Source: Bacteroidota bacterium (GTDB taxonomy: Bacteria > Bacteroidota > Bacteroidia > JAFLBG01). From it: a stretch of DNA of 64,000 nucleotides. Where the stretch lies: the NCBI GenBank assembly GCA_017303975.1, contig JAFLBG010000007.1, forward strand, positions 1 through 64,000. The letters run 5' to 3'. Positions 1 to 64,000 of the stretch are shown here, one piece after another. Positions within the stretch are counted from its first letter, which is position 1; every line of letters begins with the position of its first letter. Position numbers and translations under genes: made by a program. Under the pieces are notes generated by a model, which made no database searches, had not been told where the DNA came from, and saw nothing but the letters and a program-made list of their open reading frames with translations.

Positions 1-81
1 TACGAATACCACAACTTGCAATTAAATCCGAAGATTGCAGACGAAGAGTTTACACGAAATTACAAGGACTATAAATTTTAA
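1..81 (+). CDS. C-terminal end of an unidentified protein (partial)
   Basis: The first 26 codons of the window form an open frame ending in TAA at 79-81. The tail is polar and aromatic (begins YEYHNLQLNP, ends YKDYKF). It looks like the end of a secreted or periplasmic Bacteroidota protein; I am reminded of DUF1571/LolA-like proteins but cannot confirm this from so short a piece. It meets the next gene tail to tail: the two stop codons overlap in the bases TTAA (78-81). Confidence 0.55.
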   Translation, partial: YEYHNLQLNPKIADEEFTRNYKDYKF

Positions 82-1313
82 TTTGCAGCACTAAGCTCTT
101 TTACAGCTAACCACGCCATTAATCCAGTCCCAATTTCTAGGGCGTTTTCATCAATGTCAAATGTGGATGTGTGTACGTTTGAAGTTATTCCTTTTGATTT
201 ATTGCCGGTTCCTAGGCGGTAAAAACACGCTGGTACAATTTGCGAGTAGTATGCAAAATCTTCTGCTGTCATTCGAAGCTCAAGTTCTTCTACATTCTCT
301 TTTCCTAAATAAGTTTCTGCTGCTTCAATTGCATGTTGTGTAACAATTTCGTTGTTTATTAAAAAAGGGTATCCAATTTTAATATCTACTATGCAACTAC
401 CGTTACCAGATTTTGCAATACGTTCGGTGGTTTGTGTTAGTAGCTCATGCGCTTTTTTTCTCCACGCTTCGTTCATGGTTCTAAATGTGCCTTCTATGTG
501 CACTGTATCCGGAATTACATTGGTGGCACCATTCCCAACAATTTTTCCAAATGCCAATACGGTAGGAATTTGCTTTTCTATTTTTGTTTGCTCGTCCATA
601 AATAATTCGTGGAGAGTAGTAGTAATTTTAGATGCAATAAGAATCGGATTAGTGTAGGTGTGCGGCATGGCAGCGTGTCCGCCTTTGCCGGTTATGGTTA
701 TGTAAATTTCATCGGTAGATGCCATATACATTCCTTTTCTAAAACCAACTTTTCCTGTTTCCATAGTCGGAAAAACGTGTTGCCCAAAAATGCTATTCGG
801 TTTAGGGTTTTCTAATACACCTTCTTCTATTAGTAATGATGCGCCTCCCGGCAGTTTTTCCTCTCCCGGTTGAAAAATAAATTTAATAGTTCCACTCCAT
901 TCAGACTGAAATTCTTTAAGAATTAACAATGCTCCAAGCAAACAAGTGGTATGTACATCGTGTCCGCAGGCGTGCATCACACCTTCGTTTTTAGATTGAT
1001 AAGGTGTCGCTGTAGTTTCGTAAATTGGCAGTGCATCTATGTCGGCACGAAGTGCAATGGTCGTGTTGCTACTTTTGTTTTCTCCTTTCAAAACACCTAC
1101 AATTCCAGTTTTTGCTACGCCTGTTGTATGTTCAATGCCGAATTGCGTTAGGATAGAAGAAATATATTCGGCTGTTTTATATTCTACAAAAGATAGTTCG
1201 GGATGCGCGTGTAGGTGTCTTCTTATTTCGATAAGCTTGGTTAAAAGCTCCGAAGATTTTTTTTTAAATTTTGGTAGTAATTCAGTTGTGCCCACTTTTG
1301 TTTTATTTACCAA
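78..1313 (-). CDS. M20D-family metallo-amidohydrolase (N-acyl-amino-acid/hippurate hydrolase type)
   Basis: Zinc-type amidohydrolase that would hydrolyse an N-acyl amino acid or related amide in the cytoplasm; there is no signal peptide. The 411-residue length is normal for M20D. Visible ligands are C116 and H118 in ACGHDVH, the E151-E152 pair in PGEEKLPGG, H179 in GQHVFP and H381 near the C terminus; the lid domain starts around 205 with GKGGHAAMPH. The frame is closed by a stop just upstream, so the start must be TTG at 1313 or GTG at 1295; both overlap or lie next to the end of the upstream TSUP gene, which implies translational coupling. It is the last gene of a minus-strand operon (4977 to 78). 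The substrate cannot be told from sequence. Confidence 0.9.
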   Translation of the reverse strand: MVNKTKVGTTELLPKFKKKSSELLTKLIEIRRHLHAHPELSFVEYKTAEYISSILTQFGIEHTTGVAKTGIVGVLKGENKSSNTTIALRADIDALPIYETTATPYQSKNEGVMHACGHDVHTTCLLGALLILKEFQSEWSGTIKFIFQPGEEKLPGGASLLIEEGVLENPKPNSIFGQHVFPTMETGKVGFRKGMYMASTDEIYITITGKGGHAAMPHTYTNPILIASKITTTLHELFMDEQTKIEKQIPTVLAFGKIVGNGATNVIPDTVHIEGTFRTMNEAWRKKAHELLTQTTERIAKSGNGSCIVDIKIGYPFLINNEIVTQHAIEAAETYLGKENVEELELRMTAEDFAYYSQIVPACFYRLGTGNKSKGITSNVHTSTFDIDENALEIGTGLMAWLAVKELSAAN

Positions 1314-1665
1314 AAATCATTTTCAAGGAAATGATAAGCGTAAGTACTCCGAATATTCTTTTTACAGCTTGTTGGTCAATACTAATGGCTAGTTTAGAGC
1401 CGTAATAACTGCCAATAACAAATGTGCTAGATACGATTAATGCCGTTTTAATATCTACATGTCCGGCTTTGTAGTAGTTTATAGCACCTAAAATTCCAAT
1501 AGGCAACAAAAACATGGCTAGTGTTGTGCCTTGTGCCTGGTGTTGTGAAAACCCTAAAAAATAAACCAACGCAGGTACAATAATAATTCCACCGCCTACG
1601 CCCACCAATCCACTTAAAACACCTGCTGCAATTCCGGTAAGTAATAATGCAATGTATTCGTTCAT
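1303..1665 (-). CDS. Half-length TSUP (TauE/SafE-like) membrane permease
   Basis: A 120-residue membrane protein with four hydrophobic segments. The N-terminal signature GLVGVGGGIIIVP (about residues 20-32) is typical of the TauE/SafE/TSUP family, which moves small anions such as sulfite or organosulfonates across the inner membrane. Most family members are about 250 residues with two such halves; this is a single half, a form known in Bacteroidota that probably works as a dimer (inference). It starts 12 nt after the stop of the 1099-residue gene and overlaps the amidohydrolase by 11 nt. The transported compound is unknown. Confidence 0.82.
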   Translation of the reverse strand: MNEYIALLLTGIAAGVLSGLVGVGGGIIIVPALVYFLGFSQHQAQGTTLAMFLLPIGILGAINYYKAGHVDIKTALIVSSTFVIGSYYGSKLAISIDQQAVKRIFGVLTLIISLKMIFGK

Positions 1666-1677
1666 AAGTTATATAAA

Positions 1678-4600
1678 TTAAAAATCGAGTGTAAATGATA
1701 AATAGCGCATGGTTGGTTTTTTCTTTCCTGCATCTTCATCGTAAGCAGATGGCAACACGTATCCATTCTCTACGCCCCAAGCCCAGTCGAGCCGAACAAA
1801 ATAACCTAATAGCTTACTTCGCAAACCAATTCCATAACTGCCAATTATTGGTTGTCTGTTGGTTTTAAGTGTAACTTTTATAGGATTGCCGGGGTTTCCA
1901 ACAATTACTTTGTTTATAGAGTTGTCTTGTCCAAAAGGTGATTTTCCTGCCCAAGCCACACCTAAATCTCCAAATCCAATAACTTGAAAGTTATTTACAA
2001 AGTCAGACCGAATAGGTCTGTCTAAAAGATATCGGAAAATGGGACAACGTAGTTCGCTGTTCAGTAGTACAAAACTATTTCCGTTGCGGATGTTTTGGTA
2101 AAAACCTCTCATCGGTGTAGCAATGGTTTGGAATGCATAGTTTTGGTCTGTTGCTACACGAATTGATTTGTCGAATTTAGGAACTAGCCAATTATCTACG
2201 CCCCCCATATAATACACTAGCTTTTGATTACCGAATGAAGTGCTTGCCGCAATTCGATTTGCCCAAATTAACTCACGATGTATTTTTTGATAATGTCGTA
2301 TATCAGCACCCAATACAATCATATCGGTTTCTCTTTTGTCAACCTGTTGTAAGTATTCGGCAAAGACTTTTAATCGTGTGCCATTGTATAAATTGAGGCC
2401 TCTTTTTATGGTGTTGTCGAAAATGTATTCCACCTTGGCGGTAGCCCAAGTTTGGTAGGCATTTTCTTGTTTCAATCCCGCTAAATCGTTTGCATAATAA
2501 ACGGTTTTGTCGTTTCGGATGTTTAGTGTACCTCTAATTGCAGATACTTCGCTAAACGGCCATTTTACAATGTATTTGGCTTGATGCGTTTGTACTTTAA
2601 GAAGCGGAGATTGATTAATAGATTGGCGGTGCAAAATAATTTGTTTGTCTAAATTTTTCACTCTGTTTTCGTAGCTCAATAAATATTCGTTACTTCCTAA
2701 ATCGGCTGAAAGACGCATGGCAGCCGTTATTCGGTAGTCGTCAAATAAATCGCTCATGGATATTTTAAACAAACCTGTAAATCCGGGGTTGTTGTAAATA
2801 GGGCTTCCCCCACCGGTAAACACTTGGTAGTTGGTATTTAAAAAATTGTTGTCGAGTTGGGTAGTTACATAATCAATAGCATAGTTTATGTAATAATTTT
2901 TTTGCTTAGCTAGTGTAAATTTTTTCTCGATTGGATTTCCAAGAGAATCAAGCTCTACAGCATTTGCTGCTATTTCATTGCTTTGTTTAGTGGGTTCTTT
3001 TTTTTCGCTCTCGAATAGGTAATTGCTTATGTCTATTACACTTGTGTCTTTTTGTTCTTCGCTAGTTTGTGGTTTGGTAAAAATAATTGCGTTGGAGTTC
3101 TGTGTGCTATCAATAGCAATAGGTTCTAGCTTTTGTTGTGCGAGTATGTTTCTGCCTGTGGCAAATGTTGTGTTTTTAGGTTCGGATATTTGTAGTGCAG
3201 AAACTGCGCTTAGCGGCTTAATGAGTAGTTTGTATTTGCCATCGTGAAAAATGATTTCAGAAAGTCGTTTGGCGTTGCTGTTTACATCGTGCTCAATAAT
3301 GTTTCTGGAATAATTAGAGGCTGGGCTCGTTGTAATAACATCTCTGTAATGTGTGGCAGTGTCTATATAACTTATTGTGCTGTCAAATTTAGCAACGTAT
3401 CTATTTTTAATTCCTGATGCGTCAGATAAAAATGAAATATATCCATCCATGTAATCCGCAGCGTGGTCTTCGTCAATAAATGGAGTGTTGGTAACACGTT
3501 TTAAAACGGGCGATTTTTTTTGGTAGTCGTATGCAAAAATATCTTTGGTAAACTCAGTTAACTTGTTTTCTGTAGAGGCTTTTAGTGTGTCGTTTGTTCT
3601 GTTAGAGCTAAATACAACCTTTGTGCCGTTTAATGCAAATCTGGGATGTAGGTCGTCAAAAATATCGTTTGTGATTTGTTCGTACGCATTGGATGCGGAT
3701 GTAAGAATAAAAATGTCTGACTGCCCTTTTGTTTTTAACACAGCAGACATTGCCATTTTTTTACCATCATTGTTATAGGAAATGTCGAGCACTTTTTCAA
3801 AATTCTGCAAATTGCGTTCTTGCTTTTTTTTGTCTTCGAGTGTGTAGGTAATATTTTTTATGATTCCTTTTCGCTCCAAAATTATGGTTAAAATTTTTCC
3901 GCTCGGATGCCATGCCAATAAAGGGAATGAGTTGTCGTTTATGCGTTCAATTTTATTTCCACCTTTTACAATTCTGTTTTTTTTGTTGGTAGTAGCATCG
4001 TACAACCATACCTTGTATTGTCCAAGTTCGTTTGTTACATAAGCGTAGTGCGCACCATCCGGACTAACTTTAAACTGGTTAAATATTCTGTTTTTTGTTC
4101 TCTTGATTTTCAACTCGTCAGCGGGCAAAAGCCTGTCTTTGCTGTCGTCTTCGTATTTGGTGCCATAATATACAAGCCAATCGTATGTTAGGTTTCGGAG
4201 TGATGTGCCCATTACAAATAAAAATGCTTGCTCTATATTTCTGCTTACACGAGTCATGTATAGCAAGTTTGGAATTATTTGTTGACCATAATTATCGGCT
4301 ACATAGTTCCAAATAGAATGTCCGGCATAAACAGCTTCTACTCCGGTAAGGCGGTTGAATTTATTGTATTTTCCGGAAAGTATTCCGTCTTTTACACGGT
4401 TGTCTATATCGGAATTCCAGTTGTTGGATAGATAGGAAACAAGTCCTTTTTGGTACCATTCCGGAAGTGTAAGTAATGTAGAGTTTCTTAGCACTTCGCG
4501 CATGTTGCCACCATAAAGCATAAGGCTTACGGCTATTTCGGCAATACCAGCTTTTATTTGTTGTTCGAGTTTTGCATGGTCGCCCTCAAAAAAAAGAATT

Positions 4601-4977
4601 ATTTTGGTGCCTACAATTCTTGTTGTTCCGCCTACATTGTATTGCTCTTCCGAAGAAAGACCAATATTACTTTGTATAAAATCGGATTGTTTGTTGTAAA
4701 CAATGAATTGTATTTTTTCCTCCAGTTCGTAATCAATTACTTTTTCTATTTCTTTTATGTTTCGTACTGCCGATTCAGACACGTAATTGGCAATCTCTTT
4801 GCCGCCTTCGTAAAAGTAAACCTGATATTTATCGTAGTTGTAATACGTCCAGTTAATTTCCATGTATTGAACTCTGTTTTTGCCAAAATCCATTTGCGAC
4901 CCATTGTAAAACTGTCCACGAAGGTGTGCAGAAATGAGAAGTAGAATTCCGAAAAAATAACAACAACGTTTATACAT
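1678..4977 (-). CDS. Exported TolB-like propeller protein with C-terminal outer-membrane barrel
   Basis: A 1099-residue envelope protein. Residues 1-21 are a signal peptide ending near LRGQ. Residues about 60-280 resemble the peptidase-MA-like region found in such proteins, but I see no HExxH motif, so activity is doubtful. Residues about 285-620 hold TolB/PD40-type propeller repeats (for example VSPDGAHYAYVT and ALNGTKVVFSSNR). The last 350 residues alternate polar and aromatic positions, as in an Omp85-like beta-barrel, and end in FTLDF with a terminal Phe, as outer-membrane barrels do. Similar Bacteroidota proteins are usually annotated as TolB-like or PD40 proteins without known function. 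It is first in the operon with the TSUP and M20 genes. Confidence 0.75.
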   Translation of the reverse strand: MYKRCCYFFGILLLISAHLRGQFYNGSQMDFGKNRVQYMEINWTYYNYDKYQVYFYEGGKEIANYVSESAVRNIKEIEKVIDYELEEKIQFIVYNKQSDFIQSNIGLSSEEQYNVGGTTRIVGTKIILFFEGDHAKLEQQIKAGIAEIAVSLMLYGGNMREVLRNSTLLTLPEWYQKGLVSYLSNNWNSDIDNRVKDGILSGKYNKFNRLTGVEAVYAGHSIWNYVADNYGQQIIPNLLYMTRVSRNIEQAFLFVMGTSLRNLTYDWLVYYGTKYEDDSKDRLLPADELKIKRTKNRIFNQFKVSPDGAHYAYVTNELGQYKVWLYDATTNKKNRIVKGGNKIERINDNSFPLLAWHPSGKILTIILERKGIIKNITYTLEDKKKQERNLQNFEKVLDISYNNDGKKMAMSAVLKTKGQSDIFILTSASNAYEQITNDIFDDLHPRFALNGTKVVFSSNRTNDTLKASTENKLTEFTKDIFAYDYQKKSPVLKRVTNTPFIDEDHAADYMDGYISFLSDASGIKNRYVAKFDSTISYIDTATHYRDVITTSPASNYSRNIIEHDVNSNAKRLSEIIFHDGKYKLLIKPLSAVSALQISEPKNTTFATGRNILAQQKLEPIAIDSTQNSNAIIFTKPQTSEEQKDTSVIDISNYLFESEKKEPTKQSNEIAANAVELDSLGNPIEKKFTLAKQKNYYINYAIDYVTTQLDNNFLNTNYQVFTGGGSPIYNNPGFTGLFKISMSDLFDDYRITAAMRLSADLGSNEYLLSYENRVKNLDKQIILHRQSINQSPLLKVQTHQAKYIVKWPFSEVSAIRGTLNIRNDKTVYYANDLAGLKQENAYQTWATAKVEYIFDNTIKRGLNLYNGTRLKVFAEYLQQVDKRETDMIVLGADIRHYQKIHRELIWANRIAASTSFGNQKLVYYMGGVDNWLVPKFDKSIRVATDQNYAFQTIATPMRGFYQNIRNGNSFVLLNSELRCPIFRYLLDRPIRSDFVNNFQVIGFGDLGVAWAGKSPFGQDNSINKVIVGNPGNPIKVTLKTNRQPIIGSYGIGLRSKLLGYFVRLDWAWGVENGYVLPSAYDEDAGKKKPTMRYLSFTLDF

Positions 4978-5160
4978 GAAAAAGCGCTATAAAAAATAGT
5001 AATGCAAAAGCTTATCGCATACTGCATCTTAAATATAAGAAAAAGGAGGGGGTTAATAAAAATTAATTTTAGTGATGGGTGGGTGTGTTTACAAAAACGA
5101 AATACCCACACATTTATAAAAGCATTTCACTAAATTTAGATGCACATAAATACAGTAGCT

Positions 5161-5799
5161 ATGACTACCATACAAACATTTACATTCGGGCCATTTCAGG
5201 AAAACACCTATATACTTAGCGATGAAACTAAGCAAGCCATATTGATAGATGCAGGCTGCTTTGAAAGCAGCGAGCAACAAGCGCTTGCGAGTTATATTAA
5301 GGATAATAAGCTGAATTTGGTTAAGCTAATTAATACACACGGACACGTAGATCATGTAATTGGTAATAAATTTGTTTACGACACATTCGGGCTTTCTACT
5401 TACATACACAAATTGGATTTGCCTGTATTGGAAGCGTTGCCTAGGGTAGCCCAGATGTATGGTTTTCATGCAGAAGCACCGCCTGCACCTGCAGGCTTTA
5501 TTGACGAGGGAGACCAAATTGTATTTGGCAATACTGTGTTGGATATTTTGTTTACTCCCGGTCATTCGCCCGGTAGCGTTTGTTTTTATCATAAAGCGGA
5601 GCAATACGTTATTGGCGGAGATGTGCTTTTTTATGGAAGCATTGGCAGAACCGATTTGCCGGGAGGTAATCATGCTGCACTTATTACTAGTATTAAAACT
5701 AAATTGTTGACGCTTGATGATACGGTAAAAGTGTATTCGGGGCACGGACCGGTTACCAATATTGGTTTTGAGCGCAAGAACAATCCGTTTTTAAAGTAA
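5161..5799 (+). CDS. MBL-fold metallo-hydrolase (glyoxalase II-like)
   Basis: Cytoplasmic metallo-beta-lactamase-fold hydrolase of 212 residues. The binuclear metal motif THGHVDH is at 59-65; further ligands are H135 in TPGHSPGS, D154 in GGDVLF and H195 in SGHGP. The short domain without a glyoxalase-II C-terminal helix bundle matches the YcbL-like group, thought to act on thioesters such as S-lactoylglutathione or analogues. An ATG at 5140 is also in frame, but family members begin at the MTTIQTFTFGPFQ-like position, and a TAAATTTA sequence that could be a weak -7 element ends at the 5140 start; I therefore prefer 5161. The stop overlaps the next start as TAATG. Confidence 0.85.
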   Translation: MTTIQTFTFGPFQENTYILSDETKQAILIDAGCFESSEQQALASYIKDNKLNLVKLINTHGHVDHVIGNKFVYDTFGLSTYIHKLDLPVLEALPRVAQMYGFHAEAPPAPAGFIDEGDQIVFGNTVLDILFTPGHSPGSVCFYHKAEQYVIGGDVLFYGSIGRTDLPGGNHAALITSIKTKLLTLDDTVKVYSGHGPVTNIGFERKNNPFLK

Positions 5800-6341
5800 T
5801 GAGCATAAATAAAGATAAACTGCTTTTTGTAGATAGAGATGGCACTCTAATTGTGGAGCCTAAAGGAGATTTTAGGGTAAACACGTTAGAGAAATTAGAC
5901 TTAATGCCATTTGTGATAAGTAGTTTGTATAAAATAACAAAAGAGCTGGGCTATAAGTTGGTAATGGTTACCAATCAAGATGGTTTGGGAACGGCTGATT
6001 TTCCTGAAGATTCTTTTTATAAAGTTCAAAACAAACTACTAAAATTATTTGCAAACGAAGGTGTAGATTTTTTGGGAGTACATATTGACAAAACGTACGA
6101 ACACGAAAAGCAGCCTACGCGCAAGCCGGGCACCGCTATGTTAACCAAATACATGAATGAGCAATATGATTTGAAAAATTCTTTTATGGTTGGAGATAGT
6201 TGGGTAGATATGAAGCTTGCGGAGAACCTGGGGTGCAAGTCGATTGTTTTTAACAATAAACAGCTCGATTCCTTGTCGTGTGTTGGTTTTAGAGCAGAGG
6301 ATTGGCAGCAGATATATACGTTTCTTAAAAAAACTGGTTAA
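5799..6341 (+). CDS. HAD-IIIA phosphatase, histidinol-phosphatase (HisB-N)-like
   Basis: A 180-residue stand-alone HAD phosphatase. Motif I is DRDGT with nucleophile and acid/base Asp near residues 12 and 14; motif II is VTNQDGLG; the Lys of motif III is in TRKPG; motif IV is VGDSWVDMKLA. Order and spacing match the histidinol-phosphatase half of HisB, but the Cys/His zinc loop usual in HisB-N and GmhB is absent: the stretch GVHIDKTYEHEKQPTRKPG has no cysteine. No other his genes are present. It is translationally coupled to the MBL hydrolase (TAATG). The substrate could be histidinol phosphate or another sugar or amino-alcohol phosphate. Confidence 0.8.
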   Translation: MSINKDKLLFVDRDGTLIVEPKGDFRVNTLEKLDLMPFVISSLYKITKELGYKLVMVTNQDGLGTADFPEDSFYKVQNKLLKLFANEGVDFLGVHIDKTYEHEKQPTRKPGTAMLTKYMNEQYDLKNSFMVGDSWVDMKLAENLGCKSIVFNNKQLDSLSCVGFRAEDWQQIYTFLKKTG

Positions 6342-6393
6342 TAATTCAGGTAAAACTATGTGTTGGTAATTGTGTTTTTTATAAGGCTATTTG

Positions 6394-6401
6394 TAAATTT
6401 G
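6394..6401 (+). promoter_or_regulatory. -7 promoter element of thyA
   Basis: TAAATTTG matches the Bacteroidota -7 consensus TAnnTTTG exactly and lies 24 nt before the thyA ATG. A weak TTGT at about 6370 could serve as the -33 element. Confidence 0.6.
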
Positions 6402-6425
6402 CTCGTTACAATTTAAACACAACAA

Positions 6426-7220
6426 ATGCAACAATACCACGATTTAATGCGCCATGTTTTGGCAACTGGTGCAAAAAAGACAGATAGAACCGGAACAGGA
6501 ACCGTAAGCGTTTTTGGATACCAAATGCGTTACAATTTGGCAGATGGATTTCCGCTTGTAACAACAAAAAAATTACATTTAAAATCAATTATACACGAGT
6601 TGATTTGGTTCTTGAAAGGAGACACCAATATAAAATACTTAAAAGATAATAATGTAAGTATTTGGGATGAGTGGGCAGATGAGAACGGGAACTTAGGTCC
6701 GGTATATGGCCACCAGTGGCGCTCCTGGCCAACACCAGATGGCGGACACATAGATCAAATAACACAAGTAATAGAACAGATAAAAAAAAATCCTGATTCT
6801 AGGCGATTAATTGTAAGTGCATGGAATGTGGCAGACATAAACAAAATGAAGCTGCCTCCGTGCCATGCGTTTTTTCAATTTTATGTGGCTGATGGAAAAT
6901 TGTCTTGCCAGTTGTATCAGCGAAGTGCCGATATTTTTTTAGGTGTGCCATTTAACATTGCATCGTATGCTATTTTATTGCTGATGGTAGCGCAAGTATG
7001 TAATTTGCAGCCCGGAGAATTTGTGCATACGCTTGGCGATGCGCATTTGTATTCGAATCACATAGAGCAAGCAAATTTGCAATTGACAAGAGATTTAAAA
7101 CCATTGCCAACGTTGAAGTTGAACCCTGATGTCAAAAATATTTTTGATTTTAAGTTCGAAGATTTTACGTTAGAAAACTACAATCCACATCCGCATATTA
7201 AGGCTGTTGTTGCTGTTTAA
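6426..7220 (+). CDS. thyA: Thymidylate synthase
   Basis: Converts dUMP to dTMP using methylene-tetrahydrofolate. The 264-residue length equals the E. coli enzyme. The N-terminal phosphate-binding Arg is in TDRTGTGT; the catalytic Cys is residue 146 in PPCHAFFQF; the dUMP-binding segment [13 protein letters not shown] follows. The C terminus ends in AVVAV. It has its own promoter (6394-6401) and stands alone; no dihydrofolate reductase of the FolA type is adjacent, and the DHFR-like gene at 62192 belongs to another branch of the family. Confidence 0.97.
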
Positions 7221-7241
7221 GGACGATAAGTTTTTCTAAAA

Positions 7242-7586
7242 TTATTTTTTCTTAAACCATCTTACCAAGAAAAATTCGCGCTTGTTGGTGTTTACTCTAT
7301 TAGATTTACGCTTAGCTTGTTTCATGCGTTTGCGTGTTTCTTTATCTTGAATACGTTTGTGGTGGTCTTTAATTTTTTTGCGTTCGGCTTTTTCTTTCTT
7401 GCGTTGTTCCTTCCATTCTTTTTTTGCTTTTTTTCTTTTTGCCCTGGAAGTGGCAGGAGTTTTAGATTGTTCGTATTGTGTGTTTTGGGAGTTTCTTTCT
7501 GCCGGTTGATTTTGAGAATACCCCAAATTTGTTTGCAGGCAAAGCAACACAAAGAATAAAGGAATACTATATTTTAATAATCGCAT
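7242..7586 (-). CDS. Small exported Lys/Arg-rich protein, unknown function
   Basis: A 114-residue protein. Residues 1-25 are a clear signal peptide (hydrophobic LFFVLLCLQ, ending near GYSQ). The rest is low-complexity and very basic: about residues 45-100 are almost wholly K, R, E, Q and A and would form one charged helix, ending in KREFFLVRWFKKK. It is convergent with thyA, leaving only about 20 nt between stops. Small periplasmic proteins of this kind are common in Bacteroidota and have no assigned role. Confidence 0.65.
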   Translation of the reverse strand: MRLLKYSIPLFFVLLCLQTNLGYSQNQPAERNSQNTQYEQSKTPATSRAKRKKAKKEWKEQRKKEKAERKKIKDHHKRIQDKETRKRMKQAKRKSNRVNTNKREFFLVRWFKKK

Positions 7587-7624
7587 AAACTAGTTCGTTA
7601 GTACGTAAAGTTAAAAATACTATG

Positions 7625-7632
7625 TACTTTTG
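7625..7632 (+). promoter_or_regulatory. -7 promoter element overlapping an alternative start
   Basis: TACTTTTG matches TAnnTTTG exactly. It lies inside the first codons of the longer reading frame (ATG 7622), so that ATG would fall upstream of the transcript start. This decides the start of the following gene in favour of ATG 7640 and implies a very short leader. Confidence 0.55.
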
Positions 7633-7639
7633 TAGCACA

Positions 7640-8086
7640 ATGAGTACTATAAAAAACAAAATACTTATTTCTTGTTTACTAATTGGGTTGTTGGTTGTTG
7701 TTTTTAACTCTTGCAAAAAAGATAAAACGCAAGGTGGCATTCCAAACGTGCATGTAGATGTGTTTTTATATTCGTCCGATCCAAACTTTACTCCACTTAA
7801 TGTAGTTGGCGGTTCTGTTTATTTAAACGGAGGTTCTAGAGGACTTATTGTATTCAGGGTGTCTAATACAGAGTTTGCGACTTACGATAGGCATTGCCCA
7901 AATGAACCGGAAGATGCGTGTGGTGTTGTTGATGTTGATAATTCTGGTATTTGGGGTGTTGATGCGTGTTGCAGTTCTAAGTTTTTATTGCAAGATGGAT
8001 CCGTTGTTAGTGGGCCATCCACTTATTCGTTAAGACGATACGAAACTACGTTTGACGGTACAGTGCTGCACGTTTATAATCCATAG
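7640..8086 (+). CDS. Rieske-like fold lipoprotein with non-standard ligand positions
   Basis: A 148-residue lipoprotein. The lipobox is VFNSC near residue 25, followed by KKDK. Residues about 45-148 follow the layout of a Rieske domain: box 1 is YDRHCPNEP, box 2 is DACCSSKF, then LQDGSVVSGP and a final Leu/Arg/Tyr strand. The usual cluster ligands are C-x-H and C-x-x-H; here the box 2 His position is Cys and its first Cys is Asp, so an ordinary [2Fe-2S] Rieske cluster is unlikely. Lipoproteins with this CPNE...CC pattern are common in Bacteroidota and of unknown function. Start 7640 was chosen because the promoter at 7625-7632 lies downstream of ATG 7622. Confidence 0.7.
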   Translation: MSTIKNKILISCLLIGLLVVVFNSCKKDKTQGGIPNVHVDVFLYSSDPNFTPLNVVGGSVYLNGGSRGLIVFRVSNTEFATYDRHCPNEPEDACGVVDVDNSGIWGVDACCSSKFLLQDGSVVSGPSTYSLRRYETTFDGTVLHVYNP

Positions 8087-8098
8087 AAGAAATTCCCT

Positions 8099-9574
8099 CT
8101 ATCTTATTAGTTGCAAATATCCTGTGTGTTGCTTTGTAGTTTCTTTTATATCTGTTGTGTTTAAAAGATAGTAATAGGTGCCATCGGATGCATTATTTCC
8201 GTTATTCATTATAATCCCATTCCAGTGTTGTTGAGAGTCGTTTGTTTCGAAAACAAGTATGCCCCATCTATTATATATTTTTAAATCATACTCTTTTATC
8301 CCTTTATTTTTTATGGTAAATAAATCATTTTTCGCATCTCCATTGGGTGTAAACACATTGGGAACAAGCAACTCGATTTCCGGTTCTTTGTAATTATCGT
8401 TATCAATTACAGTAATCTGAACTTGGTCTTGTGCATTTAACATACAAGCATTGCCCTTTATAAGGTTGTACAATCCAAAGGTATCACCGCCACCGGATAC
8501 TTGGGTAATTGTAAAAATAGCTGTTTCGTTAGGCTCGGGAATTGTGTCGGATATGTGCAGAGAAATTGTGATATAGTGTAACGAATCGTTTATATTAAAG
8601 GCATAGGGCGGGATAGTCATAATTATGTCGTTTCCTATTTGAAAAGAAATTACACCGCTTATAACATTGCCTCCAGAGCCCGAGTATTTTGTTCCAATTG
8701 TAAAATCATCTACAGAAAGTGTGCTTGATGCATCTAATGTAATAATTACTGTTGCCGGAGAGCTAGTGGTGCCGCTTACTGCAAGCGATAGGTAGTAAAT
8801 GCTATCTTCTTCTATTTGTGGTATGTTTACACGATTTGTTAAATCGGTTGGCAAAAAAGTTACTTGCGGTTTTACGGATATACTTATCAAATCCAAGAAG
8901 TTTCCTATTGTATTATTTCCACTGCCGGTGCCAATAGATTGGAACGATATTCTATATGTCCCTGTTACATTACAAATCCACACATCTCCATGTTTAGCCC
9001 ATCCACCTGTGCTTGCAATGCCATTGGTTACAGAAGCATTTGAGCTGGTAATTAAGAGTTTTGAATATAATTTAACGCCAGTATAAACTATTGTCCCTGC
9101 TGCCCATTGGTTTGGGTCTGAGATAAAAAACTCGGCAGTGTCAGCTAGTGTTGCAGATCCTCTTCCTCTGTGAAATGCAGTCCATACAATGGTGTCTCCC
9201 GCTGTTAAGCATACATCCTGATATAATGCGGAATTATCTTCTGCATTTAATTCAACAAACTGATTGCCACCTCCCGTTGTAATACTAACCCCTAAAGCTC
9301 CTGACCCCCAAACTTCTATAGGATGATCGAACGACCCTAAGTTGACATTTATAGGATGCGTAGATTGCCAACCTAACATAGGATTAAGAGAGCTTGAATT
9401 AGCAGCATCTATAATATTAACACCGGTTGGGTTAAGCACTGGTGGAATTTCAAAACTAGTATTTATAATATCTCTGGTAGGTAATTTTGGCGATGGATTT
9501 GGAATAATAGGTGGTTGCTGAGAAAAACTAAGTGCCGATTTTACTGTAAAAAGGAATGTAAATAATTTATTCAT
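8099..9574 (-). CDS. Secreted protein with T9SS type B (gliding motility-associated) C-terminal domain
   Basis: A 491-residue exported protein. Residues 1-19 are a signal peptide ending SFSQ. Residues about 35-230 form a beta-rich domain of the sort that binds or frames surface structures (NTSFEIPP, then a GGWAKHGDVWIC strand). Residues about 235-390 resemble a Calx-beta-like domain (LPTDLTNRV, then repeated strands and IDNDN). The last 90 residues are the CHU_C/type B sorting domain: VPNVFTPNGDAKNDLF, IYNRWGILVFE and GTYYYLL. The T9SS would carry it across the outer membrane. It is convergent with the Rieske-like gene. Confidence 0.85.
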   Translation of the reverse strand: MNKLFTFLFTVKSALSFSQQPPIIPNPSPKLPTRDIINTSFEIPPVLNPTGVNIIDAANSSSLNPMLGWQSTHPINVNLGSFDHPIEVWGSGALGVSITTGGGNQFVELNAEDNSALYQDVCLTAGDTIVWTAFHRGRGSATLADTAEFFISDPNQWAAGTIVYTGVKLYSKLLITSSNASVTNGIASTGGWAKHGDVWICNVTGTYRISFQSIGTGSGNNTIGNFLDLISISVKPQVTFLPTDLTNRVNIPQIEEDSIYYLSLAVSGTTSSPATVIITLDASSTLSVDDFTIGTKYSGSGGNVISGVISFQIGNDIIMTIPPYAFNINDSLHYITISLHISDTIPEPNETAIFTITQVSGGGDTFGLYNLIKGNACMLNAQDQVQITVIDNDNYKEPEIELLVPNVFTPNGDAKNDLFTIKNKGIKEYDLKIYNRWGILVFETNDSQQHWNGIIMNNGNNASDGTYYYLLNTTDIKETTKQHTGYLQLIR

Positions 9575-9773
9575 GTGTAACTCTTGCTTATTGTTTTAAA
9601 CATACCACAATAGATTTGGCATATCGAAACAAAAAACGCGAATTATTGCATTTTGATTGTCCATAATGTCTTTAGTTGACTTATTTACAGAGGTTTATCT
9701 CTACGATGCATTTCCTTTAGAATAGTCTAATTATTGTATTATTTTAGATGTATCAACTTTAATTAAACGAAAT

Positions 9774-12665
9774 ATGTTATCTAAGAAAATATTTTTTGTA
9801 TTTGGATGTGTCGCAAGTTCAATACTAGTAGTAGCGCAAACGTCTGTACTAAAGCCGGTAGAAAAGATTGTTAAAAAAACAGACGAACTTGTAATTCCGT
9901 ATGAAAAATTTATTTTGAATAATGGTTTAACAGTGTTGATACACGAAGATCATTCTGATCCCGTAGTACATGTTGATGTTACTTACCATGTTGGCTCAAA
10001 CAGAGAGCAGGAAGGGCGTTCGGGGTTTGCGCATTTTTTCGAACACATGATGTTTCAGGGCTCTGATCATGTGGCAGACGAAGAACATTTTAAGCTTTTG
10101 TCTGAAGCCGGAGGCACATTGAATGGAACTACATCTAACGACAGAACTAATTATTTTGAAACTGTGCCGTCTAACCATTTAGAACTTGCTTTGTGGTTGG
10201 AAGCAGATAGAATGGGTTTTTTATTAGACGCTGTTACCCAACAGAAATTTGAAATACAACGCGCAACTGTAAAAAATGAGCGGGGGCAAAATTACGATAA
10301 TCGACCGTATGGATTGATTAATGAGAAAACTAACGAAGCACTTTATCCTAAAGGACATCCTTATTCCTGGCCAACAATTGGATACATTGAAGATTTGAAT
10401 AGAGTAGGGGTGGACGATTTGAAAAGATTTTTCTTGCGTTGGTATGGTCCAAACAATGCGGTGTTGACTATTGCAGGTGATGTAAATACACAAGATGCAC
10501 TCAAACAAGTGGAGAAATATTTTGGTGTAATAAATAAAGGACCGGAGGTAAAGAAAATGCCTAAAATGCCTGTTACGCTTGATAAAAGCAGATACATTGC
10601 CTACGAAGACAATATTCGATTTCCGATGGTTAGGCTTACGTATCCTACCGTTCCGAACTTTCACGAAGATGAAGCTCCTTTGGATGTGTTGTCAAATATT
10701 TTAGGAGGGGACAAAAATTCTATTTTCTATCAAACATTTGTAAAATCTCAATATGCCATACAAGCCAATGTAATGAATCCATGTAGCGAATTGTCCGGAG
10801 AGTTCAATGCTACTGTGCTTGTTTTTCCTGATAAATCATTGGTAGAAGCAGAGAAGATGATTCAAAAGTGTTTCGAAGAGTTTGAAAAAAGAGGTGTTAC
10901 CGATGAGGATTTGATAAAATATAAAGCACACTACGAATCGTATTTGGTAAATACATTATCTAGTGTGAGTGGCAAAGCAACTTCACTTGCTAATTATTAC
11001 ATAAAGGCAGGGGATGCAAATTATATACAAAAGGATTATGCGCGTTATATGAAAGTTACCAAAGAAGATGTAATGCGTGTGTATAGTAAGTATATAAAAA
11101 ACAAACCTGCTGTTGTGCTTAGTGTGTGTCCGAAAGGCAAGTTAGATATGGCTGTTCAGACTTCTAATTATACTGTACCTTCAAGAGATGTAAGTGTTGC
11201 TGAGTCGGACGAGTATAAAAATCTAACCTATAAAAAGCCGGTAGATGTTTTTGATAGAAGTAAAAAACCGGCAGCAAAGGCAAGTCCGGTGGTTACGGTG
11301 CCCGATTATTGGACAGAAAATTTTCCGAATGGGTTGAAATTAATTGGTGTAAAAAGTGATGAAGTGCCGAGTGTAACGCTAAAGCTTAGTATAGAAGCCG
11401 GTCACAGACAAGAGGATTTATCAAAAGCAGGGTTGGCACAAATTACAGCCGATTTATTAAATGAATCTACTACAAAAAGAAGTGCGGAAGAAATTGCTCA
11501 AGAGCTAGATAAATTGGGCAGTTCGGTGGATGTGAGTGCCGGCACAGATGATATTACAATTACAATTACTTCGCTAACAAAGAATATAGATGCCACATTA
11601 AAAGTTGCTGAAGAAATTTTATTTCAACCAAAGTTTGATGAAAAAGAATTTGAACGCTCAAAAAAACAGATGTTGGAAGCCATAGCAAACCAGGCTACAC
11701 AACCTACCACTATTGCCAATAATGTGTATGCAAAGTTGTTGTATGGACACGACCATATTTTAGGTGTTCCTACGTTGGGTACAGCTAAAACTGTAGGTTC
11801 AATTACGCTGGAGGATGTAAAGCAATACTACACAAATAAATTTTCTCCGAGCATTTCTAAATTGGTTGTTGTAGGAGATATTTCCAAAGAGTTGACCTTA
11901 GCGAAACTCGCATTTTTAAAAAATTGGAAAGCTAAAACAGTTGAGAATGCAAAACCCGTAAATGCTCCTGCTGTAGATAAAACAAGATTGTATTTTGTAA
12001 ATAAAGAAAAGGCTGCACAGTCGGAAATACGTATGGGTTATTTTGCCATGCCATACGATGCTACCGGAGAATATTACAAATCGCAATTGATGAATTTTGT
12101 TTTAGGTGGAACTTTTAATAGTAGATTAAATTTGAATCTGAGAGAAGCCAAAGGCTATACATATGGGGCAAGAAGTTATTTTTCGGGGAATAAATCTTTT
12201 GGCCAATATTCGGCATCAGCAGGAGTTAAGACAGATGTTACGGACAGTGCTGTGGTAGAATTTTTAAAAGAAATAAAAAACTATGCCGATAAAGGCATTA
12301 CCGATATTGAGCTGGATTATATGAGAAAGTCGGCAACGCAAGGAGAAGCGCTTAAGTACGAGAGCCCATCTGACAAAGCAGCATTTTTGAAAAAAATTAT
12401 CGAATATAATTTAGACAAAGGTTATACAAAAAAACAAAGTGAGATAGCTTCTACTATTTCTAAGGAGGAAATAAATGCGCTTGCTAAGAAAAATTTGAAA
12501 TACAATAATATGTACATGTTGGTAGTTGGAGATAAAAATAAGGTGTACGACAAATTAACTAAGCTTGGGTACGAAGTTATAGAATTGGATACGGAAGGGA
12601 ATCCCACTACTAAAATAGACACAACAACACCTGCTTCTGAACTGGATAAAAAAATAAAAGATTAG
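9774..12665 (+). CDS. Exported M16-family zinc peptidase (two tandem M16 units)
   Basis: A 963-residue periplasmic or membrane-associated insulinase/pitrilysin-family protease. A signal peptide (residues 1-22, ending VVAQ) precedes the first M16 unit. The inverted zinc motif HFFEH is at 87-91 and the distal Glu is in KNERGQ about 75 residues later. A second M16 unit begins near residue 520 (PNGLKLIGVKSDEVP) and lacks HxxEH, as is usual for the inactive half; its LREAKGYTYGARSYF segment is the conserved C-terminal substrate-chamber motif. The C-terminal tail is charged and Thr-rich. It probably degrades peptides in the envelope. Confidence 0.92.
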   Translation: MLSKKIFFVFGCVASSILVVAQTSVLKPVEKIVKKTDELVIPYEKFILNNGLTVLIHEDHSDPVVHVDVTYHVGSNREQEGRSGFAHFFEHMMFQGSDHVADEEHFKLLSEAGGTLNGTTSNDRTNYFETVPSNHLELALWLEADRMGFLLDAVTQQKFEIQRATVKNERGQNYDNRPYGLINEKTNEALYPKGHPYSWPTIGYIEDLNRVGVDDLKRFFLRWYGPNNAVLTIAGDVNTQDALKQVEKYFGVINKGPEVKKMPKMPVTLDKSRYIAYEDNIRFPMVRLTYPTVPNFHEDEAPLDVLSNILGGDKNSIFYQTFVKSQYAIQANVMNPCSELSGEFNATVLVFPDKSLVEAEKMIQKCFEEFEKRGVTDEDLIKYKAHYESYLVNTLSSVSGKATSLANYYIKAGDANYIQKDYARYMKVTKEDVMRVYSKYIKNKPAVVLSVCPKGKLDMAVQTSNYTVPSRDVSVAESDEYKNLTYKKPVDVFDRSKKPAAKASPVVTVPDYWTENFPNGLKLIGVKSDEVPSVTLKLSIEAGHRQEDLSKAGLAQITADLLNESTTKRSAEEIAQELDKLGSSVDVSAGTDDITITITSLTKNIDATLKVAEEILFQPKFDEKEFERSKKQMLEAIANQATQPTTIANNVYAKLLYGHDHILGVPTLGTAKTVGSITLEDVKQYYTNKFSPSISKLVVVGDISKELTLAKLAFLKNWKAKTVENAKPVNAPAVDKTRLYFVNKEKAAQSEIRMGYFAMPYDATGEYYKSQLMNFVLGGTFNSRLNLNLREAKGYTYGARSYFSGNKSFGQYSASAGVKTDVTDSAVVEFLKEIKNYADKGITDIELDYMRKSATQGEALKYESPSDKAAFLKKIIEYNLDKGYTKKQSEIASTISKEEINALAKKNLKYNNMYMLVVGDKNKVYDKLTKLGYEVIELDTEGNPTTKIDTTTPASELDKKIKD

Positions 12666-12676
12666 TCATTCTGTTT

Positions 12677-14167
12677 TCACATTAGATCAATCATTACCGT
12701 TTTTTGCAGCTTAGATTTAATCCATGCAGAAATATCTAAAAAAGAAGAAGAATCGTAAACATCTTGATTTTGTTGAAAAAAAGAGGCAACCTCTTTTTTT
12801 AACTTTAAAAACTCGCTATACTTTTGCGTTTCGCTTAAGTTGTTTTTAAGAATTTTGTATAAAGGGGAGAAAAGCAGATTACAAAAAGAAAAATAGCTAT
12901 CGTAATCAACAGTTAGTTTTTTTAACTCATCCAACTCACTAACAAAAAGCGGTAATTTATTTTGGTCGAATCTCTTCAAAACCTGCATAAATCGCAACAT
13001 AATGTGTAGGTCAAATCTATCTCTCAAACTGTCTTTATAGTTGTTAAATAAGTCGGCAGCATATTTATTCGATTTTTTATATTCGCCCATTATAAAATAT
13101 CCGTAGGAAAGCCAATATTTAAGCTCTAACTCTAATCTACCACTTAATTGAATTTTCTTTAGTGCCAACTCTAGGGCAAAAAACTCTTTTTTAAATAACG
13201 AAACATGTCCAATCTTAAGGTAGCTTATCATTAAGGCAGAACTGGCTTGTAATTTCTCGGAATAGAACATAGAGGAGTGCACCATTTTGTATTTATGCAT
13301 ATACGCAATAAAAGTTTTATAGTCTTTTTCATTGTATAGATTTATAAGTGATCTATAAAACGATTCTACATAAATATGTTCAGAAAGAAACTCCTTGTTT
13401 TTTATTAAAAAATTAAGAGTGTCCGTTAAATAATATAGCTGCTTCTGTTTCTCTTTTTTTATAGCATGGAAAAAATATAGTATGTTATTGTATTTTATTC
13501 TTTCCGTTAGAGAAAGCTCATTCAAATTCGTCTGATTTTTAAAAGCCACTACATCTGCCAATACCTGTTCATTCGCAACCATGTTATTTTTGTTAATTTG
13601 AGTATGGTGCAAAATAAGGCTGTTGAGCAAAAAAGTAATATCGAATTTCCTTGATATTATTTTTGATTGTTGAATGGCCATATCTCTTATTCTCCTGTTT
13701 TCGTTTACAAATTCCTGTCCACTCTTAATTAGTGTTAAATTAATTCGCATGAGTACATTGAGTAAAGCAGGATACATTTCTATCAACTCCTTATTTTTTA
13801 CTATGGCCTCTGCTTTTTGATATAAAAAATATGCATAATCGGCATCTCCTTTATTAAGTATGTATTCTATTTGTGTAATATAGTATGCCACCAATCCATA
13901 CTTATTATTATCTATATTGTGATAAGTCATAGAATCAATTATCACATTGTAAAGCCGATTTTTAATTACAGCAAAATTGTCCGATATCCCTGTTTCTCTA
14001 AGTTTTAGTTTTAGCTCATCTTCATCATATTCTTTCTGCTTTTCAATCGCATCAAATAATACGATGTAGTTTTTCCCTTTTTCTTTGTTAACCCACATTT
14101 TGAAATACCTTTTTTCTCCTTTTGTAAGTGAGTGTATTAACGTATGTATTCGTTCTCTGTTTTGCAT
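12677..14167 (-). CDS. Helical-repeat (TPR-like) protein of unknown function, paralogue of the 32849 gene
   Basis: A 496-residue protein with no signal peptide, predicted almost wholly helical and rich in Lys, Leu and Tyr. The N-terminal block reads IHSLTKGEKRYF, then YIVLFDAIEKQK and KNRLYNVIIDSM; the same three landmarks occur in the 490-residue protein at 32849-34321, so the two are paralogues. The middle has TPR-like helix pairs. I do not recognise a named family. The start was placed at ATG 14167 because the longer frame needs a GTG 18 nt upstream. Each paralogue lies next to T9SS cargo genes, but no functional link is shown. Confidence 0.7.
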   Translation of the reverse strand: MQNRERIHTLIHSLTKGEKRYFKMWVNKEKGKNYIVLFDAIEKQKEYDEDELKLKLRETGISDNFAVIKNRLYNVIIDSMTYHNIDNNKYGLVAYYITQIEYILNKGDADYAYFLYQKAEAIVKNKELIEMYPALLNVLMRINLTLIKSGQEFVNENRRIRDMAIQQSKIISRKFDITFLLNSLILHHTQINKNNMVANEQVLADVVAFKNQTNLNELSLTERIKYNNILYFFHAIKKEKQKQLYYLTDTLNFLIKNKEFLSEHIYVESFYRSLINLYNEKDYKTFIAYMHKYKMVHSSMFYSEKLQASSALMISYLKIGHVSLFKKEFFALELALKKIQLSGRLELELKYWLSYGYFIMGEYKKSNKYAADLFNNYKDSLRDRFDLHIMLRFMQVLKRFDQNKLPLFVSELDELKKLTVDYDSYFSFCNLLFSPLYKILKNNLSETQKYSEFLKLKKEVASFFQQNQDVYDSSSFLDISAWIKSKLQKTVMIDLM

Positions 14168-14295
14168 AATCAAAATTATTTTCACTAAAAATAGTACATA
14201 TTAAATGAAATGCAAAAATTTGTAATGATGTGATATACAGGTAAATAAAAAAAGTATAAATTAAATAGAAGTGTAATTGAAGTGTCATTTTTTGC

Positions 14296-14326
14296 TTGAC
14301 AGACCTCGATTGCTGGAATACATTTG
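14296..14326 (+). promoter_or_regulatory. Promoter of the 14361 T9SS cargo gene
   Basis: TTGACA at 14296-14301 and TACATTTG at 14319-14326 form a Bacteroidota-type promoter. The same layout, followed by GC-GCAACTTAACC-like leader bases, precedes the paralogous cargo genes at 27544 and 39338. A TTG at 14324 that could extend the reading frame lies inside the -7 box and cannot be a start. Confidence 0.7.
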
Positions 14327-14360
14327 CAGCAACTTAACCAATCATTGAAAAAAAATTACC

Positions 14361-16195
14361 ATGAAAGCAAAAAAACTATCCTTGCAGGAATGCTGGCAAT
14401 AGCTTCATTCTCGTGTACTACAAAACTCAATGCTCAAGCAGCTGTTAATTGGCGGACAGAACTTAGCAACCATCCATTTTCGGCCTTTGGAGAGGGCGAT
14501 GCATCGTCAACCGAAGCCTTTATAGATACCGTTAGCAATAGAATATATCGATTTAACAACGATATGTTCGAGGAAAAGGGAACATACGACTACGATCCAG
14601 GAACAACTAAAGCAAACAAAACAGGAGATGTTATTGCCTGCTACGATGCAGCGACAGGAAAATATCTTTGGGCTAATGAAATACAACACATATCTACTAG
14701 CGGCTACGTTTCTCTCGAAGCTATAACTACAATTGGCAACAAAAAAGGATTGTTTGTGGCAGGAAGTTTTACCGGAAAAATGAAATATGGAACAACTATT
14801 TTTAATTCCACAAATATACCATCTACAAACAACACATTTCCATCTAAAGATTTATTCATTTTCAAGTTGGATGAAAATGGGAAACTACTAAAGTCAATTA
14901 TAATTAAACCTATTCAGCAAGGAGGATCTTCCGGAGGATACGTACGAGCAATTACCACAGATGTAAATGGTGCTGTATGTGTTGCCTTTGAAAACTACAG
15001 CGGCAGCTTGGAAACATATGATGTAAATCCAGGAACAGGAATTAATAAGGCGATTATAAACGAAGGAGATGTTATTATTGCCAAATATGATATAAATCTA
15101 AATTATTTAAACCACAATGTTATTTCAACATTTGGCAACAATATAGATGTTAGAACTATTGTCTTTGATGCAGGTAAAAACTTAGTAGTAAATGCAGTAT
15201 TTGCAGCCTACAACAACAACGGAACAGATTTAGATACAAAGCAAGCTGGGAAACAAAGTATAGTTTATACGCTTGCTAATTCGGGCTATTCGGAGAGACA
15301 AATATTAATTAAATACAATTCCAACTTAGGGCTGGCATGGCACAAAACATTTGATCAATCGCTTTATTCATTGAAAATGAATGTTGACGGCACCGGAGCT
15401 ATTTATTTAGGTGGAGTACTTACATCCGGAGATATTTTTACACTAAGTAGTACTCAAAAGCTGAAAGGACCAAAAGATAGTGCGCGCATATTTGTTGCGA
15501 AATATGACAAGCTGGGTAACTACAAATCGTGCTTTAGTGAAACCAGAAAAGATAGAGCTTATGTAGATCAATACGATTTTTCTATCGACAGCAAAAACAA
15601 CATCTATTTTGCCGGTTCATTAGATTATTCTGTATATATGTTTAAACTAAAAACAGCTTCTGCTACAAACTCATTTAGTCAAGTTTGGAAAAACAGAATA
15701 CAAAATACGAACGCGATAGCAGAAAACTATCTATTTGGACTTACGGTACTACCCGTTAAAAATAGTGTGTTTTTGTTTGGAGCAATAGAAGGAGTGGCAA
15801 CTTATAAGGACTTGGTAAATAACCCGATGTCGAAGTTTACCGTACAGAGCGGCCATAGTGAAATAGCTATAAAATATACTTTATCCGGAGCAGCACTATC
15901 TGCTGAAGAGCAAGTAGAAGAGAATAGTAACATTTCCTATAAATTAAGCAATAATGTATCTTCTATTAATTTGTCTATCTACCCAAACCCAGCTACAGAT
16001 GTACTTACTGTAAAAAGCACACTAAGTGAGATTGCTGTTATTACAATTTATAACTACAACGGAGTTGCAGTAAAAACAGCACAAGCCACCGAACAAGAAA
16101 CAAAACTTAACATCTCTGAACTACCAGGTGGAATGTACTTTGTAGAGGTTGTTGGGAATGATTATAAAGAAATTAGAAAAATAATTAAACAATAA
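14361..16195 (+). CDS. T9SS type A sorting-domain protein, frameshifted just after its start
   Basis: About 610 residues, paralogue of the proteins at 39338 and 27544. ATG 14361 begins MKAKK like its paralogues, but after a run of seven A (14369-14375) this frame meets a stop about 40 nt later. One extra A restores MKAKKTILAGMLAIAS and joins the long frame that runs to 16195. The passenger region has SBBP-type repeat motifs (DYDPGTT, DVNPGTG, and NNIYFAGS-like strands). The last 80 residues are a type A sorting domain (IYPNPATDVLTV, ending IRKIIKQ). An upstream non-ATG start is excluded because it lies in the promoter. The shift may be phase variation, slippage, decay or a sequencing error. 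Confidence 0.8.
16043..16120 (+). repeat. 78-bp sorting-domain cassette, copy 1
   Basis: Begins ACAATTTATAACTAC and ends CATCTCTGAA. Nearly identical DNA occurs at 29185-29262 and 31731-31808 inside different T9SS genes whose passenger domains differ. Confidence 0.85.
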
Positions 16196-16200
16196 AAAAT

Positions 16201-16290
16201 GTAGAATTAAAAAGTGGTCAAACAGTCAAAAAGTCGGTTGATCTGTTAGTCGAGAAAAAAAATGAATAGACTAACTGACTAGAAGATTAA
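16201..16290 (+). repeat. Intergenic repeat between paired T9SS genes, copy 1
   Basis: Contains AGTCAAAAAGTC, GTTAGTC and later GACTAAC and GACTAGAAGA, so it can partly fold on itself. A related unit occupies the same place between the second gene pair (29342-29415), and shorter parts recur at about 21141-21190 and 27222-27270. Confidence 0.6.
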
Positions 16291-16322
16291 AAGCAATTTC
16301 CTAACCTTTTAAACTAAAAAAC

Positions 16323-19300
16323 ATGAAAACAAAAATTATTATATCGACAGTAATATTCTGTTTAGTTTATATACTCTCAAACTCACAGTCATTGGGTTGG
16401 GCAAAACAAATTGGTAGCACAACAGGTAATGATGAAGGTAAGTCTATAACTGTGGATGCCTTTGGAAATATTTATACTAAGGGTTATTTTGACAATAAAG
16501 TTGATTTTGATCCGGGCGTAGGAGTGTATAATCTTACTTCTAATGGACCAAGAGATATATTTATTTCGAAACTAAATGCAGCAGGAAATTTTGTTTGGGC
16601 TAAACAGTTAACTATTAACAATTCCAATGATTTAAATCTACTATTAACCACGGATGCTACTGGTAGTGTATATACCACAGGAAATTTTTCGGGAACTGTT
16701 GACTTTGACCCGGGTTCGGGAGTGTTTAGTTTGAGTTCTGCCGGAGCCGGTAAGGATATTTTCATTCAAAAGTTGGATTCTAACGGAAATTTTGTTTGGG
16801 CTAAAAAAATTGGAGCAAATGGTGTAGATTTAGCTGCTTCCATATCTGTTGATGCATTAGGTAACGTATATACTACAGGCCAATATACCGATGTTGTTGA
16901 TTTTGATCCAGGAGTAGGTGTTTTTAAACTCACAGCCCCAACCATAAACCCATATTTATTTATTTGTAAAATAAATGCAGTAGGAAATTTTGTTTGGGCT
17001 AAAAGTATTGAAACAGATGGGAATACTAATTACAGTTCTATTAAAGCGGATGCTTTGGGAAACGTATATACCGTAGGCGAATTTAAGAATGCGGTTGATT
17101 TAGACCCAGGTATAGGAACATACACAGTTAGTGCAGGAGTGGGTCCTCATACATTTGTTGTAAAATTAAATACTTCTGGAAATTTTGTTTGGGCTAAGCA
17201 TTTTGAATCGAATTCGACTACAACAGCGTTTTCATCTAGGTATATAGAAATGGATACGCAAGGTGATTTATATGTTGCCGGAAATTTTGATGGCACTATT
17301 ACCTTCGACCCTGGAATAAATATTCACACTCTATCTGATTTAAGCGCGTATAACCCGGGTTTTGTTTGTAAATTAAACTCTGCGGGTAATATAAAATGGG
17401 TAAAAAAAATAGATAACGTTACTATAGATAGAATAGTAATTGACCAGAATAATAACTTATACTTTTCCGATTTTTTTTATCTTAATAGAAGTGTTTTAAA
17501 AGTAAATGCTTTTGGAAATGTTTCCTGGAGATTATATTTTGGTTATGATCTTTATATAAATTCCATGGCTGTTAATAATGCAGGAGAACTATTTTTTACG
17601 GGACGTTTTAGTGATAAAATTGATGTTGATGCGGGAGCAGATACCATCTATCTTTCCAGCAATAGTTATGATGATGCTTTTATTTTAAAGTATAATACCT
17701 TAAACCCTTGCGCAAATGATGAATGCAGCAATGCGCAACAACTGATTCCTACAACTCCGCAATCTCTTACCCTAGCTAGTTTTAATCTAGCAACGCAGTC
17801 AATCGCTCCTGAAAATTGTACTGGATCAACTTCGTTGCAAGCGAATGATGTTTGGTTTAAGTTTGTAGCGGATTCTACGACAAATTCAATTGTAGTGAAT
17901 CATGGACAGTACGATCAGCCAACTATTGGGGTGTATAATTCATGTGGAGGAAATTTATTGGCTTGTGTAGATACACCGTTTACGGATGATTACACCACAC
18001 TTACATATAATAATTTTGTAATTGGCCTAACTTATTTTATTCGAGTGTATGCAAATAGCCTGCCACTACTAGATTATGATTTTTCTATTTGTGTTACCAA
18101 TAAACCGATTAATCCCTCAAATGATGATTGCACAGGAGCATTACCTATCACAATAGCAGCAAACGACTCGGTATGTAATCCACTAAAAGTGAACACCGAT
18201 TTTGCAACAAACTCAAATCAGTATTCTACCTGTTGGAATGCCACTAAAAATGATATGGATGATGATGTGTGGTATAAATTTACTGCAACATCCCAAAATA
18301 TTGGAATGGCTGTTTCTAATTTAAGCGGTTACACTTATAGTAGTTGGAGTAAATATATTTCCTATGCCTTATACTCAGGCGCTCCTGATTCTTTAACTCA
18401 GGTGGATTGTGGTTCAAATTTGCCTTACGCCACTAAAGGGTTTAAAGACCTAGTTATAGGTCAAACCTATTATTTACAAGTCATGTTCGGAGAAACATAT
18501 TATAGAGGGACGTTTGATCTTTGTTTGTTTCAACGTCCTGCAATAGATGAATGCTCAACCACCTCTGCAATGTTAATTCCTAATTCCACTTGTAATTTTG
18601 TGAGTGGTACATTAGAAAAAGCTACAAAGTCGCCAATGTATAATACTTCTAGTTGGAATACCTGCGATTACGGTAATTCTAGTTTTAATGAATTAAGAGA
18701 TGTTTGGTACAAATTTGTAGCAAGCAATACATTTAATACCATTACCGTTAATCCTTCAATTGGTTTGGATGTTATTCTTGCCGTATTTGATTCGTGCGGT
18801 GGAGTTCCTTTCATATGTGAAAATAACAATCCCCAAGGAGGACTTGAAAATAATACACATGGAAATTATAGTGTCGGAAAAACATATTATATCCGAGTGC
18901 GCGAGTACACTTCAAATAGCACTACGTCCACTTTTAATATTTGCATCACACAACCAACTTCCGGATTCAGCGCAACTGCAACATCAACTCCAATAAAATG
19001 TAATGGAGCTTCGGATGGAGTTGTAAATGTAACTGCTGTAGGAGGCACGCAACCATACAACTATAGTTGGAATACAAATCCTGCACAACACACACAAGTA
19101 GCAACAGGTGTTCCAGCCGGCACGTATGTTTGCTTGATTACCGATGCAAACAATTCTACAGCACTTGCGGCAATAATACTTAAGCAACCATCTGCTCTAC
19201 AAATTACATCAACTGTTACTTCTGTTAATTGCAATACAACAAATTCTGGCTCTGTACTTATAGCTACAGCTGGTGGTACAGCTGGTTATTCATATAAGTG

Positions 19301-20981
19301 GAATAATGGTAATACAACGGCTAATTTGCAAAATGTACCAACGGGTATTTACTCAGTAACAGTGCAAGATGCCAATGCATGCCAAGCAGTAAGAAGTTTT
19401 TCAATTCAGCAAGGTGGAAATTTAACTAATACAATTTCTGTAGTGCAACAAATTTCTTGTTACGGAAGTTCAGATGGTATAGCGCAAGTTGTTACTACAG
19501 GTGGAACGCTTCCACTAACTTATCTGTGGAGTAAAGGGAATAGTAGTTCAATAGCGTCTCAATTATCAGTAGGAATACTTACGGTAACTGTTACGGATGC
19601 AGCTGGCTGTGTTGCCACCACAAGTGTAAATATTATTCAACCTCAAATTTTAGGAATAAGTACTTCTGTAATTAACAACACACAATGTAGTAATATACTG
19701 GGCTCCATAAATACTACCATTACAGGTGGTACAGCACCCTACAATTACAATTGGAATACGGGAGCAAAAGTAAGTAAACTGATGAATTTGCAATCAGGTG
19801 TATATTCTGTTACAGTACATGATAATAATGGATGTAGTGCATCAAAAACGGATAGTGTAAAAACAATAAGTCCGGTAAATTGGTTATCGCTGCCATTTTC
19901 AGAAGGCTTTTCGGCAACTAAGTTTGTACCCACCGGTTGGAAATATACCGCACCAGTTACAAACAACAAATGGAAGCGTGTTAGCGGTGTAGGAGGTTTT
20001 GGCACAAGTTCCAGTTGTGCTGTAATAACACATTATAGCAACAAAGCGATAGATAAACAGCGCGATGAACTAGAAACGCCCTATATAAATATTACAGGAG
20101 CCAATAATTCTTTAGCCATAACATTTGATGTAGCCTACGCTCAGCGAGGCACCAAAAAAGATTCATTATTGATATATGTAAGTTCCGATTGTAGCAATAT
20201 TTGGCAAAAAGTATATGCCAAAGGCGGAAGCTCATTAAAAACAGCACCAGCAACAAACTTGTCGTTCAAACCAACAAGCTCGCAATGGCGTAAAGAAACA
20301 ATTAACCTTGCAGCATACAGCGGTGCAGCAAACATAAAGGTGAGAATAGTAAGTGTAGGCAATAAAGGAAACAATATCTATGTAGATAATATTAAACTTA
20401 CTTACATACCAACAACAGTACCTGTTGCAAGTTTTACTGCAACTACGTATAATATTTGCGCAAGTGGTAGTTTTAAACCAACTAACACGAGCATAGGAGT
20501 ACCAACAGGTTACACTTGGTTTATGCCTGGGGCAACACCAAGCACATCTACAGCAAAACATCCAACAATTAAATTCACTGCACCCGGAACCTACAACGTA
20601 ACACTCATTGCTAAGAATGCTATTGGAAATAGCACTCCATTTACACATCAGGTTATTGTGGGTAATTGTAAAACAACCGATGAGGAGGAGTTAAATAATG
20701 CTGAGGAAACAGAAGAAGTAATAGTAGCTGAAGAAGCTTCATTGACAAGCAACCTAGAGGCATTGGTATATCCAAATCCTACCACCGGAGAACTAACAAT
20801 ATACGCTACAGCCACAGCCCAAAAAATACAAGTAGTAAATGTGTTAGGTACAGTAGTGGCAGAACTGATACCACAAACACAACTAAGCACTATTGACCTT
20901 AGCCAACAAACCAACGGAATATATTTTGTAAAAGTGCAGCAAAGTAATACTGTACAACTAATTAGAGTGGTTAAGCAGTAA
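16323..20981 (+). CDS. Large multidomain T9SS type A surface protein (SBBP propeller, SprB repeats, PKD)
   Basis: A 1552-residue exported protein. Residues 1-21 are a signal peptide. Residues about 22-460 hold SBBP-type repeats of about 60 residues with the landmarks GNVYTTG, VDFDPG-GV and NFVWAK, probably a propeller. Residues about 465-875 contain three pre-peptidase-like beta domains, each starting with a DEC/DDC motif and having DVWYKF. About 880-1190 are SprB-type repeats (GG-PYNYSWN, then GVYSVTV-D-NGC). About 1195-1370 resemble a MAM/choice-of-anchor J domain, about 1370-1455 a PKD domain, and the last 75 residues are the type A sorting signal (VYPNPTTGELTIY). It forms a pair with the 14361 gene and is followed by a strong hairpin terminator. 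Confidence 0.9.
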   Translation: MKTKIIISTVIFCLVYILSNSQSLGWAKQIGSTTGNDEGKSITVDAFGNIYTKGYFDNKVDFDPGVGVYNLTSNGPRDIFISKLNAAGNFVWAKQLTINNSNDLNLLLTTDATGSVYTTGNFSGTVDFDPGSGVFSLSSAGAGKDIFIQKLDSNGNFVWAKKIGANGVDLAASISVDALGNVYTTGQYTDVVDFDPGVGVFKLTAPTINPYLFICKINAVGNFVWAKSIETDGNTNYSSIKADALGNVYTVGEFKNAVDLDPGIGTYTVSAGVGPHTFVVKLNTSGNFVWAKHFESNSTTTAFSSRYIEMDTQGDLYVAGNFDGTITFDPGINIHTLSDLSAYNPGFVCKLNSAGNIKWVKKIDNVTIDRIVIDQNNNLYFSDFFYLNRSVLKVNAFGNVSWRLYFGYDLYINSMAVNNAGELFFTGRFSDKIDVDAGADTIYLSSNSYDDAFILKYNTLNPCANDECSNAQQLIPTTPQSLTLASFNLATQSIAPENCTGSTSLQANDVWFKFVADSTTNSIVVNHGQYDQPTIGVYNSCGGNLLACVDTPFTDDYTTLTYNNFVIGLTYFIRVYANSLPLLDYDFSICVTNKPINPSNDDCTGALPITIAANDSVCNPLKVNTDFATNSNQYSTCWNATKNDMDDDVWYKFTATSQNIGMAVSNLSGYTYSSWSKYISYALYSGAPDSLTQVDCGSNLPYATKGFKDLVIGQTYYLQVMFGETYYRGTFDLCLFQRPAIDECSTTSAMLIPNSTCNFVSGTLEKATKSPMYNTSSWNTCDYGNSSFNELRDVWYKFVASNTFNTITVNPSIGLDVILAVFDSCGGVPFICENNNPQGGLENNTHGNYSVGKTYYIRVREYTSNSTTSTFNICITQPTSGFSATATSTPIKCNGASDGVVNVTAVGGTQPYNYSWNTNPAQHTQVATGVPAGTYVCLITDANNSTALAAIILKQPSALQITSTVTSVNCNTTNSGSVLIATAGGTAGYSYKWNNGNTTANLQNVPTGIYSVTVQDANACQAVRSFSIQQGGNLTNTISVVQQISCYGSSDGIAQVVTTGGTLPLTYLWSKGNSSSIASQLSVGILTVTVTDAAGCVATTSVNIIQPQILGISTSVINNTQCSNILGSINTTITGGTAPYNYNWNTGAKVSKLMNLQSGVYSVTVHDNNGCSASKTDSVKTISPVNWLSLPFSEGFSATKFVPTGWKYTAPVTNNKWKRVSGVGGFGTSSSCAVITHYSNKAIDKQRDELETPYINITGANNSLAITFDVAYAQRGTKKDSLLIYVSSDCSNIWQKVYAKGGSSLKTAPATNLSFKPTSSQWRKETINLAAYSGAANIKVRIVSVGNKGNNIYVDNIKLTYIPTTVPVASFTATTYNICASGSFKPTNTSIGVPTGYTWFMPGATPSTSTAKHPTIKFTAPGTYNVTLIAKNAIGNSTPFTHQVIVGNCKTTDEEELNNAEETEEVIVAEEASLTSNLEALVYPNPTTGELTIYATATAQKIQVVNVLGTVVAELIPQTQLSTIDLSQQTNGIYFVKVQQSNTVQLIRVVKQ

Positions 20982-21233
20982 AATGATTTGATAATTTGAA
21001 AATGAAAAATTTGAAAATTCCCCCTTGTGCGCAAAGCGTGTGGGTAAGAGCGAAGGGGAAGCGCGCTGGTTAGTGTGTGGTAGCGGGATTTAATTGAGGG
21101 AATGTTAAACTATGAATGTTGAACAAGAAAAGTAAAATAATCAATTGGTCTGTTAGTCAAAAAGAAACGAATAGACTAATCGAATAAACAAATTTTAAAA
21201 TCGTTCTTTGTTTTTCTCATGCAGGTTAAAGGT

Positions 21234-21266
21234 GGAGTGCTACATTAATATAGCACTCCGCTTTTT
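21234..21266 (+). terminator. Intrinsic terminator, repeat copy 1
   Basis: Stem GGAGTGCTA (21234-21242) pairs with TAGCACTCC (21251-21259), followed by GCTTTTT. It would end transcription of the 16323 gene. The same element with the upstream sequence TCGTTCTTTGTTTTTCTC recurs at 27314 and 31972. Confidence 0.85.
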
Positions 21267-21400
21267 AAATATATTTTTTTATAGCAACCTAATATCTGAT
21301 GGTAAATATTGCAGAATTTAATTGCTTGATAGCCAAATATATTTAAGGTAATTGCGCTAGTGATTGTGCATGCCCAACTTGCCATTTGAGAAATAAATTA

Positions 21401-21433
21401 TTTGACAAACGGTGCACAATCAATATACATTTG
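21401..21433 (+). promoter_or_regulatory. T9SS cargo promoter, left repeat copy (orphaned)
   Basis: TTTG at 21401-21404, a 21-nt spacer, then TACATTTG at 21426-21433. It is the twin of the promoter of the 27544 gene. In this copy it drives only a stump and, by read-through, the cargo genes that start at 21518. Confidence 0.75.
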
Positions 21434-21461
21434 CGCCAACTTAACCCAATTAAGATTAATC

Positions 21462-21488
21462 ATGAAAGCAAATTCAAACAAAGAATAG
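21462..21488 (+). pseudogene. Nine-codon stump of a T9SS cargo gene
   Basis: ATG at 21462 encodes MKANSNKE and then stops. The first five codons equal the start of the intact gene at 27544; the rest was replaced where the direct repeat ends. It is a remnant, or could act as a short leader peptide. Confidence 0.6.
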
Positions 21489-21517
21489 GAAATAAAGTGA
21501 GCAAACTCACTATTAAA

Positions 21518-22303
21518 ATGAAAACAAAAAAAATCATACCCTGGATTTTAATTCTATCAATAATTATGCTTTCTGGTATAATTGGTTTTACAACAAGTAT
21601 CATAAGTAAAACCAATACAAACCGATTGATTTTAGGAGAAAGAATTAATGGACAGGCAGTTTTTTACGATACCATTAATGGAAAGCCTTTGTTTACACTC
21701 AATGATTACGTTTTGGTAGAAACTGCTCCAACGGTAAATAATTGGTTAATTGCTGGGCTTTTTGTAAAACTTACCATAGAACAAATCTCTAGTTCTAAAA
21801 TACTGCCAAACTCAATATTACTGGGAAAAGATGGAAAAGTTGCGGGTAAAACAAGTGATACCGTAGAAGTAGGAATGAGCTATGATAGTTTGGGTTTAAT
21901 TAGGGCGTATACTCCTGTTAAAAGTATTGATCCCTCTACAATTGTGGAAAATGAACTAGAAAAATTACTTTTGGAAGGCAAAACAAAAAAATCGCAACTG
22001 GAGCCTTTTATGGCAAACTTTAAGTTTGAAAAGCTTGGAGTCGACACCTTTACAAATCTAACACAATATTGTATTTATGAAAGCCCTCTTGTTGATCTAT
22101 CTCCTCGCGATAGAATAACGCTACTCTTTAATAACGAGAACAATTTACTGGGAGTGGTACATACAAGACTATTGGATAAATATGTCGACATTTCATTTGA
22201 GTTAATTAGAGGTCATGAATTAATCATTACATTAAAGATGCCGGAAGATGAAATACAAAGAATAATTAATGAAAGAAATAATTTTTATAACTCAATTGAT
22301 TAA
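21518..22303 (+). CDS. Single-pass membrane or exported protein of unknown function
   Basis: A 261-residue protein. After MKTKK a hydrophobic segment (about 6-30) acts as signal anchor or uncleaved signal peptide; the rest is a soluble alpha/beta domain outside the membrane. A motif LLGKDGKVAGKTSDTVEV lies near residue 115. I do not recognise the family. A start farther upstream would lie in the direct repeat, overlapping the promoter, so ATG 21518 is preferred. It is the first gene of the cargo segment and is probably transcribed from the orphaned promoter at 21401-21433. Confidence 0.65.
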   Translation: MKTKKIIPWILILSIIMLSGIIGFTTSIISKTNTNRLILGERINGQAVFYDTINGKPLFTLNDYVLVETAPTVNNWLIAGLFVKLTIEQISSSKILPNSILLGKDGKVAGKTSDTVEVGMSYDSLGLIRAYTPVKSIDPSTIVENELEKLLLEGKTKKSQLEPFMANFKFEKLGVDTFTNLTQYCIYESPLVDLSPRDRITLLFNNENNLLGVVHTRLLDKYVDISFELIRGHELIITLKMPEDEIQRIINERNNFYNSID

Positions 22304-22337
22304 CCTCACCCCTTTTTAATAAAACGCATAGCATAAT

Positions 22338-23069
22338 ATGTACGGTAAATTTCTAGCAATGTTAATTGGATATCTGTCGTTTTCTTTAACCGGTAACGTA
22401 AAGGCCGAATCTACAAATATTGATTCGTTGTGCTCAGCAACTATTACTTACAAAGAGTTTCGATCGAATGAAACAGTAGTTGTGAATTTTCCAACTATAA
22501 TTTATGATAATGAAAAAATAGAACAAATAATTAATGAAACGATAATAGTTGAATATTTAACAAGTATATTCATCGAGGATACAGCGCAACTAAAAGATTC
22601 AACTGCAACTAATTTTTACTACACGATTGAATATGAGATCAAAAATAATTCTGATTGTATACTAAGCATATTTATTTCAAAAACCGAATTGGATACAACA
22701 GTATCTGCTACAAATGGGTTTTACAGTACTACCAACAACTATTTAAATTTTGATTTGAATACAGGAAGTCAGATTCAAATTAATGATATTATCCGCGCTG
22801 ATAAAATGGGAATGCTAGTAGAACTGTGCAATAAAAAATTGCAACACAATTATTCAGTAGCAAAAAAAAAGAACAAAGAAATATATACCATTAATAGATA
22901 TGAGGGCTACAAATTTGCAACCGAAGATCTTTCGACTTTCTATTTTACAAATAATGCATTGTGTTTTAACTGGGATTTCAACTTTAGGCATTGTGATTTG
23001 TACGCAGCCCCTAACTCACTTATCGAAATTACCAAAGAAGAATTAAAACAGTTCCTTATTTATAAATAA
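22338..23069 (+). CDS. Exported protein resembling DUF3298/RsiV-type domains
   Basis: A 243-residue protein with a signal peptide (residues 1-24, ending VKAES). The order of strands, with a LNFDLNTGSQIQINDII segment near 150, then FYFTNNALCFNWDF and a closing ITKEELKQFL, resembles the DUF4163/DUF3298 pair found in RsiV-like and PdaC-like extracytoplasmic proteins. The match is by pattern only. It lies 34 nt after the previous gene in the same direction. A decayed copy of its 5' end is found at about 25949-26025. Confidence 0.6.
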   Translation: MYGKFLAMLIGYLSFSLTGNVKAESTNIDSLCSATITYKEFRSNETVVVNFPTIIYDNEKIEQIINETIIVEYLTSIFIEDTAQLKDSTATNFYYTIEYEIKNNSDCILSIFISKTELDTTVSATNGFYSTTNNYLNFDLNTGSQIQINDIIRADKMGMLVELCNKKLQHNYSVAKKKNKEIYTINRYEGYKFATEDLSTFYFTNNALCFNWDFNFRHCDLYAAPNSLIEITKEELKQFLIYK

Positions 23070-23138
23070 CCTTAAGATGGTGAGAATCGCTACCAATCCT
23101 TATATTATTTACCAACACCTATTTATAATTAGTACATC

Positions 23139-23755
23139 ATGAAAACAAATAAACGCATACATTTTTTAAAAGCCGTATTAATAATATCCGGTATTATTAT
23201 CTCTATTTTATCATGCGACCGAATTAAAACGCCAACTTTGCAGGAAAGAAATGCAATAGCGGCTGAAATTGATAGTTTGCGAAATTTGAATACCGAAACG
23301 TTGGAATTAAAATCGAAAGCATACAGTACAATATAAAATCTACTCACCAAAAAGAACGCACAGGTCTTATGTCGGCTGCCTACGCAAATAATAAACGCGT
23401 GTATATAAAAAATAGATACAGCGAGAGTTTTAGTTCCGGGGTAATAAACACTGAGCAAATATTTTATTTCATTAACGATTCTCTCGCTTTTTATTATGAG
23501 GTTAAAAACTGCACGGGCTCAGATCTGGGTTATGAAACGGATACTATGGAAGCAAAGAAGTATTTTTATGACGGAATGTGTATTTTAACTGAATACCGGG
23601 ACACAAAAGAGGAAAGTTTTAAAGTATTTACGGAACTAGCCCTGGACGAGATAGCAGTGAATTGTTCTCCTCAAGTAGCATATATCGTATTTGAAGAGTT
23701 TATAAAAAGTGAAAATCGTACGATGAGTTTTTTAAAGACGAGTATTTTCGTGTAG
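23139..23755 (+). pseudogene. Small lipoprotein gene split by a frameshift
   Basis: Frame 1 (23139-23336, 65 codons) starts with a lipoprotein signal peptide whose lipobox is SILSC, followed by a coiled segment. Frame 2 (ATG 23369 to 23755) has no signal, and its open frame begins before its ATG (IKSTHQKERTGL). A one-base deletion between about 23310 and 23336 would explain the split, giving one protein of about 205 residues. The C-terminal part has YYEVKNCTGSDLG and CILTEYRD. Function unknown. Real decay and sequence error are both possible. Confidence 0.55.
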
Positions 23756-23793
23756 AATAAGGGGATTGTTTTCAGTCTGAAATAGTTGAAAAA

Positions 23794-24113
23794 ATGAGAG
23801 TATTTAATAAAATTGGGATTCATTTTTTAGTTGATATTTTCATTGGCTTTGGGCTAGCCATCCTTCTTTTGCTAGTTATAAGTTCACCACCAAGTAAGCA
23901 ATTTTCCACACAAAATTATGTTTTTTTACTCTCATTTCCATTATGCTTCTTCATACCCTGTTCCAATTTATGCTGAGCATTTACAATATTTCTATTGCGA
24001 AAAAATATTGGCATGATGTCTACTTTTTTTTAGTAAGCATGCTAATTACCTATGTAACTAAAGGTAGGCGGGCATATCACAAACAACAACTTGCAGAACA
24101 ACTACAGATTTAA
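23794..24113 (+). pseudogene. Small integral membrane protein gene split by a frameshift
   Basis: ATG 23794 opens a frame with one long hydrophobic segment (GLAILLLLVISS) and a second (VFLLSFPLCFFI), then stops at 23976. From about 23945 another frame continues sensibly as HTLFQFMLSIYNISIAKKYW, a third hydrophobic segment, and a charged tail KGRRAYHKQQLAEQLQI ending at 24113. One missing base near CTTCTTCAT (about 23945-23953) explains this. The whole protein would be about 105 residues with three membrane segments. Function unknown. Confidence 0.6.
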
Positions 24114-24123
24114 TGCAAATAAA

Positions 24124-24516
24124 ATGAAAACAAAAAAAACAATTGAAATGATTTTTAACTCTATATCTCTGGTTATTTTAGTATGGTTTATTTTCAATTC
24201 ATATTATGAATTGTTTGTTAATACCCCCGGAATACATACTTCAAGAATAGCTTTAAAATCAATGGGAAATGGGACTAAAATCGTTCAATTCTCATTAAAT
24301 ACGCCAACTATTGCGAGTTTTGTAATTTTAATTGCAGCGCTAGTAAGCATTTATTCGGCAATCATGATTTGTGTTATCAAAATATTTGCATTAAATAAAA
24401 AAACGAGAATATATTGGAGACTACAGATAGCAGGTTTATTTATTTGTTTTCTCACCTTAATTTATTCGATGGTTGATTTTTTAAATACATCATTCACCGG
24501 GTGGGGAAGTACGTAG
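24124..24516 (+). CDS. Small integral membrane protein, unknown function
   Basis: A 130-residue protein with three hydrophobic segments (about 8-30, 55-85 and 95-120). It begins MKTKKT like several cargo-segment neighbours. ATG 24124 is chosen because the longer frame uses a TTG inside the end of the previous gene. It follows the broken membrane gene by 10 nt and may form a unit with it. Confidence 0.6.
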   Translation: MKTKKTIEMIFNSISLVILVWFIFNSYYELFVNTPGIHTSRIALKSMGNGTKIVQFSLNTPTIASFVILIAALVSIYSAIMICVIKIFALNKKTRIYWRLQIAGLFICFLTLIYSMVDFLNTSFTGWGST

Positions 24517-24696
24517 GTTTCTTTTTGGTGGTGGTGGTATAGTTGTGGATTAAATTGATAAAACTCCTTACAGCGTAGAATGTAAAAGCAACGGTACTCA
24601 GGCGAAAGCCTTGTCTACGTGTGATAATTTTTGTAACTAAGCAGCTATAAGTAAGGGGCCTCGTTTTTTTGAATTTTCAAAATCACGGGAATTGAG

Positions 24697-24704
24697 TATA
24701 TTTG
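24697..24704 (+). promoter_or_regulatory. -7 promoter element before the dinD relic
   Basis: TATATTTG, an exact match to TAnnTTTG, 16 nt before the relic ATG. A TTTG at 24668 is spaced slightly too far to be an ideal -33 element. Confidence 0.45.
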
Positions 24705-24720
24705 AATTTCAAGAAAAAAA

Positions 24721-25294
24721 ATGAGTGATATTAAATTATTCGAAAGCAAACAAATACGGAGCGCTTGGAATGAAACGGAGCAGAAGTGGTATTTTTCAAT
24801 TCAGGATGAAGTTCAATTATTGACAGACACCTCTGATGTCAAGGATTATATCAAAAAAATGAAAAAGCGAGACGCTCAACTAAACTCCAACTAGGGGACA
24901 ATTTGTACCCTAGTTGAAATGATGGCTGCTGACAAAAAAAACGGAAAGTTCAAGTCTTACAGCAGAAATAAGCAAAGCAACGTTTGGGATTGTACCAAGT
25001 GATTATAAAAAGCTGGAAGGGCTTACAAAAACTAGCGAAAATCTTCGCGACCACATGATGGACTTGGAGTTAATCTTTACAATGCTTGGTGAAGCATCAA
25101 CAACAGAAATTGCAAATAACAAAAATGCACAAGGCTTTATCAACAATAGAAAGGCTGCAAAAGCAGGAGGGAAAGTTGCTAGAAAAGCAAGACGGGACCT
25201 TGAAAGAAAATCGGGAAGGAAAGTTGTTTCAAAAGAAAATTTCAAACAGCTTCCTGATAAAGAAAAACGAAAACTTAAAGAAAACAAATCCTAA
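24721..25294 (+). pseudogene. DinD-like (DNA damage-inducible protein D) relic
   Basis: The N-terminal part encodes MSDIKLFESKQIRSAWNE and DYIKKMKKRDAQLNSN, then a TAG at 24892-24894 where DinD proteins have Trp before GTIC. The relic continues as GTICTLVEMMAADKKNGKF, then jumps, with a changed frame near 24950, to the C-terminal region LTAEISKATFGIVPSDYK, ENLRDHMMDLELIF, TMLGEASTTEIA and a basic tail ending at 25294. About 110 residues of the middle are missing compared with usual DinD proteins of roughly 270-280 residues. DinD antagonises RecA filaments in E. coli and is often found in mobile DNA. This copy cannot make the full protein. Confidence 0.8.
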
Positions 25295-25428
25295 CACTAA
25301 TTGTAAGCGAATTTGCAAACCACTACTTTCCACTACCAAACAACTCCCTACGAATTTTCATTTTGATTATCACACCCATGTTAAAGCACTAGCTTTGTCG
25401 TACAAGAAAAATAGCCCCTCATTACTAT

Positions 25429-25947
25429 ATGAAAACTCTAATTAATCCAAAACACCTAACAACCATACTGGTTTTTCTTTTTTCTAGTATGATAGGCTCG
25501 AACGAATTTTTTGGGAAAGCAAATAGTAGTAGTATACAAACAGCCAATACAATTAATCAAAATTGGCTTGACTCATTTGATTTGGATGGGGATAGTATCA
25601 ACGACCATATTTATTTTGACTTCTCCGGAGGTGCGCATTGTTGCTATAAAATAAATATTGTTTTAAGTAGCGACAAAACGGAAAGAAAATTTCCTTTTGA
25701 AATGGATGGTGGTTATATTGGCGGTGTTGACAGTAGCCAACCTAACCAGTTTGATATTCGTGATATAGATAGTGATGGTTTGCCCGAAATAGTAATGCAA
25801 ATAGAGACATACAATGGCCAACGACACACCATACCTGCAAAGTGGAAAAATAAGTATGGCATAAAAAGCAATAGGATAGTAATTGAATTTTCCGAAGGAC
25901 AATTAAAAACAAGGGACTATAAATCACAGACAACTATCTACAAGTAG
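25429..25947 (+). CDS. Exported protein with calcium-loop-like Asp motifs
   Basis: A 172-residue protein with a signal peptide (about residues 1-28). Two segments, DLDGDSINDHIYFD near 52 and DIDSDGLPEIVMQ near 110, have the Asp-rich DxDxDG pattern of FG-GAP/VCBS or dockerin-type calcium loops. A conserved-looking SGGAHCCYKI lies between them. I do not recognise the family further. It is surrounded by relics and may be one of the intact members of the cargo segment. Confidence 0.6.
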   Translation: MKTLINPKHLTTILVFLFSSMIGSNEFFGKANSSSIQTANTINQNWLDSFDLDGDSINDHIYFDFSGGAHCCYKINIVLSSDKTERKFPFEMDGGYIGGVDSSQPNQFDIRDIDSDGLPEIVMQIETYNGQRHTIPAKWKNKYGIKSNRIVIEFSEGQLKTRDYKSQTTIYK

Positions 25948-25948
25948 T

Positions 25949-26025
25949 TATATACAATAAATTTCCGGTAATGGTAATTGGATATCCGTAGTTTTTTTTA
26001 ACCGGAAATAGTCAAAAAAAATCTA
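25949..26025 (+). pseudogene. Decayed copy of the 5' end of the 22338 gene
   Basis: About 56-75 bp align to the signal-peptide region of the 22338 gene. Shared blocks include TAAATTTC, TTAACCGG and TAATTGGATAT, at roughly 80 percent identity over the best 56 bp by eye, with no open frame. It shows that a second copy of that gene once lay here. Confidence 0.55.
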
Positions 26026-26048
26026 TTTTTCAAAAAGATATTAAACAA

Positions 26049-26624
26049 ATGAGGACGCGAAAAAAAAGCAGTAAGATAGGGATGTGTTTGATCGTACTAT
26101 TTTTATTTGCTGCTATGGCATGTAAACAACCTGTGGGTAATACCAATCCATTAAAAGAAACATATCAGGAAGCCCCCATTAAAAAAATAAAATGGCCAAA
26201 CATTAAAAAATCTTGGCATTTATTAACTATTACAGATACCGCATCTTTTATTTATATACCCTGTGATGCAGGCACCCCAACACTTGAATTTACAATAAAG
26301 GAAGACAGTATTTTTTTGTACCGCTTTTACGGACAAGACGATCAAACGTACTATATCACTGATTTAACTGATTTTGGAAATGACTCCTACAAATTTGCAT
26401 GTACTTGCTTATCCGAAAAAAGTTATACAGATACATTGCATTTAACTATAATAGAAAATATAGGTTGGTGGTCGTTTGATCGATGGTCGTTAAATGAGCG
26501 TATGTGGGATAAAAAACAATATCCATACATCTCTAACGAACAAATTAAAAATTATAAAATAATTAATCAACCCTGCACCGATTGTTGGGAAGATTTTATG
26601 TGCGACTCCAGCCTTAAAAAATAA
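26049..26624 (+). CDS. Lipoprotein of unknown function
   Basis: A 191-residue lipoprotein with lipobox LFAAMAC near residue 25. The mature part is mainly beta (KKSWHLLTITDTASFIYIP, LEFTIKEDSIFLY) and ends with a Cys-containing tail (QPCTDCWEDFMCDSS). No family recognised. It lies in the cargo segment just after the 22338-like relic. Confidence 0.65.
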   Translation: MRTRKKSSKIGMCLIVLFLFAAMACKQPVGNTNPLKETYQEAPIKKIKWPNIKKSWHLLTITDTASFIYIPCDAGTPTLEFTIKEDSIFLYRFYGQDDQTYYITDLTDFGNDSYKFACTCLSEKSYTDTLHLTIIENIGWWSFDRWSLNERMWDKKQYPYISNEQIKNYKIINQPCTDCWEDFMCDSSLKK

Positions 26625-26712
26625 TAGTCCGTATTGTTATTAAAAAAAATAAAGATTATATAGAACCAACCTTACAAACAGAACACTTCTTAAAATAACA
26701 AAACAAAAAAAG

Positions 26713-26943
26713 ATGACTACAGAAAAACATATAAAACTAGGAATACAAACCGCTATTGTTTCTTTCTTACTGGCAACAGTAGGGCTTATTGTATATTATT
26801 TTTTTCCTACACTTGAAATAATTTTTGGATGTGTTATACTTTTCCTACTCATAGTATTAGCTAACTCCCTAATGTTCATAATACTTGCCACTCGAGCAAA
26901 AATAGAAAAGAAAATAGGAGAAAATTGGCTACCACCCTTCTAA
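26713..26943 (+). CDS. Small two-helix membrane protein
   Basis: A 76-residue protein with two hydrophobic segments (about 10-33 and 38-62) and a basic tail. It ends at TAA 26941-26943, two nt before the ATG of the next, broken reading frame, so the two probably formed one unit. Function unknown. Confidence 0.5.
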   Translation: MTTEKHIKLGIQTAIVSFLLATVGLIVYYFFPTLEIIFGCVILFLLIVLANSLMFIILATRAKIEKKIGENWLPPF

Positions 26944-26945
26944 AA

Positions 26946-27173
26946 ATGCTTATCAATATCCCTATTGCATTTCTATACCTGTAGATAACGATTATTCTTG
27001 TAAATACAATGCGTATAACATTTATCAACGACACTCCTTTACCTATAACTGATTTGCAAACCATTGGTTGCGAGTCGAAAAAAGTTGGTACACTTGCGCC
27101 CCACGAAAGCAAAACGGTGTGGGTAAAAGCGAAGGGGGGAGCGCGCTGGTTAGTGTGTGGTAGGGGGATTTAA
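26946..27173 (+). pseudogene. Broken small membrane-anchored protein ending in the direct repeat
   Basis: In one frame: MLINIPIAFLYL, a TAG (26982-26984), ITIILVNTMRITFIND, then TDLQTIGCESKKVGTL and HESKTVW, running to TAA 27171-27173. It looks like one small protein with an N-terminal membrane helix and a short exported domain, interrupted by one in-frame stop. At 27117, inside SKTVW, the right direct repeat begins, so the last residues (RWLVCGRGI) come from repeat DNA and are probably not original. An internal ATG at 27009 could still give a 54-residue piece. Confidence 0.55.
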
Positions 27174-27313
27174 TTGAGGGAATGTTAAACTATGAATGTT
27201 GAACAAGAAAAGTAAAATAATCAATTGGTCTGTTAGTCAAAAAGAAACGAATAGACTAATCGAATAAACAAATTTTAAAATCGTTCTTTGTTTTTCTCAT
27301 GCAGGTTAAAGGT

Positions 27314-27346
27314 GGAGTGCTACATTAATATAGCACTCCGCTTTTT
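27314..27346 (+). terminator. Intrinsic terminator, repeat copy 2
   Basis: Same hairpin as at 21234 (GGAGTGCTA/TAGCACTCC, then GCTTTTT). It would insulate the cargo segment from the T9SS gene downstream. Confidence 0.8.
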
Positions 27347-27482
27347 AAACATATTTTTTGTATAGCAACCTAATATCTGATAGTAAATATTGCAGAATTT
27401 AATTGCTTGATAGCCAAATATATTTAAGGTAATTGCGCTAGTGATTGTGCATGCCCAACTTGCCATTTGAGAAAAAAATTTA

Positions 27483-27515
27483 TTTGACAAACGGTGCACA
27501 ATCAATATACATTTG
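27483..27515 (+). promoter_or_regulatory. Promoter of the 27544 T9SS gene
   Basis: TTTG at 27483-27486, a 21-nt spacer and TACATTTG at 27508-27515, a very good match to the Bacteroidota consensus. The transcript start would lie about 25-30 nt before ATG 27544. Confidence 0.8.
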
Positions 27516-27543
27516 CGCCAACTTAACCCAATTAAGATTAATC

Positions 27544-29337
27544 ATGAAAGCAAATTCAAAACGCTTAGCAGGAATGCTAGCATTAGTAGTGTGGGGCTTG
27601 TCTATGCAAACCCAAGCGCAATCATCTATTTCATTTGCAACACCAATTGCAAATTGTAACGCATCTTGTATTGCTACAGATGTAGATACAGTAAAAAAGA
27701 ACTTTTATTTTATTGGTATGCTCGAAGGTTCAGCAGATTTTGACCCTTCTTCAAAAAAGAAAACCCTTACAGGTAATGGCAATTACGAACCTATGGATGG
27801 TGTGGAGCTTGGAACACCTATTGTGGCTTCGTACAAAGAAACAGCGACAGGAGTCGCACTAAATTGGGCAAAAACAATTAAACCAATTGCAAATGGATCA
27901 TACATTTATTTAAGCGATGTTGTGTTCGATTACGCTACTTCTTCAATTTGTGTTACAGGATCTTTTTACGGAAAAATTAAAACTGATGCTACAGTATTAA
28001 CCTCACTAAGTGATGGTGTAAATGTTTTTTTTATTAAGTACTCTGCTTCAGGTACAGTGCTAAAATCGGCTGTGCTTAAATCTGTTTCTAGTTCCGATTA
28101 CCCGGCATTAGAGGTACAGGAAACAATCACCGATAAAAACGGAAATCTATACATACTCGGAAATTATTTTGGAGGCGATGTGTATTTTAATCCAAGTCCT
28201 TATAATTCCAATAGTATAACATTTCCTACCGGGGAGAATGGAGAGAAAGATTATTTTCTAGCGAAGTACGATAAAAATTTTAAGCTTATGTGGGCGAAAC
28301 CTATTCGCACAAATGAAAATGAAATAGATATAAAAATGGATGTAGACAAGGGAGGGAACAATATTTTGTTATCCGGATTTTATAAAGTAGATACTACAAA
28401 GCTAAGCATCGACTTTAATACAAAAGACGCATATCAATACTATTTAAAAGGTAAGGATGGCGCATACAATTCTTTTTTTGCTAAATATTTTTCTTCAAAC
28501 GGGAACCTGCAATTTGCCAAGCGAATTGAAGGTGCGCCATGGGGTAATGCAAAATTTGATAATGTTGGCAATATTGTATTTATAGGAAATGTAGAAAAGA
28601 ATAAACCGGTTTATTTAGTGCCGGATAATAACCTAACAACAAAAGTAGTGGCAACAACCGACACGGCCTTTATAGCTAGATACAACGGGATAGGGGCGTT
28701 CCAATGGTCGGCACTAATAATGGGTAACGGAAGATTTACTATTGACTCAAAGAACAACACAATTATTTCTAGCTATAATTCTGTAAAAAAAATGTACAAC
28801 ATATATAAATACACGAGTATGGCAGTGTTGAAATGGAAAACTACATTTAAACCTACTGTTCAAAATGCCGGCTATGCAAATATAGTTTCAAGCGCACCGG
28901 TAGCTTGTTTTGGAAACACATTATATTTTACCGGTAATTTTTACGGAGGTTATACATTGGTTGCTTCATCAACCAGTAAAAAATTGACAACATCCGGAGG
29001 TTGGTTTGTAGCAAAGTATAAATTAAGTGGAACTGCTTTATCACCGGAAGATCAAATAGAAGAGAATAATAGCAATACATATAAAATGAATGCAACCACT
29101 TCTTCTATGAATGTATCCATTTATCCAAATCCTGCAACAGATGTACTTACTCTAAAAACTACACTAACTGGAAACGCAGTAATAACAATTTATAACTACA
29201 ACGGAGTTGCAGTAAAAACAGTACAAGCCACCGAACAAGAAACAAAACTAAACATCTCTGAATTGCCAGCGGGAATTTACTTTGTAGAGATGGTTGGGAA
29301 TGGAAATAAGGAAGTGAATAAAATAATTAAAAATTAG
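27544..29337 (+). CDS. T9SS type A sorting-domain protein with SBBP-like passenger
   Basis: A 597-residue protein beginning MKANSKRLAGMLAL; the signal peptide ends near TQAQ (residue 24). The passenger (about 25-510) has repeat landmarks such as ADFDPSSKKK, GNLYILGNYFGG and YLAKYDKNFK, as in SBBP propellers. The C terminus has DQIEENNSN, then the type A sorting domain (IYPNPATDVLTLK). It is a paralogue of the proteins at 14361 and 39338. ATG 27544 was chosen because longer frames would begin upstream of the promoter. It is probably followed in the same transcript by the 29460 gene. Confidence 0.88.
   Translation: MKANSKRLAGMLALVVWGLSMQTQAQSSISFATPIANCNASCIATDVDTVKKNFYFIGMLEGSADFDPSSKKKTLTGNGNYEPMDGVELGTPIVASYKETATGVALNWAKTIKPIANGSYIYLSDVVFDYATSSICVTGSFYGKIKTDATVLTSLSDGVNVFFIKYSASGTVLKSAVLKSVSSSDYPALEVQETITDKNGNLYILGNYFGGDVYFNPSPYNSNSITFPTGENGEKDYFLAKYDKNFKLMWAKPIRTNENEIDIKMDVDKGGNNILLSGFYKVDTTKLSIDFNTKDAYQYYLKGKDGAYNSFFAKYFSSNGNLQFAKRIEGAPWGNAKFDNVGNIVFIGNVEKNKPVYLVPDNNLTTKVVATTDTAFIARYNGIGAFQWSALIMGNGRFTIDSKNNTIISSYNSVKKMYNIYKYTSMAVLKWKTTFKPTVQNAGYANIVSSAPVACFGNTLYFTGNFYGGYTLVASSTSKKLTTSGGWFVAKYKLSGTALSPEDQIEENNSNTYKMNATTSSMNVSIYPNPATDVLTLKTTLTGNAVITIYNYNGVAVKTVQATEQETKLNISELPAGIYFVEMVGNGNKEVNKIIKN
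29185..29262 (+). repeat. 78-bp sorting-domain cassette, copy 2
   Basis: Nearly identical to 16043-16120 and 31731-31808; lies in the coding sequence of the type A sorting domain. Confidence 0.85.
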
Positions 29338-29341
29338 GAAT

Positions 29342-29415
29342 GTAGAATTGTAAACTAGTCAAAAAGTCTAATTAGTTGAAAAAAAATGAGAAGACTGATT
29401 GACTAGAAGACTAAA
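29342..29415 (+). repeat. Intergenic repeat between paired T9SS genes, copy 2
   Basis: Shares TGTAGAATT, AGTCAAAAAGTC, AAAAAAAATGA and TGACTAGAAGA with 16201-16290 and lies at the same place between two T9SS genes. Confidence 0.6.
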
Positions 29416-29459
29416 TAACAAATCGTACAACTTTTAAACTTTAAACTAAATACAAACCC

Positions 29460-31883
29460 ATGAAAACAAATAAAATTATTTTTAAACTTAAAGGTACTCT
29501 ACTTTTTTTTCTAATATCAGCATTTTCCTTTTCACAACATTGGGAAGAAATGGGAGAATCAATTGCCCCCCTCTTTGTGTATACAGACAATATTAATAAT
29601 AGCATATATGGAGCGTTTAGTTCGAACAAAAATGGAATTTATGTTGCAAAGTGGAATGGCGCCTCTTGGTCTGAGCTTGGAACTGGTAACAACAAATTGA
29701 ATGCGAATGATATGATATATAGTATAGTTACTGATGCAGCCGGAAATGTTTATATAGCAGGGGCATTTACAAATGGTAATGGAGACTGCTATGTGGCAAA
29801 ATGGAATGGCACCTCTTGGTCTGAAGTGGGAACAGGAGCGAATTCTTTGAAAGCAGATAATTCGATCTACCAAATTATTATTGATGGAGCGGGAAATATT
29901 TATGCTGCTGGTGCATTCCAAAATGCCAACAACTACTATTATGTAGCAAAATGGAACGGCTCTTCATGGTCTGAATTGGGGACCTCCTTTACTACATCTC
30001 TAAAGGCTGGAGGTGTAATAAATACAATAGCTCTGGACTCCCAAGGGAATGTATATGCTGCAGGAGCATTTAGTAACAGTAGCTCTAATTATTACGTAGC
30101 AAAATGGAATGGTACTTCTTGGAGTGCAGTTGGAACTATGCAATACATGTCTTATCCGGGCATTTTCATTCTTAAGCTTGATGCAGCCAATAATATTTAT
30201 GCGGGTGGTGGAAGCACCCAAATACAAAAATGGAATGGATCAAGTTGGTCATATATGTTAGATATTGCCCCATCCTCAACTGGAACAAACGTTTACGCTA
30301 TAGAGATTGACGCCCAAAATAATTTATATGCTGCGGGAAATTTCGAAAACAGTAACTATAACTATTATGTAGCTAAATGGAACGGATCTTCATGGTCTGA
30401 ATTGGGCACAGGCGCCAATGCACTAAATGCGGATGGTGCATTTATAAATCTATGCATAGATAATCAAGGGAATATATACGCTTCAGGGAGTTATAGAAAT
30501 AAGGACAACAGAAAACAAATTACAAAATGGAACGGCACAAATTGGAGTGAACTAGCTACTACCTCCAATGCTTTGGATTCCGAATCAGGAGGGTATTACT
30601 ATCCTACAAGCATTCATGATATTTGTAAAGATAATAGTGGGAATATATATGTTGCAGGCGGTATGCTAAATAGGCAAGGCAATAACATGATTTGCAAATG
30701 GGATGGAAATAAATGGGAAGAAGTTGGTGGTGCCGGAGCAAGTACTTTTAATGTTGATATTTATGCTATTGCAATAGATGCTACAGGTAATATTTACGTA
30801 GCTGGAGCATTTTACAATTCCGCTGGTATGCGCTATGTTGCTAAATGGAACGGTATAAGTTGGAACGAATTAGGAACAAGCACAAGTAAACTAAATTCGA
30901 ATTATCATATTTACGATCTTATGACAGATGCATCTGGGAATGTATATGCTGCAGGAGACTTTAGAAATTCTAGCGGGAATAGGTATGTTGCCAAATGGGA
31001 CGGAACTTCTTGGAGTGAATTAGGAATCGGAAGTAATGCGTTAAATGCAAACGACTGGATATTAAAAATGGTATCCGATAGCCAAGGAAATATTTACGTT
31101 GCAGGAGATTTTGAAAATTCAAGCGGATACAAATATGTAGCCAAATGGAATGGAACCTCGTGGAGTGAGTTGGGTATGGGAGCAAATAGCTTAAATGCTA
31201 ATGGGACTATCGAGGCACTGACTTTAGACAATCAAGGAAACATCTATGCTGCAGGAAATTTTAAGAATACAATTGGAACGCAGTATGTAGCCAAATGGAA
31301 TGGATCTTCTTGGAGTGAATTAGGAAGTGGGAATAACTCGCTATATGCTCAAGGAAAAATTAGGAGCATAGTAAGTAATTCTCAAAATCGTATATATGCT
31401 GCTATCGAATCTACAACTACTGTTAATCGTTATGTTTCTGAATGGAATGGATCTCAGTGGGACACTCTAGGACTACGCTTTACATTTAACGAAATGGATT
31501 ATAGTGGTAACGTTACCGATTTACTTATTGATGCAAACAGTAATTTAATTGGAGCTGGAACTATTAAGAATTTAATAAACAATAGAGCTGTGATTTATTG
31601 GAACGCAAATCCTTTAACAGGAATTGCTACTAAAGAGGTAAAGCCTAGTTATTCTTTTTTCAGTATTTATCCTAACCCTGCAAATGCAGAAATTTTCATT
31701 CAATTAGAGAAACTAAAAGAAGCAGTTATAACAATTTATAACTACAACGGAGTTGCAGTAAAAACAGTACAAGCGAATGAACAAGAAACAAAACTAAACA
31801 TCTCTGAACTGCCTGCAGGAATGTACTTTGTAGAGGTGGTGGGAAGTAATACGAAAGAAATTAAAAAATTGATTAAACAATAG
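29460..31883 (+). CDS. T9SS type A protein built of about 13 tandem KWNG repeats
   Basis: An 807-residue exported protein: signal peptide 1-25 (ending FSFSQ), then about 13 tandem units of some 50-56 residues. The landmarks are YVAKWNGTSWSELG and DNQGNIYAAG-F-NS, giving Trp/Gly-rich beta strands that probably form one or two propellers. The type A sorting domain covers the last 75 residues (IYPNPANAEIFIQ, ending IKKLIKQ). The 78-bp cassette is in its 3' end. It pairs with the 27544 gene as 16323 pairs with 14361, but its passenger is unrelated to that of 16323. Confidence 0.88.
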   Translation: MKTNKIIFKLKGTLLFFLISAFSFSQHWEEMGESIAPLFVYTDNINNSIYGAFSSNKNGIYVAKWNGASWSELGTGNNKLNANDMIYSIVTDAAGNVYIAGAFTNGNGDCYVAKWNGTSWSEVGTGANSLKADNSIYQIIIDGAGNIYAAGAFQNANNYYYVAKWNGSSWSELGTSFTTSLKAGGVINTIALDSQGNVYAAGAFSNSSSNYYVAKWNGTSWSAVGTMQYMSYPGIFILKLDAANNIYAGGGSTQIQKWNGSSWSYMLDIAPSSTGTNVYAIEIDAQNNLYAAGNFENSNYNYYVAKWNGSSWSELGTGANALNADGAFINLCIDNQGNIYASGSYRNKDNRKQITKWNGTNWSELATTSNALDSESGGYYYPTSIHDICKDNSGNIYVAGGMLNRQGNNMICKWDGNKWEEVGGAGASTFNVDIYAIAIDATGNIYVAGAFYNSAGMRYVAKWNGISWNELGTSTSKLNSNYHIYDLMTDASGNVYAAGDFRNSSGNRYVAKWDGTSWSELGIGSNALNANDWILKMVSDSQGNIYVAGDFENSSGYKYVAKWNGTSWSELGMGANSLNANGTIEALTLDNQGNIYAAGNFKNTIGTQYVAKWNGSSWSELGSGNNSLYAQGKIRSIVSNSQNRIYAAIESTTTVNRYVSEWNGSQWDTLGLRFTFNEMDYSGNVTDLLIDANSNLIGAGTIKNLINNRAVIYWNANPLTGIATKEVKPSYSFFSIYPNPANAEIFIQLEKLKEAVITIYNYNGVAVKTVQANEQETKLNISELPAGMYFVEVVGSNTKEIKKLIKQ
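31731..31808 (+). repeat. 78-bp sorting-domain cassette, copy 3
   Basis: Nearly identical to 16043-16120 and 29185-29262 despite unrelated passengers upstream; three or four bases differ. Confidence 0.85.
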
Positions 31884-31971
31884 TAAGTAGTTAGTACAAA
31901 GTATTAAGTACAAAGAAAAATACATACAAATTTTAAGATCGTTCTTTGTTTTTCTCATGCAGGATAAAAGT

Positions 31972-32003
31972 GGAGTGCTACATTAATGTAGCCTCCGCTT
32001 TTT
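31972..32003 (+). terminator. Intrinsic terminator, repeat copy 3
   Basis: A diverged form of the hairpin at 21234 and 27314: GGAG-T-GCTACAT pairs with ATGTAGC-C-TCC, followed by GCTTTTT. The upstream CGTTCTTTGTTTTTCTCATGCAGG-like sequence is also kept. It ends the 27544-29460 unit. Confidence 0.8.
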
Positions 32004-32091
32004 CACTAAGAAAATCAAAAATCTTTTGCAAAAGTCGGGTATGCCGAAAACCGAAAAATAGAGTAGGCGAATTAATATTAAACCTATACAA

Positions 32092-32292
32092 ATGAAATCA
32101 AAAATGAAATTGAAAGATTTAGAAGTTAAAAGCTTTACTACATCTTTGACTAAGACAGAGGAAAAAACAATTATGGGAGCTTTGGCAACTCAATGTTGTG
32201 GAGCAACTGATACAAGTTGTAAAACCGTAGAGCCGGCTCCTCTTGCAACACAGTGCTGTAGAGCTAGTGATACAAGCTGTATGACTGTATAA
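32092..32292 (+). CDS. Class I lanthipeptide-type precursor with two core repeats
   Basis: A 66-residue peptide. The leader (1-29) has the Bacteroidota lanthipeptide pattern: LKDLEVKSFTTSLTKTE, then GALA. Two core units follow, 31-46 and 51-66, which read LATQCCGATDTSCKTV and LATQCCRASDTSCMTV, joined by EPAP. Each has three Cys and four or five Ser/Thr, so dehydration and (methyl)lanthionine rings are possible. A second ATG at residue 5 could also start it. No LanB, LanC, protease or exporter is in the window, so modifying enzymes must be elsewhere, or the peptide stays unmodified. Leader recognition is from family knowledge; modification is inferred. Confidence 0.78.
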   Translation: MKSKMKLKDLEVKSFTTSLTKTEEKTIMGALATQCCGATDTSCKTVEPAPLATQCCRASDTSCMTV

Positions 32293-32302
32293 TTTAAACT
32301 AC

Positions 32303-32348
32303 GTCCTTCAGATTTTATCTGCACAAACGGATTGTTAGTCTGAAGGAC
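32303..32348 (+). terminator. Hairpin between precursor and partner gene (attenuator-like)
   Basis: GTCCTTCAGA (32303-32312) pairs perfectly with TCTGAAGGAC (32339-32348) across a loop of 26 nt; a T/A-rich run follows. It begins 11 nt after the precursor stop and ends 15 nt before the next start. It could be a partial terminator that favours the precursor transcript, or an RNA stabiliser. Confidence 0.65.
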
Positions 32349-32363
32349 TTTAAAATTGGTTAA

Positions 32364-32795
32364 ATGAAAAGGAATTTGTTTTCTTTTGAGTGCACTGCAT
32401 ATAAGAATAAACATCTTGGTATGTTTGTTTCCTGGATGATTTTAAATGGTTTAATAGCTGATAAGCATAAGTCAAATGCACTATCGGTATTGATGAAAGT
32501 AATGAATAAAGAAATTACAGGCCTCGAGTTTATAGCTATTGCATGCGATGGTAATATGAAAGAAACTGATTTTAATGATGAGGGTAAATTGTTTGCACAC
32601 TATTATCTTTGTTGTTCAAGTAATAACGATTTTTCATTGTACACTAAAGATTGTTTGACTGTGTTTCGAAAATCATTGTCTTCAATTTTGGAAGTAGAAA
32701 ATACATGGATTAATTATCAACAGATTAAGCCGGTTATTGCAACAAAATTTTTAACATGGCGCGAGTTGCAAAACAATTATTGTTTGCAAAAGTAG
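32364..32795 (+). CDS. Small cytoplasmic protein, possibly DUF7832-like, partner of the lanthipeptide precursor
   Basis: A 143-residue protein without signal or membrane segment. By memory of the pattern it resembles a family of small cytoplasmic proteins (DUF7832-like) with HLGMFVSWMI near 17-26, EITGLEFIAIACDG near 50-63, a DFNDEGKLFAHYY segment and a C-terminal ENTWINYQQIKPVI...FLTW. This assignment is uncertain. It lies 71 nt downstream of the precursor, behind the hairpin, and is the only gene clearly linked with it. A role in self-protection, leader binding or peptide handling would be inference from position only. Confidence 0.55.
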   Translation: MKRNLFSFECTAYKNKHLGMFVSWMILNGLIADKHKSNALSVLMKVMNKEITGLEFIAIACDGNMKETDFNDEGKLFAHYYLCCSSNNDFSLYTKDCLTVFRKSLSSILEVENTWINYQQIKPVIATKFLTWRELQNNYCLQK

Positions 32796-32848
32796 TCGAC
32801 TAACTTTTGAAATCAAGAAGTTAGAGGTTTAAACAATTGCTTTATATT

Positions 32849-34321
32849 CTATACAATTTCTTTGAGTTTACCCCTTACCCATTTTAATAAATATAAGCCT
32901 CCTACTAATGTATTTGTTTTATGTTTTTGAAGCAATGAGTTAAGTAGCTCAAATTGCGAGGTGCTGTTTCTATTGTCTTTTATAATTTCAAGTAATCTAG
33001 AATAGAATTCATTTTCAAAGGTATATCCTAAGTTTTGTTCGGTAAATGGTTTTATTTCTTTTTTATAGCACAGTTCTGCTTGTTCGTAATCTCTTCGTTC
33101 GAAAAAGAGCAAAAATTTGAGTGTGCAAAATTTATGTTTTCTAATGTCATACTTTTTTGCTTCGAAAAGGTTGTTTGTATCGACCATAACCTTTCCCATT
33201 TTTTTAAAGTCCTTTTTTAACAAAAACAAAATTAGGAGATGATTTACAATAGCTAGATAGGTATTTGAATTGTTGTTTTTGTTTTTCTGTAAAAAATCTT
33301 CTACTTGACTAGTGCTAAACTCTTCTAGATTATTACTGTTTAGCATATAGTTAATTTCGGTAGTAAAAAGTTTTGCTTGAATAATTAAAGCTCTTAGTCC
33401 AAGTTGTTTTTTATTTAGTGTGTTTTCAAATGTATGCAGCATTTCTTTTGCCAATTCAGTTTTGTTTATGTGAGCGTAATAACCACACAATTGTAAATAC
33501 GCATTGCAGTATTTTGCATAGAACGATGGATATTGTTCGAGTAGTTGTTTCTGCTCACTATACAGCAGGAGTAGTTTTTCGTAGTGTTTGATTGCTTCTG
33601 TAATTTGGCCGGTATAGCCATTTAGAATCGCAATTGTTTCTAATGAAATAAATTTTGTTTTATGCAAAGATTCTTTTTCTCGAAGTATTTCAGTGCTAGA
33701 ATTTAGGAGGGTTGAGAGTTTATTGTTGTTTTCTTTTTTGTTGGGATGGGATTGATTAGTAAGGTAAATCATTTCGTAGCTATTGATTAAAGCTCGTTGA
33801 TTTAGGTCGTTTAGGTTTTTTGTGTACTTCAATTCATCCAACTTGCTTGAAAATTCTTCCGGTGTATATTCTGCTAAGTGAAAAAATACTTTTAGCTCAT
33901 ATGAAATTAATTCTTGTAGCTTATCAAACAACTCCTTCTCTTTGGCTACTTGTTTAGCTTTTTTTATTTGCTGAAAGCACTTTTCGTATTGTTCTTTTTG
34001 CTCCAGTATTTTTATAGTTTCTAAATAATTATTTATTTCATCTTCTATATCGAAATTCGACTTGTTGGCTTGTAAGCTCTTTAGGATAAGCTCATATAAG
34101 TAGTTTTTGGTGGAGGCAAAATTTTTGATTTTTCCCGAAAGCTGCTTTTTTATTTTTTCTTCATCATATAATTTGTTTTCGGCAATATTATCAAAAAGCA
34201 GCATGTAGGAATTCTCTTCTTTACCAATAACATGCTTAGAAGCATAGTGGTAAAATTGTTTTTTCTCTGCTCCTGTTAATGAATGAATAAGGTTGTATAG
34301 TGATAAGCTTACTTCTGCCAT
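32849..34321 (-). CDS. Helical-repeat (TPR-like) protein of unknown function, paralogue of the 12677 gene
   Basis: A 490-residue helical protein without signal peptide. The N terminus MAEVSLSLYNLIHSLTGAEK, then YMLLFDNIAENKLYDEEKI and KNYLYELILKSL correspond to the 12677-14167 protein. TPR-like helix pairs follow (for example AIKHYEKLLLLYSEQ and RRDYEQAELCYKKEI). No family name is known to me. It is convergent with the lanthipeptide-partner gene (53 nt between stops). Together the two paralogues bracket the 14.3-32.8 kb zone. Confidence 0.72.
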   Translation of the reverse strand: MAEVSLSLYNLIHSLTGAEKKQFYHYASKHVIGKEENSYMLLFDNIAENKLYDEEKIKKQLSGKIKNFASTKNYLYELILKSLQANKSNFDIEDEINNYLETIKILEQKEQYEKCFQQIKKAKQVAKEKELFDKLQELISYELKVFFHLAEYTPEEFSSKLDELKYTKNLNDLNQRALINSYEMIYLTNQSHPNKKENNNKLSTLLNSSTEILREKESLHKTKFISLETIAILNGYTGQITEAIKHYEKLLLLYSEQKQLLEQYPSFYAKYCNAYLQLCGYYAHINKTELAKEMLHTFENTLNKKQLGLRALIIQAKLFTTEINYMLNSNNLEEFSTSQVEDFLQKNKNNNSNTYLAIVNHLLILFLLKKDFKKMGKVMVDTNNLFEAKKYDIRKHKFCTLKFLLFFERRDYEQAELCYKKEIKPFTEQNLGYTFENEFYSRLLEIIKDNRNSTSQFELLNSLLQKHKTNTLVGGLYLLKWVRGKLKEIV

Positions 34322-34645
34322 GGAATTATTTTATTATCAAGTATAATGAAAAAAGAATACTTATTTGTAAAGAATATAGAGCTGTTTGGTTTTCATATTA
34401 CTTCTTAAATCAACTCACATATCCCAGACTCTGCCCCAACATTACCACATGCAAAATGTTCTATTCGAGACGAATCTAGGATGCTTGAATTGGTAGTCTG
34501 GTTATTTTCTATAGAAATCGTAAACGTTAGATGGCTTACTTTAATTTAGGATTGAGAAATTAATTAAGCTAACCAACTTAGTATTTAATGTAGCAACTTG
34601 TATTTTTTTAATCCTAGAAATCAACAGATTACGTTCTGTTGTTTT

Positions 34646-34677
34646 GTACTCAATCTCCAATCTGCGCAAAAATTTGA
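34646..34677 (+). promoter_or_regulatory. Upstream element shared with 39248
   Basis: GTACTCAATCTCCAATCTG followed by an A-rich stretch and TTTGA. The same 19 bases, with one change, occur at 39248-39266 before another promoter; a shorter form (CTCAACCTCCAATCTGC) is at 39174-39190. Confidence 0.5.
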
Positions 34678-34702
34678 GTGGACAGAGCGGTTGGTGTTAC
34701 TG

Positions 34703-34710
34703 TAGATTTG
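34703..34710 (+). promoter_or_regulatory. -7 promoter element of the 34737 gene
   Basis: TAGATTTG, an exact match to TAnnTTTG, 26 nt before the ATG. The nearest TTTG upstream (34673) is 26 nt away, longer than ideal. Confidence 0.6.
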
Positions 34711-34736
34711 TATCATAACAATTTAAAACTAAAATC

Positions 34737-35360
34737 ATGAAACGAATTTCTTTACTCTTGATTATGGCATCGCTTATAACATCTGCGAATGCACAAAAAA
34801 ATGAATTAGGTGTATATGCTGGCATTCACTACAAGCAATCATTCCTAATTGATCGTACTACTGATAGGTATGTTGAGAATTTTTACCCTAAATCATCTGG
34901 TGGTGGAACATTTGGAGTGGCGTATAAAGTAACCACGAAACGAAATTTTATATTTGGGACACATGTATTGTACTCGAAGAACACAATACTCAATGCACCT
35001 TGTATTAATTCTACTCTATGGAGCGTAGCTACAAAAAGCATCAGCTTCCCAATTACCGCGGGTTATACATTAGGGCGTAGGTTGTTTGTATCTTCCGAGA
35101 TTGGTGTAGGTCCTAGCTTTCTTATGGAGAAATCTGTTATGTATAATACCGCAGATGATGACATTACTTATGATGTTCTATACGTGGGCAATAAAATTGG
35201 TTTTGCAAGTATGATAGATTTATCAACCGGATATATTTTAAATAACCGAACAAAGTTTTACTTATCTGTACGTGGCAACTCTAATGTTGGTAGAATTTCA
35301 TCGCTAAATTTTGGTGGTGGTATTATGTATTCTTTTCTATCTAGCAAGGAAAGTAACTAG
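34737..35360 (+). CDS. Outer-membrane beta-barrel protein (porin-like)
   Basis: A 207-residue exported protein: signal peptide 1-19 (ending ANAQ), then alternating strands typical of a small 8-stranded outer-membrane barrel (ELGVYAGIHYKQSF, FIFGTHVLYSKNT, FVSSEIGVGPSFL, FYLSVRGNSNVGR). It ends GGGIMYSFLSSKESN. Comparable Bacteroidota proteins are annotated as outer-membrane beta-barrel or PorT-like. It is alone in its transcript. Function unknown. Confidence 0.75.
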   Translation: MKRISLLLIMASLITSANAQKNELGVYAGIHYKQSFLIDRTTDRYVENFYPKSSGGGTFGVAYKVTTKRNFIFGTHVLYSKNTILNAPCINSTLWSVATKSISFPITAGYTLGRRLFVSSEIGVGPSFLMEKSVMYNTADDDITYDVLYVGNKIGFASMIDLSTGYILNNRTKFYLSVRGNSNVGRISSLNFGGGIMYSFLSSKESN

Positions 35361-35865
35361 TGGAAATATATCATTCAGCTTTTTACTATTGCAGAAAAGT
35401 TAATCAACATGATTGGCTGTTCTGCAAAATTAATTTAAGAGCTGTTTTGTTTTCTAGACACTATTTATTTATCGAATTCGAAGGTTTTTACCAATACTCT
35501 CGGATTCTAGTTCCTCATAGAAAGTTCAGTCGTATTGAGAAGAGTGAATATTTAACTATTGATTTGATAGTTTTTTGTGCAAATTGGCAGCAAGTTAAGT
35601 TTGAATGCAATGCAGATTTGGACCCCAAGGGAACATAAAATGATTCCCTAAAATTTACAGTATTATTTTCTTTTTTCGTAAACTAGGAAAACACATATTA
35701 ATGATATAATATTTGTTTTAAAAAGTTGATATATAGTTATATGTGTTTGTATGTGTATTATTAAAGTGTAATTAAAGTTGAAAATAGAATTGCCAAAACT
35801 GGATAAATGAAATAGATTTGTAGGAAAGTATAAATAGGTTTTTTCTCTGAAATAGCGATCTTAAA
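35361..35865 (+). other. 505-bp stretch without a supported gene
   Basis: A 92-codon frame starting with GTG at 35360 overlaps the previous stop and lacks any recognisable feature; I do not count it as a gene. The last 100 nt hold the promoter of the 35866 gene. Nothing else is seen. Confidence 0.5.
35813..35820 (+). promoter_or_regulatory. -7 promoter element of the 35866 gene
   Basis: TAGATTTG, exact TAnnTTTG match, 45 nt before the ATG; a TTGCCA at about 35790 is in the -33 area. Confidence 0.55.
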
Positions 35866-38800
35866 ATGTGTATTCCGTTAAAATCTAGTTGCTCATATCT
35901 TACAATTTTGTTTCTATTCTTTTTTGCGTCATCTTTTTCAGAAAAGAACGAATGGTCTAAGTTAGCACCATTTAATGAAGAAGTGTGGATACAGAATAAT
36001 GGTGAGTTTGCTAACCTTGTGCCGGATATAACTGATACAGTTTTGTTTTATACACGTAATGAAGGTGTAATTACATATCTTACCCCCACAACTCTTTCGT
36101 ATGTGTATATTGAGCAAGTTATTGACGATGCACTTTATGAAACGTGGGGAAGAAGAGAGCACAGAAAAGGGCAAGCTCCTTCCGAGCCCAAAATAGACAA
36201 AAGCAAAATTGCTAAGCACATAAAGCATTTGTTTGCTTGGGAGTGGGTAGGGGCGAATAGAACGCCTGCCATTGTTACGTTGCAATCACAAAAACAATAT
36301 TATATAAACCATAACCCGTCTCGAAAAATAACTACTAAATCGAATTGTTATAAAAAAATTATTCTTGAAAATATATATCCCAATATTGACATAGAATATA
36401 TAGTTGGGAATAAAGGAAGAGTAAAATATAATGTAGTAGTTCATGCTGGTGCATCCATAGCTAATATTAAATTAGTGCAACACGGATTTGATAAGCCACG
36501 CTTAACCACCAGTGGACAAGCTGAATACAAGTCTCCGGTAGGAGTATTTATTCACGATGTGCCATATACGTACAATATAAAATCAAAAAAGAAAATTTAT
36601 AGCAGTTATAAATTGGTAAATGATACTCTTTCGTTTTTAGTTGAAAGTTATAATAGAGAACAAGATATTGTAATCGACCCATGGGTTAGCAATCCTTTGT
36701 TTCCTAATCAGAATGAGGTGTATGATGTTGCAGCAGATTCTGCTGGAAATGTGTGGGCCTATGGAAGCAATTTATTCAAGGTGCTAAAAAAATACGATGT
36801 GAATGGTAATTTGCTATGGACATTGAGTACGAATACACTTGGTTATGCAGGTGTTAAAGGTCTTGGAGATATTGATGTAGATAAGGGAGGGAGTTGTTAT
36901 ATGAGCGAAAACAATGTTTACTATAAGATTGATGCGTTGGGAAATGTTGTATATGGTCCAATTTTTTCTCCAGTAGGAGCTCAAGGAGAAAGTTTTTTTA
37001 GAATGCGATTAAGTTCCGATGAAAAGTCGGTATTTGGTTTTGGGGCCGCTAATTATGGAAATATTTATAAATATAAGTCGTATAACGGAAATCAATCGTT
37101 AGATTGTATTACAGGTAATTTAAACACTCCCGAGCTTAGAGCGGCTGTAGTATCACCCAGCGGAAAAATATTTTCGGTAAGTACCAATTCTATTGTAAAT
37201 GTGCCATCTGCCCGAATAGCAATATTCAATAAGGATGGAAATTATATTAAAGATATTCCAACAAAAGGAATTTATCCGTATCACTCAGGTAATGGCAATG
37301 CAACTTACATTAATACGCTCTATTTTTTTATGCACAATGGCATTGCTGCCAATTGTACTCAGCTATGTGTGTTTGATGGTGATACGCTAGCTAAATACGA
37401 TACTTCCGGAACATTTATTAATTATACCACAGTAAACCAAGCTGTGCAAGGAGCTGTGTTGGCATTTGATACTGTTAAAAGTTCCGGCTTGCTGATGGAT
37501 AATTGCAACAACACATTTTTAGGTACGATATGGGGAATTCAGCAGTACGACAATGCCTTAAATTTTGTAACGCTAATTCCAACTACGGGAGCTGTGTTTG
37601 ATATGGATTGGCTGCAAAATGGGAGCATTGCTGCCGGAGGAGAAAATTTTGTTGGAGTTTTTTCAAATCCGTCAGCTTGTGCCGCATTATATTGTGTTCC
37701 GGATATTGATACCTCTGTAGTATTTTCCTATACTGTTTTTCCGGAAGGCTGTTCATCAAATTCGGGGAAAATTAGTTTCGATGTAAATTCTGCGATGCCA
37801 TTTTATTACATAATTACAGGAAATGACACAGCCGCTCCAATTTACTACCATGTAACACCAGGAAGCACAACTTCACTATCTGATTCCATTTTGAATCTTC
37901 CAGCAGGAACCTATCAAATAGAAGTTGGTGTATCTGCATCTCAATCGTTTATATGCATTCCTAAGTCGTATTCTTATTTAATTACAATAGAAAAAAGTGA
38001 TAGTCTTGTGGCATCTATTAGCTCATCAGGAAGTGTTTGCGGCAATGCGTGTAACGGTATTCTTACTGGTACTGTTGTTGCCGGTGCCCCTCCGTACCAA
38101 TTTAGTTGGTCTAATGGGGAAACGAGTTCTGTAAGTACAAACCTATGTGCGGGTACTTACTCCCTTCAGGTTGTAGATAATAAAGGGTGTACAACTACTG
38201 TAATTTCTACTATAACCGCTAGCCCATCATTTAGTGTTACTCTTGATGCCAATAAAACCGAAAGTTGTGGTCCAGCTTGTGTTACATTTACTGCTGCAAC
38301 TAATCCGTATGGAGTTGGTGTAAATTATGTTTGGAAACTAGACAATGGTAGTGCTGTATCTAGTACTATAGATACTAGTAGTAAATGCTATACCTCAGTA
38401 GGAAATTATTGTCCAACAGTTACTGTAAGTAATTCGCTGGGGTGCTCTGTGAGTGCGAAGCTCCAAGATACTATACGAATAAATGATACACCTACTTCTC
38501 ATTTTATTGTACTGCCATCTGAAATAACTGCTTTAAACCCAACTGTACAGTGCGAAAATCTTTCTACGGGGTATTCTAATTTGGTGTGGAATTTTAATGA
38601 TCCCAATAATGCGAATGCCGTCTATGCGAATGTTGAAAATCCTATGCATTCTTATTCCGATACCGGAACGTATTGTATTACACAAGTAGCTTATGCTGAG
38701 AATGGTTGTGTAGATAGCTCTTTTATGTGTATTGTCATTCAACCCGATTTTACTTTTTATGCTCCAAATTCTTTTACACCCAATGGAGATGGAGTAAATG

Positions 38801-39042
38801 ATTTTTTGGGTGTCCACGGAATAGGAATTGCAGAGTTTCAGTTATCTGTTTTCGATCGTTGGGGCAGTGAAATTTTTACTACCGGAAAAGTATCTTCTAT
38901 TAGTTTGGCTCTTCCTTGGGATGGGAAAGCAAACAATGGTAGTAAAATTGCGCAACAAGACATATATGTATGGCAATGTAGCATAACTGATGTGTTTGAT
39001 GTAAAACATTCCTATACAGGTCATGTGGCATTAATAAGGTAG
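35866..39042 (+). CDS. T9SS type B (gliding motility-associated) multidomain surface protein
   Basis: A 1058-residue exported protein. After a signal peptide (about 1-25) residues about 35-280 form the domain often placed before SBBP repeats (DUF7948-like: VWIQNNGEFANLV, YPNIDIEYIVGNKGRVKYN, ending DIVIDPWV). A propeller-like region follows (about 285-620: SAGNVWAYGS, KYDVNGNLLW). Then come a SprB-like repeat (about 715-790: GAPPYQFSWSNGETSS), two PKD-like domains (about 800-960), and the type B sorting domain in the last 85 residues (APNSFTPNGDGVNDFLG, FDRWGSEIFTT). It would be exported by the T9SS and attached to the cell surface or released. Confidence 0.9.
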   Translation: MCIPLKSSCSYLTILFLFFFASSFSEKNEWSKLAPFNEEVWIQNNGEFANLVPDITDTVLFYTRNEGVITYLTPTTLSYVYIEQVIDDALYETWGRREHRKGQAPSEPKIDKSKIAKHIKHLFAWEWVGANRTPAIVTLQSQKQYYINHNPSRKITTKSNCYKKIILENIYPNIDIEYIVGNKGRVKYNVVVHAGASIANIKLVQHGFDKPRLTTSGQAEYKSPVGVFIHDVPYTYNIKSKKKIYSSYKLVNDTLSFLVESYNREQDIVIDPWVSNPLFPNQNEVYDVAADSAGNVWAYGSNLFKVLKKYDVNGNLLWTLSTNTLGYAGVKGLGDIDVDKGGSCYMSENNVYYKIDALGNVVYGPIFSPVGAQGESFFRMRLSSDEKSVFGFGAANYGNIYKYKSYNGNQSLDCITGNLNTPELRAAVVSPSGKIFSVSTNSIVNVPSARIAIFNKDGNYIKDIPTKGIYPYHSGNGNATYINTLYFFMHNGIAANCTQLCVFDGDTLAKYDTSGTFINYTTVNQAVQGAVLAFDTVKSSGLLMDNCNNTFLGTIWGIQQYDNALNFVTLIPTTGAVFDMDWLQNGSIAAGGENFVGVFSNPSACAALYCVPDIDTSVVFSYTVFPEGCSSNSGKISFDVNSAMPFYYIITGNDTAAPIYYHVTPGSTTSLSDSILNLPAGTYQIEVGVSASQSFICIPKSYSYLITIEKSDSLVASISSSGSVCGNACNGILTGTVVAGAPPYQFSWSNGETSSVSTNLCAGTYSLQVVDNKGCTTTVISTITASPSFSVTLDANKTESCGPACVTFTAATNPYGVGVNYVWKLDNGSAVSSTIDTSSKCYTSVGNYCPTVTVSNSLGCSVSAKLQDTIRINDTPTSHFIVLPSEITALNPTVQCENLSTGYSNLVWNFNDPNNANAVYANVENPMHSYSDTGTYCITQVAYAENGCVDSSFMCIVIQPDFTFYAPNSFTPNGDGVNDFLGVHGIGIAEFQLSVFDRWGSEIFTTGKVSSISLALPWDGKANNGSKIAQQDIYVWQCSITDVFDVKHSYTGHVALIR

Positions 39043-39247
39043 AATTGGTATTGATAATTTCTTTCATACCCACCTGATACATAAAATTATTTTATTGATT
39101 TAAAAAGGACTCAGAGGTAATTTGGATTATCAACTTCGTTTTTTTCAAAAATATTTTTTCGAATTGCTCACCACTCAACCTCCAATCTGCCTTATATAAT
39201 TTTAATTTTCTGCTTCTAAGTATCAGGTAGTTATATTTTTTTGTTTC

Positions 39248-39312
39248 GTACCCAATCTCCAATCTGAGCCAAAATTAGATTTGACAAGGGGTGTAGCGCT
39301 AGTATATATTTG
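39248..39312 (+). promoter_or_regulatory. Upstream element and promoter of the 39338 gene
   Basis: The GTACCCAATCTCCAATCTG element (39248-39266) is followed by TTTG at 39280-39283, a 21-nt spacer and TATATTTG at 39305-39312. The -33/-7 pair and the leader GCAGCAACTTAACC match those before the 14361 gene. Confidence 0.72.
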
Positions 39313-39337
39313 CAGCAACTTAACCAAAAAGTAGAAA

Positions 39338-41179
39338 ATGAAAGCAAAACAACTAGCCTCCATGCTGGCAATAGCAGCATTGGGTTATACCTCCAATTCT
39401 AAAGCACAAGCTACTGTAAATTGGAAGCAAACCTTTAACCAAGATTTGTTTACCTACGTAGAAGAAAATACAGCCAATTATTTTTCTGATAATATTATTG
39501 ATACCATTGCCGGTAAGCTGTACTATTTATCACAAGAACACATAGATAATTTTCAACGCGACTTTGATCCTTCTGTAGGAAAAAAGATGCTAGCGTCTGA
39601 TGTTTTGGCAGCCTACGAAACCTCTAACGGAAAGTTAAGCTGGGCAAAACAAATAGATATTGCCGCGCCTAATTCGTTTGTACATGTACACGAAATAGCA
39701 CCGGTAAATAAACTAGCCGGTATGTATGTTGTAGGTGGATTTGCAGGAAAGTTTAAATATGAGAACACAATATTAACAGCCAAAAATCAATTGTATAATT
39801 ATTTAGAGTCTAAAGATATTTTTATGTTGCGTTTGAATGCAAGCGGAGGTTTAGCAAGCAAAGCAAGCATTAGACCGCTAAACACAGGAGGAAGATCTAG
39901 CTTACAAGTGGAGGCAACTACTACCGATAGAAATGGAAGCTTAGTAATGGTAATTCGTAACAACAGCGAAGATGCAGATTGGTTCGACATAAACCCTGCT
40001 GCTGCTGTAAAAAAAGTGTACATGCAATACAATGATTTGCTAGTTGTGAAATACGACATCAATCTAAACTATCTAAATCATATGGTGCTAAAATCTAATT
40101 CGGAGAATTTTATACAAGTAACCGATGTAGATTGCGATCCTTCAAAAAACATTGTGATATCGGGCTATTTAAGTTGTGGGCTTAATTCATATATTGATGT
40201 TGATCCTTCCGCAACAAGTACCAAACAAGCAGCATTGAACAATTCATTTCTGATGTTAAAATACAATGCAAATCTTACCTATGCTTGGCACAAACAGTTG
40301 CAACGTTATGATGCGATTTATAGCGAAATTAACACGCACATTGATGCAACAGGAACTATTTTGTTGGCAGGACATTTAGATGAGAATCAACTAATAGATT
40401 TAACTCCTAGTAAAACAGTTATGGCTACCGCTAATAACACTACCATTTTTATAGCTAAGTATAACAAGAACGGAAATTATATTTCTCATTTTGAAGACAA
40501 CCTGCAAGGAGTTCCTTCTATGTTAGGAAAGCATTTTACCTCTTATATGGACCCTAAAGGTGCTATTGTATATGGCACCAGTTTGGCAAACACAAGCTTT
40601 AACGGAGAAGATTTGTATATGTCTAAAATTAGAACTGCAGGGTTGTATGCTGTAGTTTGGAAAAACAGAATTCAAGCTAAAGTAGGGTCTTCAGCGTCAG
40701 GATTTGTTACAGCGCAGCTTCCCAATATCGTAACATATAAATCGGCAGTGTATGTTACTTCTTTATTATCTAAAGGAGAATATAAGCTACTAGCTTCTAA
40801 TCCTATGATAACTGCAAAAGTAACAACCGATGATGCTTCATTTATTTGTAAATATACCTTGCCTGCTTTGGCCCTATCACCGGAAGATCAAGTAGAAGAT
40901 AACAATAGCCTTGCTTATAAAACAATGCAAGAGGAAAATGTATCTGCACTAACTGTTTATCCGAATCCTGCTACCGAAGTACTTAATGTAACTTGTACAC
41001 TTAGAGAGAACGAAACCGCAGCACTTACTATTTACAATGTAAATGGCACGATTGTAAAAACTACTTCTTTGTCAGAAGCGACTACAACTCTCAACATCTC
41101 CGAACTACCTGTAGGAATGTACTTTGTAGAGGTGGTAGTGAATAATACGAAAGAAATTAAAAAGCTAATTAAAGATTAA
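39338..41179 (+). CDS. T9SS type A sorting-domain protein, intact paralogue of the 14361 gene
   Basis: A 613-residue protein starting MKAKQLASMLAIAA; signal peptide to about 24 (SKAQ). The passenger has DFDPSVGKKM, LNYLNHMVLKSN and DVDPSATSTKQ, in the same order as the 14361 protein (DYDPGTT, LNYLNHNVISTF, DVNPGTG), so the two are full-length paralogues. The C-terminal type A domain has VYPNPATEVLNV and ends IKKLIKD. Its sorting-domain DNA lacks the 78-bp cassette of the other genes. It gives the reference for the missing base in the 14361 gene. Confidence 0.9.
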   Translation: MKAKQLASMLAIAALGYTSNSKAQATVNWKQTFNQDLFTYVEENTANYFSDNIIDTIAGKLYYLSQEHIDNFQRDFDPSVGKKMLASDVLAAYETSNGKLSWAKQIDIAAPNSFVHVHEIAPVNKLAGMYVVGGFAGKFKYENTILTAKNQLYNYLESKDIFMLRLNASGGLASKASIRPLNTGGRSSLQVEATTTDRNGSLVMVIRNNSEDADWFDINPAAAVKKVYMQYNDLLVVKYDINLNYLNHMVLKSNSENFIQVTDVDCDPSKNIVISGYLSCGLNSYIDVDPSATSTKQAALNNSFLMLKYNANLTYAWHKQLQRYDAIYSEINTHIDATGTILLAGHLDENQLIDLTPSKTVMATANNTTIFIAKYNKNGNYISHFEDNLQGVPSMLGKHFTSYMDPKGAIVYGTSLANTSFNGEDLYMSKIRTAGLYAVVWKNRIQAKVGSSASGFVTAQLPNIVTYKSAVYVTSLLSKGEYKLLASNPMITAKVTTDDASFICKYTLPALALSPEDQVEDNNSLAYKTMQEENVSALTVYPNPATEVLNVTCTLRENETAALTIYNVNGTIVKTTSLSEATTTLNISELPVGMYFVEVVVNNTKEIKKLIKD

Positions 41180-41585
41180 CAATAGAGAGTTGAGCGTTGA
41201 AAAGTAGTCTATTTGTTGATTGTTGCACTAGTTTTTAACTAATATACTAACAGGTCCGCAAGATAAAATTTCGTAAAACCTAGCGTTTGAATGTATCTGT
41301 TCTGTACTGCTTGTTTAGAACAAGAAAACAATAACATAACATTGCAGATAGACAGATGTGAGTTTGTAATTATACTTCTTTTAGGTGTTGTTTATAGATG
41401 ATAAAATTATTAATATGAAATGTTAATTGTTTTTAATAAGTTGAAAAACAATTAAATAAATGATTATAATATGCTTTAAAAGTGAGACAAAATTGAAAAA
41501 TAAATTTGACATGACATGTGTTTCAAATTAAATTTGCGCAATTAGTATTTGAAGCACTAACATAACTTTTTATACCATAACTCCC
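41180..41585 (+). other. 406-bp intergenic region before the giant gene
   Basis: AT-rich. The only supported signal is the promoter at 41505-41536. No terminator hairpin like those after the other T9SS genes was seen behind the 39338 gene. Confidence 0.55.
41505..41536 (+). promoter_or_regulatory. Promoter of the giant repeat-protein gene
   Basis: TTTGAC at 41505-41510 and TAAATTTG at 41529-41536, with 20 nt between TTTG and TA; both match the consensus. The ATG follows 49 nt later. Confidence 0.78.
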
Positions 41586-44500
41586 ATGAATACTATTCGA
41601 CTATTTACTATCGGTTTGCTATTTTTCGCCTTCACAGCGATAAAAGCTCAACTTATAACAGTTTCAAATCCCAATGGCGGAGAGTCTTTATCGGCATGTA
41701 CTGTATATAATATATCCTGGACAGCCAGCGCAACATCGGGCTTCTATTCGGTTGATTACTCTATTGATGGTGGTGTAAGTTGGACATCCTTAGCTACCAA
41801 TCTTTCTGCCACCAATTATTTATGGACAGTTCCCAATACGTTTTCATCCAATTGTCTTGTTAAGGTGTCCGATTTTAATAACACAAATATTTCTGATCAA
41901 AGTAATGGCGCTTTTACTATAACATCGTCTCTTATACTTACTTCTCCCAATGGTGGAGAATCTTGGCAAGTGGGAGGTCCTGCACAAAATATTACTTGGA
42001 CTGCCAACGGAACAAGTGCAAACTTAACGATTGAATATTCAACCAATGCAGGCTCTACGTGGAGTACCCTTACAACATCGGCTCTTGCATCAAGTGGTAC
42101 ATACGCTTGGACAATTCCAAATACTCCATCTACACAAGCACTAGTTCGTATTAAGGATAATATAAATGCTTCTTGTAAAATTGATGCAAGCAATAATTTG
42201 TTTACTATATCTCCTCCTACACATAGCATTTCTGTTACTTTCCCTAATTTAGGCGGAACATTTTATGTAGGAAACTCATATAATATTACCTGGACAAGCC
42301 AATATGTTACTTCGCCTGTAAAAATTGACTATTCAACAGATAATGGTTCTACTTGGAATACAATAACCGGTTCAACACCAAACACGGGTTCTTTTAATTG
42401 GACTATTCCGAATACACTAACCACTACAGCGCTTGTTCGTGTAAGCGAAGTTGGGAGCCCTTCTGTATTTGATATAAGTAATGTCCCCTTCACTATTACA
42501 TTGCCAACAATTACTATTACTTCTCCTAACGGAGGCGAAATAAGATATATAGGAAATGTGTATCCAGTAACATGGACAAGCCAAGCGGTTGTTTCAAGTT
42601 TTGTAAAAATTGAATATTCTGCCGATAACGGTTCTACTTGGAATACGGTTATAAACTCTACTGCTAACAACGGAACTTATTCTTGGGCAGTGCCCAATAA
42701 TGTATCTACCAACGCACTTATTCGAATAAGCGAAGCGGGAAATTCAATTATAAACGATATTAGCGATGCAGTGTTTACAATTAAACAGCCTACAATAACA
42801 GTAACTACACCCAATGGAGGGGAAACTTGGCTAACAAATACATCTCAATCAATAAAATGGACTAGTGCAGGTCTTACTACTAACGCAGTTAAAATAGAAA
42901 TATCATTAGATAATGGTATTACCTGGATTGGCGTAATTAGCTCTACTCCTAATGATGGTGTTCATCCATATGCAGTTGGAAGTACCACCACTACTAATGC
43001 TTTGGTAAGAATATCGGAAGTAGCAAATCCAAACATTAATGATGTAAGTGATGCTGTATTTACAATAGCACCATCTACCATTACAGTAACAAGCCCTAAT
43101 GGAGGAGAAGTGTTAATAGGTTGCACAAATCAAAATATTAATTGGACTCCGGTCGGAACATCAAAATTCTATAATCTAGCTTATTCGCTGAACAATGGTT
43201 CTAGCTGGAGTACCATAACCACAAATTATGCCTGTCCAAGTGGCGGATGTACAGGTAATGCGGGAAGTATATTGCTGATGGGTGGCAGTAACCAAACTCG
43301 TACAGAGTGTTCGGGGAAATTATTTGACAACGGTGGTGGAAATAATTATACTAACAGCTTCAATGGACAAATAACAATATCGCCCACTGGAGCTACCGCA
43401 GTTACCCTATCTTTCCTCAATTTCAGTACCGAATTAGGTGCAGATCGCTTATGGATTTATGATGGCTCAAGTACAAATGATCCTTTAATAGGGATTTATT
43501 CAGGCGCTTCTTTGCCCAATGGTGGAACAATAACTAGCTCTACTGGGTCGGTTACGCTTAAGTTTACTACCAATGCAGCTACCATGGATGCGGGCTTTGA
43601 GTTAAACTGGACAGGAACAAACGTATCTCCTTGTAATTATATATGGAATCTTCCCAATAGCCCAACTAATCAGGCATTGGTACGTGTAGTAGATGCAAAC
43701 AATTCATCAACTCGCGATTCGAGCGATGCCACCTTTACGATAAAACCACCGGTAGTTGTAACAGCTGCCAACGGAGGAGAAAGCTGGCAAGGAAATACTA
43801 CACAACAAATAACTTGGACACAAGAAGCCGGAGCAAGCAATGTGTGGAATATTGATTATTCAACCAATGGTGGTACCAACTGGACTAGTGTTGCAAATAA
43901 TGTTACCATTACGACAGGTCAATACAATTGGCTATTACCAAATACTCCATCAAATACATGTAAGGTGAGGGTAAGAGATGCAAACTCATCTTGTAGAACA
44001 GACATAAGTAATAGCACATTTACTATTACCCCTGCAACACATTTGGTAACTGTTACAGCGCCTAATGGAGGAGAGAACTGGTATGTGGGAAGCGTGTATC
44101 CAATAACTTGGACAAGTCAATTTTTTACATCACAATTTGTTGCCTTAGAATATTCAATAGACAATGGTACTACCTGGTTGAATATAGCTACATCGGCAAC
44201 TAACAACGGAACGTATAATTGGACTCTCCCAAATACTCCATCAACTACCGCACTGGTAAGAGTAAGCGAGTTTGGCATTCCTAGTGTAAATGATATTAGC
44301 GATGCAGTATTTACAATTAAATTACCAACTATTACAGTAACCACTCCCAACGGAGGAGAGACGTGGTATAACAATACCTCCAAATCCATAACATGGACTA
44401 GCGCTGGTCTTACAACTAATACCGTTAAAATAGAATATTCATTAGATAATGGAACTACTTGGAATGTAGTAGTTAATTCCACGCCTAATGATGGGTCACA

Positions 44501-47500
44501 TTCGTGGACTCTTGGGTCTTCTACATCTACACAAGCATTAGTAAGAATATCTGAAGTAGCAAATCCAAACATTAAAGATGTAAGTGATGCTGTATTTACC
44601 ATAGCACCATCTACCATTACAGTAACAAGCCCTAATGGAGGAGAGTTGTTGATAGGCTGTTCGAATCAAAATATAAATTGGACACCGGTGGGTACATCAA
44701 ACAAATACAACATAGAATATTCATCTAATAATGGTAACACTTGGACTACAGAGGTGTCAAATTATACTTGTGTGCCGGCAAGCTGCACGAGTAATGCAGG
44801 TAATGTATTGCTTATTAATGGAACTACAATGCGTACAGAATGTTATGGCAAATTGCTCGATAATGGTGGAGTAGGTTCTTATGCTAATAGTTCTAGTGGA
44901 ATAATAACAATCACTCCGGCAGGAGCAACAGCAGTTACGTTATCATTTTTAAGTTTTGCTACAGAACTTAATTTCGATCGATTATATATTTACGATGGTC
45001 CAACCACAAGCTCTCCTTTAATGGGAATTTATTCGGGAAACACTTTGCCTAATGGAGGTACAATAATTAGTTCAACAGGATCTATCACACTTCATTTTAT
45101 AACTAACGCGACTAATCAGAATGCCGGATTCGAGATAAATTGGTCTGGTACAAATTTATCTCCATGTACTTACCCTTGGTCTTTGACTAGTACTGGCATG
45201 ACACAAGCATTAGTAAGAGTAGTAGATGCAAATAATTCATCAACACGCGATTCAAGTGATGCCACCTTTACAGTAAAAACACCGGTAACTCTTACCGCCC
45301 CAAATGGTGGCGAAAGCTGGCAGGGTAATACCACGCAGCAAATAACTTGGACACAAGAAGCCGGAGCAAGCAATGTGTGGAATATATATTACACCACAAA
45401 TGGCGGAGGAAACTGGACTAGCATAACAAGTAATGCCACCATTACCAATGGTCAATACAGTTGGTTGGTTCCGAACATTCCATCAGGTAATTGTAAAGTT
45501 CAAGTTAGAGATGCGCAAGCGGCTTGTCGTAGTGATTTAAGTAACAGCACATTTACTATTACTCCTGCTACACACATGGTAAATCTTACAGCGCCCAATG
45601 GAGGTCAAAATTGGTATGTGGGAAGTACGTATCCAATAACTTGGACAAGCCAGTTTTTTACATCCACATTTGTGGCGTTAGAATATTCTATAGATAATGG
45701 TGCTACCTGGTTGAATATAGCTACATCAGCTACCAACAACGGAACGTATAATTGGACCGTACCAAATACTACATCGAATACAGCATTGGTGCGCGTAAGT
45801 GAGTTTGGCATTCCATCCGTAAATGATGTAAGTGATGCTGTATTTACGATTAGCCCTGCAATTAATGTTGTTGCACCCAACGGAGGAGAAAATGTAGGAA
45901 GCTGTACATCTACCAGTATTATTTGGGTTGCTGGAGGATGCTCTGGTTCGTATAAACTAGAGTATTCGATTAACGGAGGAATAACTTGGAATGGAATTTT
46001 ATCCAGTTATACAGCGGTGGGAACCGGAACATGCTCATATACTTGGATTGCACCAAACTCTCCATCAACAAATGTATTGGTTAGAGTTTCTGATGCAACT
46101 AATACAAATAAAGTAGATCAAAGCAATGCAGCGTTCAACGTTACTCCGGCTATTGTAGTTACACAGCCAAATGTGGGAGGAAGTTACACAATAGGCTCGT
46201 TATTAAATATAAACTGGACTTCTAGTGGAGTATCTAATTTTTATAATATTGATTATTCTGTTAACAATGGATCAACATGGAATAATATTGCCTTCAACCA
46301 GAACATAACATCCAACACGTATGCTTGGACAGTGCCAAATAGTCCGACTACAATGGCTTTGGTAAGAGTAGTGGATAATGTGAACACCTGTAAGAAAGAT
46401 CAAAGCGATGTGGTGTTTACAATTACAAACACCGCAACGCCAATTACCGTGATAACTCCAAATGGTGGAGAAAATTGGCAAGCATGTACTACGCAAACTA
46501 TTACATGGACAGCTAGCGGTACATCACAATCATACAACCTTGATTATTCAACTAATGGCGGATCTACTTGGACTTCTATTGCCAACAACTACAATGCTAC
46601 AGGGAATACGTGTATGTATAGTTGGTTTATTCCTAACGCTATTTCATCGAATGTATTGGTAAAAGTTACAGATGCGAATAACTCAGGTTTTGTAGATCAA
46701 AGTAATGCTACATTTACAATTTCGACTTCTGGTAATCCTTCCGTAAGCATTCTTGCTTCTGGTACTTCTATTTGTGCTGGGAGTGCTGTAACATTTACAG
46801 CTAACCCTTTTAATGGAGGCTTGAATCCGAATTATCAGTGGAAAATAAATGGAACTAATGCCGGAACAAATTCAACTGTATTTACTACATCAACTTTAGC
46901 CAATAACGATGCCGTTTCTGTAGTGATGACAACTAGTACCACTTGTGCAACCACTTCGGCTACATCGAATATTATTACTATAACTGTTACTCCGGTTGTG
47001 TCAGCATCAGTAAGTATTTCATCTAGTGGTGCAAATATATGTGCCGGTGCATTGGTGTCGTTTACTGCTGCTGCAACTAATACGGGAACAAATCCTGTTT
47101 ATCAGTGGAAGGTAAATGGAAATAATGTTGGCTTAAATTCAGGATTGTATTCATCTTCATCATTGAACAATAATGATGTAGTTTCACTAGGGCTTACTTC
47201 TAATGCAGCCTGTGTTACTAATTCTACAGTTGTTTCAAACTCAATAAACATAACTGTTTCAACCCCTGTAACAGCATCGGTAAGCATTGTTTCAAGTGGT
47301 GCAAATATTTGTAGTGGCTCTACAGTAACATTTACGGCTACAGCAATTAATGGAGGAGGAAATCCAACCTATCAATGGAAAGTAAATAATTTGAATGTGG
47401 GAACAAACAGCAGCATATTTACTTCAACAACATTAACCAATAATGATGCGGTGCGTGTAGTACTTCTTTCTAATGCTGGCTGTGTAACCAATGCAACAGT

Positions 47501-49802
47501 TACATCAGCAGCTATTACCATGACCGTGAATTCATCTGTAACTGCATCTATAAGTATTGTATCAAGCGGGGCAAATATATGCGCTGGAACAAATGCAACC
47601 TTTACTGCTACTGCGATAAATGGTGGCACTAATCCAATGTATCAATGGAAAATTAATGGAAGTAACGTTGGCACAAATGCGGCAATATTCAACTCTACTA
47701 CATTATCCAATAACGATTTGGTAACATGTCAACTGCTATCTAATGCTTTGTGTGTGCTGGGTTCACCGGCTACATCAAATGCAATAACTATGGCGGTAAG
47801 CACACCTGTAACGGCATCGGTAACTATATCTTCTAGTAGTTCTAATATATGCAGTGGCTCTTTGGTAACTTTTTCGGCATCAGCTATAAATGGAGGAACA
47901 AATCCGCAGTATCAATGGAAGCTAAATAACCTAAATGCTGGAACGAATAGCGCACTATATACCTCAACAGTATTGAGTAATGGTGATGTCATAAAAGTTG
48001 TAGTTACTTCTAATGCTGCATGTGTTACAAGCACAACAGTTACTTCGAATTTAATTACCATGAGTGTTACTCCATCTTTAACACCTTCGGTATCTATTTC
48101 GTCTTCCGGAGCAACTATTTGTTCAGGTAGTACTGTTGGGTTTACAGCAACAGCTCTAAATGGTGGTGTTAATCCAGCATACCAGTGGAAAGTAAATGGA
48201 ACAAATGTTGGAACGAACAGCACAACCTATTCATCAACAAATTGGAATACAAATGATATAGTATTGTGTGAACTCACTTCTAATGCGGTTTGTACAACAA
48301 ATGCAACAGCGTTTTCAAATACCATTTCTATTAGTGTTAGTAATCCTCAAACCCCCGCTGTCAATATTGCATCATCGGCAACCGCAATATGTGGAGGTGG
48401 TTCGGTAACCTTTACCGCAACACCTACAAATGGAGGTGCTAGCCCAACTTATCAATGGAAAGTAAATGGAAATAATGTAGGTATGAATAATCCAATATAT
48501 ATTTCTAACACATTGAACAATAATGATACTGTAAGTTGCGAGCTCACATCTAACGCGGCTTGTGTAATAAGTTCAAACGCAGTATCAAATAAGGTAGTAA
48601 TTACCGTTACAACATCGGTAAATGCATCGGTAGCCATTGTTTCATCAAGTACTACAGTGTGTGCCGGAACGATAATATCTTTTACCGCAACAGCCACAAA
48701 TGAGGGAATAAATCCACAGTATCAATGGAAGGTAAATGGGAATAATAGTGGAGCAAATAGTTCGGTGTATGCGTCAGCCAGTTTTAATAACGGAGATGTA
48801 ATAATGTGTGAAATGATTTCAAGTGCCGCATGTGTATTAAATGCAACCGTAACATCTAGTCCAATTAGTGTTACTATTTATGCAGCACCAACTCTTACCG
48901 TGACAGCTTCTGCAACAAAAATTTGCGATGGACAAAATACAACCATAAGTGCTTCCGGTGCAGCAAATTTAAGTTGGAGTGATGGTATACAAAATGGAGT
49001 TCCGTTTATACCTACCACTACACATACCTACTCTGTAGTTGGCACAAACGGTGGTGTTTGTACTGCAAACAGTATAATAACCGTAACAGTAATACCTATG
49101 CCTAATGTTGTATTAACTGGTCCAGACAATGCCGTGTGTTCCGGTACTGCCAATGTATTAAGTGCTTCAGGGGCTTCCTATTTCAATTGGAAGCCAATTG
49201 GTCAGTCGGGCCCGACTGTAAATGTTACACCAACTGTAACGACAACATATACTGTAGTTGGTGTAAATGGAGGTTTGTGTACCGATACAAAAACACTACT
49301 CGTATTGGTAAATCCATTGCCAAATGTAGCACTTACTCTTTCAAATATAGATACGTTGTGCTATGGTAACAATACGTATGGATTAATAGGCGGTACACCT
49401 GCAGGTGGTACTTATAGTGGTACGGGTGTGGTGCTTGGTTGGTTTGATGTGCAGTTGGCCGGATTAGGATTGCACCCTGTTTCATATTCTTATACTGATA
49501 CCAATGGGTGTGTAAATACAGCTACAGACAATATTTGGGTAGATGCTTGCAATGGAACAGAAGAGGTAGAAACTATTTTTGTCAAAATGTATCCAAATCC
49601 GGCTTATGATTATATAACGATAGAAAGTAATTCTGAAATATCGATTACTCTTTACGATTCGCATGCTAAAACACTGTATACAACTCAAAGTTCAGACAAT
49701 GCCACCAGTATTGATATTAGCGAGTTGCCTGTTGGGGTATATGGATTAAGAATAGCCGACAAAGAAAAAGTAGTACAAAAAAAGTTTGTGAAAATGTATT
49801 AA
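41586..49802 (+). CDS. Giant T9SS type A adhesin-like protein (Kre9-like, CUB and Ig-like repeats)
   Basis: A 2738-residue surface protein. Signal peptide 1-22. Residues about 23-1715 contain 15 domains of roughly 95 residues with the signature PNGGE-W, ITWTS, YS-DNG-TW, W-VPNTPST-ALVRVS, D-SDA-FTI, as in Kre9/KNH-like domains. Two of them (about 545-685 and 1060-1195) carry an inserted CUB-like domain (LSFL-F-TE, IYDG...). About 1716-2432 are eight tandem Ig-like units of about 89 residues (SSGANICAGS, NP-YQWKVNG, TSNAACVT). Two shorter Ig-like units and a linker follow. The last 75 residues are a type A sorting domain (YPNPAYDYITIES). Ser/Thr/Asn-rich and without catalytic motifs; adhesion or a surface layer is the likeliest role. 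Confidence 0.9.
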   Translation: MNTIRLFTIGLLFFAFTAIKAQLITVSNPNGGESLSACTVYNISWTASATSGFYSVDYSIDGGVSWTSLATNLSATNYLWTVPNTFSSNCLVKVSDFNNTNISDQSNGAFTITSSLILTSPNGGESWQVGGPAQNITWTANGTSANLTIEYSTNAGSTWSTLTTSALASSGTYAWTIPNTPSTQALVRIKDNINASCKIDASNNLFTISPPTHSISVTFPNLGGTFYVGNSYNITWTSQYVTSPVKIDYSTDNGSTWNTITGSTPNTGSFNWTIPNTLTTTALVRVSEVGSPSVFDISNVPFTITLPTITITSPNGGEIRYIGNVYPVTWTSQAVVSSFVKIEYSADNGSTWNTVINSTANNGTYSWAVPNNVSTNALIRISEAGNSIINDISDAVFTIKQPTITVTTPNGGETWLTNTSQSIKWTSAGLTTNAVKIEISLDNGITWIGVISSTPNDGVHPYAVGSTTTTNALVRISEVANPNINDVSDAVFTIAPSTITVTSPNGGEVLIGCTNQNINWTPVGTSKFYNLAYSLNNGSSWSTITTNYACPSGGCTGNAGSILLMGGSNQTRTECSGKLFDNGGGNNYTNSFNGQITISPTGATAVTLSFLNFSTELGADRLWIYDGSSTNDPLIGIYSGASLPNGGTITSSTGSVTLKFTTNAATMDAGFELNWTGTNVSPCNYIWNLPNSPTNQALVRVVDANNSSTRDSSDATFTIKPPVVVTAANGGESWQGNTTQQITWTQEAGASNVWNIDYSTNGGTNWTSVANNVTITTGQYNWLLPNTPSNTCKVRVRDANSSCRTDISNSTFTITPATHLVTVTAPNGGENWYVGSVYPITWTSQFFTSQFVALEYSIDNGTTWLNIATSATNNGTYNWTLPNTPSTTALVRVSEFGIPSVNDISDAVFTIKLPTITVTTPNGGETWYNNTSKSITWTSAGLTTNTVKIEYSLDNGTTWNVVVNSTPNDGSHSWTLGSSTSTQALVRISEVANPNIKDVSDAVFTIAPSTITVTSPNGGELLIGCSNQNINWTPVGTSNKYNIEYSSNNGNTWTTEVSNYTCVPASCTSNAGNVLLINGTTMRTECYGKLLDNGGVGSYANSSSGIITITPAGATAVTLSFLSFATELNFDRLYIYDGPTTSSPLMGIYSGNTLPNGGTIISSTGSITLHFITNATNQNAGFEINWSGTNLSPCTYPWSLTSTGMTQALVRVVDANNSSTRDSSDATFTVKTPVTLTAPNGGESWQGNTTQQITWTQEAGASNVWNIYYTTNGGGNWTSITSNATITNGQYSWLVPNIPSGNCKVQVRDAQAACRSDLSNSTFTITPATHMVNLTAPNGGQNWYVGSTYPITWTSQFFTSTFVALEYSIDNGATWLNIATSATNNGTYNWTVPNTTSNTALVRVSEFGIPSVNDVSDAVFTISPAINVVAPNGGENVGSCTSTSIIWVAGGCSGSYKLEYSINGGITWNGILSSYTAVGTGTCSYTWIAPNSPSTNVLVRVSDATNTNKVDQSNAAFNVTPAIVVTQPNVGGSYTIGSLLNINWTSSGVSNFYNIDYSVNNGSTWNNIAFNQNITSNTYAWTVPNSPTTMALVRVVDNVNTCKKDQSDVVFTITNTATPITVITPNGGENWQACTTQTITWTASGTSQSYNLDYSTNGGSTWTSIANNYNATGNTCMYSWFIPNAISSNVLVKVTDANNSGFVDQSNATFTISTSGNPSVSILASGTSICAGSAVTFTANPFNGGLNPNYQWKINGTNAGTNSTVFTTSTLANNDAVSVVMTTSTTCATTSATSNIITITVTPVVSASVSISSSGANICAGALVSFTAAATNTGTNPVYQWKVNGNNVGLNSGLYSSSSLNNNDVVSLGLTSNAACVTNSTVVSNSINITVSTPVTASVSIVSSGANICSGSTVTFTATAINGGGNPTYQWKVNNLNVGTNSSIFTSTTLTNNDAVRVVLLSNAGCVTNATVTSAAITMTVNSSVTASISIVSSGANICAGTNATFTATAINGGTNPMYQWKINGSNVGTNAAIFNSTTLSNNDLVTCQLLSNALCVLGSPATSNAITMAVSTPVTASVTISSSSSNICSGSLVTFSASAINGGTNPQYQWKLNNLNAGTNSALYTSTVLSNGDVIKVVVTSNAACVTSTTVTSNLITMSVTPSLTPSVSISSSGATICSGSTVGFTATALNGGVNPAYQWKVNGTNVGTNSTTYSSTNWNTNDIVLCELTSNAVCTTNATAFSNTISISVSNPQTPAVNIASSATAICGGGSVTFTATPTNGGASPTYQWKVNGNNVGMNNPIYISNTLNNNDTVSCELTSNAACVISSNAVSNKVVITVTTSVNASVAIVSSSTTVCAGTIISFTATATNEGINPQYQWKVNGNNSGANSSVYASASFNNGDVIMCEMISSAACVLNATVTSSPISVTIYAAPTLTVTASATKICDGQNTTISASGAANLSWSDGIQNGVPFIPTTTHTYSVVGTNGGVCTANSIITVTVIPMPNVVLTGPDNAVCSGTANVLSASGASYFNWKPIGQSGPTVNVTPTVTTTYTVVGVNGGLCTDTKTLLVLVNPLPNVALTLSNIDTLCYGNNTYGLIGGTPAGGTYSGTGVVLGWFDVQLAGLGLHPVSYSYTDTNGCVNTATDNIWVDACNGTEEVETIFVKMYPNPAYDYITIESNSEISITLYDSHAKTLYTTQSSDNATSIDISELPVGVYGLRIADKEKVVQKKFVKMY
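42784..45849 (+). repeat. Tandem 1.53-kb super-repeat inside the giant gene
   Basis: Four consecutive domains (Kre9-like, Kre9-like with CUB insert, Kre9-like, Kre9-like) at 42784-44319 recur in the same order at 44320-45849. Each corresponding pair is about 1531-1535 bp apart. Long stretches are near-identical at protein level, for example the TTQQITWTQEAGASNVWNI segment in both copies. Confidence 0.85.
46738..48890 (+). repeat. Eight tandem Ig-like units of about 267 bp
   Basis: The unit encodes S-V-S-I-SSSGA-ICAGS, a YQWKVNG strand and a TSNAACVT strand. Period about 89 codons. Units differ by scattered substitutions, so they are old compared with the 1.53-kb duplication. Confidence 0.85.
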
Positions 49803-49817
49803 TGAAAACCATTTATT

Positions 49818-50709
49818 ATGAAATTAGAAACGAAAAACCTCCTTCTTCTTTTTATTTTCGTATCGCTTATACTTAAAGCCCAAATTAATAATCCTAGTTT
49901 TGAAAATTGGTCGGGTGTTATTCCAAATGATTGGAATACATATAATCAGTATTTAGGTCAAGGAATTCCCATTTACTGCATACCTTATAAATGACCCGTC
50001 ATATTCATATGTGATGTGGGGGAATCGTGCAATTAGTTTGCGAACTAAAGCTTGTGGCAATTGTATTCCAACTGGTATTTATGACGATTCTATTTTACCT
50101 GGAATTATAGCCCAACATACCGCTATTAATTTTCGACCTATTAATTTAAGTTTTTGGGCAGATTATATTCCAACGGCAACTGGAGATGTTGTAGATTCTG
50201 CGCAAGCGGTTTCATATCTTTCTCGATGGAATACACTAACAAATTCTAGGGATACAATCGCGTATTTTGACATGCCAATATCTGCTCACCTCATCATAGG
50301 TTGGCGTTATGTTAAAGGTGATTACAATTATCTAAGTTCTCTAGTTCCAGATTCCTTATTTGTTGAGTTTCGATCTAGTTCGAAAAAATATGGTGGTGCA
50401 ACCAGTTCAGGTACATATCTAAATTTGGACAACATACAACTATCATCATTGCAGCTTAGTGTTGAAAAAAATACAAACAATAAGTTTTTAATTTACCCTA
50501 CACTTGCGTCAGATGAGTTTAAGGTAATATCAAATTTATTTGCAACTGGAACGGCAAGGGTTTACAATTACTCCGGAGTGCTTGTGAAGAAGCAGTTGAT
50601 TACTTCTTCAGAAACTACAATAAATATCCAAGATTTACTTCCAGGTATTTACATTGTAGAAGTACCGATTGAGGGTGCTAAAGAAGTTCGTAAAATAGTC
50701 AAGCAATAA
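49818..50709 (+). pseudogene. T9SS type A protein gene with one-base frameshift
   Basis: ATG 49818 opens with a signal peptide (LLLLFIFVSLILKAQ) and NNPSFENWSGVIPNDW, a start typical of carbohydrate-binding-like T9SS cargo. It then stops after GIPIYCIPYK. The other frame continues as TAYLINDPSYSYVMWG from about 49970 and runs to 50709. One extra T in CCCATTTACTGC explains the break (ATT ACT GCA would keep the frame). The joined protein would be about 296 residues with a C-terminal sorting domain (LIYPTLASDEFKV, ending RKIVKQ), where YPT replaces the usual YPNP. It begins 15 nt after the giant gene and may share its transcript. Confidence 0.72.
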
Positions 50710-50759
50710 AAATTTAGAATAAATTAAATATCCTCCAATTAAAGTGTATTTGAATCTAG

Positions 50760-51335
50760 TTACTTTGCAATCTTATTCGGATTTTCATTCAAAAAAGATT
50801 TCCACCCTGAAAAAGTTTTTGTTTTAATTGGAGAATTTGATTGAAAGTGATGGCATACTGCAGCAGCTAACCCATCGGTTGCATCAAGGTATTTAATCTC
50901 TTGATCTATTTTTAATAAGGAGTGTAGCATAGCGGCAATTTGTTCTTTAGAAGAATTGCCATTTCCTGTAATTGATAGTTTTATTTTTTTAGGAGAATAC
51001 TCAAAGATTGGAATGTTTTTATACAATGCAGCTGCAATGGCCACACCTTGAGCTCTTCCCAGTTTTAACATAGATTGTACATTTTTTCCGAAAAAAGGAG
51101 CTTCAATTGCTAGTTCATCGGGCTTGTGCAACTCAATTATTTCTACGGTGCGCTCAAATATTTTTTTTAGTTTGCTTCCGTGGTCATCATCACTTGGCAG
51201 TTTTAATACGCCAATGTCAAGAAAATTCATTTTGTTAGATAACACATGAATTAAGCCATATCCCATTATATTTGTACCGGGATCTATGCCTAATATTACC
51301 TTATCTGAATTTTTATTTTTAGTAGGTTGTATCAC
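50760..51335 (-). CDS. ruvC: Holliday-junction resolvase RuvC
   Basis: Crossover junction endonuclease that cuts Holliday junctions moved by RuvAB. 191 residues. The first catalytic Asp is in LGIDPGT (about 18), a Glu in AIEAPFFGKN, and the final acidic pair in DATDGLAAAVCHH. The short Lys-rich C-terminal tail (NENPNKIAK) is typical. The start is a GTG at 51335, since no ATG precedes the GIDPGT motif in frame. It is divergent from the glycosyltransferase gene. Confidence 0.95.
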   Translation of the reverse strand: MIQPTKNKNSDKVILGIDPGTNIMGYGLIHVLSNKMNFLDIGVLKLPSDDDHGSKLKKIFERTVEIIELHKPDELAIEAPFFGKNVQSMLKLGRAQGVAIAAALYKNIPIFEYSPKKIKLSITGNGNSSKEQIAAMLHSLLKIDQEIKYLDATDGLAAAVCHHFQSNSPIKTKTFSGWKSFLNENPNKIAK

Positions 51336-51423
51336 GTTTTAAAGGGGACTTGATTGTTGTAAATTAACTAAATACTTGCTTTTAGCCAAACAAGGGTTTC
51401 GCTAAAGAATAATATAGTTGAAA

Positions 51424-52563
51424 ATGGAAAGTATAGTTTTCTTGTTTTCTGTAGCTTATGTTGCACTTTCACTTATGCTGCTGTATAAGTGGTATAGTTG
51501 GCAAGAGGAGCTGCTGTTGAATGAAAATGAAACACTCCCTACTCACATTTCTGTTCTTGTTGCAGCACGAAACGAAGAAAAATCAATATCAAAACTCTTG
51601 GATTGTTTGATTGCACAAAGTTATCCTCAAAGCCATTTCGAAATAATTGTTATAGATGATCATTCAACAGATGGAACTGTTGATATTGTTGAATCATACA
51701 AAAAGCGTCTTCCGAACCTTAAAGTAGTTGAGCTGGAAAAGGTTTTGCCAATCCGTACCGGGAAAAAAAGTGCAATTGAAGTGGGAGTGCAACAATCCTC
51801 AGGAGTACTAATTGCTCAAACGGATGCCGATTGTGTGCTAACTAAAGATTGGCTTACACTACAAAACAATTTTTATTGTAAACATAAACCCAAACTGATT
51901 GTAGGTCCGGTTTTAATTAAAGAATCAAAATCCGTGCTTGCAAATTTTCAAGTTTTTGAATCGTTTGTTCTTTTGTTGGTAACTGCCGTTTCTGTTAAAA
52001 CAAAAAAATATTTTTTGTGTAATGGAGCTAATCTTTTTTATGAAAAAGACGCCTTTCTTGCAGTAAAGGGATTTGAGGGAGCAAATGAAACATTGTCTGG
52101 AGATGACATTTTTTTACTAAAAAAATTCAGCCAACAGTTTAAAAACTCAATTTTGTTTGTTAAAAATAATTCTTTTTTTGTCGAAACAAATCCCCAAGAA
52201 CAGTTTGCTGGATTTTTGTTACAACGAGCCAGGTGGGCGTCCAAGACATTTTTGGTAAAAAATGGATATAATACGGCAACTGCATTTTTTGTAGTTCTAA
52301 GCAATGTTTTATTTTTTATTTCTTTATTAAATCTATTTTGGAGTTCGCTTTATTTCTTGATTTTTATTTTACTAAAAATTTGTTGTGATTATCTTTTGGG
52401 AGCTTCCGTCTCAAAATTTTACAAGCAGAAATTCAACATTTTTAAGTTTATTATAAATGAGTTTTTATATTTACCTTATAGCCTAATTGTATTTTTTGTA
52501 GCATTATTTCCTCAAAAAATTATGTGGAAAGGCAGAAAAATAGTTAGTACTTCAAGAGTGTAG
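51424..52563 (+). CDS. Family 2 glycosyltransferase, membrane-anchored
   Basis: A 379-residue inner-membrane glycosyltransferase. An N-terminal hydrophobic segment (1-20) precedes the GT-A domain: VAARNEEKSI, IDDHSTDGT (nucleotide binding), the DxD-type QTDADC at about 135, and QRARW near 275, typical of processive or polysaccharide-type GT2 enzymes. Two to three membrane segments follow. ATG 51424 is preferred to a TTG two codons upstream. The stop is immediately followed by the ABC permease start. Product unknown. Confidence 0.87.
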   Translation: MESIVFLFSVAYVALSLMLLYKWYSWQEELLLNENETLPTHISVLVAARNEEKSISKLLDCLIAQSYPQSHFEIIVIDDHSTDGTVDIVESYKKRLPNLKVVELEKVLPIRTGKKSAIEVGVQQSSGVLIAQTDADCVLTKDWLTLQNNFYCKHKPKLIVGPVLIKESKSVLANFQVFESFVLLLVTAVSVKTKKYFLCNGANLFYEKDAFLAVKGFEGANETLSGDDIFLLKKFSQQFKNSILFVKNNSFFVETNPQEQFAGFLLQRARWASKTFLVKNGYNTATAFFVVLSNVLFFISLLNLFWSSLYFLIFILLKICCDYLLGASVSKFYKQKFNIFKFIINEFLYLPYSLIVFFVALFPQKIMWKGRKIVSTSRV

Positions 52564-52564
52564 T

Positions 52565-53836
52565 ATGTTTTTATTTAGAAAAAAAAAGAGAGACAATACA
52601 GCAGGCTCCGCCTCTAAATCACTTTCTTATTATACGTGGGGACGATTAAGAAAAAACAAGCTTGCAATGGCCGGCTTGTGGGTAATTGCGATTGCCTTGC
52701 TTATTTCTATTTTGGGATATTTAATTACTCCGGATTCAACCCCACATGCAAACGACCAAATGCTGGAGCTGGCCATAAAAAGTCCTGGATTTGAAGTAAA
52801 AATGCTCAAGATTAAAAAGAATCAAGAAGACGTGCGTGTTGGTATTTTTGAAAAAATGCTGTTTGGGGAACCTAATAACTATAAGCTAGTACCTATTTAT
52901 AACTATAAATTCGAAGGAAGTTATATTGTTTGCGAGGAGTATACCGGATCTGAGCCCAATAATGGTGCTGAAATACGCTTTAATATAGTTGATGTGGTGT
53001 ATGCCTTGAGTCCAATAAACACGGGCGTTTTGCGCAATGGAAATGATATTGAGTTTTATGAATTAAATAAGTCATCCGCAACCAAAACATCTGTTACAGC
53101 GGTGCAATCCGAAATAGAGGAGAATAATATTATCACAAAGAAGTATATTTTAGGAACTGACCGGTCTGGACGAGATTTACTAAGCAGATTATTTATCGGA
53201 ACACGTGTGTCATTAGCAGTTGGTTTTATTTCTGTTGTTATTTCTATTTTTATTGGAATATTAATGGGCTCAATATCCGGATTTTACCGAGGTGCAGTAG
53301 ATAATGTGATTATGTGGATAATAAACGTAGTGTGGTCTATCCCAACTCTTTTATTAGTAATTGCAATTACGCTGATACTTGGAAAAGGTTTTTGGCAAGT
53401 GTTTGTTGCCGTTGGCTTAACAATGTGGGTAGAGGTGGCACGTGTAATTCGCGGACAAATACTAGGTATTCGCGAACAAGATTTTGTAGAAGCTGGCCGA
53501 GCATTGGGTTATACGAATAAACGAATAATCATTAAGCACATTCTGCCTAATGTATTAGGTCCAGTAATTGTTATTGCAGCATCTAATTTTGCTTCCGCAA
53601 TTTTGATTGAAGCAGGACTTAGTTTTTTAGGTATTGGTGCTCAACCACCTATTTCATCATGGGGGTCAATGATTAATGCGCATAGAGGTTATATAATAGT
53701 AGATGCTGCTTATCTCGCATTTATTCCCGGGATTGCTATTATGTTGTTGGTGCTTGCATTTACCATGGTAGGCAATGGATTGCGCGATGCAATAGATTCG
53801 AGAAGTGTAGATAACGATAATGTAATGGGATATTAA
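52565..53836 (+). CDS. OppC/DppC-type ABC transporter permease with extra exported domain
   Basis: A 423-residue inner-membrane permease for peptide, nickel or similar substrates. TM1 is at about 33-55 (LWVIAIALLISILGYL). The C-terminal permease core (about 205-420) has five further membrane segments and the coupling motif EAGRALGYTNKRIIIKHI. Ordinary OppC proteins are about 300 residues; here about 120 residues (75-195) are inserted between TM1 and the core, predicted outside the membrane and with no known motif. Neither a partner OppB permease nor ATPases are adjacent. It lies between the glycosyltransferase and the PPTase. Confidence 0.87.
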   Translation: MFLFRKKKRDNTAGSASKSLSYYTWGRLRKNKLAMAGLWVIAIALLISILGYLITPDSTPHANDQMLELAIKSPGFEVKMLKIKKNQEDVRVGIFEKMLFGEPNNYKLVPIYNYKFEGSYIVCEEYTGSEPNNGAEIRFNIVDVVYALSPINTGVLRNGNDIEFYELNKSSATKTSVTAVQSEIEENNIITKKYILGTDRSGRDLLSRLFIGTRVSLAVGFISVVISIFIGILMGSISGFYRGAVDNVIMWIINVVWSIPTLLLVIAITLILGKGFWQVFVAVGLTMWVEVARVIRGQILGIREQDFVEAGRALGYTNKRIIIKHILPNVLGPVIVIAASNFASAILIEAGLSFLGIGAQPPISSWGSMINAHRGYIIVDAAYLAFIPGIAIMLLVLAFTMVGNGLRDAIDSRSVDNDNVMGY

Positions 53837-53838
53837 CT

Positions 53839-54480
53839 ATGCCCTTGACAGCCCACTGGAAAATAGATGCAGGCATTATTGCGTTATGGAATATTACGGA
53901 GTCGCAAGATGAATTACTTGAATTTGCTAAGTTGTCAGAGAAAGAAAAACAACAATTAGGCATTGTGCAGCATCCATCAAAACGATTACAGTCTATCGCA
54001 TCAAGAGCACTTATAAAAAAACAATTTTCCAATTTTGATCCAGCTCCGGAAATTTTACTCGACAAAAACAGAAAGCCCTATATTGCAAATAGCAATGTTA
54101 ATATATCTATAAGTCATACTAAAAATACTGCTGCTTGCATTTTTCATTTTAATAAGCAAGTGGGTATAGACATTGAATATTGTAATAGAAATATAGATGA
54201 CATCAAACATAAGTTTTTGTCAGAAGACGAACTTGTTTCATTGGAGAAGACTATCGACAAGAACAACTTTCTATATACATCTTGGTGTTGCAAAGAAAGT
54301 TTATATAAGGCATTTGGAGGAAATGGCATTGGCTTGCGTGAACATATTTCAGTTTCATACTCCGATTCTAAGCTGCAAACTGGAACAGGCGAAATAAATT
54401 TTAACAACAGTCGTACGCTTTATGATATTTTTACAAGAAAAATAGATAATTTAATTGTGTCGTGGGCGATAGAGAAATAA
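53839..54480 (+). CDS. 4'-Phosphopantetheinyl transferase superfamily protein
   Basis: Transfers phosphopantetheine from CoA to a Ser of acyl or peptidyl carrier proteins. 213 residues, the length of Sfp/AcpT-type enzymes. Motifs: SISHTKNTAAC (about 92-102), the Mg-binding GIDIEYCNR (about 112), and SWCCKESLYKAFGG (about 150-163). The C terminus overlaps the start of the next gene by 19 nt. The carrier protein served is not in the window. Confidence 0.88.
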   Translation: MPLTAHWKIDAGIIALWNITESQDELLEFAKLSEKEKQQLGIVQHPSKRLQSIASRALIKKQFSNFDPAPEILLDKNRKPYIANSNVNISISHTKNTAACIFHFNKQVGIDIEYCNRNIDDIKHKFLSEDELVSLEKTIDKNNFLYTSWCCKESLYKAFGGNGIGLREHISVSYSDSKLQTGTGEINFNNSRTLYDIFTRKIDNLIVSWAIEK

Positions 54481-55211
54481 CAATATATAATTGCATTGAA
54501 AAGAAGTGTACGCTGAGAATTCCTCAAATTGCGGTACTTATAGATCCGGATAAAACTGATTATTTGGCAGAACTAGTTACTATAATTAATCAAACACCTG
54601 TCGATTTTGTTTTGGTGGGCGGAAGTAAGTTGACGAAAAATAATTTTTCAGAATGTGTGTTATATTTAAAAACAAATCTAACGATTCCTGTTATTATTTT
54701 TCCGGGGGGGTACGAGCAAATTGATAGAATAGCAGATGCTATCTTGCTTCCATCTGTTCTTTCAGGTAGAAATGCGGATTATTTGATTGGCATACAAACA
54801 ATAATGGCCCCTAAAATAGCGGAGGCTAAACTGGAAGTAATTTCTACAGGCTATTTACTAATTGATGGACGAAAAAATAGCTCTACCTTACAAGTTACAC
54901 AAACCAAACCTATAGCAGAAGATGACTATAACACCGCTTGTGATACGGCTTTGGCAGGAGAAATGTTAGGGATGAAATTGATATATTTGGAGGCAGGAAG
55001 CGGAGCCGAGCAAACAGTAAACTCAATGATGATAGAGAAAGTTAAGAGTAAAGTAAGTATCCCACTTCTTGTAGGTGGAGGTATAAACTCTCCAGAAAAA
55101 GCAATTAGAGCTATTGAGGCAGGAGCTGATGTAATCGTAGTAGGAAATGCCTTAGAGGTAAACCCAGGCGTGCTTCGAAATATTTGTAACGCAATTAAAA
55201 AAAGCAACTAA
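54462..55211 (+). CDS. Geranylgeranylglyceryl phosphate synthase family protein
   Basis: A TIM-barrel prenyltransferase of the GGGPS/PcrB family that couples polyprenyl diphosphate to glycerol-1-phosphate. 249 residues. Typical elements: LIDPDKT (about 26-32), VDFVLVGGSKLT, PVIIFPGG, LLPSVLSGRN (about 92-101), YLEAGSGAEQ (about 172-181) and the phosphate-binding LLVGGGINSPEKA followed by ADVIVVGNA. Bacteroidota members are known to make archaea-type ether phospholipid precursors; the product here is not known. The start is GTG 54462, overlapping the PPTase gene; no ATG near the N terminus is in frame. Confidence 0.9.
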   Translation: MGDREITIYNCIEKKCTLRIPQIAVLIDPDKTDYLAELVTIINQTPVDFVLVGGSKLTKNNFSECVLYLKTNLTIPVIIFPGGYEQIDRIADAILLPSVLSGRNADYLIGIQTIMAPKIAEAKLEVISTGYLLIDGRKNSSTLQVTQTKPIAEDDYNTACDTALAGEMLGMKLIYLEAGSGAEQTVNSMMIEKVKSKVSIPLLVGGGINSPEKAIRAIEAGADVIVVGNALEVNPGVLRNICNAIKKSN

Positions 55212-55234
55212 CTTAATGTAAGATACAAGGACCT

Positions 55235-55867
55235 ATGAAATTAATTGTAATAACCAGTTCGCAAAAAAACATAGAGAACGAAACCCAAATCGTAACAAAG
55301 CTTTTTGAGTCGGGGCTCGAGACATTGCATCTAAGAAAGCCGAGGTATTCTACCAAGCAGCTAACTCAGTATATTCAAGAGATTCCGGTGCACTTTCATA
55401 ACCGTATTATAATCCATTCGCATCATAATTTGGCGTGGAAATTTAAACTAAAAGGAATACACCTTACCCGATCACACCGTAACAAAAAGCTTGGAACATG
55501 GCTTACTATAAAAATTGCAAAGTATAAAAACAAAAATTTATTAATAACGGCATCACATAGAAGGCTCTCTGGGTTATTTGAAGAAACGGAGCAGTTTGAT
55601 TATGTTTTTTTGAGCCCGATTTTTGATAGTCTTACCAGCAATTATCAATCCGGATTTACAGAACATAGTTTGCGTTCGGCATTAGAAAAGCTTCCGCTAA
55701 AAGTTGTTGCTCGCGGTGGTGTAGATTTAAATACTGCCCATAAGGTTAAAGACATTGGTTTTGTTGGAATGGCCTTGTTTAGTGGGTTGTGGAAAAAAGC
55801 CGACCCTGTAAAAGAGTTTAATGCGATTGTAAATAAACTTACCGAGTTAGGAATAAAAATAGAATAA
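55235..55867 (+). CDS. ThiE/TenI-like protein
   Basis: A 210-residue TIM-barrel protein of the thiamine-phosphate synthase fold. Landmarks: LHLRKPRYS, IIIHSHHNLA, GIHLTRSHR, ITASHRRL, YVFLSPIFDS and KVVARGGVD. In true ThiE the substrate loop reads GVHLGQ-D and several positions bind the pyrimidine and phosphate; here that loop is GIHLTRS, so the enzyme may be TenI-like rather than a thiamine-phosphate synthase. No other thi genes are near. It overlaps tag by one base (TAATG). Confidence 0.78.
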   Translation: MKLIVITSSQKNIENETQIVTKLFESGLETLHLRKPRYSTKQLTQYIQEIPVHFHNRIIIHSHHNLAWKFKLKGIHLTRSHRNKKLGTWLTIKIAKYKNKNLLITASHRRLSGLFEETEQFDYVFLSPIFDSLTSNYQSGFTEHSLRSALEKLPLKVVARGGVDLNTAHKVKDIGFVGMALFSGLWKKADPVKEFNAIVNKLTELGIKIE

Positions 55868-56430
55868 TGGCGAAGAATGAAAAAGTACGCTGTGATTGGT
55901 GTTTAAAAGAACCAATTTATATTGCCTATCATGATGAAGAATGGGGGGTACCTGTACATGATGATACCAAATTATTTGAGTTTTTAATTTTAGAAAGTTT
56001 TCAGGCGGGATTAAGTTGGCTTACAGTACTTAAAAAGAGAGAGAATTTTCGTAAGGCGTTTGTGAATTACGATGCCCAAAAAATTGCAAAGTTTGATACG
56101 AAAAAAGTAGAGCTATTAATGCAAGATGCAGGAATTATCCGCAATAGGCTTAAGATAGAAGCGGCTGTGAACAATGCCAAATGCTTTTTACAAATACAAA
56201 AGGAATTTGGTTCTTTTGATAAGTACATGTGGAGTTTTGTAGATTATAAGCCTATTGTAAACAAAAGAAAATCACTAAAAGAACTTCCGGCAAAAACGGA
56301 TATAAGCGATTTAATGAGTAAAGACATGGGAAAGCGAGGCTTTAAATTTAGAGGCTCTACGATTTGCTACGCTTTTATGCAGGCGGTAGGTATGGTAAAC
56401 GACCACCTAGATACATGTTGGAAAAAATAA
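55867..56430 (+). CDS. tag: DNA-3-methyladenine glycosylase I
   Basis: Removes 3-methyladenine from DNA. 187 residues. The zinc-binding set is visible: the N-terminal Cys and His in RCDWCLKEP...YHDEEWG and the C-terminal His and Cys in NDHLDTCWKK. The base-binding Glu is in LFEFLILESFQAGLSW. It begins in the stop codon of the ThiE/TenI-like gene. Confidence 0.95.
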   Translation: MAKNEKVRCDWCLKEPIYIAYHDEEWGVPVHDDTKLFEFLILESFQAGLSWLTVLKKRENFRKAFVNYDAQKIAKFDTKKVELLMQDAGIIRNRLKIEAAVNNAKCFLQIQKEFGSFDKYMWSFVDYKPIVNKRKSLKELPAKTDISDLMSKDMGKRGFKFRGSTICYAFMQAVGMVNDHLDTCWKK

Positions 56431-56436
56431 GCAATA

Positions 56437-57777
56437 CTATAATTCTGAAAGAATAGCTTTTTCCACTTCTTCACTTTCCCATATTTTTTCAATATTGGGG
56501 AGTGCCATAATTTTTTGCATAATTGCTTCCTGACGCATTCCTTCCCTTAAAGCCTTTGAATATCTAATGTCTGGGCTGTACGTAACCATTGTATATAAAG
56601 GAATCCACTTGTCTGGATATTTTTGACTAAAACGGGCTTCTATTTTTTTCTGTAATAAAAATTTCGGGTCGGCTGTGCGATCTCTCATTTCAATAAAATT
56701 TGCAACAGCCAAGTCGGCAATTGCATCTCCGTCAGGTTTTCGAAGCTCTTGGTATTCGGCAAATATTTTTTCCCAATTTTCATGATGCTTGTCAATCAAT
56801 TTATCAAGAACATAACAATCTTCAAATCCACAGTTCATTCCTTGTCCGTAAAACGGAACAATAGCATGTGCTGCATCGCCAATCAGTGCTAATTTGTCTT
56901 CATGTACCCAAGGGAAACATTTTACGGTAACCAATGATGATACAGGATTTGCAAAGTAGTCGTGCTCTAGTGTAGGCATTAGTTGAACTGCATCTGGAAA
57001 TGTTTTATTGAAGAAGTCGAACATTTTTTCTTTGGTATCTAAAGCAGCAAAAGATTTTTCTCCCTCAAACGGAAAGAATAAGGTACAGGTAAAACTTTTG
57101 TCCATATTAGGTAAGGCAATAAGCATAAACTCTCCTCTTGGCCATATGTGCAGCGCATGTTCTTCCATTGCAAATTTTCCATCTGCAGTAGGAGGGATAG
57201 TTAATTCTTTATACCCGTGCTTCAAATAAAACTGTTGGTAGTCAAATTTATCTGTAGACAATTGCATTTGTAAGCGTCCTGCAGAAAATGCACCATCAGA
57301 ACTGATAATTCTATCCGATTTTATTTCGGTGATTTTTTTTGTTTCGTTGTTTTCAAAAAATGCCGTGGTGTTTTTTAAGTCTATGTTTGTACACCGTTCA
57401 TTAAAAAACATATCAACCCCGCTCTTCTCTGCCAAATCCATCAGTACACAATTTAATCCACCGCGAGAGACGGAATAGATAGCTTGCTCTTCTTTGCCAT
57501 ATGGTTGGAAAACAAGAGAACTATCCAAGTGATGAATCATACGTCCTTTCATTGCAATGGCAACCTTTTTAATTTCATCTGCAATGCCAACACCTGCTAA
57601 CCCTCTCCACCCTCTGTCGCTTAGTGCTAAATTAATTGATTTTCCTGCCGACATTCTGTTCTTACGCATATCAGATCTGCGCTCGAAAACAGAAACCGTA
57701 TAACCTCGTTTTTTTAAATAGATGGATAATAATGAACCAACTAAACCGGCTCCTACAAGTGTAATTTTTTTGCTCAT
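56437..57777 (-). CDS. kmo: Kynurenine 3-monooxygenase
   Basis: FAD-dependent hydroxylase making 3-hydroxykynurenine. 446 residues. The N-terminal dinucleotide fold has GAGLVGSLLS; the second FAD motif is GDAAHAIVPFYGQGMNCGFEDC; the C-terminal helix region has YMVTYSPDIRY-like aromatic residues (TMVTYSPDIRYS). The open frame continues upstream to 57831, but that N-terminal extension is unlike the family, so ATG 57777 was chosen. It is downstream of kynU in the same direction; together they turn kynurenine into 3-hydroxyanthranilate, the precursor of NAD via quinolinate. Confidence 0.95.
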   Translation of the reverse strand: MSKKITLVGAGLVGSLLSIYLKKRGYTVSVFERRSDMRKNRMSAGKSINLALSDRGWRGLAGVGIADEIKKVAIAMKGRMIHHLDSSLVFQPYGKEEQAIYSVSRGGLNCVLMDLAEKSGVDMFFNERCTNIDLKNTTAFFENNETKKITEIKSDRIISSDGAFSAGRLQMQLSTDKFDYQQFYLKHGYKELTIPPTADGKFAMEEHALHIWPRGEFMLIALPNMDKSFTCTLFFPFEGEKSFAALDTKEKMFDFFNKTFPDAVQLMPTLEHDYFANPVSSLVTVKCFPWVHEDKLALIGDAAHAIVPFYGQGMNCGFEDCYVLDKLIDKHHENWEKIFAEYQELRKPDGDAIADLAVANFIEMRDRTADPKFLLQKKIEARFSQKYPDKWIPLYTMVTYSPDIRYSKALREGMRQEAIMQKIMALPNIEKIWESEEVEKAILSEL

Positions 57778-57891
57778 ATTTTTGTTCTGTTTGAATATAT
57801 TTTGTAATCTATGTTGTTTGCAACTGCCCATCTTTAGAAGGGAAAGTCATTTCATTATTCCTCTCCTTGGAAAGGACTTTATTGCATTATT

Positions 57892-57907
57892 CCCCTCCAA
57901 GGAGGGG
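57892..57907 (-). repeat. GC-rich hairpin between kynU and kmo
   Basis: CCCCTCCAAGGAGGGG can form a short stem in AT-rich surroundings; a related CTCCTTGGAAAGGA lies at 57863-57876. The pattern resembles small intergenic repeats I know from other Bacteroidota genomes. It may act as a weak terminator or RNA-processing site. Confidence 0.5.
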
Positions 57908-57925
57908 TTAGAGGTAGGTTTTATT

Positions 57926-59218
57926 CTATTCATTTATTAATAAATGCTTCAACACTTTTCCAAATAAAAAAACGTCTTCAAAATTATTGTACAATGGAAC
58001 AGGTGCTAATCGTATTACATTTGGTTCGCGCCAATCGGGCACTACACCATGGCTCAATAATTGTTCATATAATTTTTTCCCTTTGCCATGTGCAACAACA
58101 GATACTTGACACCCTTTTTCTTGGTGTGATTTAGGTGTGATTATTTCTAAACTAAATTTAGAATGAGTCTTTTGTAAATCAGAATTTATGTCTTCAATAA
58201 CAAACCATAAATAATCACTCAACCTACGACTCTTGCTAATCAGTGCATTCATTCCTACTTCTGTAAAAATGTCTAGAGCCGCTTTGTGCGCAGCCATTGA
58301 AAGTATAGGCGCATTGCTCATTTGCCAGGCTTCTGCTGTTTCTATTGGCACAAACCCTTTCTCCATTTTAAAACGATTTTCTTTGTTGTGTCCCCACCAG
58401 CCGGCAAGTCTATGTATATTTTTATTTTTATGATGTTTTTCATGCACAAAAGCACCTGCAACAGAGCCCGGCCCGGAGTTTAAATATTTATACGAGCACC
58501 AACAAGCAAAATCAACATTCCAGTCATGCAGTTTTAATGCGATGTTTCCCGCTGCATGCGCCAAGTCAAATCCAACATGTGCGCCAACTCCATGACTGGC
58601 TTTGGTTATAGTTTCCATGTCAAACACCTGCCCGGTAAAGTAATTGACACCGCCAATCGTAATCAGTGCAAGGCTTTCGGAATGTTGCTCAATTTGAAAT
58701 AAAATATCTTCTGTTCGAATAGTATATTCTCCTTCTCTAGGTGCAACTTCGATAATGGCATCTTCAGGGTTAAACCCGTGTAGGCGCACTTGAGACTCTA
58801 ATGCGTACTGATCAGAAGGAAAAGCCTTTGCTTCGCATAAAATTTTATAACGTTGCTTTGTTGGTTGATAAAAGGAAATGAGCAATAAATGTAAGTTTAC
58901 AGTAAGCTGGTTCATTGCAACCACCTCTGTAGGCTTTGCCCCAACTAGTTTTGCTAGGGGTTCTGCAAATTGCTCGTGATAGGAAAGCCATGGTTTTCGG
59001 GAATGGAAATGACCTTCTACACCAAATGTAGCCCAATCTTCCAGTTCATTCAACACATAATCTTGAGTTGTTTTTGGCTGCAAGCCTAATGAGTTTCCTG
59101 TAAAGTAAAGAACATTATGTCCTCCAAATTGTGGAAAGTAGAATTTTTCTCGGTATTGTTTTAATGAATCTGCTTTATCTTGTTGTTGCGCAAATTCAAG
59201 TGTGTTTTCAAATTTCAT
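57926..59218 (-). CDS. kynU: Kynureninase
   Basis: PLP enzyme that splits kynurenine or 3-hydroxykynurenine to (hydroxy)anthranilate and alanine. 430 residues. The cofactor Lys is in CSYKYLNSGPGS (about 240-250); AHAAGN precedes it, and the cofactor-binding TGNSLGLQP is at about 40. The promoter on the minus strand is TATATTTG at 59241-59248. It is divergent from hemL and heads the kynU-kmo unit. Confidence 0.95.
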   Translation of the reverse strand: MKFENTLEFAQQQDKADSLKQYREKFYFPQFGGHNVLYFTGNSLGLQPKTTQDYVLNELEDWATFGVEGHFHSRKPWLSYHEQFAEPLAKLVGAKPTEVVAMNQLTVNLHLLLISFYQPTKQRYKILCEAKAFPSDQYALESQVRLHGFNPEDAIIEVAPREGEYTIRTEDILFQIEQHSESLALITIGGVNYFTGQVFDMETITKASHGVGAHVGFDLAHAAGNIALKLHDWNVDFACWCSYKYLNSGPGSVAGAFVHEKHHKNKNIHRLAGWWGHNKENRFKMEKGFVPIETAEAWQMSNAPILSMAAHKAALDIFTEVGMNALISKSRRLSDYLWFVIEDINSDLQKTHSKFSLEIITPKSHQEKGCQVSVVAHGKGKKLYEQLLSHGVVPDWREPNVIRLAPVPLYNNFEDVFLFGKVLKHLLINE

Positions 59219-59240
59219 ACAGTACTAAATTAAAACAATC

Positions 59241-59256
59241 AAATATATATCTTTGT
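59241..59256. promoter_or_regulatory. Back-to-back promoters of kynU and hemL
   Basis: CAAATATA (59241-59248) is TATATTTG on the minus strand and serves kynU; TATCTTTG (59249-59256) on the plus strand serves hemL. The two -7 boxes touch, so the two polymerase sites overlap. No clear -33 TTTG is seen for either. Confidence 0.6.
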
Positions 59257-59287
59257 TACTTATAATGTTTATGATATATCTCAATTT

Positions 59288-60595
59288 ATGGCTACTATAA
59301 CACAGAAAAAAACAGATAGTTCCGAGCAGTTATTTTTAAATGCGAAAAAATATTTTCCGGGAGGGGTGAATTCTCCTGTGCGCGCTTTTCGTTCTGTAGG
59401 CGGAACACCTTTGTTTATTGAGCGTGGCAGCGGAGCTTACATTTGGGATGCAGATGGCAATAAATATATTGACTACTGCTGCTCTTGGGGGCCTTTAATT
59501 TTAGGGCATGCGCATCCAAAAATTGTAGATGCTGTTAAAACAGCCGTAGAGAGAGGAAGTTCATTTGGTGCACCAACAGCATTGGAAAATAAATTAGCTG
59601 AATTAATTTTAAATAATAATAAATTTATAGAAAAGCTGCGCTTTGTAAGTTCGGGTACAGAGGCTGTAATGAGCGCAATTCGTTTGGCAAGAGGATATAC
59701 TGGCAGAACAAAAATTTTAAAATTTGAAGGTTGTTACCACGGACATTCAGATTCTTTATTGGTTAAAGCAGGTTCCGGATTAGTAACATTTGGCAACACT
59801 TCATCAGCGGGTGTTCCACAAAGTTTTGTTGATGAAACAATTGTTGTTTCCTTAAATAATAAACAAGCAATCGAAGAAGCATTCTCAAAATTTAAAAATG
59901 AAATTGCGTGTGTAATAATTGAACCCATTCCAGCAAACAATGGATTGCTCTTGCAAGGTAAAGAGTATTTGCAGTTTTTGCGAGAGATATGCACGCAGAA
60001 CAACTCCCTGCTGATTTTTGACGAAGTTATTTCCGGCTTTAGGGTTGGATTTGAAGGAGCTGCCGGTTATTACGATGTACACCCAGATATAATTACCTAC
60101 GGAAAAATTATTGGAGGGGGCTTGCCTGTAGGGATGTATGGTGCGAGCGAAAGAATTATGAGTAAAATTTCTCCGGATGGAGATGTCTATCAAGCAGGCA
60201 CATTGTCCGGGAATCCGGTTGCAATGGCAGCAGGAATAGCTCAATTAACAGAATGCTTAAAGCCCAACTTTTATAAAGAGTTACAAGAAAAAACAAATTA
60301 CTTTATTGTAAAAGTAAATGAGTTGTGCGCTGCGTATGCGTCTAAATTTAAAATTTTCTCTATAGGGTCTATATACTGGATTGCCTTCACCGATAAGCCT
60401 TCTATTAAAACAGCCGAAGAAATTGATGGGAATAGCATGAGTCATTTTAAATCATTTTATCATGCTCTATTGCAACGAGGTATCTACTTGGGACCATCAG
60501 GATACGAAGTAGGGTTTGTTTCGGAGGCACATACATACAGCGATTTGGATGCAACGGCAGCTGCATTTAAAGAGGCTTTTGCGGAAGCTTTTTAA
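59288..60595 (+). CDS. hemL: Glutamate-1-semialdehyde 2,1-aminomutase
   Basis: PLP enzyme of tetrapyrrole synthesis by the C5 route; makes 5-aminolevulinate. 435 residues. Visible: PGGVNSPVRAF (about 25-35), SSGTEAVMSAIRLARGYTGR, YHGHSD, DEVISGFR, and the cofactor Lys in YGKIIGGGLPVG. hemA is not in the window. It overlaps recX tail to tail by 29 nt. Confidence 0.97.
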   Translation: MATITQKKTDSSEQLFLNAKKYFPGGVNSPVRAFRSVGGTPLFIERGSGAYIWDADGNKYIDYCCSWGPLILGHAHPKIVDAVKTAVERGSSFGAPTALENKLAELILNNNKFIEKLRFVSSGTEAVMSAIRLARGYTGRTKILKFEGCYHGHSDSLLVKAGSGLVTFGNTSSAGVPQSFVDETIVVSLNNKQAIEEAFSKFKNEIACVIIEPIPANNGLLLQGKEYLQFLREICTQNNSLLIFDEVISGFRVGFEGAAGYYDVHPDIITYGKIIGGGLPVGMYGASERIMSKISPDGDVYQAGTLSGNPVAMAAGIAQLTECLKPNFYKELQEKTNYFIVKVNELCAAYASKFKIFSIGSIYWIAFTDKPSIKTAEEIDGNSMSHFKSFYHALLQRGIYLGPSGYEVGFVSEAHTYSDLDATAAAFKEAFAEAF

Positions 60596-61058
60596 CTTCT
60601 TTAAAAACGCTATCTAGCTCAAATCCTCTCGATATCAAATATCGAATTGTTTTTTCTGTTTTCTTTTTTATGTCAACTTCTTTAAGCGAGCTCCATTTTT
60701 TTTGTGCAAGCGTTTGTAGTTTCTCTGCATGAAAATCGGTTGTGTAATCTGCAAATGCTGATTCTATTAGAGCAGAGTCGACTCTTTTTTGTTTTAGATG
60801 AGATGTTATTTTTCTCACCCCCCAGTTTTGATTCAACTTGCTTTTTACAAATAATTTTACATAACGTTCTTCATTAAGAAAACGTTCTTTTATAAGAAAG
60901 TCAATAGCGCTTTTTATGGCTGTTGAAGTGGAGGTCCACGATTTTAATTTTTCTTCTACCTCATAAGTGCAGCGCTCTCTATAGGTACAGTACTTAACAA
61001 TTTTATCTAAAATTTTTTCTTCAGGTATGTTTTTTTTAGATGAATTGTTGTACTGCAT
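60567..61058 (-). CDS. recX: RecX family regulatory protein
   Basis: Helical protein that inhibits RecA filaments. 163 residues, with three three-helix repeats (YCTYRERCTYEVEEKLKSW, FLNEERYVKLFVKSKLNQNWG, RKITSHLKQKRVDSALIESAF). The start ATG 61058 follows a minus-strand -7 element (TAATTTTG, 61074-61081). recA is not in the window. Confidence 0.9.
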   Translation of the reverse strand: MQYNNSSKKNIPEEKILDKIVKYCTYRERCTYEVEEKLKSWTSTSTAIKSAIDFLIKERFLNEERYVKLFVKSKLNQNWGVRKITSHLKQKRVDSALIESAFADYTTDFHAEKLQTLAQKKWSSLKEVDIKKKTEKTIRYLISRGFELDSVFKEVKKLPQKPL

Positions 61059-61357
61059 AGTAACGCAAGTTTACAAAATTAGCACCGCATTACAATCGTA
61101 GATTTATTTAGTAATTCATAGGATGTTTGGATATAGCAATTTACATTCTAGTCCCCCTGAGCGGATCCGAAGGGTGTGCGTGTTTATCCATCCCAAATAC
61201 ATCGACTCCTCTAGATGCTAATATTTATAGCCTGTTTAACGTCTTTTTCTTTTGAATTATGAAAGAGGTTTATTGTTCGAGAATGTGCGAATCAACTATA
61301 TTTAATTGTTCAGAGACTCTTAGTAGTTATACCCCTCCCCAATACAATGCTATTCCA
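61059..61357. other. 299-bp intergenic region
   Basis: Contains the recX promoter (61074-61081, minus strand) and a GC-rich patch CCCCTGAGCGGATCCGAAGGG (about 61151-61172). No gene or clear terminator was found. Confidence 0.5.
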
Positions 61358-61873
61358 CTATTTCGACTTCGGCTTTAATATTTCTGCAATGTAGTTGTCT
61401 AGGTTATTCATTGCCATTGTAAATCCTTCTTTAAAGCCTAGTTCAATGATTTTTTCTAAGTCAGCCAATTGGTTGTATGCAATTTGAATAGTTACAGTTG
61501 TAATGTCATTTTTTTGGCTAAACGCATTTGTCCAATTCGACCGCGGAAAATCTTTGTTTAAATCTCCAGCTTCATTGCAAAACGCATCTATTGCCGAATA
61601 GTTTTTTAATAGATTAATTTTTGTATAATCTGCCCGACACCAGTGTTTTTCTCCTTCCGGTGAAATCATTGCATACAACCAGAATCCACCCTCTCTAAAA
61701 TCCATCGATTTCGTTTTTGTTTGATAGGGTTTTGGAGCCCACCATTGGTCAAGAATTTCGGGCGTTGTCCATGCAGCCCATACTAAATCTAAGCTAGTGG
61801 CAAACTCTCTTTTTACATGGATGGTGCTGTTTTTCTTATCTACAGAAAAATCGAATGCAAGAATACTGTTCAT
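61358..61873 (-). CDS. SRPBCC (AHSA1-like) domain protein
   Basis: A 171-residue cytoplasmic protein of the START/Bet v1 fold: [19 protein letters not shown] at the N terminus, [27 protein letters not shown], and a C-terminal helix ([18 protein letters not shown]). AHSA1-type proteins often sit beside ArsR regulators and bind hydrophobic ligands. The start overlaps the ArsR stop by 4 nt, so it is translated with it. Confidence 0.88.
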
Positions 61874-62190
61874 TTTTTTTTGTTTTTAATTGTTGCTAAT
61901 ACATTGTCTAGTTGATTAAATCGGCTTTCCCATATTTTTCGGAACTGACTAAGCCACTTATCTATTTCCTTTATTTTGTTGGCGTTTAGGTGGTAATATA
62001 TTTCTCGTCCATCTTGTTTTTGTTTCAATAGTTCGCATTCGGTTAATATTTTTATATGCTTAGATACGGCTTGCCTGCTACTCGCAAAGTGCTCGGCCAG
62101 TGCGCTTGGGGTCATTGCTTGAAATGCAATAAGCGTAATAATGGCTCTGCGTGTTGGATCAGCAATAGCCTGAAAAACATCTCTGCGCAT
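61870..62190 (-). CDS. ArsR-family winged-helix repressor
   Basis: 106 residues, with [17 protein letters not shown] and the recognition-helix region [23 protein letters not shown]. The beta-wing [11 protein letters not shown] follows. The metal-binding Cys pair of metal sensors is absent, as in the group paired with SRPBCC proteins. It starts one base after the DHFR-like gene and probably controls the operon through the repeat at 62772-62814 (inference). Confidence 0.92.
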
Positions 62191-62191
62191 G

Positions 62192-62752
62192 TTATTCCGG
62201 CTTATAGGTTAATACAATGATGCCGCATTCGAATTGTTGCGAGTGTATAATTCTGTACTTTTGATTTTTGGTAACTTCTTTAAAAATGGAGAGCCCATTT
62301 CCAAGCACAACAGGATTTACAAATAAATGCAGCTCATCAATTAAATTTTCTTTAATAAGAGAAGAAACAAATTTTGCTCCTCCATAAGCTATTATATCGC
62401 CTCCAGGTTGTTTTTTAAGTGCATTGATTTCTTCTACAAGATTACCTTTTGCTAAAACCGTATTTTCCCATTCCGATTTTGCTAGAGAAGATGAGAAAAC
62501 AACTTTCGGAGTTTTAACAAATTTTTCAGCCCCCGGTTCCGGAGTCTCGCTGTTTAAGGCTGCTGTCCAGTGTGGAATAAATCCTTGTGCTAAATTTTTT
62601 CCAAGTACAATGGTGCCAACAGGCTCCGTAAGCTGGGTTACATAGCTAATCAAATCTTCCGACCAATTAAAAGTAATCCAATCCATCTCTCCGTTTAACC
62701 CTGAAATAAAGCCATCTATGCTTATTTGTGTTTGTAGTTTTAGTTTTCTCAT
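62192..62752 (-). CDS. Dihydrofolate reductase-like (RibD-C fold) oxidoreductase
   Basis: A 186-residue protein of the DHFR/RibD C-terminal superfamily: [44 protein letters not shown] and [14 protein letters not shown]. Proteins of this type are usually annotated dihydrofolate reductase family; a true folate role is not implied. ATG 62752 is used because the longer frame needs a TTG that lies in the promoter. It is first of three genes with ArsR and SRPBCC. Confidence 0.87.
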
Positions 62753-62771
62753 TTTTTTATTTATGAAACTG

Positions 62772-62814
62772 ATTGGTTGCAAATATACGTGCAATTAATT
62801 GGTTGCGCAAATAT
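62772..62814 (-). promoter_or_regulatory. Promoter and putative ArsR operator of the DHFR-like/ArsR/SRPBCC operon
   Basis: Minus-strand TTTG (62808-62811), a 20-nt spacer and TATATTTG (62780-62787) form a good promoter. It is covered by two direct repeats, ATTGGTTGCAAATAT (62772-62786) and ATTGGTTGCGCAAATAT (62798-62814), 26 bp apart on the plus strand, one over each promoter box. Repressor binding is inferred. Confidence 0.65.
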
Positions 62815-62868
62815 TTGGACGAATTTTCAAGGAAAAATTAAGTGTGTTGTAGTGAGTGAGTGTTGTTT

Positions 62869-63342
62869 CTAATAAATCAGTGCAACTGCATACGCACAAA
62901 CGCCTTCTTGGCGACCTACGTAGCCCATTGTTTCGTTGGTGGTGGCTTTAATCGAAATGTCTTCAACGGGAATTTCCATAACAACAGATAGGGTTTGTTG
63001 CATGGTGTTTATGTGAGGTAAAATTTTGGGAGCTTCTAAACAAAGCGTAGCATCGATATTTCCAATGGTGTATTTCTTTTCTTTTAGCAACTCAATTACC
63101 TTTTTGAGTAGAAGTTTACTGTCAATATTTTTAAACTCTGCAGATGTATTCGGAAAGTGTTTGCCAATATCTCCTAAATTAGCAGCACCTAATAAGGCAT
63201 CGCAAATAGCGTGAATTAAAACATCGGCATCTGAATGACCTGTAGCTCCTTTGTGATGAGGAATTTGTACTCCGCCAATCCAAAAGGCTCTTCCATCTTC
63301 TAGTTGATGAACATCAAAACCAAAACCAACTCTAGGTTTCAA
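62869..63342 (-). CDS. ispF: 2-C-methyl-D-erythritol 2,4-cyclodiphosphate synthase
   Basis: Fifth step of the MEP isoprenoid pathway. 157 residues. The metal-binding Asp and His are in GFGFDVHQL (about 6-14); [25 protein letters not shown] and the DIGKHFP loop follow; the C terminus has [17 protein letters not shown]. It starts 23 nt after the porV stop and may be co-transcribed with it. The pathway could supply prenyl diphosphate for the GGGPS-like enzyme (inference). Confidence 0.96.
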
Positions 63343-63365
63343 ACAAAAAAGTATTGATTAAAAAA

Positions 63366-64000
63366 TTATTCTGCAGGAGCTTCTTCTTTCTCGCCTTTAA
63401 AAGCATCAAAATCAAACAGCAATGTAAAGCGAAGCGTGTTTGATAGTGGATTGTTACGTTGTTTAGTAGGAACTAAATACGCAAAATCAAGTCCGAATAC
63501 GTTGTACTTAACTCCTAATCCAAACGTAAAGTATTTTCTATTTCCTTTGGTTTCGTCTTCGTTAAAATAACCTGCTCTAACGGCAAATTGATTATCGTAC
63601 CAATATTCTAAACCGATAGAATAGTTCACTTCTTTCATCTCTTCTTTAAATCCGCCCGGTGCATCGTTAAACGAGCCAAATATGCCTTCTGCAATACCTC
63701 TGTTTGGATCTTCTCCTTTCAAAATTTTTGCTGAACCATCTGGATTGTTAATTATTTGTCCTGCGCTATCAACGTCATAAACGGGTGGAGTGGGAACTAA
63801 TAATTTATTCAAGTCGGCCAAAACAGAAAATGAGTTGTAATCGTCTAAGTTGATAGTCAATCTACCTCCCAAGCGCATATTGATTGGAATAAAATCTCTG
63901 TCTGTTTTTGTAGTATAAGATATTTTTGCTCCTATGTTTGAAATGTTTAAGCCTGCAGCTACTGTACTTTTTTTACCTCCAACTTTAATGTCGCTGTTGG
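63366..64000 (-). CDS. porV: T9SS outer-membrane protein PorV (partial)
   Basis: The open frame runs to the right edge, so the true start is outside the window; the ATG near 63878 is internal. Visible is the C-terminal part of a FadL-like outer-membrane barrel: VGGKKSTVAAGLNISNIGAK, FIPINMRLGGRLTINLD, GLEYWYDNQFAVRAGYF and FTFGLGVKYNVFGLDFAYLV, ending with RFTLLFDFDAF and a Glu-rich tail. PorV carries substrates of the type IX system to the attachment complex with PorU. This fits the nine cargo genes found to its left. Confidence 0.88.
   Translation of the reverse strand, partial: NSDIKVGGKKSTVAAGLNISNIGAKISYTTKTDRDFIPINMRLGGRLTINLDDYNSFSVLADLNKLLVPTPPVYDVDSAGQIINNPDGSAKILKGEDPNRGIAEGIFGSFNDAPGGFKEEMKEVNYSIGLEYWYDNQFAVRAGYFNEDETKGNRKYFTFGLGVKYNVFGLDFAYLVPTKQRNNPLSNTLRFTLLFDFDAFKGEKEEAPAE

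Follow-up and report, generated by a model that had tools for sequence, protein, structure and literature searches.

Judged from its sequence, the 66-residue ORF at positions 32092..32292 (+) of the 64-kb window analysed here (the whole stretch of Bacteroidota DNA) is a tandem-core, pinensin-type class I lanthipeptide precursor, encoded in a genome in which both precursors and enzymes are dispersed. We consider it likely that the peptide is modified in trans by the single, remotely encoded enzyme set of this genome, which probably acts on a whole series of dispersed peptides.

Precursor and tandem core

The 66-residue peptide matches the pinensin leader model well above its cut-off (NF038180 leader_pinensin, E 7.6e-8, 32.1 bits, cut-off 24), in agreement with the class I lanthipeptide-type leader proposed in an initial annotation of this DNA. 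It reads, in order, MKSKMKLKDLEVKSFTTSLTKTEEKTIMGA, LATQCCGATDTSCKTV, EPAP and LATQCCRASDTSCMTV. The leader comprises residues 1-30 (32092..32181, +) and has a G-A end of the double-glycine type, which is the predicted cleavage site; residues S14, F15, T17, T26 and G29 are invariant among the 19 leaders of alignment A1. By NF038180 score, only two of the 12 leaders in the genome are weaker, and the leader alignments are too variable for building search patterns. The leader ends in MGA and is followed by a 36-aa core with 10 Ser/Thr and 6 Cys, so that a GG-type leader end stands ahead of a Ser/Thr/Cys-rich core. Core copy 1 (32182..32229, +) and core copy 2 (32242..32289, +) are separated by the EPAP spacer (32230..32241, +).

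As previously annotated, the two 16-residue cores are near-identical (13/16 residues) and carry three Cys each. They form a 50-nt direct repeat with a DNA identity of 76%. About 12 differences separate them over 48 nt, 7.5 synonymous and 4.5 nonsynonymous, with synonymous sites amounting to 10.5 of the 48 (dS saturated, dN 0.13, Fisher p 1.6e-4). Since the differences are mainly synonymous despite the small number of synonymous sites, the peptide sequence of both cores has been kept.

The initial annotation expected two mature peptides from this arrangement. There is, however, one leader and one G-A site, and the EPAP that alone lies between the cores is not of the double-glycine type, which makes a single product the simpler expectation; most likely, the gene would give rise to a single 36-residue peptide in which EPAP links two similar ring domains, rather than to two peptides. 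In core 1, a lone Thr is the sole core Ser/Thr located N-terminal to the Cys-Cys pair. LanC cyclisation usually joins Cys to a Dha/Dhb located on its N-terminal side, and the pinensins are a stated case of this rule (PMC13060382). With a single Ser/Thr before the pair, at most one of the two Cys would therefore close a ring in the usual direction, and the other could possibly be present as a free thiol or in a disulfide.

A scan of the genome collection, confined to exact 8-residue patterns, found the window core in no other genome. A chimeric query made of the precursor and the neighbouring 143-aa protein recovered no relative from the genome contig collection, a plasmid search with the precursor gave no match, and neither protein had a match in PADLOC, or in PHROGs at an E-value under 0.08.

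Sister precursors and remote enzymes

The precursor had been described as an orphan. A whole-genome search contradicts this description: 12 NF038180 leaders score over the cut-off of 24, across 8 contigs, and the 11 sister precursors share the genome with one enzyme set. Their cores are unrelated to the window core. The two precursor pairs on contigs C1 and C5, like the window gene, have shorter or Cys-rich cores. Long cores are found in five other sisters, which have in common a Cys-containing pattern such as FT(I/V)G...C.DS(N/H)N.(F/Y)C (L013:58-426, L014:8457-8846, L015:9197-9568, L018:9646-10002 and L019:8850-9209); their core length of about 85-100 aa is unusual among lanthipeptides.

Family searches of the whole genome recovered a single LanB N-terminal half on contig C23, a single LanC on C10 and a single C39 peptidase on C8. 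The window belongs to contig C7; the absence of LanB, LanC and C39 exporter from it, noted initially, is thus confirmed, and the idea that remote enzymes act on the precursor, then raised as one alternative, is strongly supported. The LanB is split, with a 1016-aa glutamylation half adjoining a 332-aa elimination half (Lant_dehydr_C, 160.8 bits), and its N-terminal half is a sequence relative of the solved lantibiotic dehydratase domain protein 6ec7. The LanC (661 aa) contains the zinc-ligand motifs WCHG and CHG. Sequence comparison relates it to LicM2 and LanC-like proteins; among curated models a LanM synthetase comes nearest, with a match across the cyclase part. The C39 exporter, which adjoins an HlyD-like fusion protein, is a relative of the bacteriocin transporter 4ry2 over its whole length. 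The hallmarks of class I, a LanB (here split and on another contig) and a LanC with zinc motifs, are therefore present in the genome; the usual, though not obligatory, adjacency of precursor and enzymes is absent.

This LanC (L013:9381-11366) has a C-terminal extension of ~230 aa past the cyclase domain, common to it and the LanC of genome G354 (see below). The end of the extension resembles a leader-binding RRE-type fold, as judged by eye only.

The genome is 99.8% complete and 0.27% contaminated. It is a draft of 70 contigs, so that dispersal here means location on different contigs. The dispersal does not look like a contig-edge artefact, as the contigs that carry LanB, LanC and C39 are 52-105 kb long and these genes are far from their ends, nor like contamination or a binning error, the tetranucleotide usage of the window and of the enzyme contigs being correlated with an r of about 0.99.

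The same enzymes and leaders in other genomes

All five proteins have full-length counterparts in a clustered set in G354, with 65% identity for the exporter, 43% for the fusion protein, 43% and 47% for the N- and C-terminal parts of LanB and 38% for LanC. Four pinensin leaders are located between LanB and LanC in G354, and genome G343 has one, about 4 kb or less from LanB and likewise near LanC. When GTDB genomes were searched for LanC, five loci were retrieved (L067-L071), corresponding to the G354 contig (Bacteroidetes MAG RYN_274), Adhaeribacter aerolatus, Fulvivirga kasyanovii and two MAG contigs. In L067, which is the G354 contig, and in L069, the genes PCAT-HlyD-LanB-LanB-LanC are all adjacent; L068, L070 and L071 are truncated contigs with part of the set, adjacent as far as they reach. 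Pinensin precursors were recognised at three of the five loci (L067, L069 and L071). Within the class, the pinensin leader occurs in 5/395 genomes, four of which encode LanB, as compared with 45/395 overall (Fisher p 7e-4). The dispersed layout is not unique to the window's genome, since it is repeated in G046, where seven leaders are spread over six contigs and LanB-N stands without other enzymes in the surrounding 20 kb.

The LanC-like protein near the pinensin leader of G343 (L065:8014-9888) has AWAHG and GYCG in place of the AWCHG and LCHG of other LanCs, and may have lost its zinc ligands.

The leader could instead be used by other machinery. In that case the product would be secreted as a Cys-rich peptide, either disulfide-bonded or unmodified, and would have only the C39 exporter in common with lanthipeptides. 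The adjacent Cys-Cys pairs and the long Cys-rich cores of the sisters would suit such a peptide. Furthermore, the pinensin cluster of G354 lies beside a small ORF that combines a KPFFAKFLE leader with the repeats TLKYPSD and TLKFPSD, followed by two ATP-grasp genes; we take this ORF to be a microviridin-type graspetide precursor. However, a search of the window's genome, run without a positive control, found no homologue of one of these two ATP-grasps, and the leader family itself co-occurs with LanB, which makes this explanation unlikely.

RNA elements around the precursor gene

The 5' UTR of the precursor gene contains a DUF805b cis-regulatory RNA (RF02914; 32034..32069, +; cmscan 39.2 bits, gathering 35.6), which the initial annotation had missed and which is the sole Rfam match in the window. 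Its last base lies 22 nt from the start codon. The match to the known RNA is full-length, and the gene behind it is here a RiPP precursor. Two further copies in the scanned DNA of this genome are located upstream of a probable outer-membrane protein gene and of a large exported protein gene, about 20-21 nt from the start codon in each case; none was found at the other precursors examined in the genome. In G354, a DUF805b RNA (L063:16296-16330) stands directly before the small ORF with the KPFFAKFLE leader, which starts at 16330.

The perfect 10-bp inverted repeat annotated between the precursor and the next ORF is present and forms an intercistronic hairpin (32303..32348, +, arms 32303-32312 and 32339-32348). 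Its RNA folds with -22.6 kcal/mol (z -4.4), and a consensus scan detected no canonical intrinsic terminator with a T-run. Because it folds well and strong 3' hairpins also occur at two of the ten sister precursors examined, we regard it as probably an RNA 3'-end or attenuator stem.

The DUF7832 neighbour

The 143-residue ORF reported in the same direction (32364..32795, +) begins 71 nt after the precursor gene and encodes a DUF7832 protein (PF25191, E 9.8e-20, 71.3 bits, cut-off 27). The match starts at profile position 24: the protein is divergent, N-terminally short and devoid of the W-H-x-G-G-D-F-P region of the family (alignment A4). AlphaFold, run on the protein alone, gave a pLDDT of 40. 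Sequence searches found no relative of DUF7832 in the PDB and none in phages, and the open-access literature searched yielded no paper on it.

The initial annotation saw this protein as a partner of the peptide. The two could form a peptide/immunity or peptide/tailoring pair, in which DUF7832 protects against the product or modifies it and the hairpin sets the ratio between them. The common strand, the short gap and the intervening hairpin would fit such a pair. On a Priestia plasmid, moreover, a DUF7832 relative is found among SMI1/KNR4, YxiJ and DUF3885 genes, surroundings that, from general knowledge, we take to resemble an immunity-gene array; this context hints at an immunity-type role for DUF7832 and carries no information on the window peptide. 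The distribution of the family argues against a pair. DUF7832 is present in 10/395 genomes of the class; a pinensin leader is absent from all nine others, so that only the window's genome has both. In related genomes, its neighbours within about 1.5 kb are ordinary cellular genes, with no RiPP genes among them. The gene is single-copy in its own genome and hence lies beside none of the 11 sister precursors, and the window protein lacks the N-terminal region of its family. Since the nine other DUF7832 genomes are without pinensin leader and the gene has non-RiPP neighbours, we do not interpret the two genes as forming a system; such a system is unsupported, and an immunity or tailoring pair appears quite unlikely.

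Two findings had been named in the initial annotation as jointly fatal to the RiPP reading: precursor homologues linked to lanthipeptide enzymes nowhere, and a 143-residue family that does not co-occur with precursors. The first does not hold, as the precursors are linked to such enzymes in other Bacteroidota, and the second does. The reading of the peptide as a RiPP thus survives and that of the two genes as a pair does not.

Helical proteins in precursor regions

The convergent neighbour of the precursor and DUF7832 genes (32849..34321, -) encodes a 490-aa, all-helical, TPR-like protein with no Pfam match above the cut-off, which we call type A. The window encodes a second one (12677-14185, -), also TPR-like and helical; both are ~490-500 aa long. 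Modelled from a two-sequence input, the convergent neighbour forms a TPR-like superhelix (moderate confidence, pLDDT 69), which Foldseek matches to generic TPR proteins, NprR and Rap included. Type A proteins are distantly related to type B proteins, which likewise belong to no Pfam family (L014:6721-8214, L014:100-1560, L015:3122-4633, L017:8322-9773, L017:4501-5975 and L019:9363-10832). The gene at L017:4501-5975 appears to be split, by a frameshift or an assembly error, into two frames of 295 and 215 aa that overlap.

Precursor regions totalling 194 kb contain six type B genes, and 839 kb of other DNA of the same genome, made up of a 780 kb control and 59 kb around the enzyme loci and from the rest of contig C7, contains none. 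The pattern had been seen before it was tested; the second 380 kb of the control, drawn afterwards, also contained no type B gene. Type A genes number four in precursor regions vs three in the comparison DNA. A phmmer search for type B proteins near precursors of other genomes found none, most such loci being short. Type B proteins may simply share accessory regions with the precursors, and a functional link to the scattered precursors is possible. One could imagine a dispersed, prochlorosin-like class I system whose pinensin-leader peptides are modified signals read by nearby TPR-like receptors of ~490 aa, because type B genes were found only in precursor regions of this genome and the peptide receptors NprR and Rap are in the Foldseek list of type A, among many TPR proteins. 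We consider this scenario very unlikely.

Discussion

We favour modification in trans by the remote enzyme set. The 30-residue leader would recruit the sole split LanB, encoded on C23, and this LanB pair would dehydrate Ser/Thr residues of the core, after which the sole LanC, encoded on C10, would close thioether rings with Cys. The sole C39 peptidase-exporter, together with its fusion protein (C8), would then cut after G-A and export the product. The same kit would serve the 11 further scattered precursors. Expression is probably tuned by the DUF805b RNA ahead of the gene and by the hairpin behind it, and the downstream DUF7832 gene may be a read-through passenger or possibly an immunity-type gene.

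That the precursor is instead a relic, which keeps its leader and is no longer expressed or modified, and with its surroundings represents the remnants of a once clustered system, would agree with a leader weaker than those of most sisters, the absence of local enzymes and a truncated DUF7832 neighbour, but is highly improbable given the conservation of both cores mainly through synonymous change, the intact ORF, the 5' UTR RNA scoring over its gathering threshold and the complete set of enzymes elsewhere.

Trans-modification by the remote set invites comparison with two known groups. The pinensins of Chitinophaga pinensis, also of class I (NF038180), share with the window precursor a leader family, as its score over the cut-off indicates. 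A split LanB has been reported for them, as found in the window's genome, and pinensin-associated LanCs resemble LanM cyclases (PMC7268733), to whose cyclase domains the C10 LanC is also closest. Unlike in the pinensins, the window precursor lies far from all enzymes and has a duplicated short core with Cys-Cys pairs, and its genome combines 12 precursors with enzymes on three contigs. In this respect, it is reminiscent of the class II prochlorosins and synechococsins, in which one synthetase, ProcM or SyncM, serves a large number of scattered precursors whose leaders are related and whose cores vary (PMC10783134). The likeness, known here from genes alone, consists of 12 leaders and one enzyme set, as compared with 29 precursors for ProcM and 79 for SyncM. 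The window system is nevertheless not a member of this group, as prochlorosins rely on LanM and Nif11 leaders, in contrast to the class I split LanB, LanC and pinensin leader found here. The open-access literature searched yielded no account of a class I system with scattered precursors and one promiscuous synthetase, although one may exist.

A previous mining study considered only precursors located up to seven genes from LanC, and its authors remarked that distant ones were missed (PMC7268733). If the system proposed here is confirmed, cluster-based mining would miss most lanthipeptides of such genomes. The system would then also be useful for studies of substrate tolerance, since its class I enzymes would have 12 natural substrates whose cores differ widely in length and sequence.
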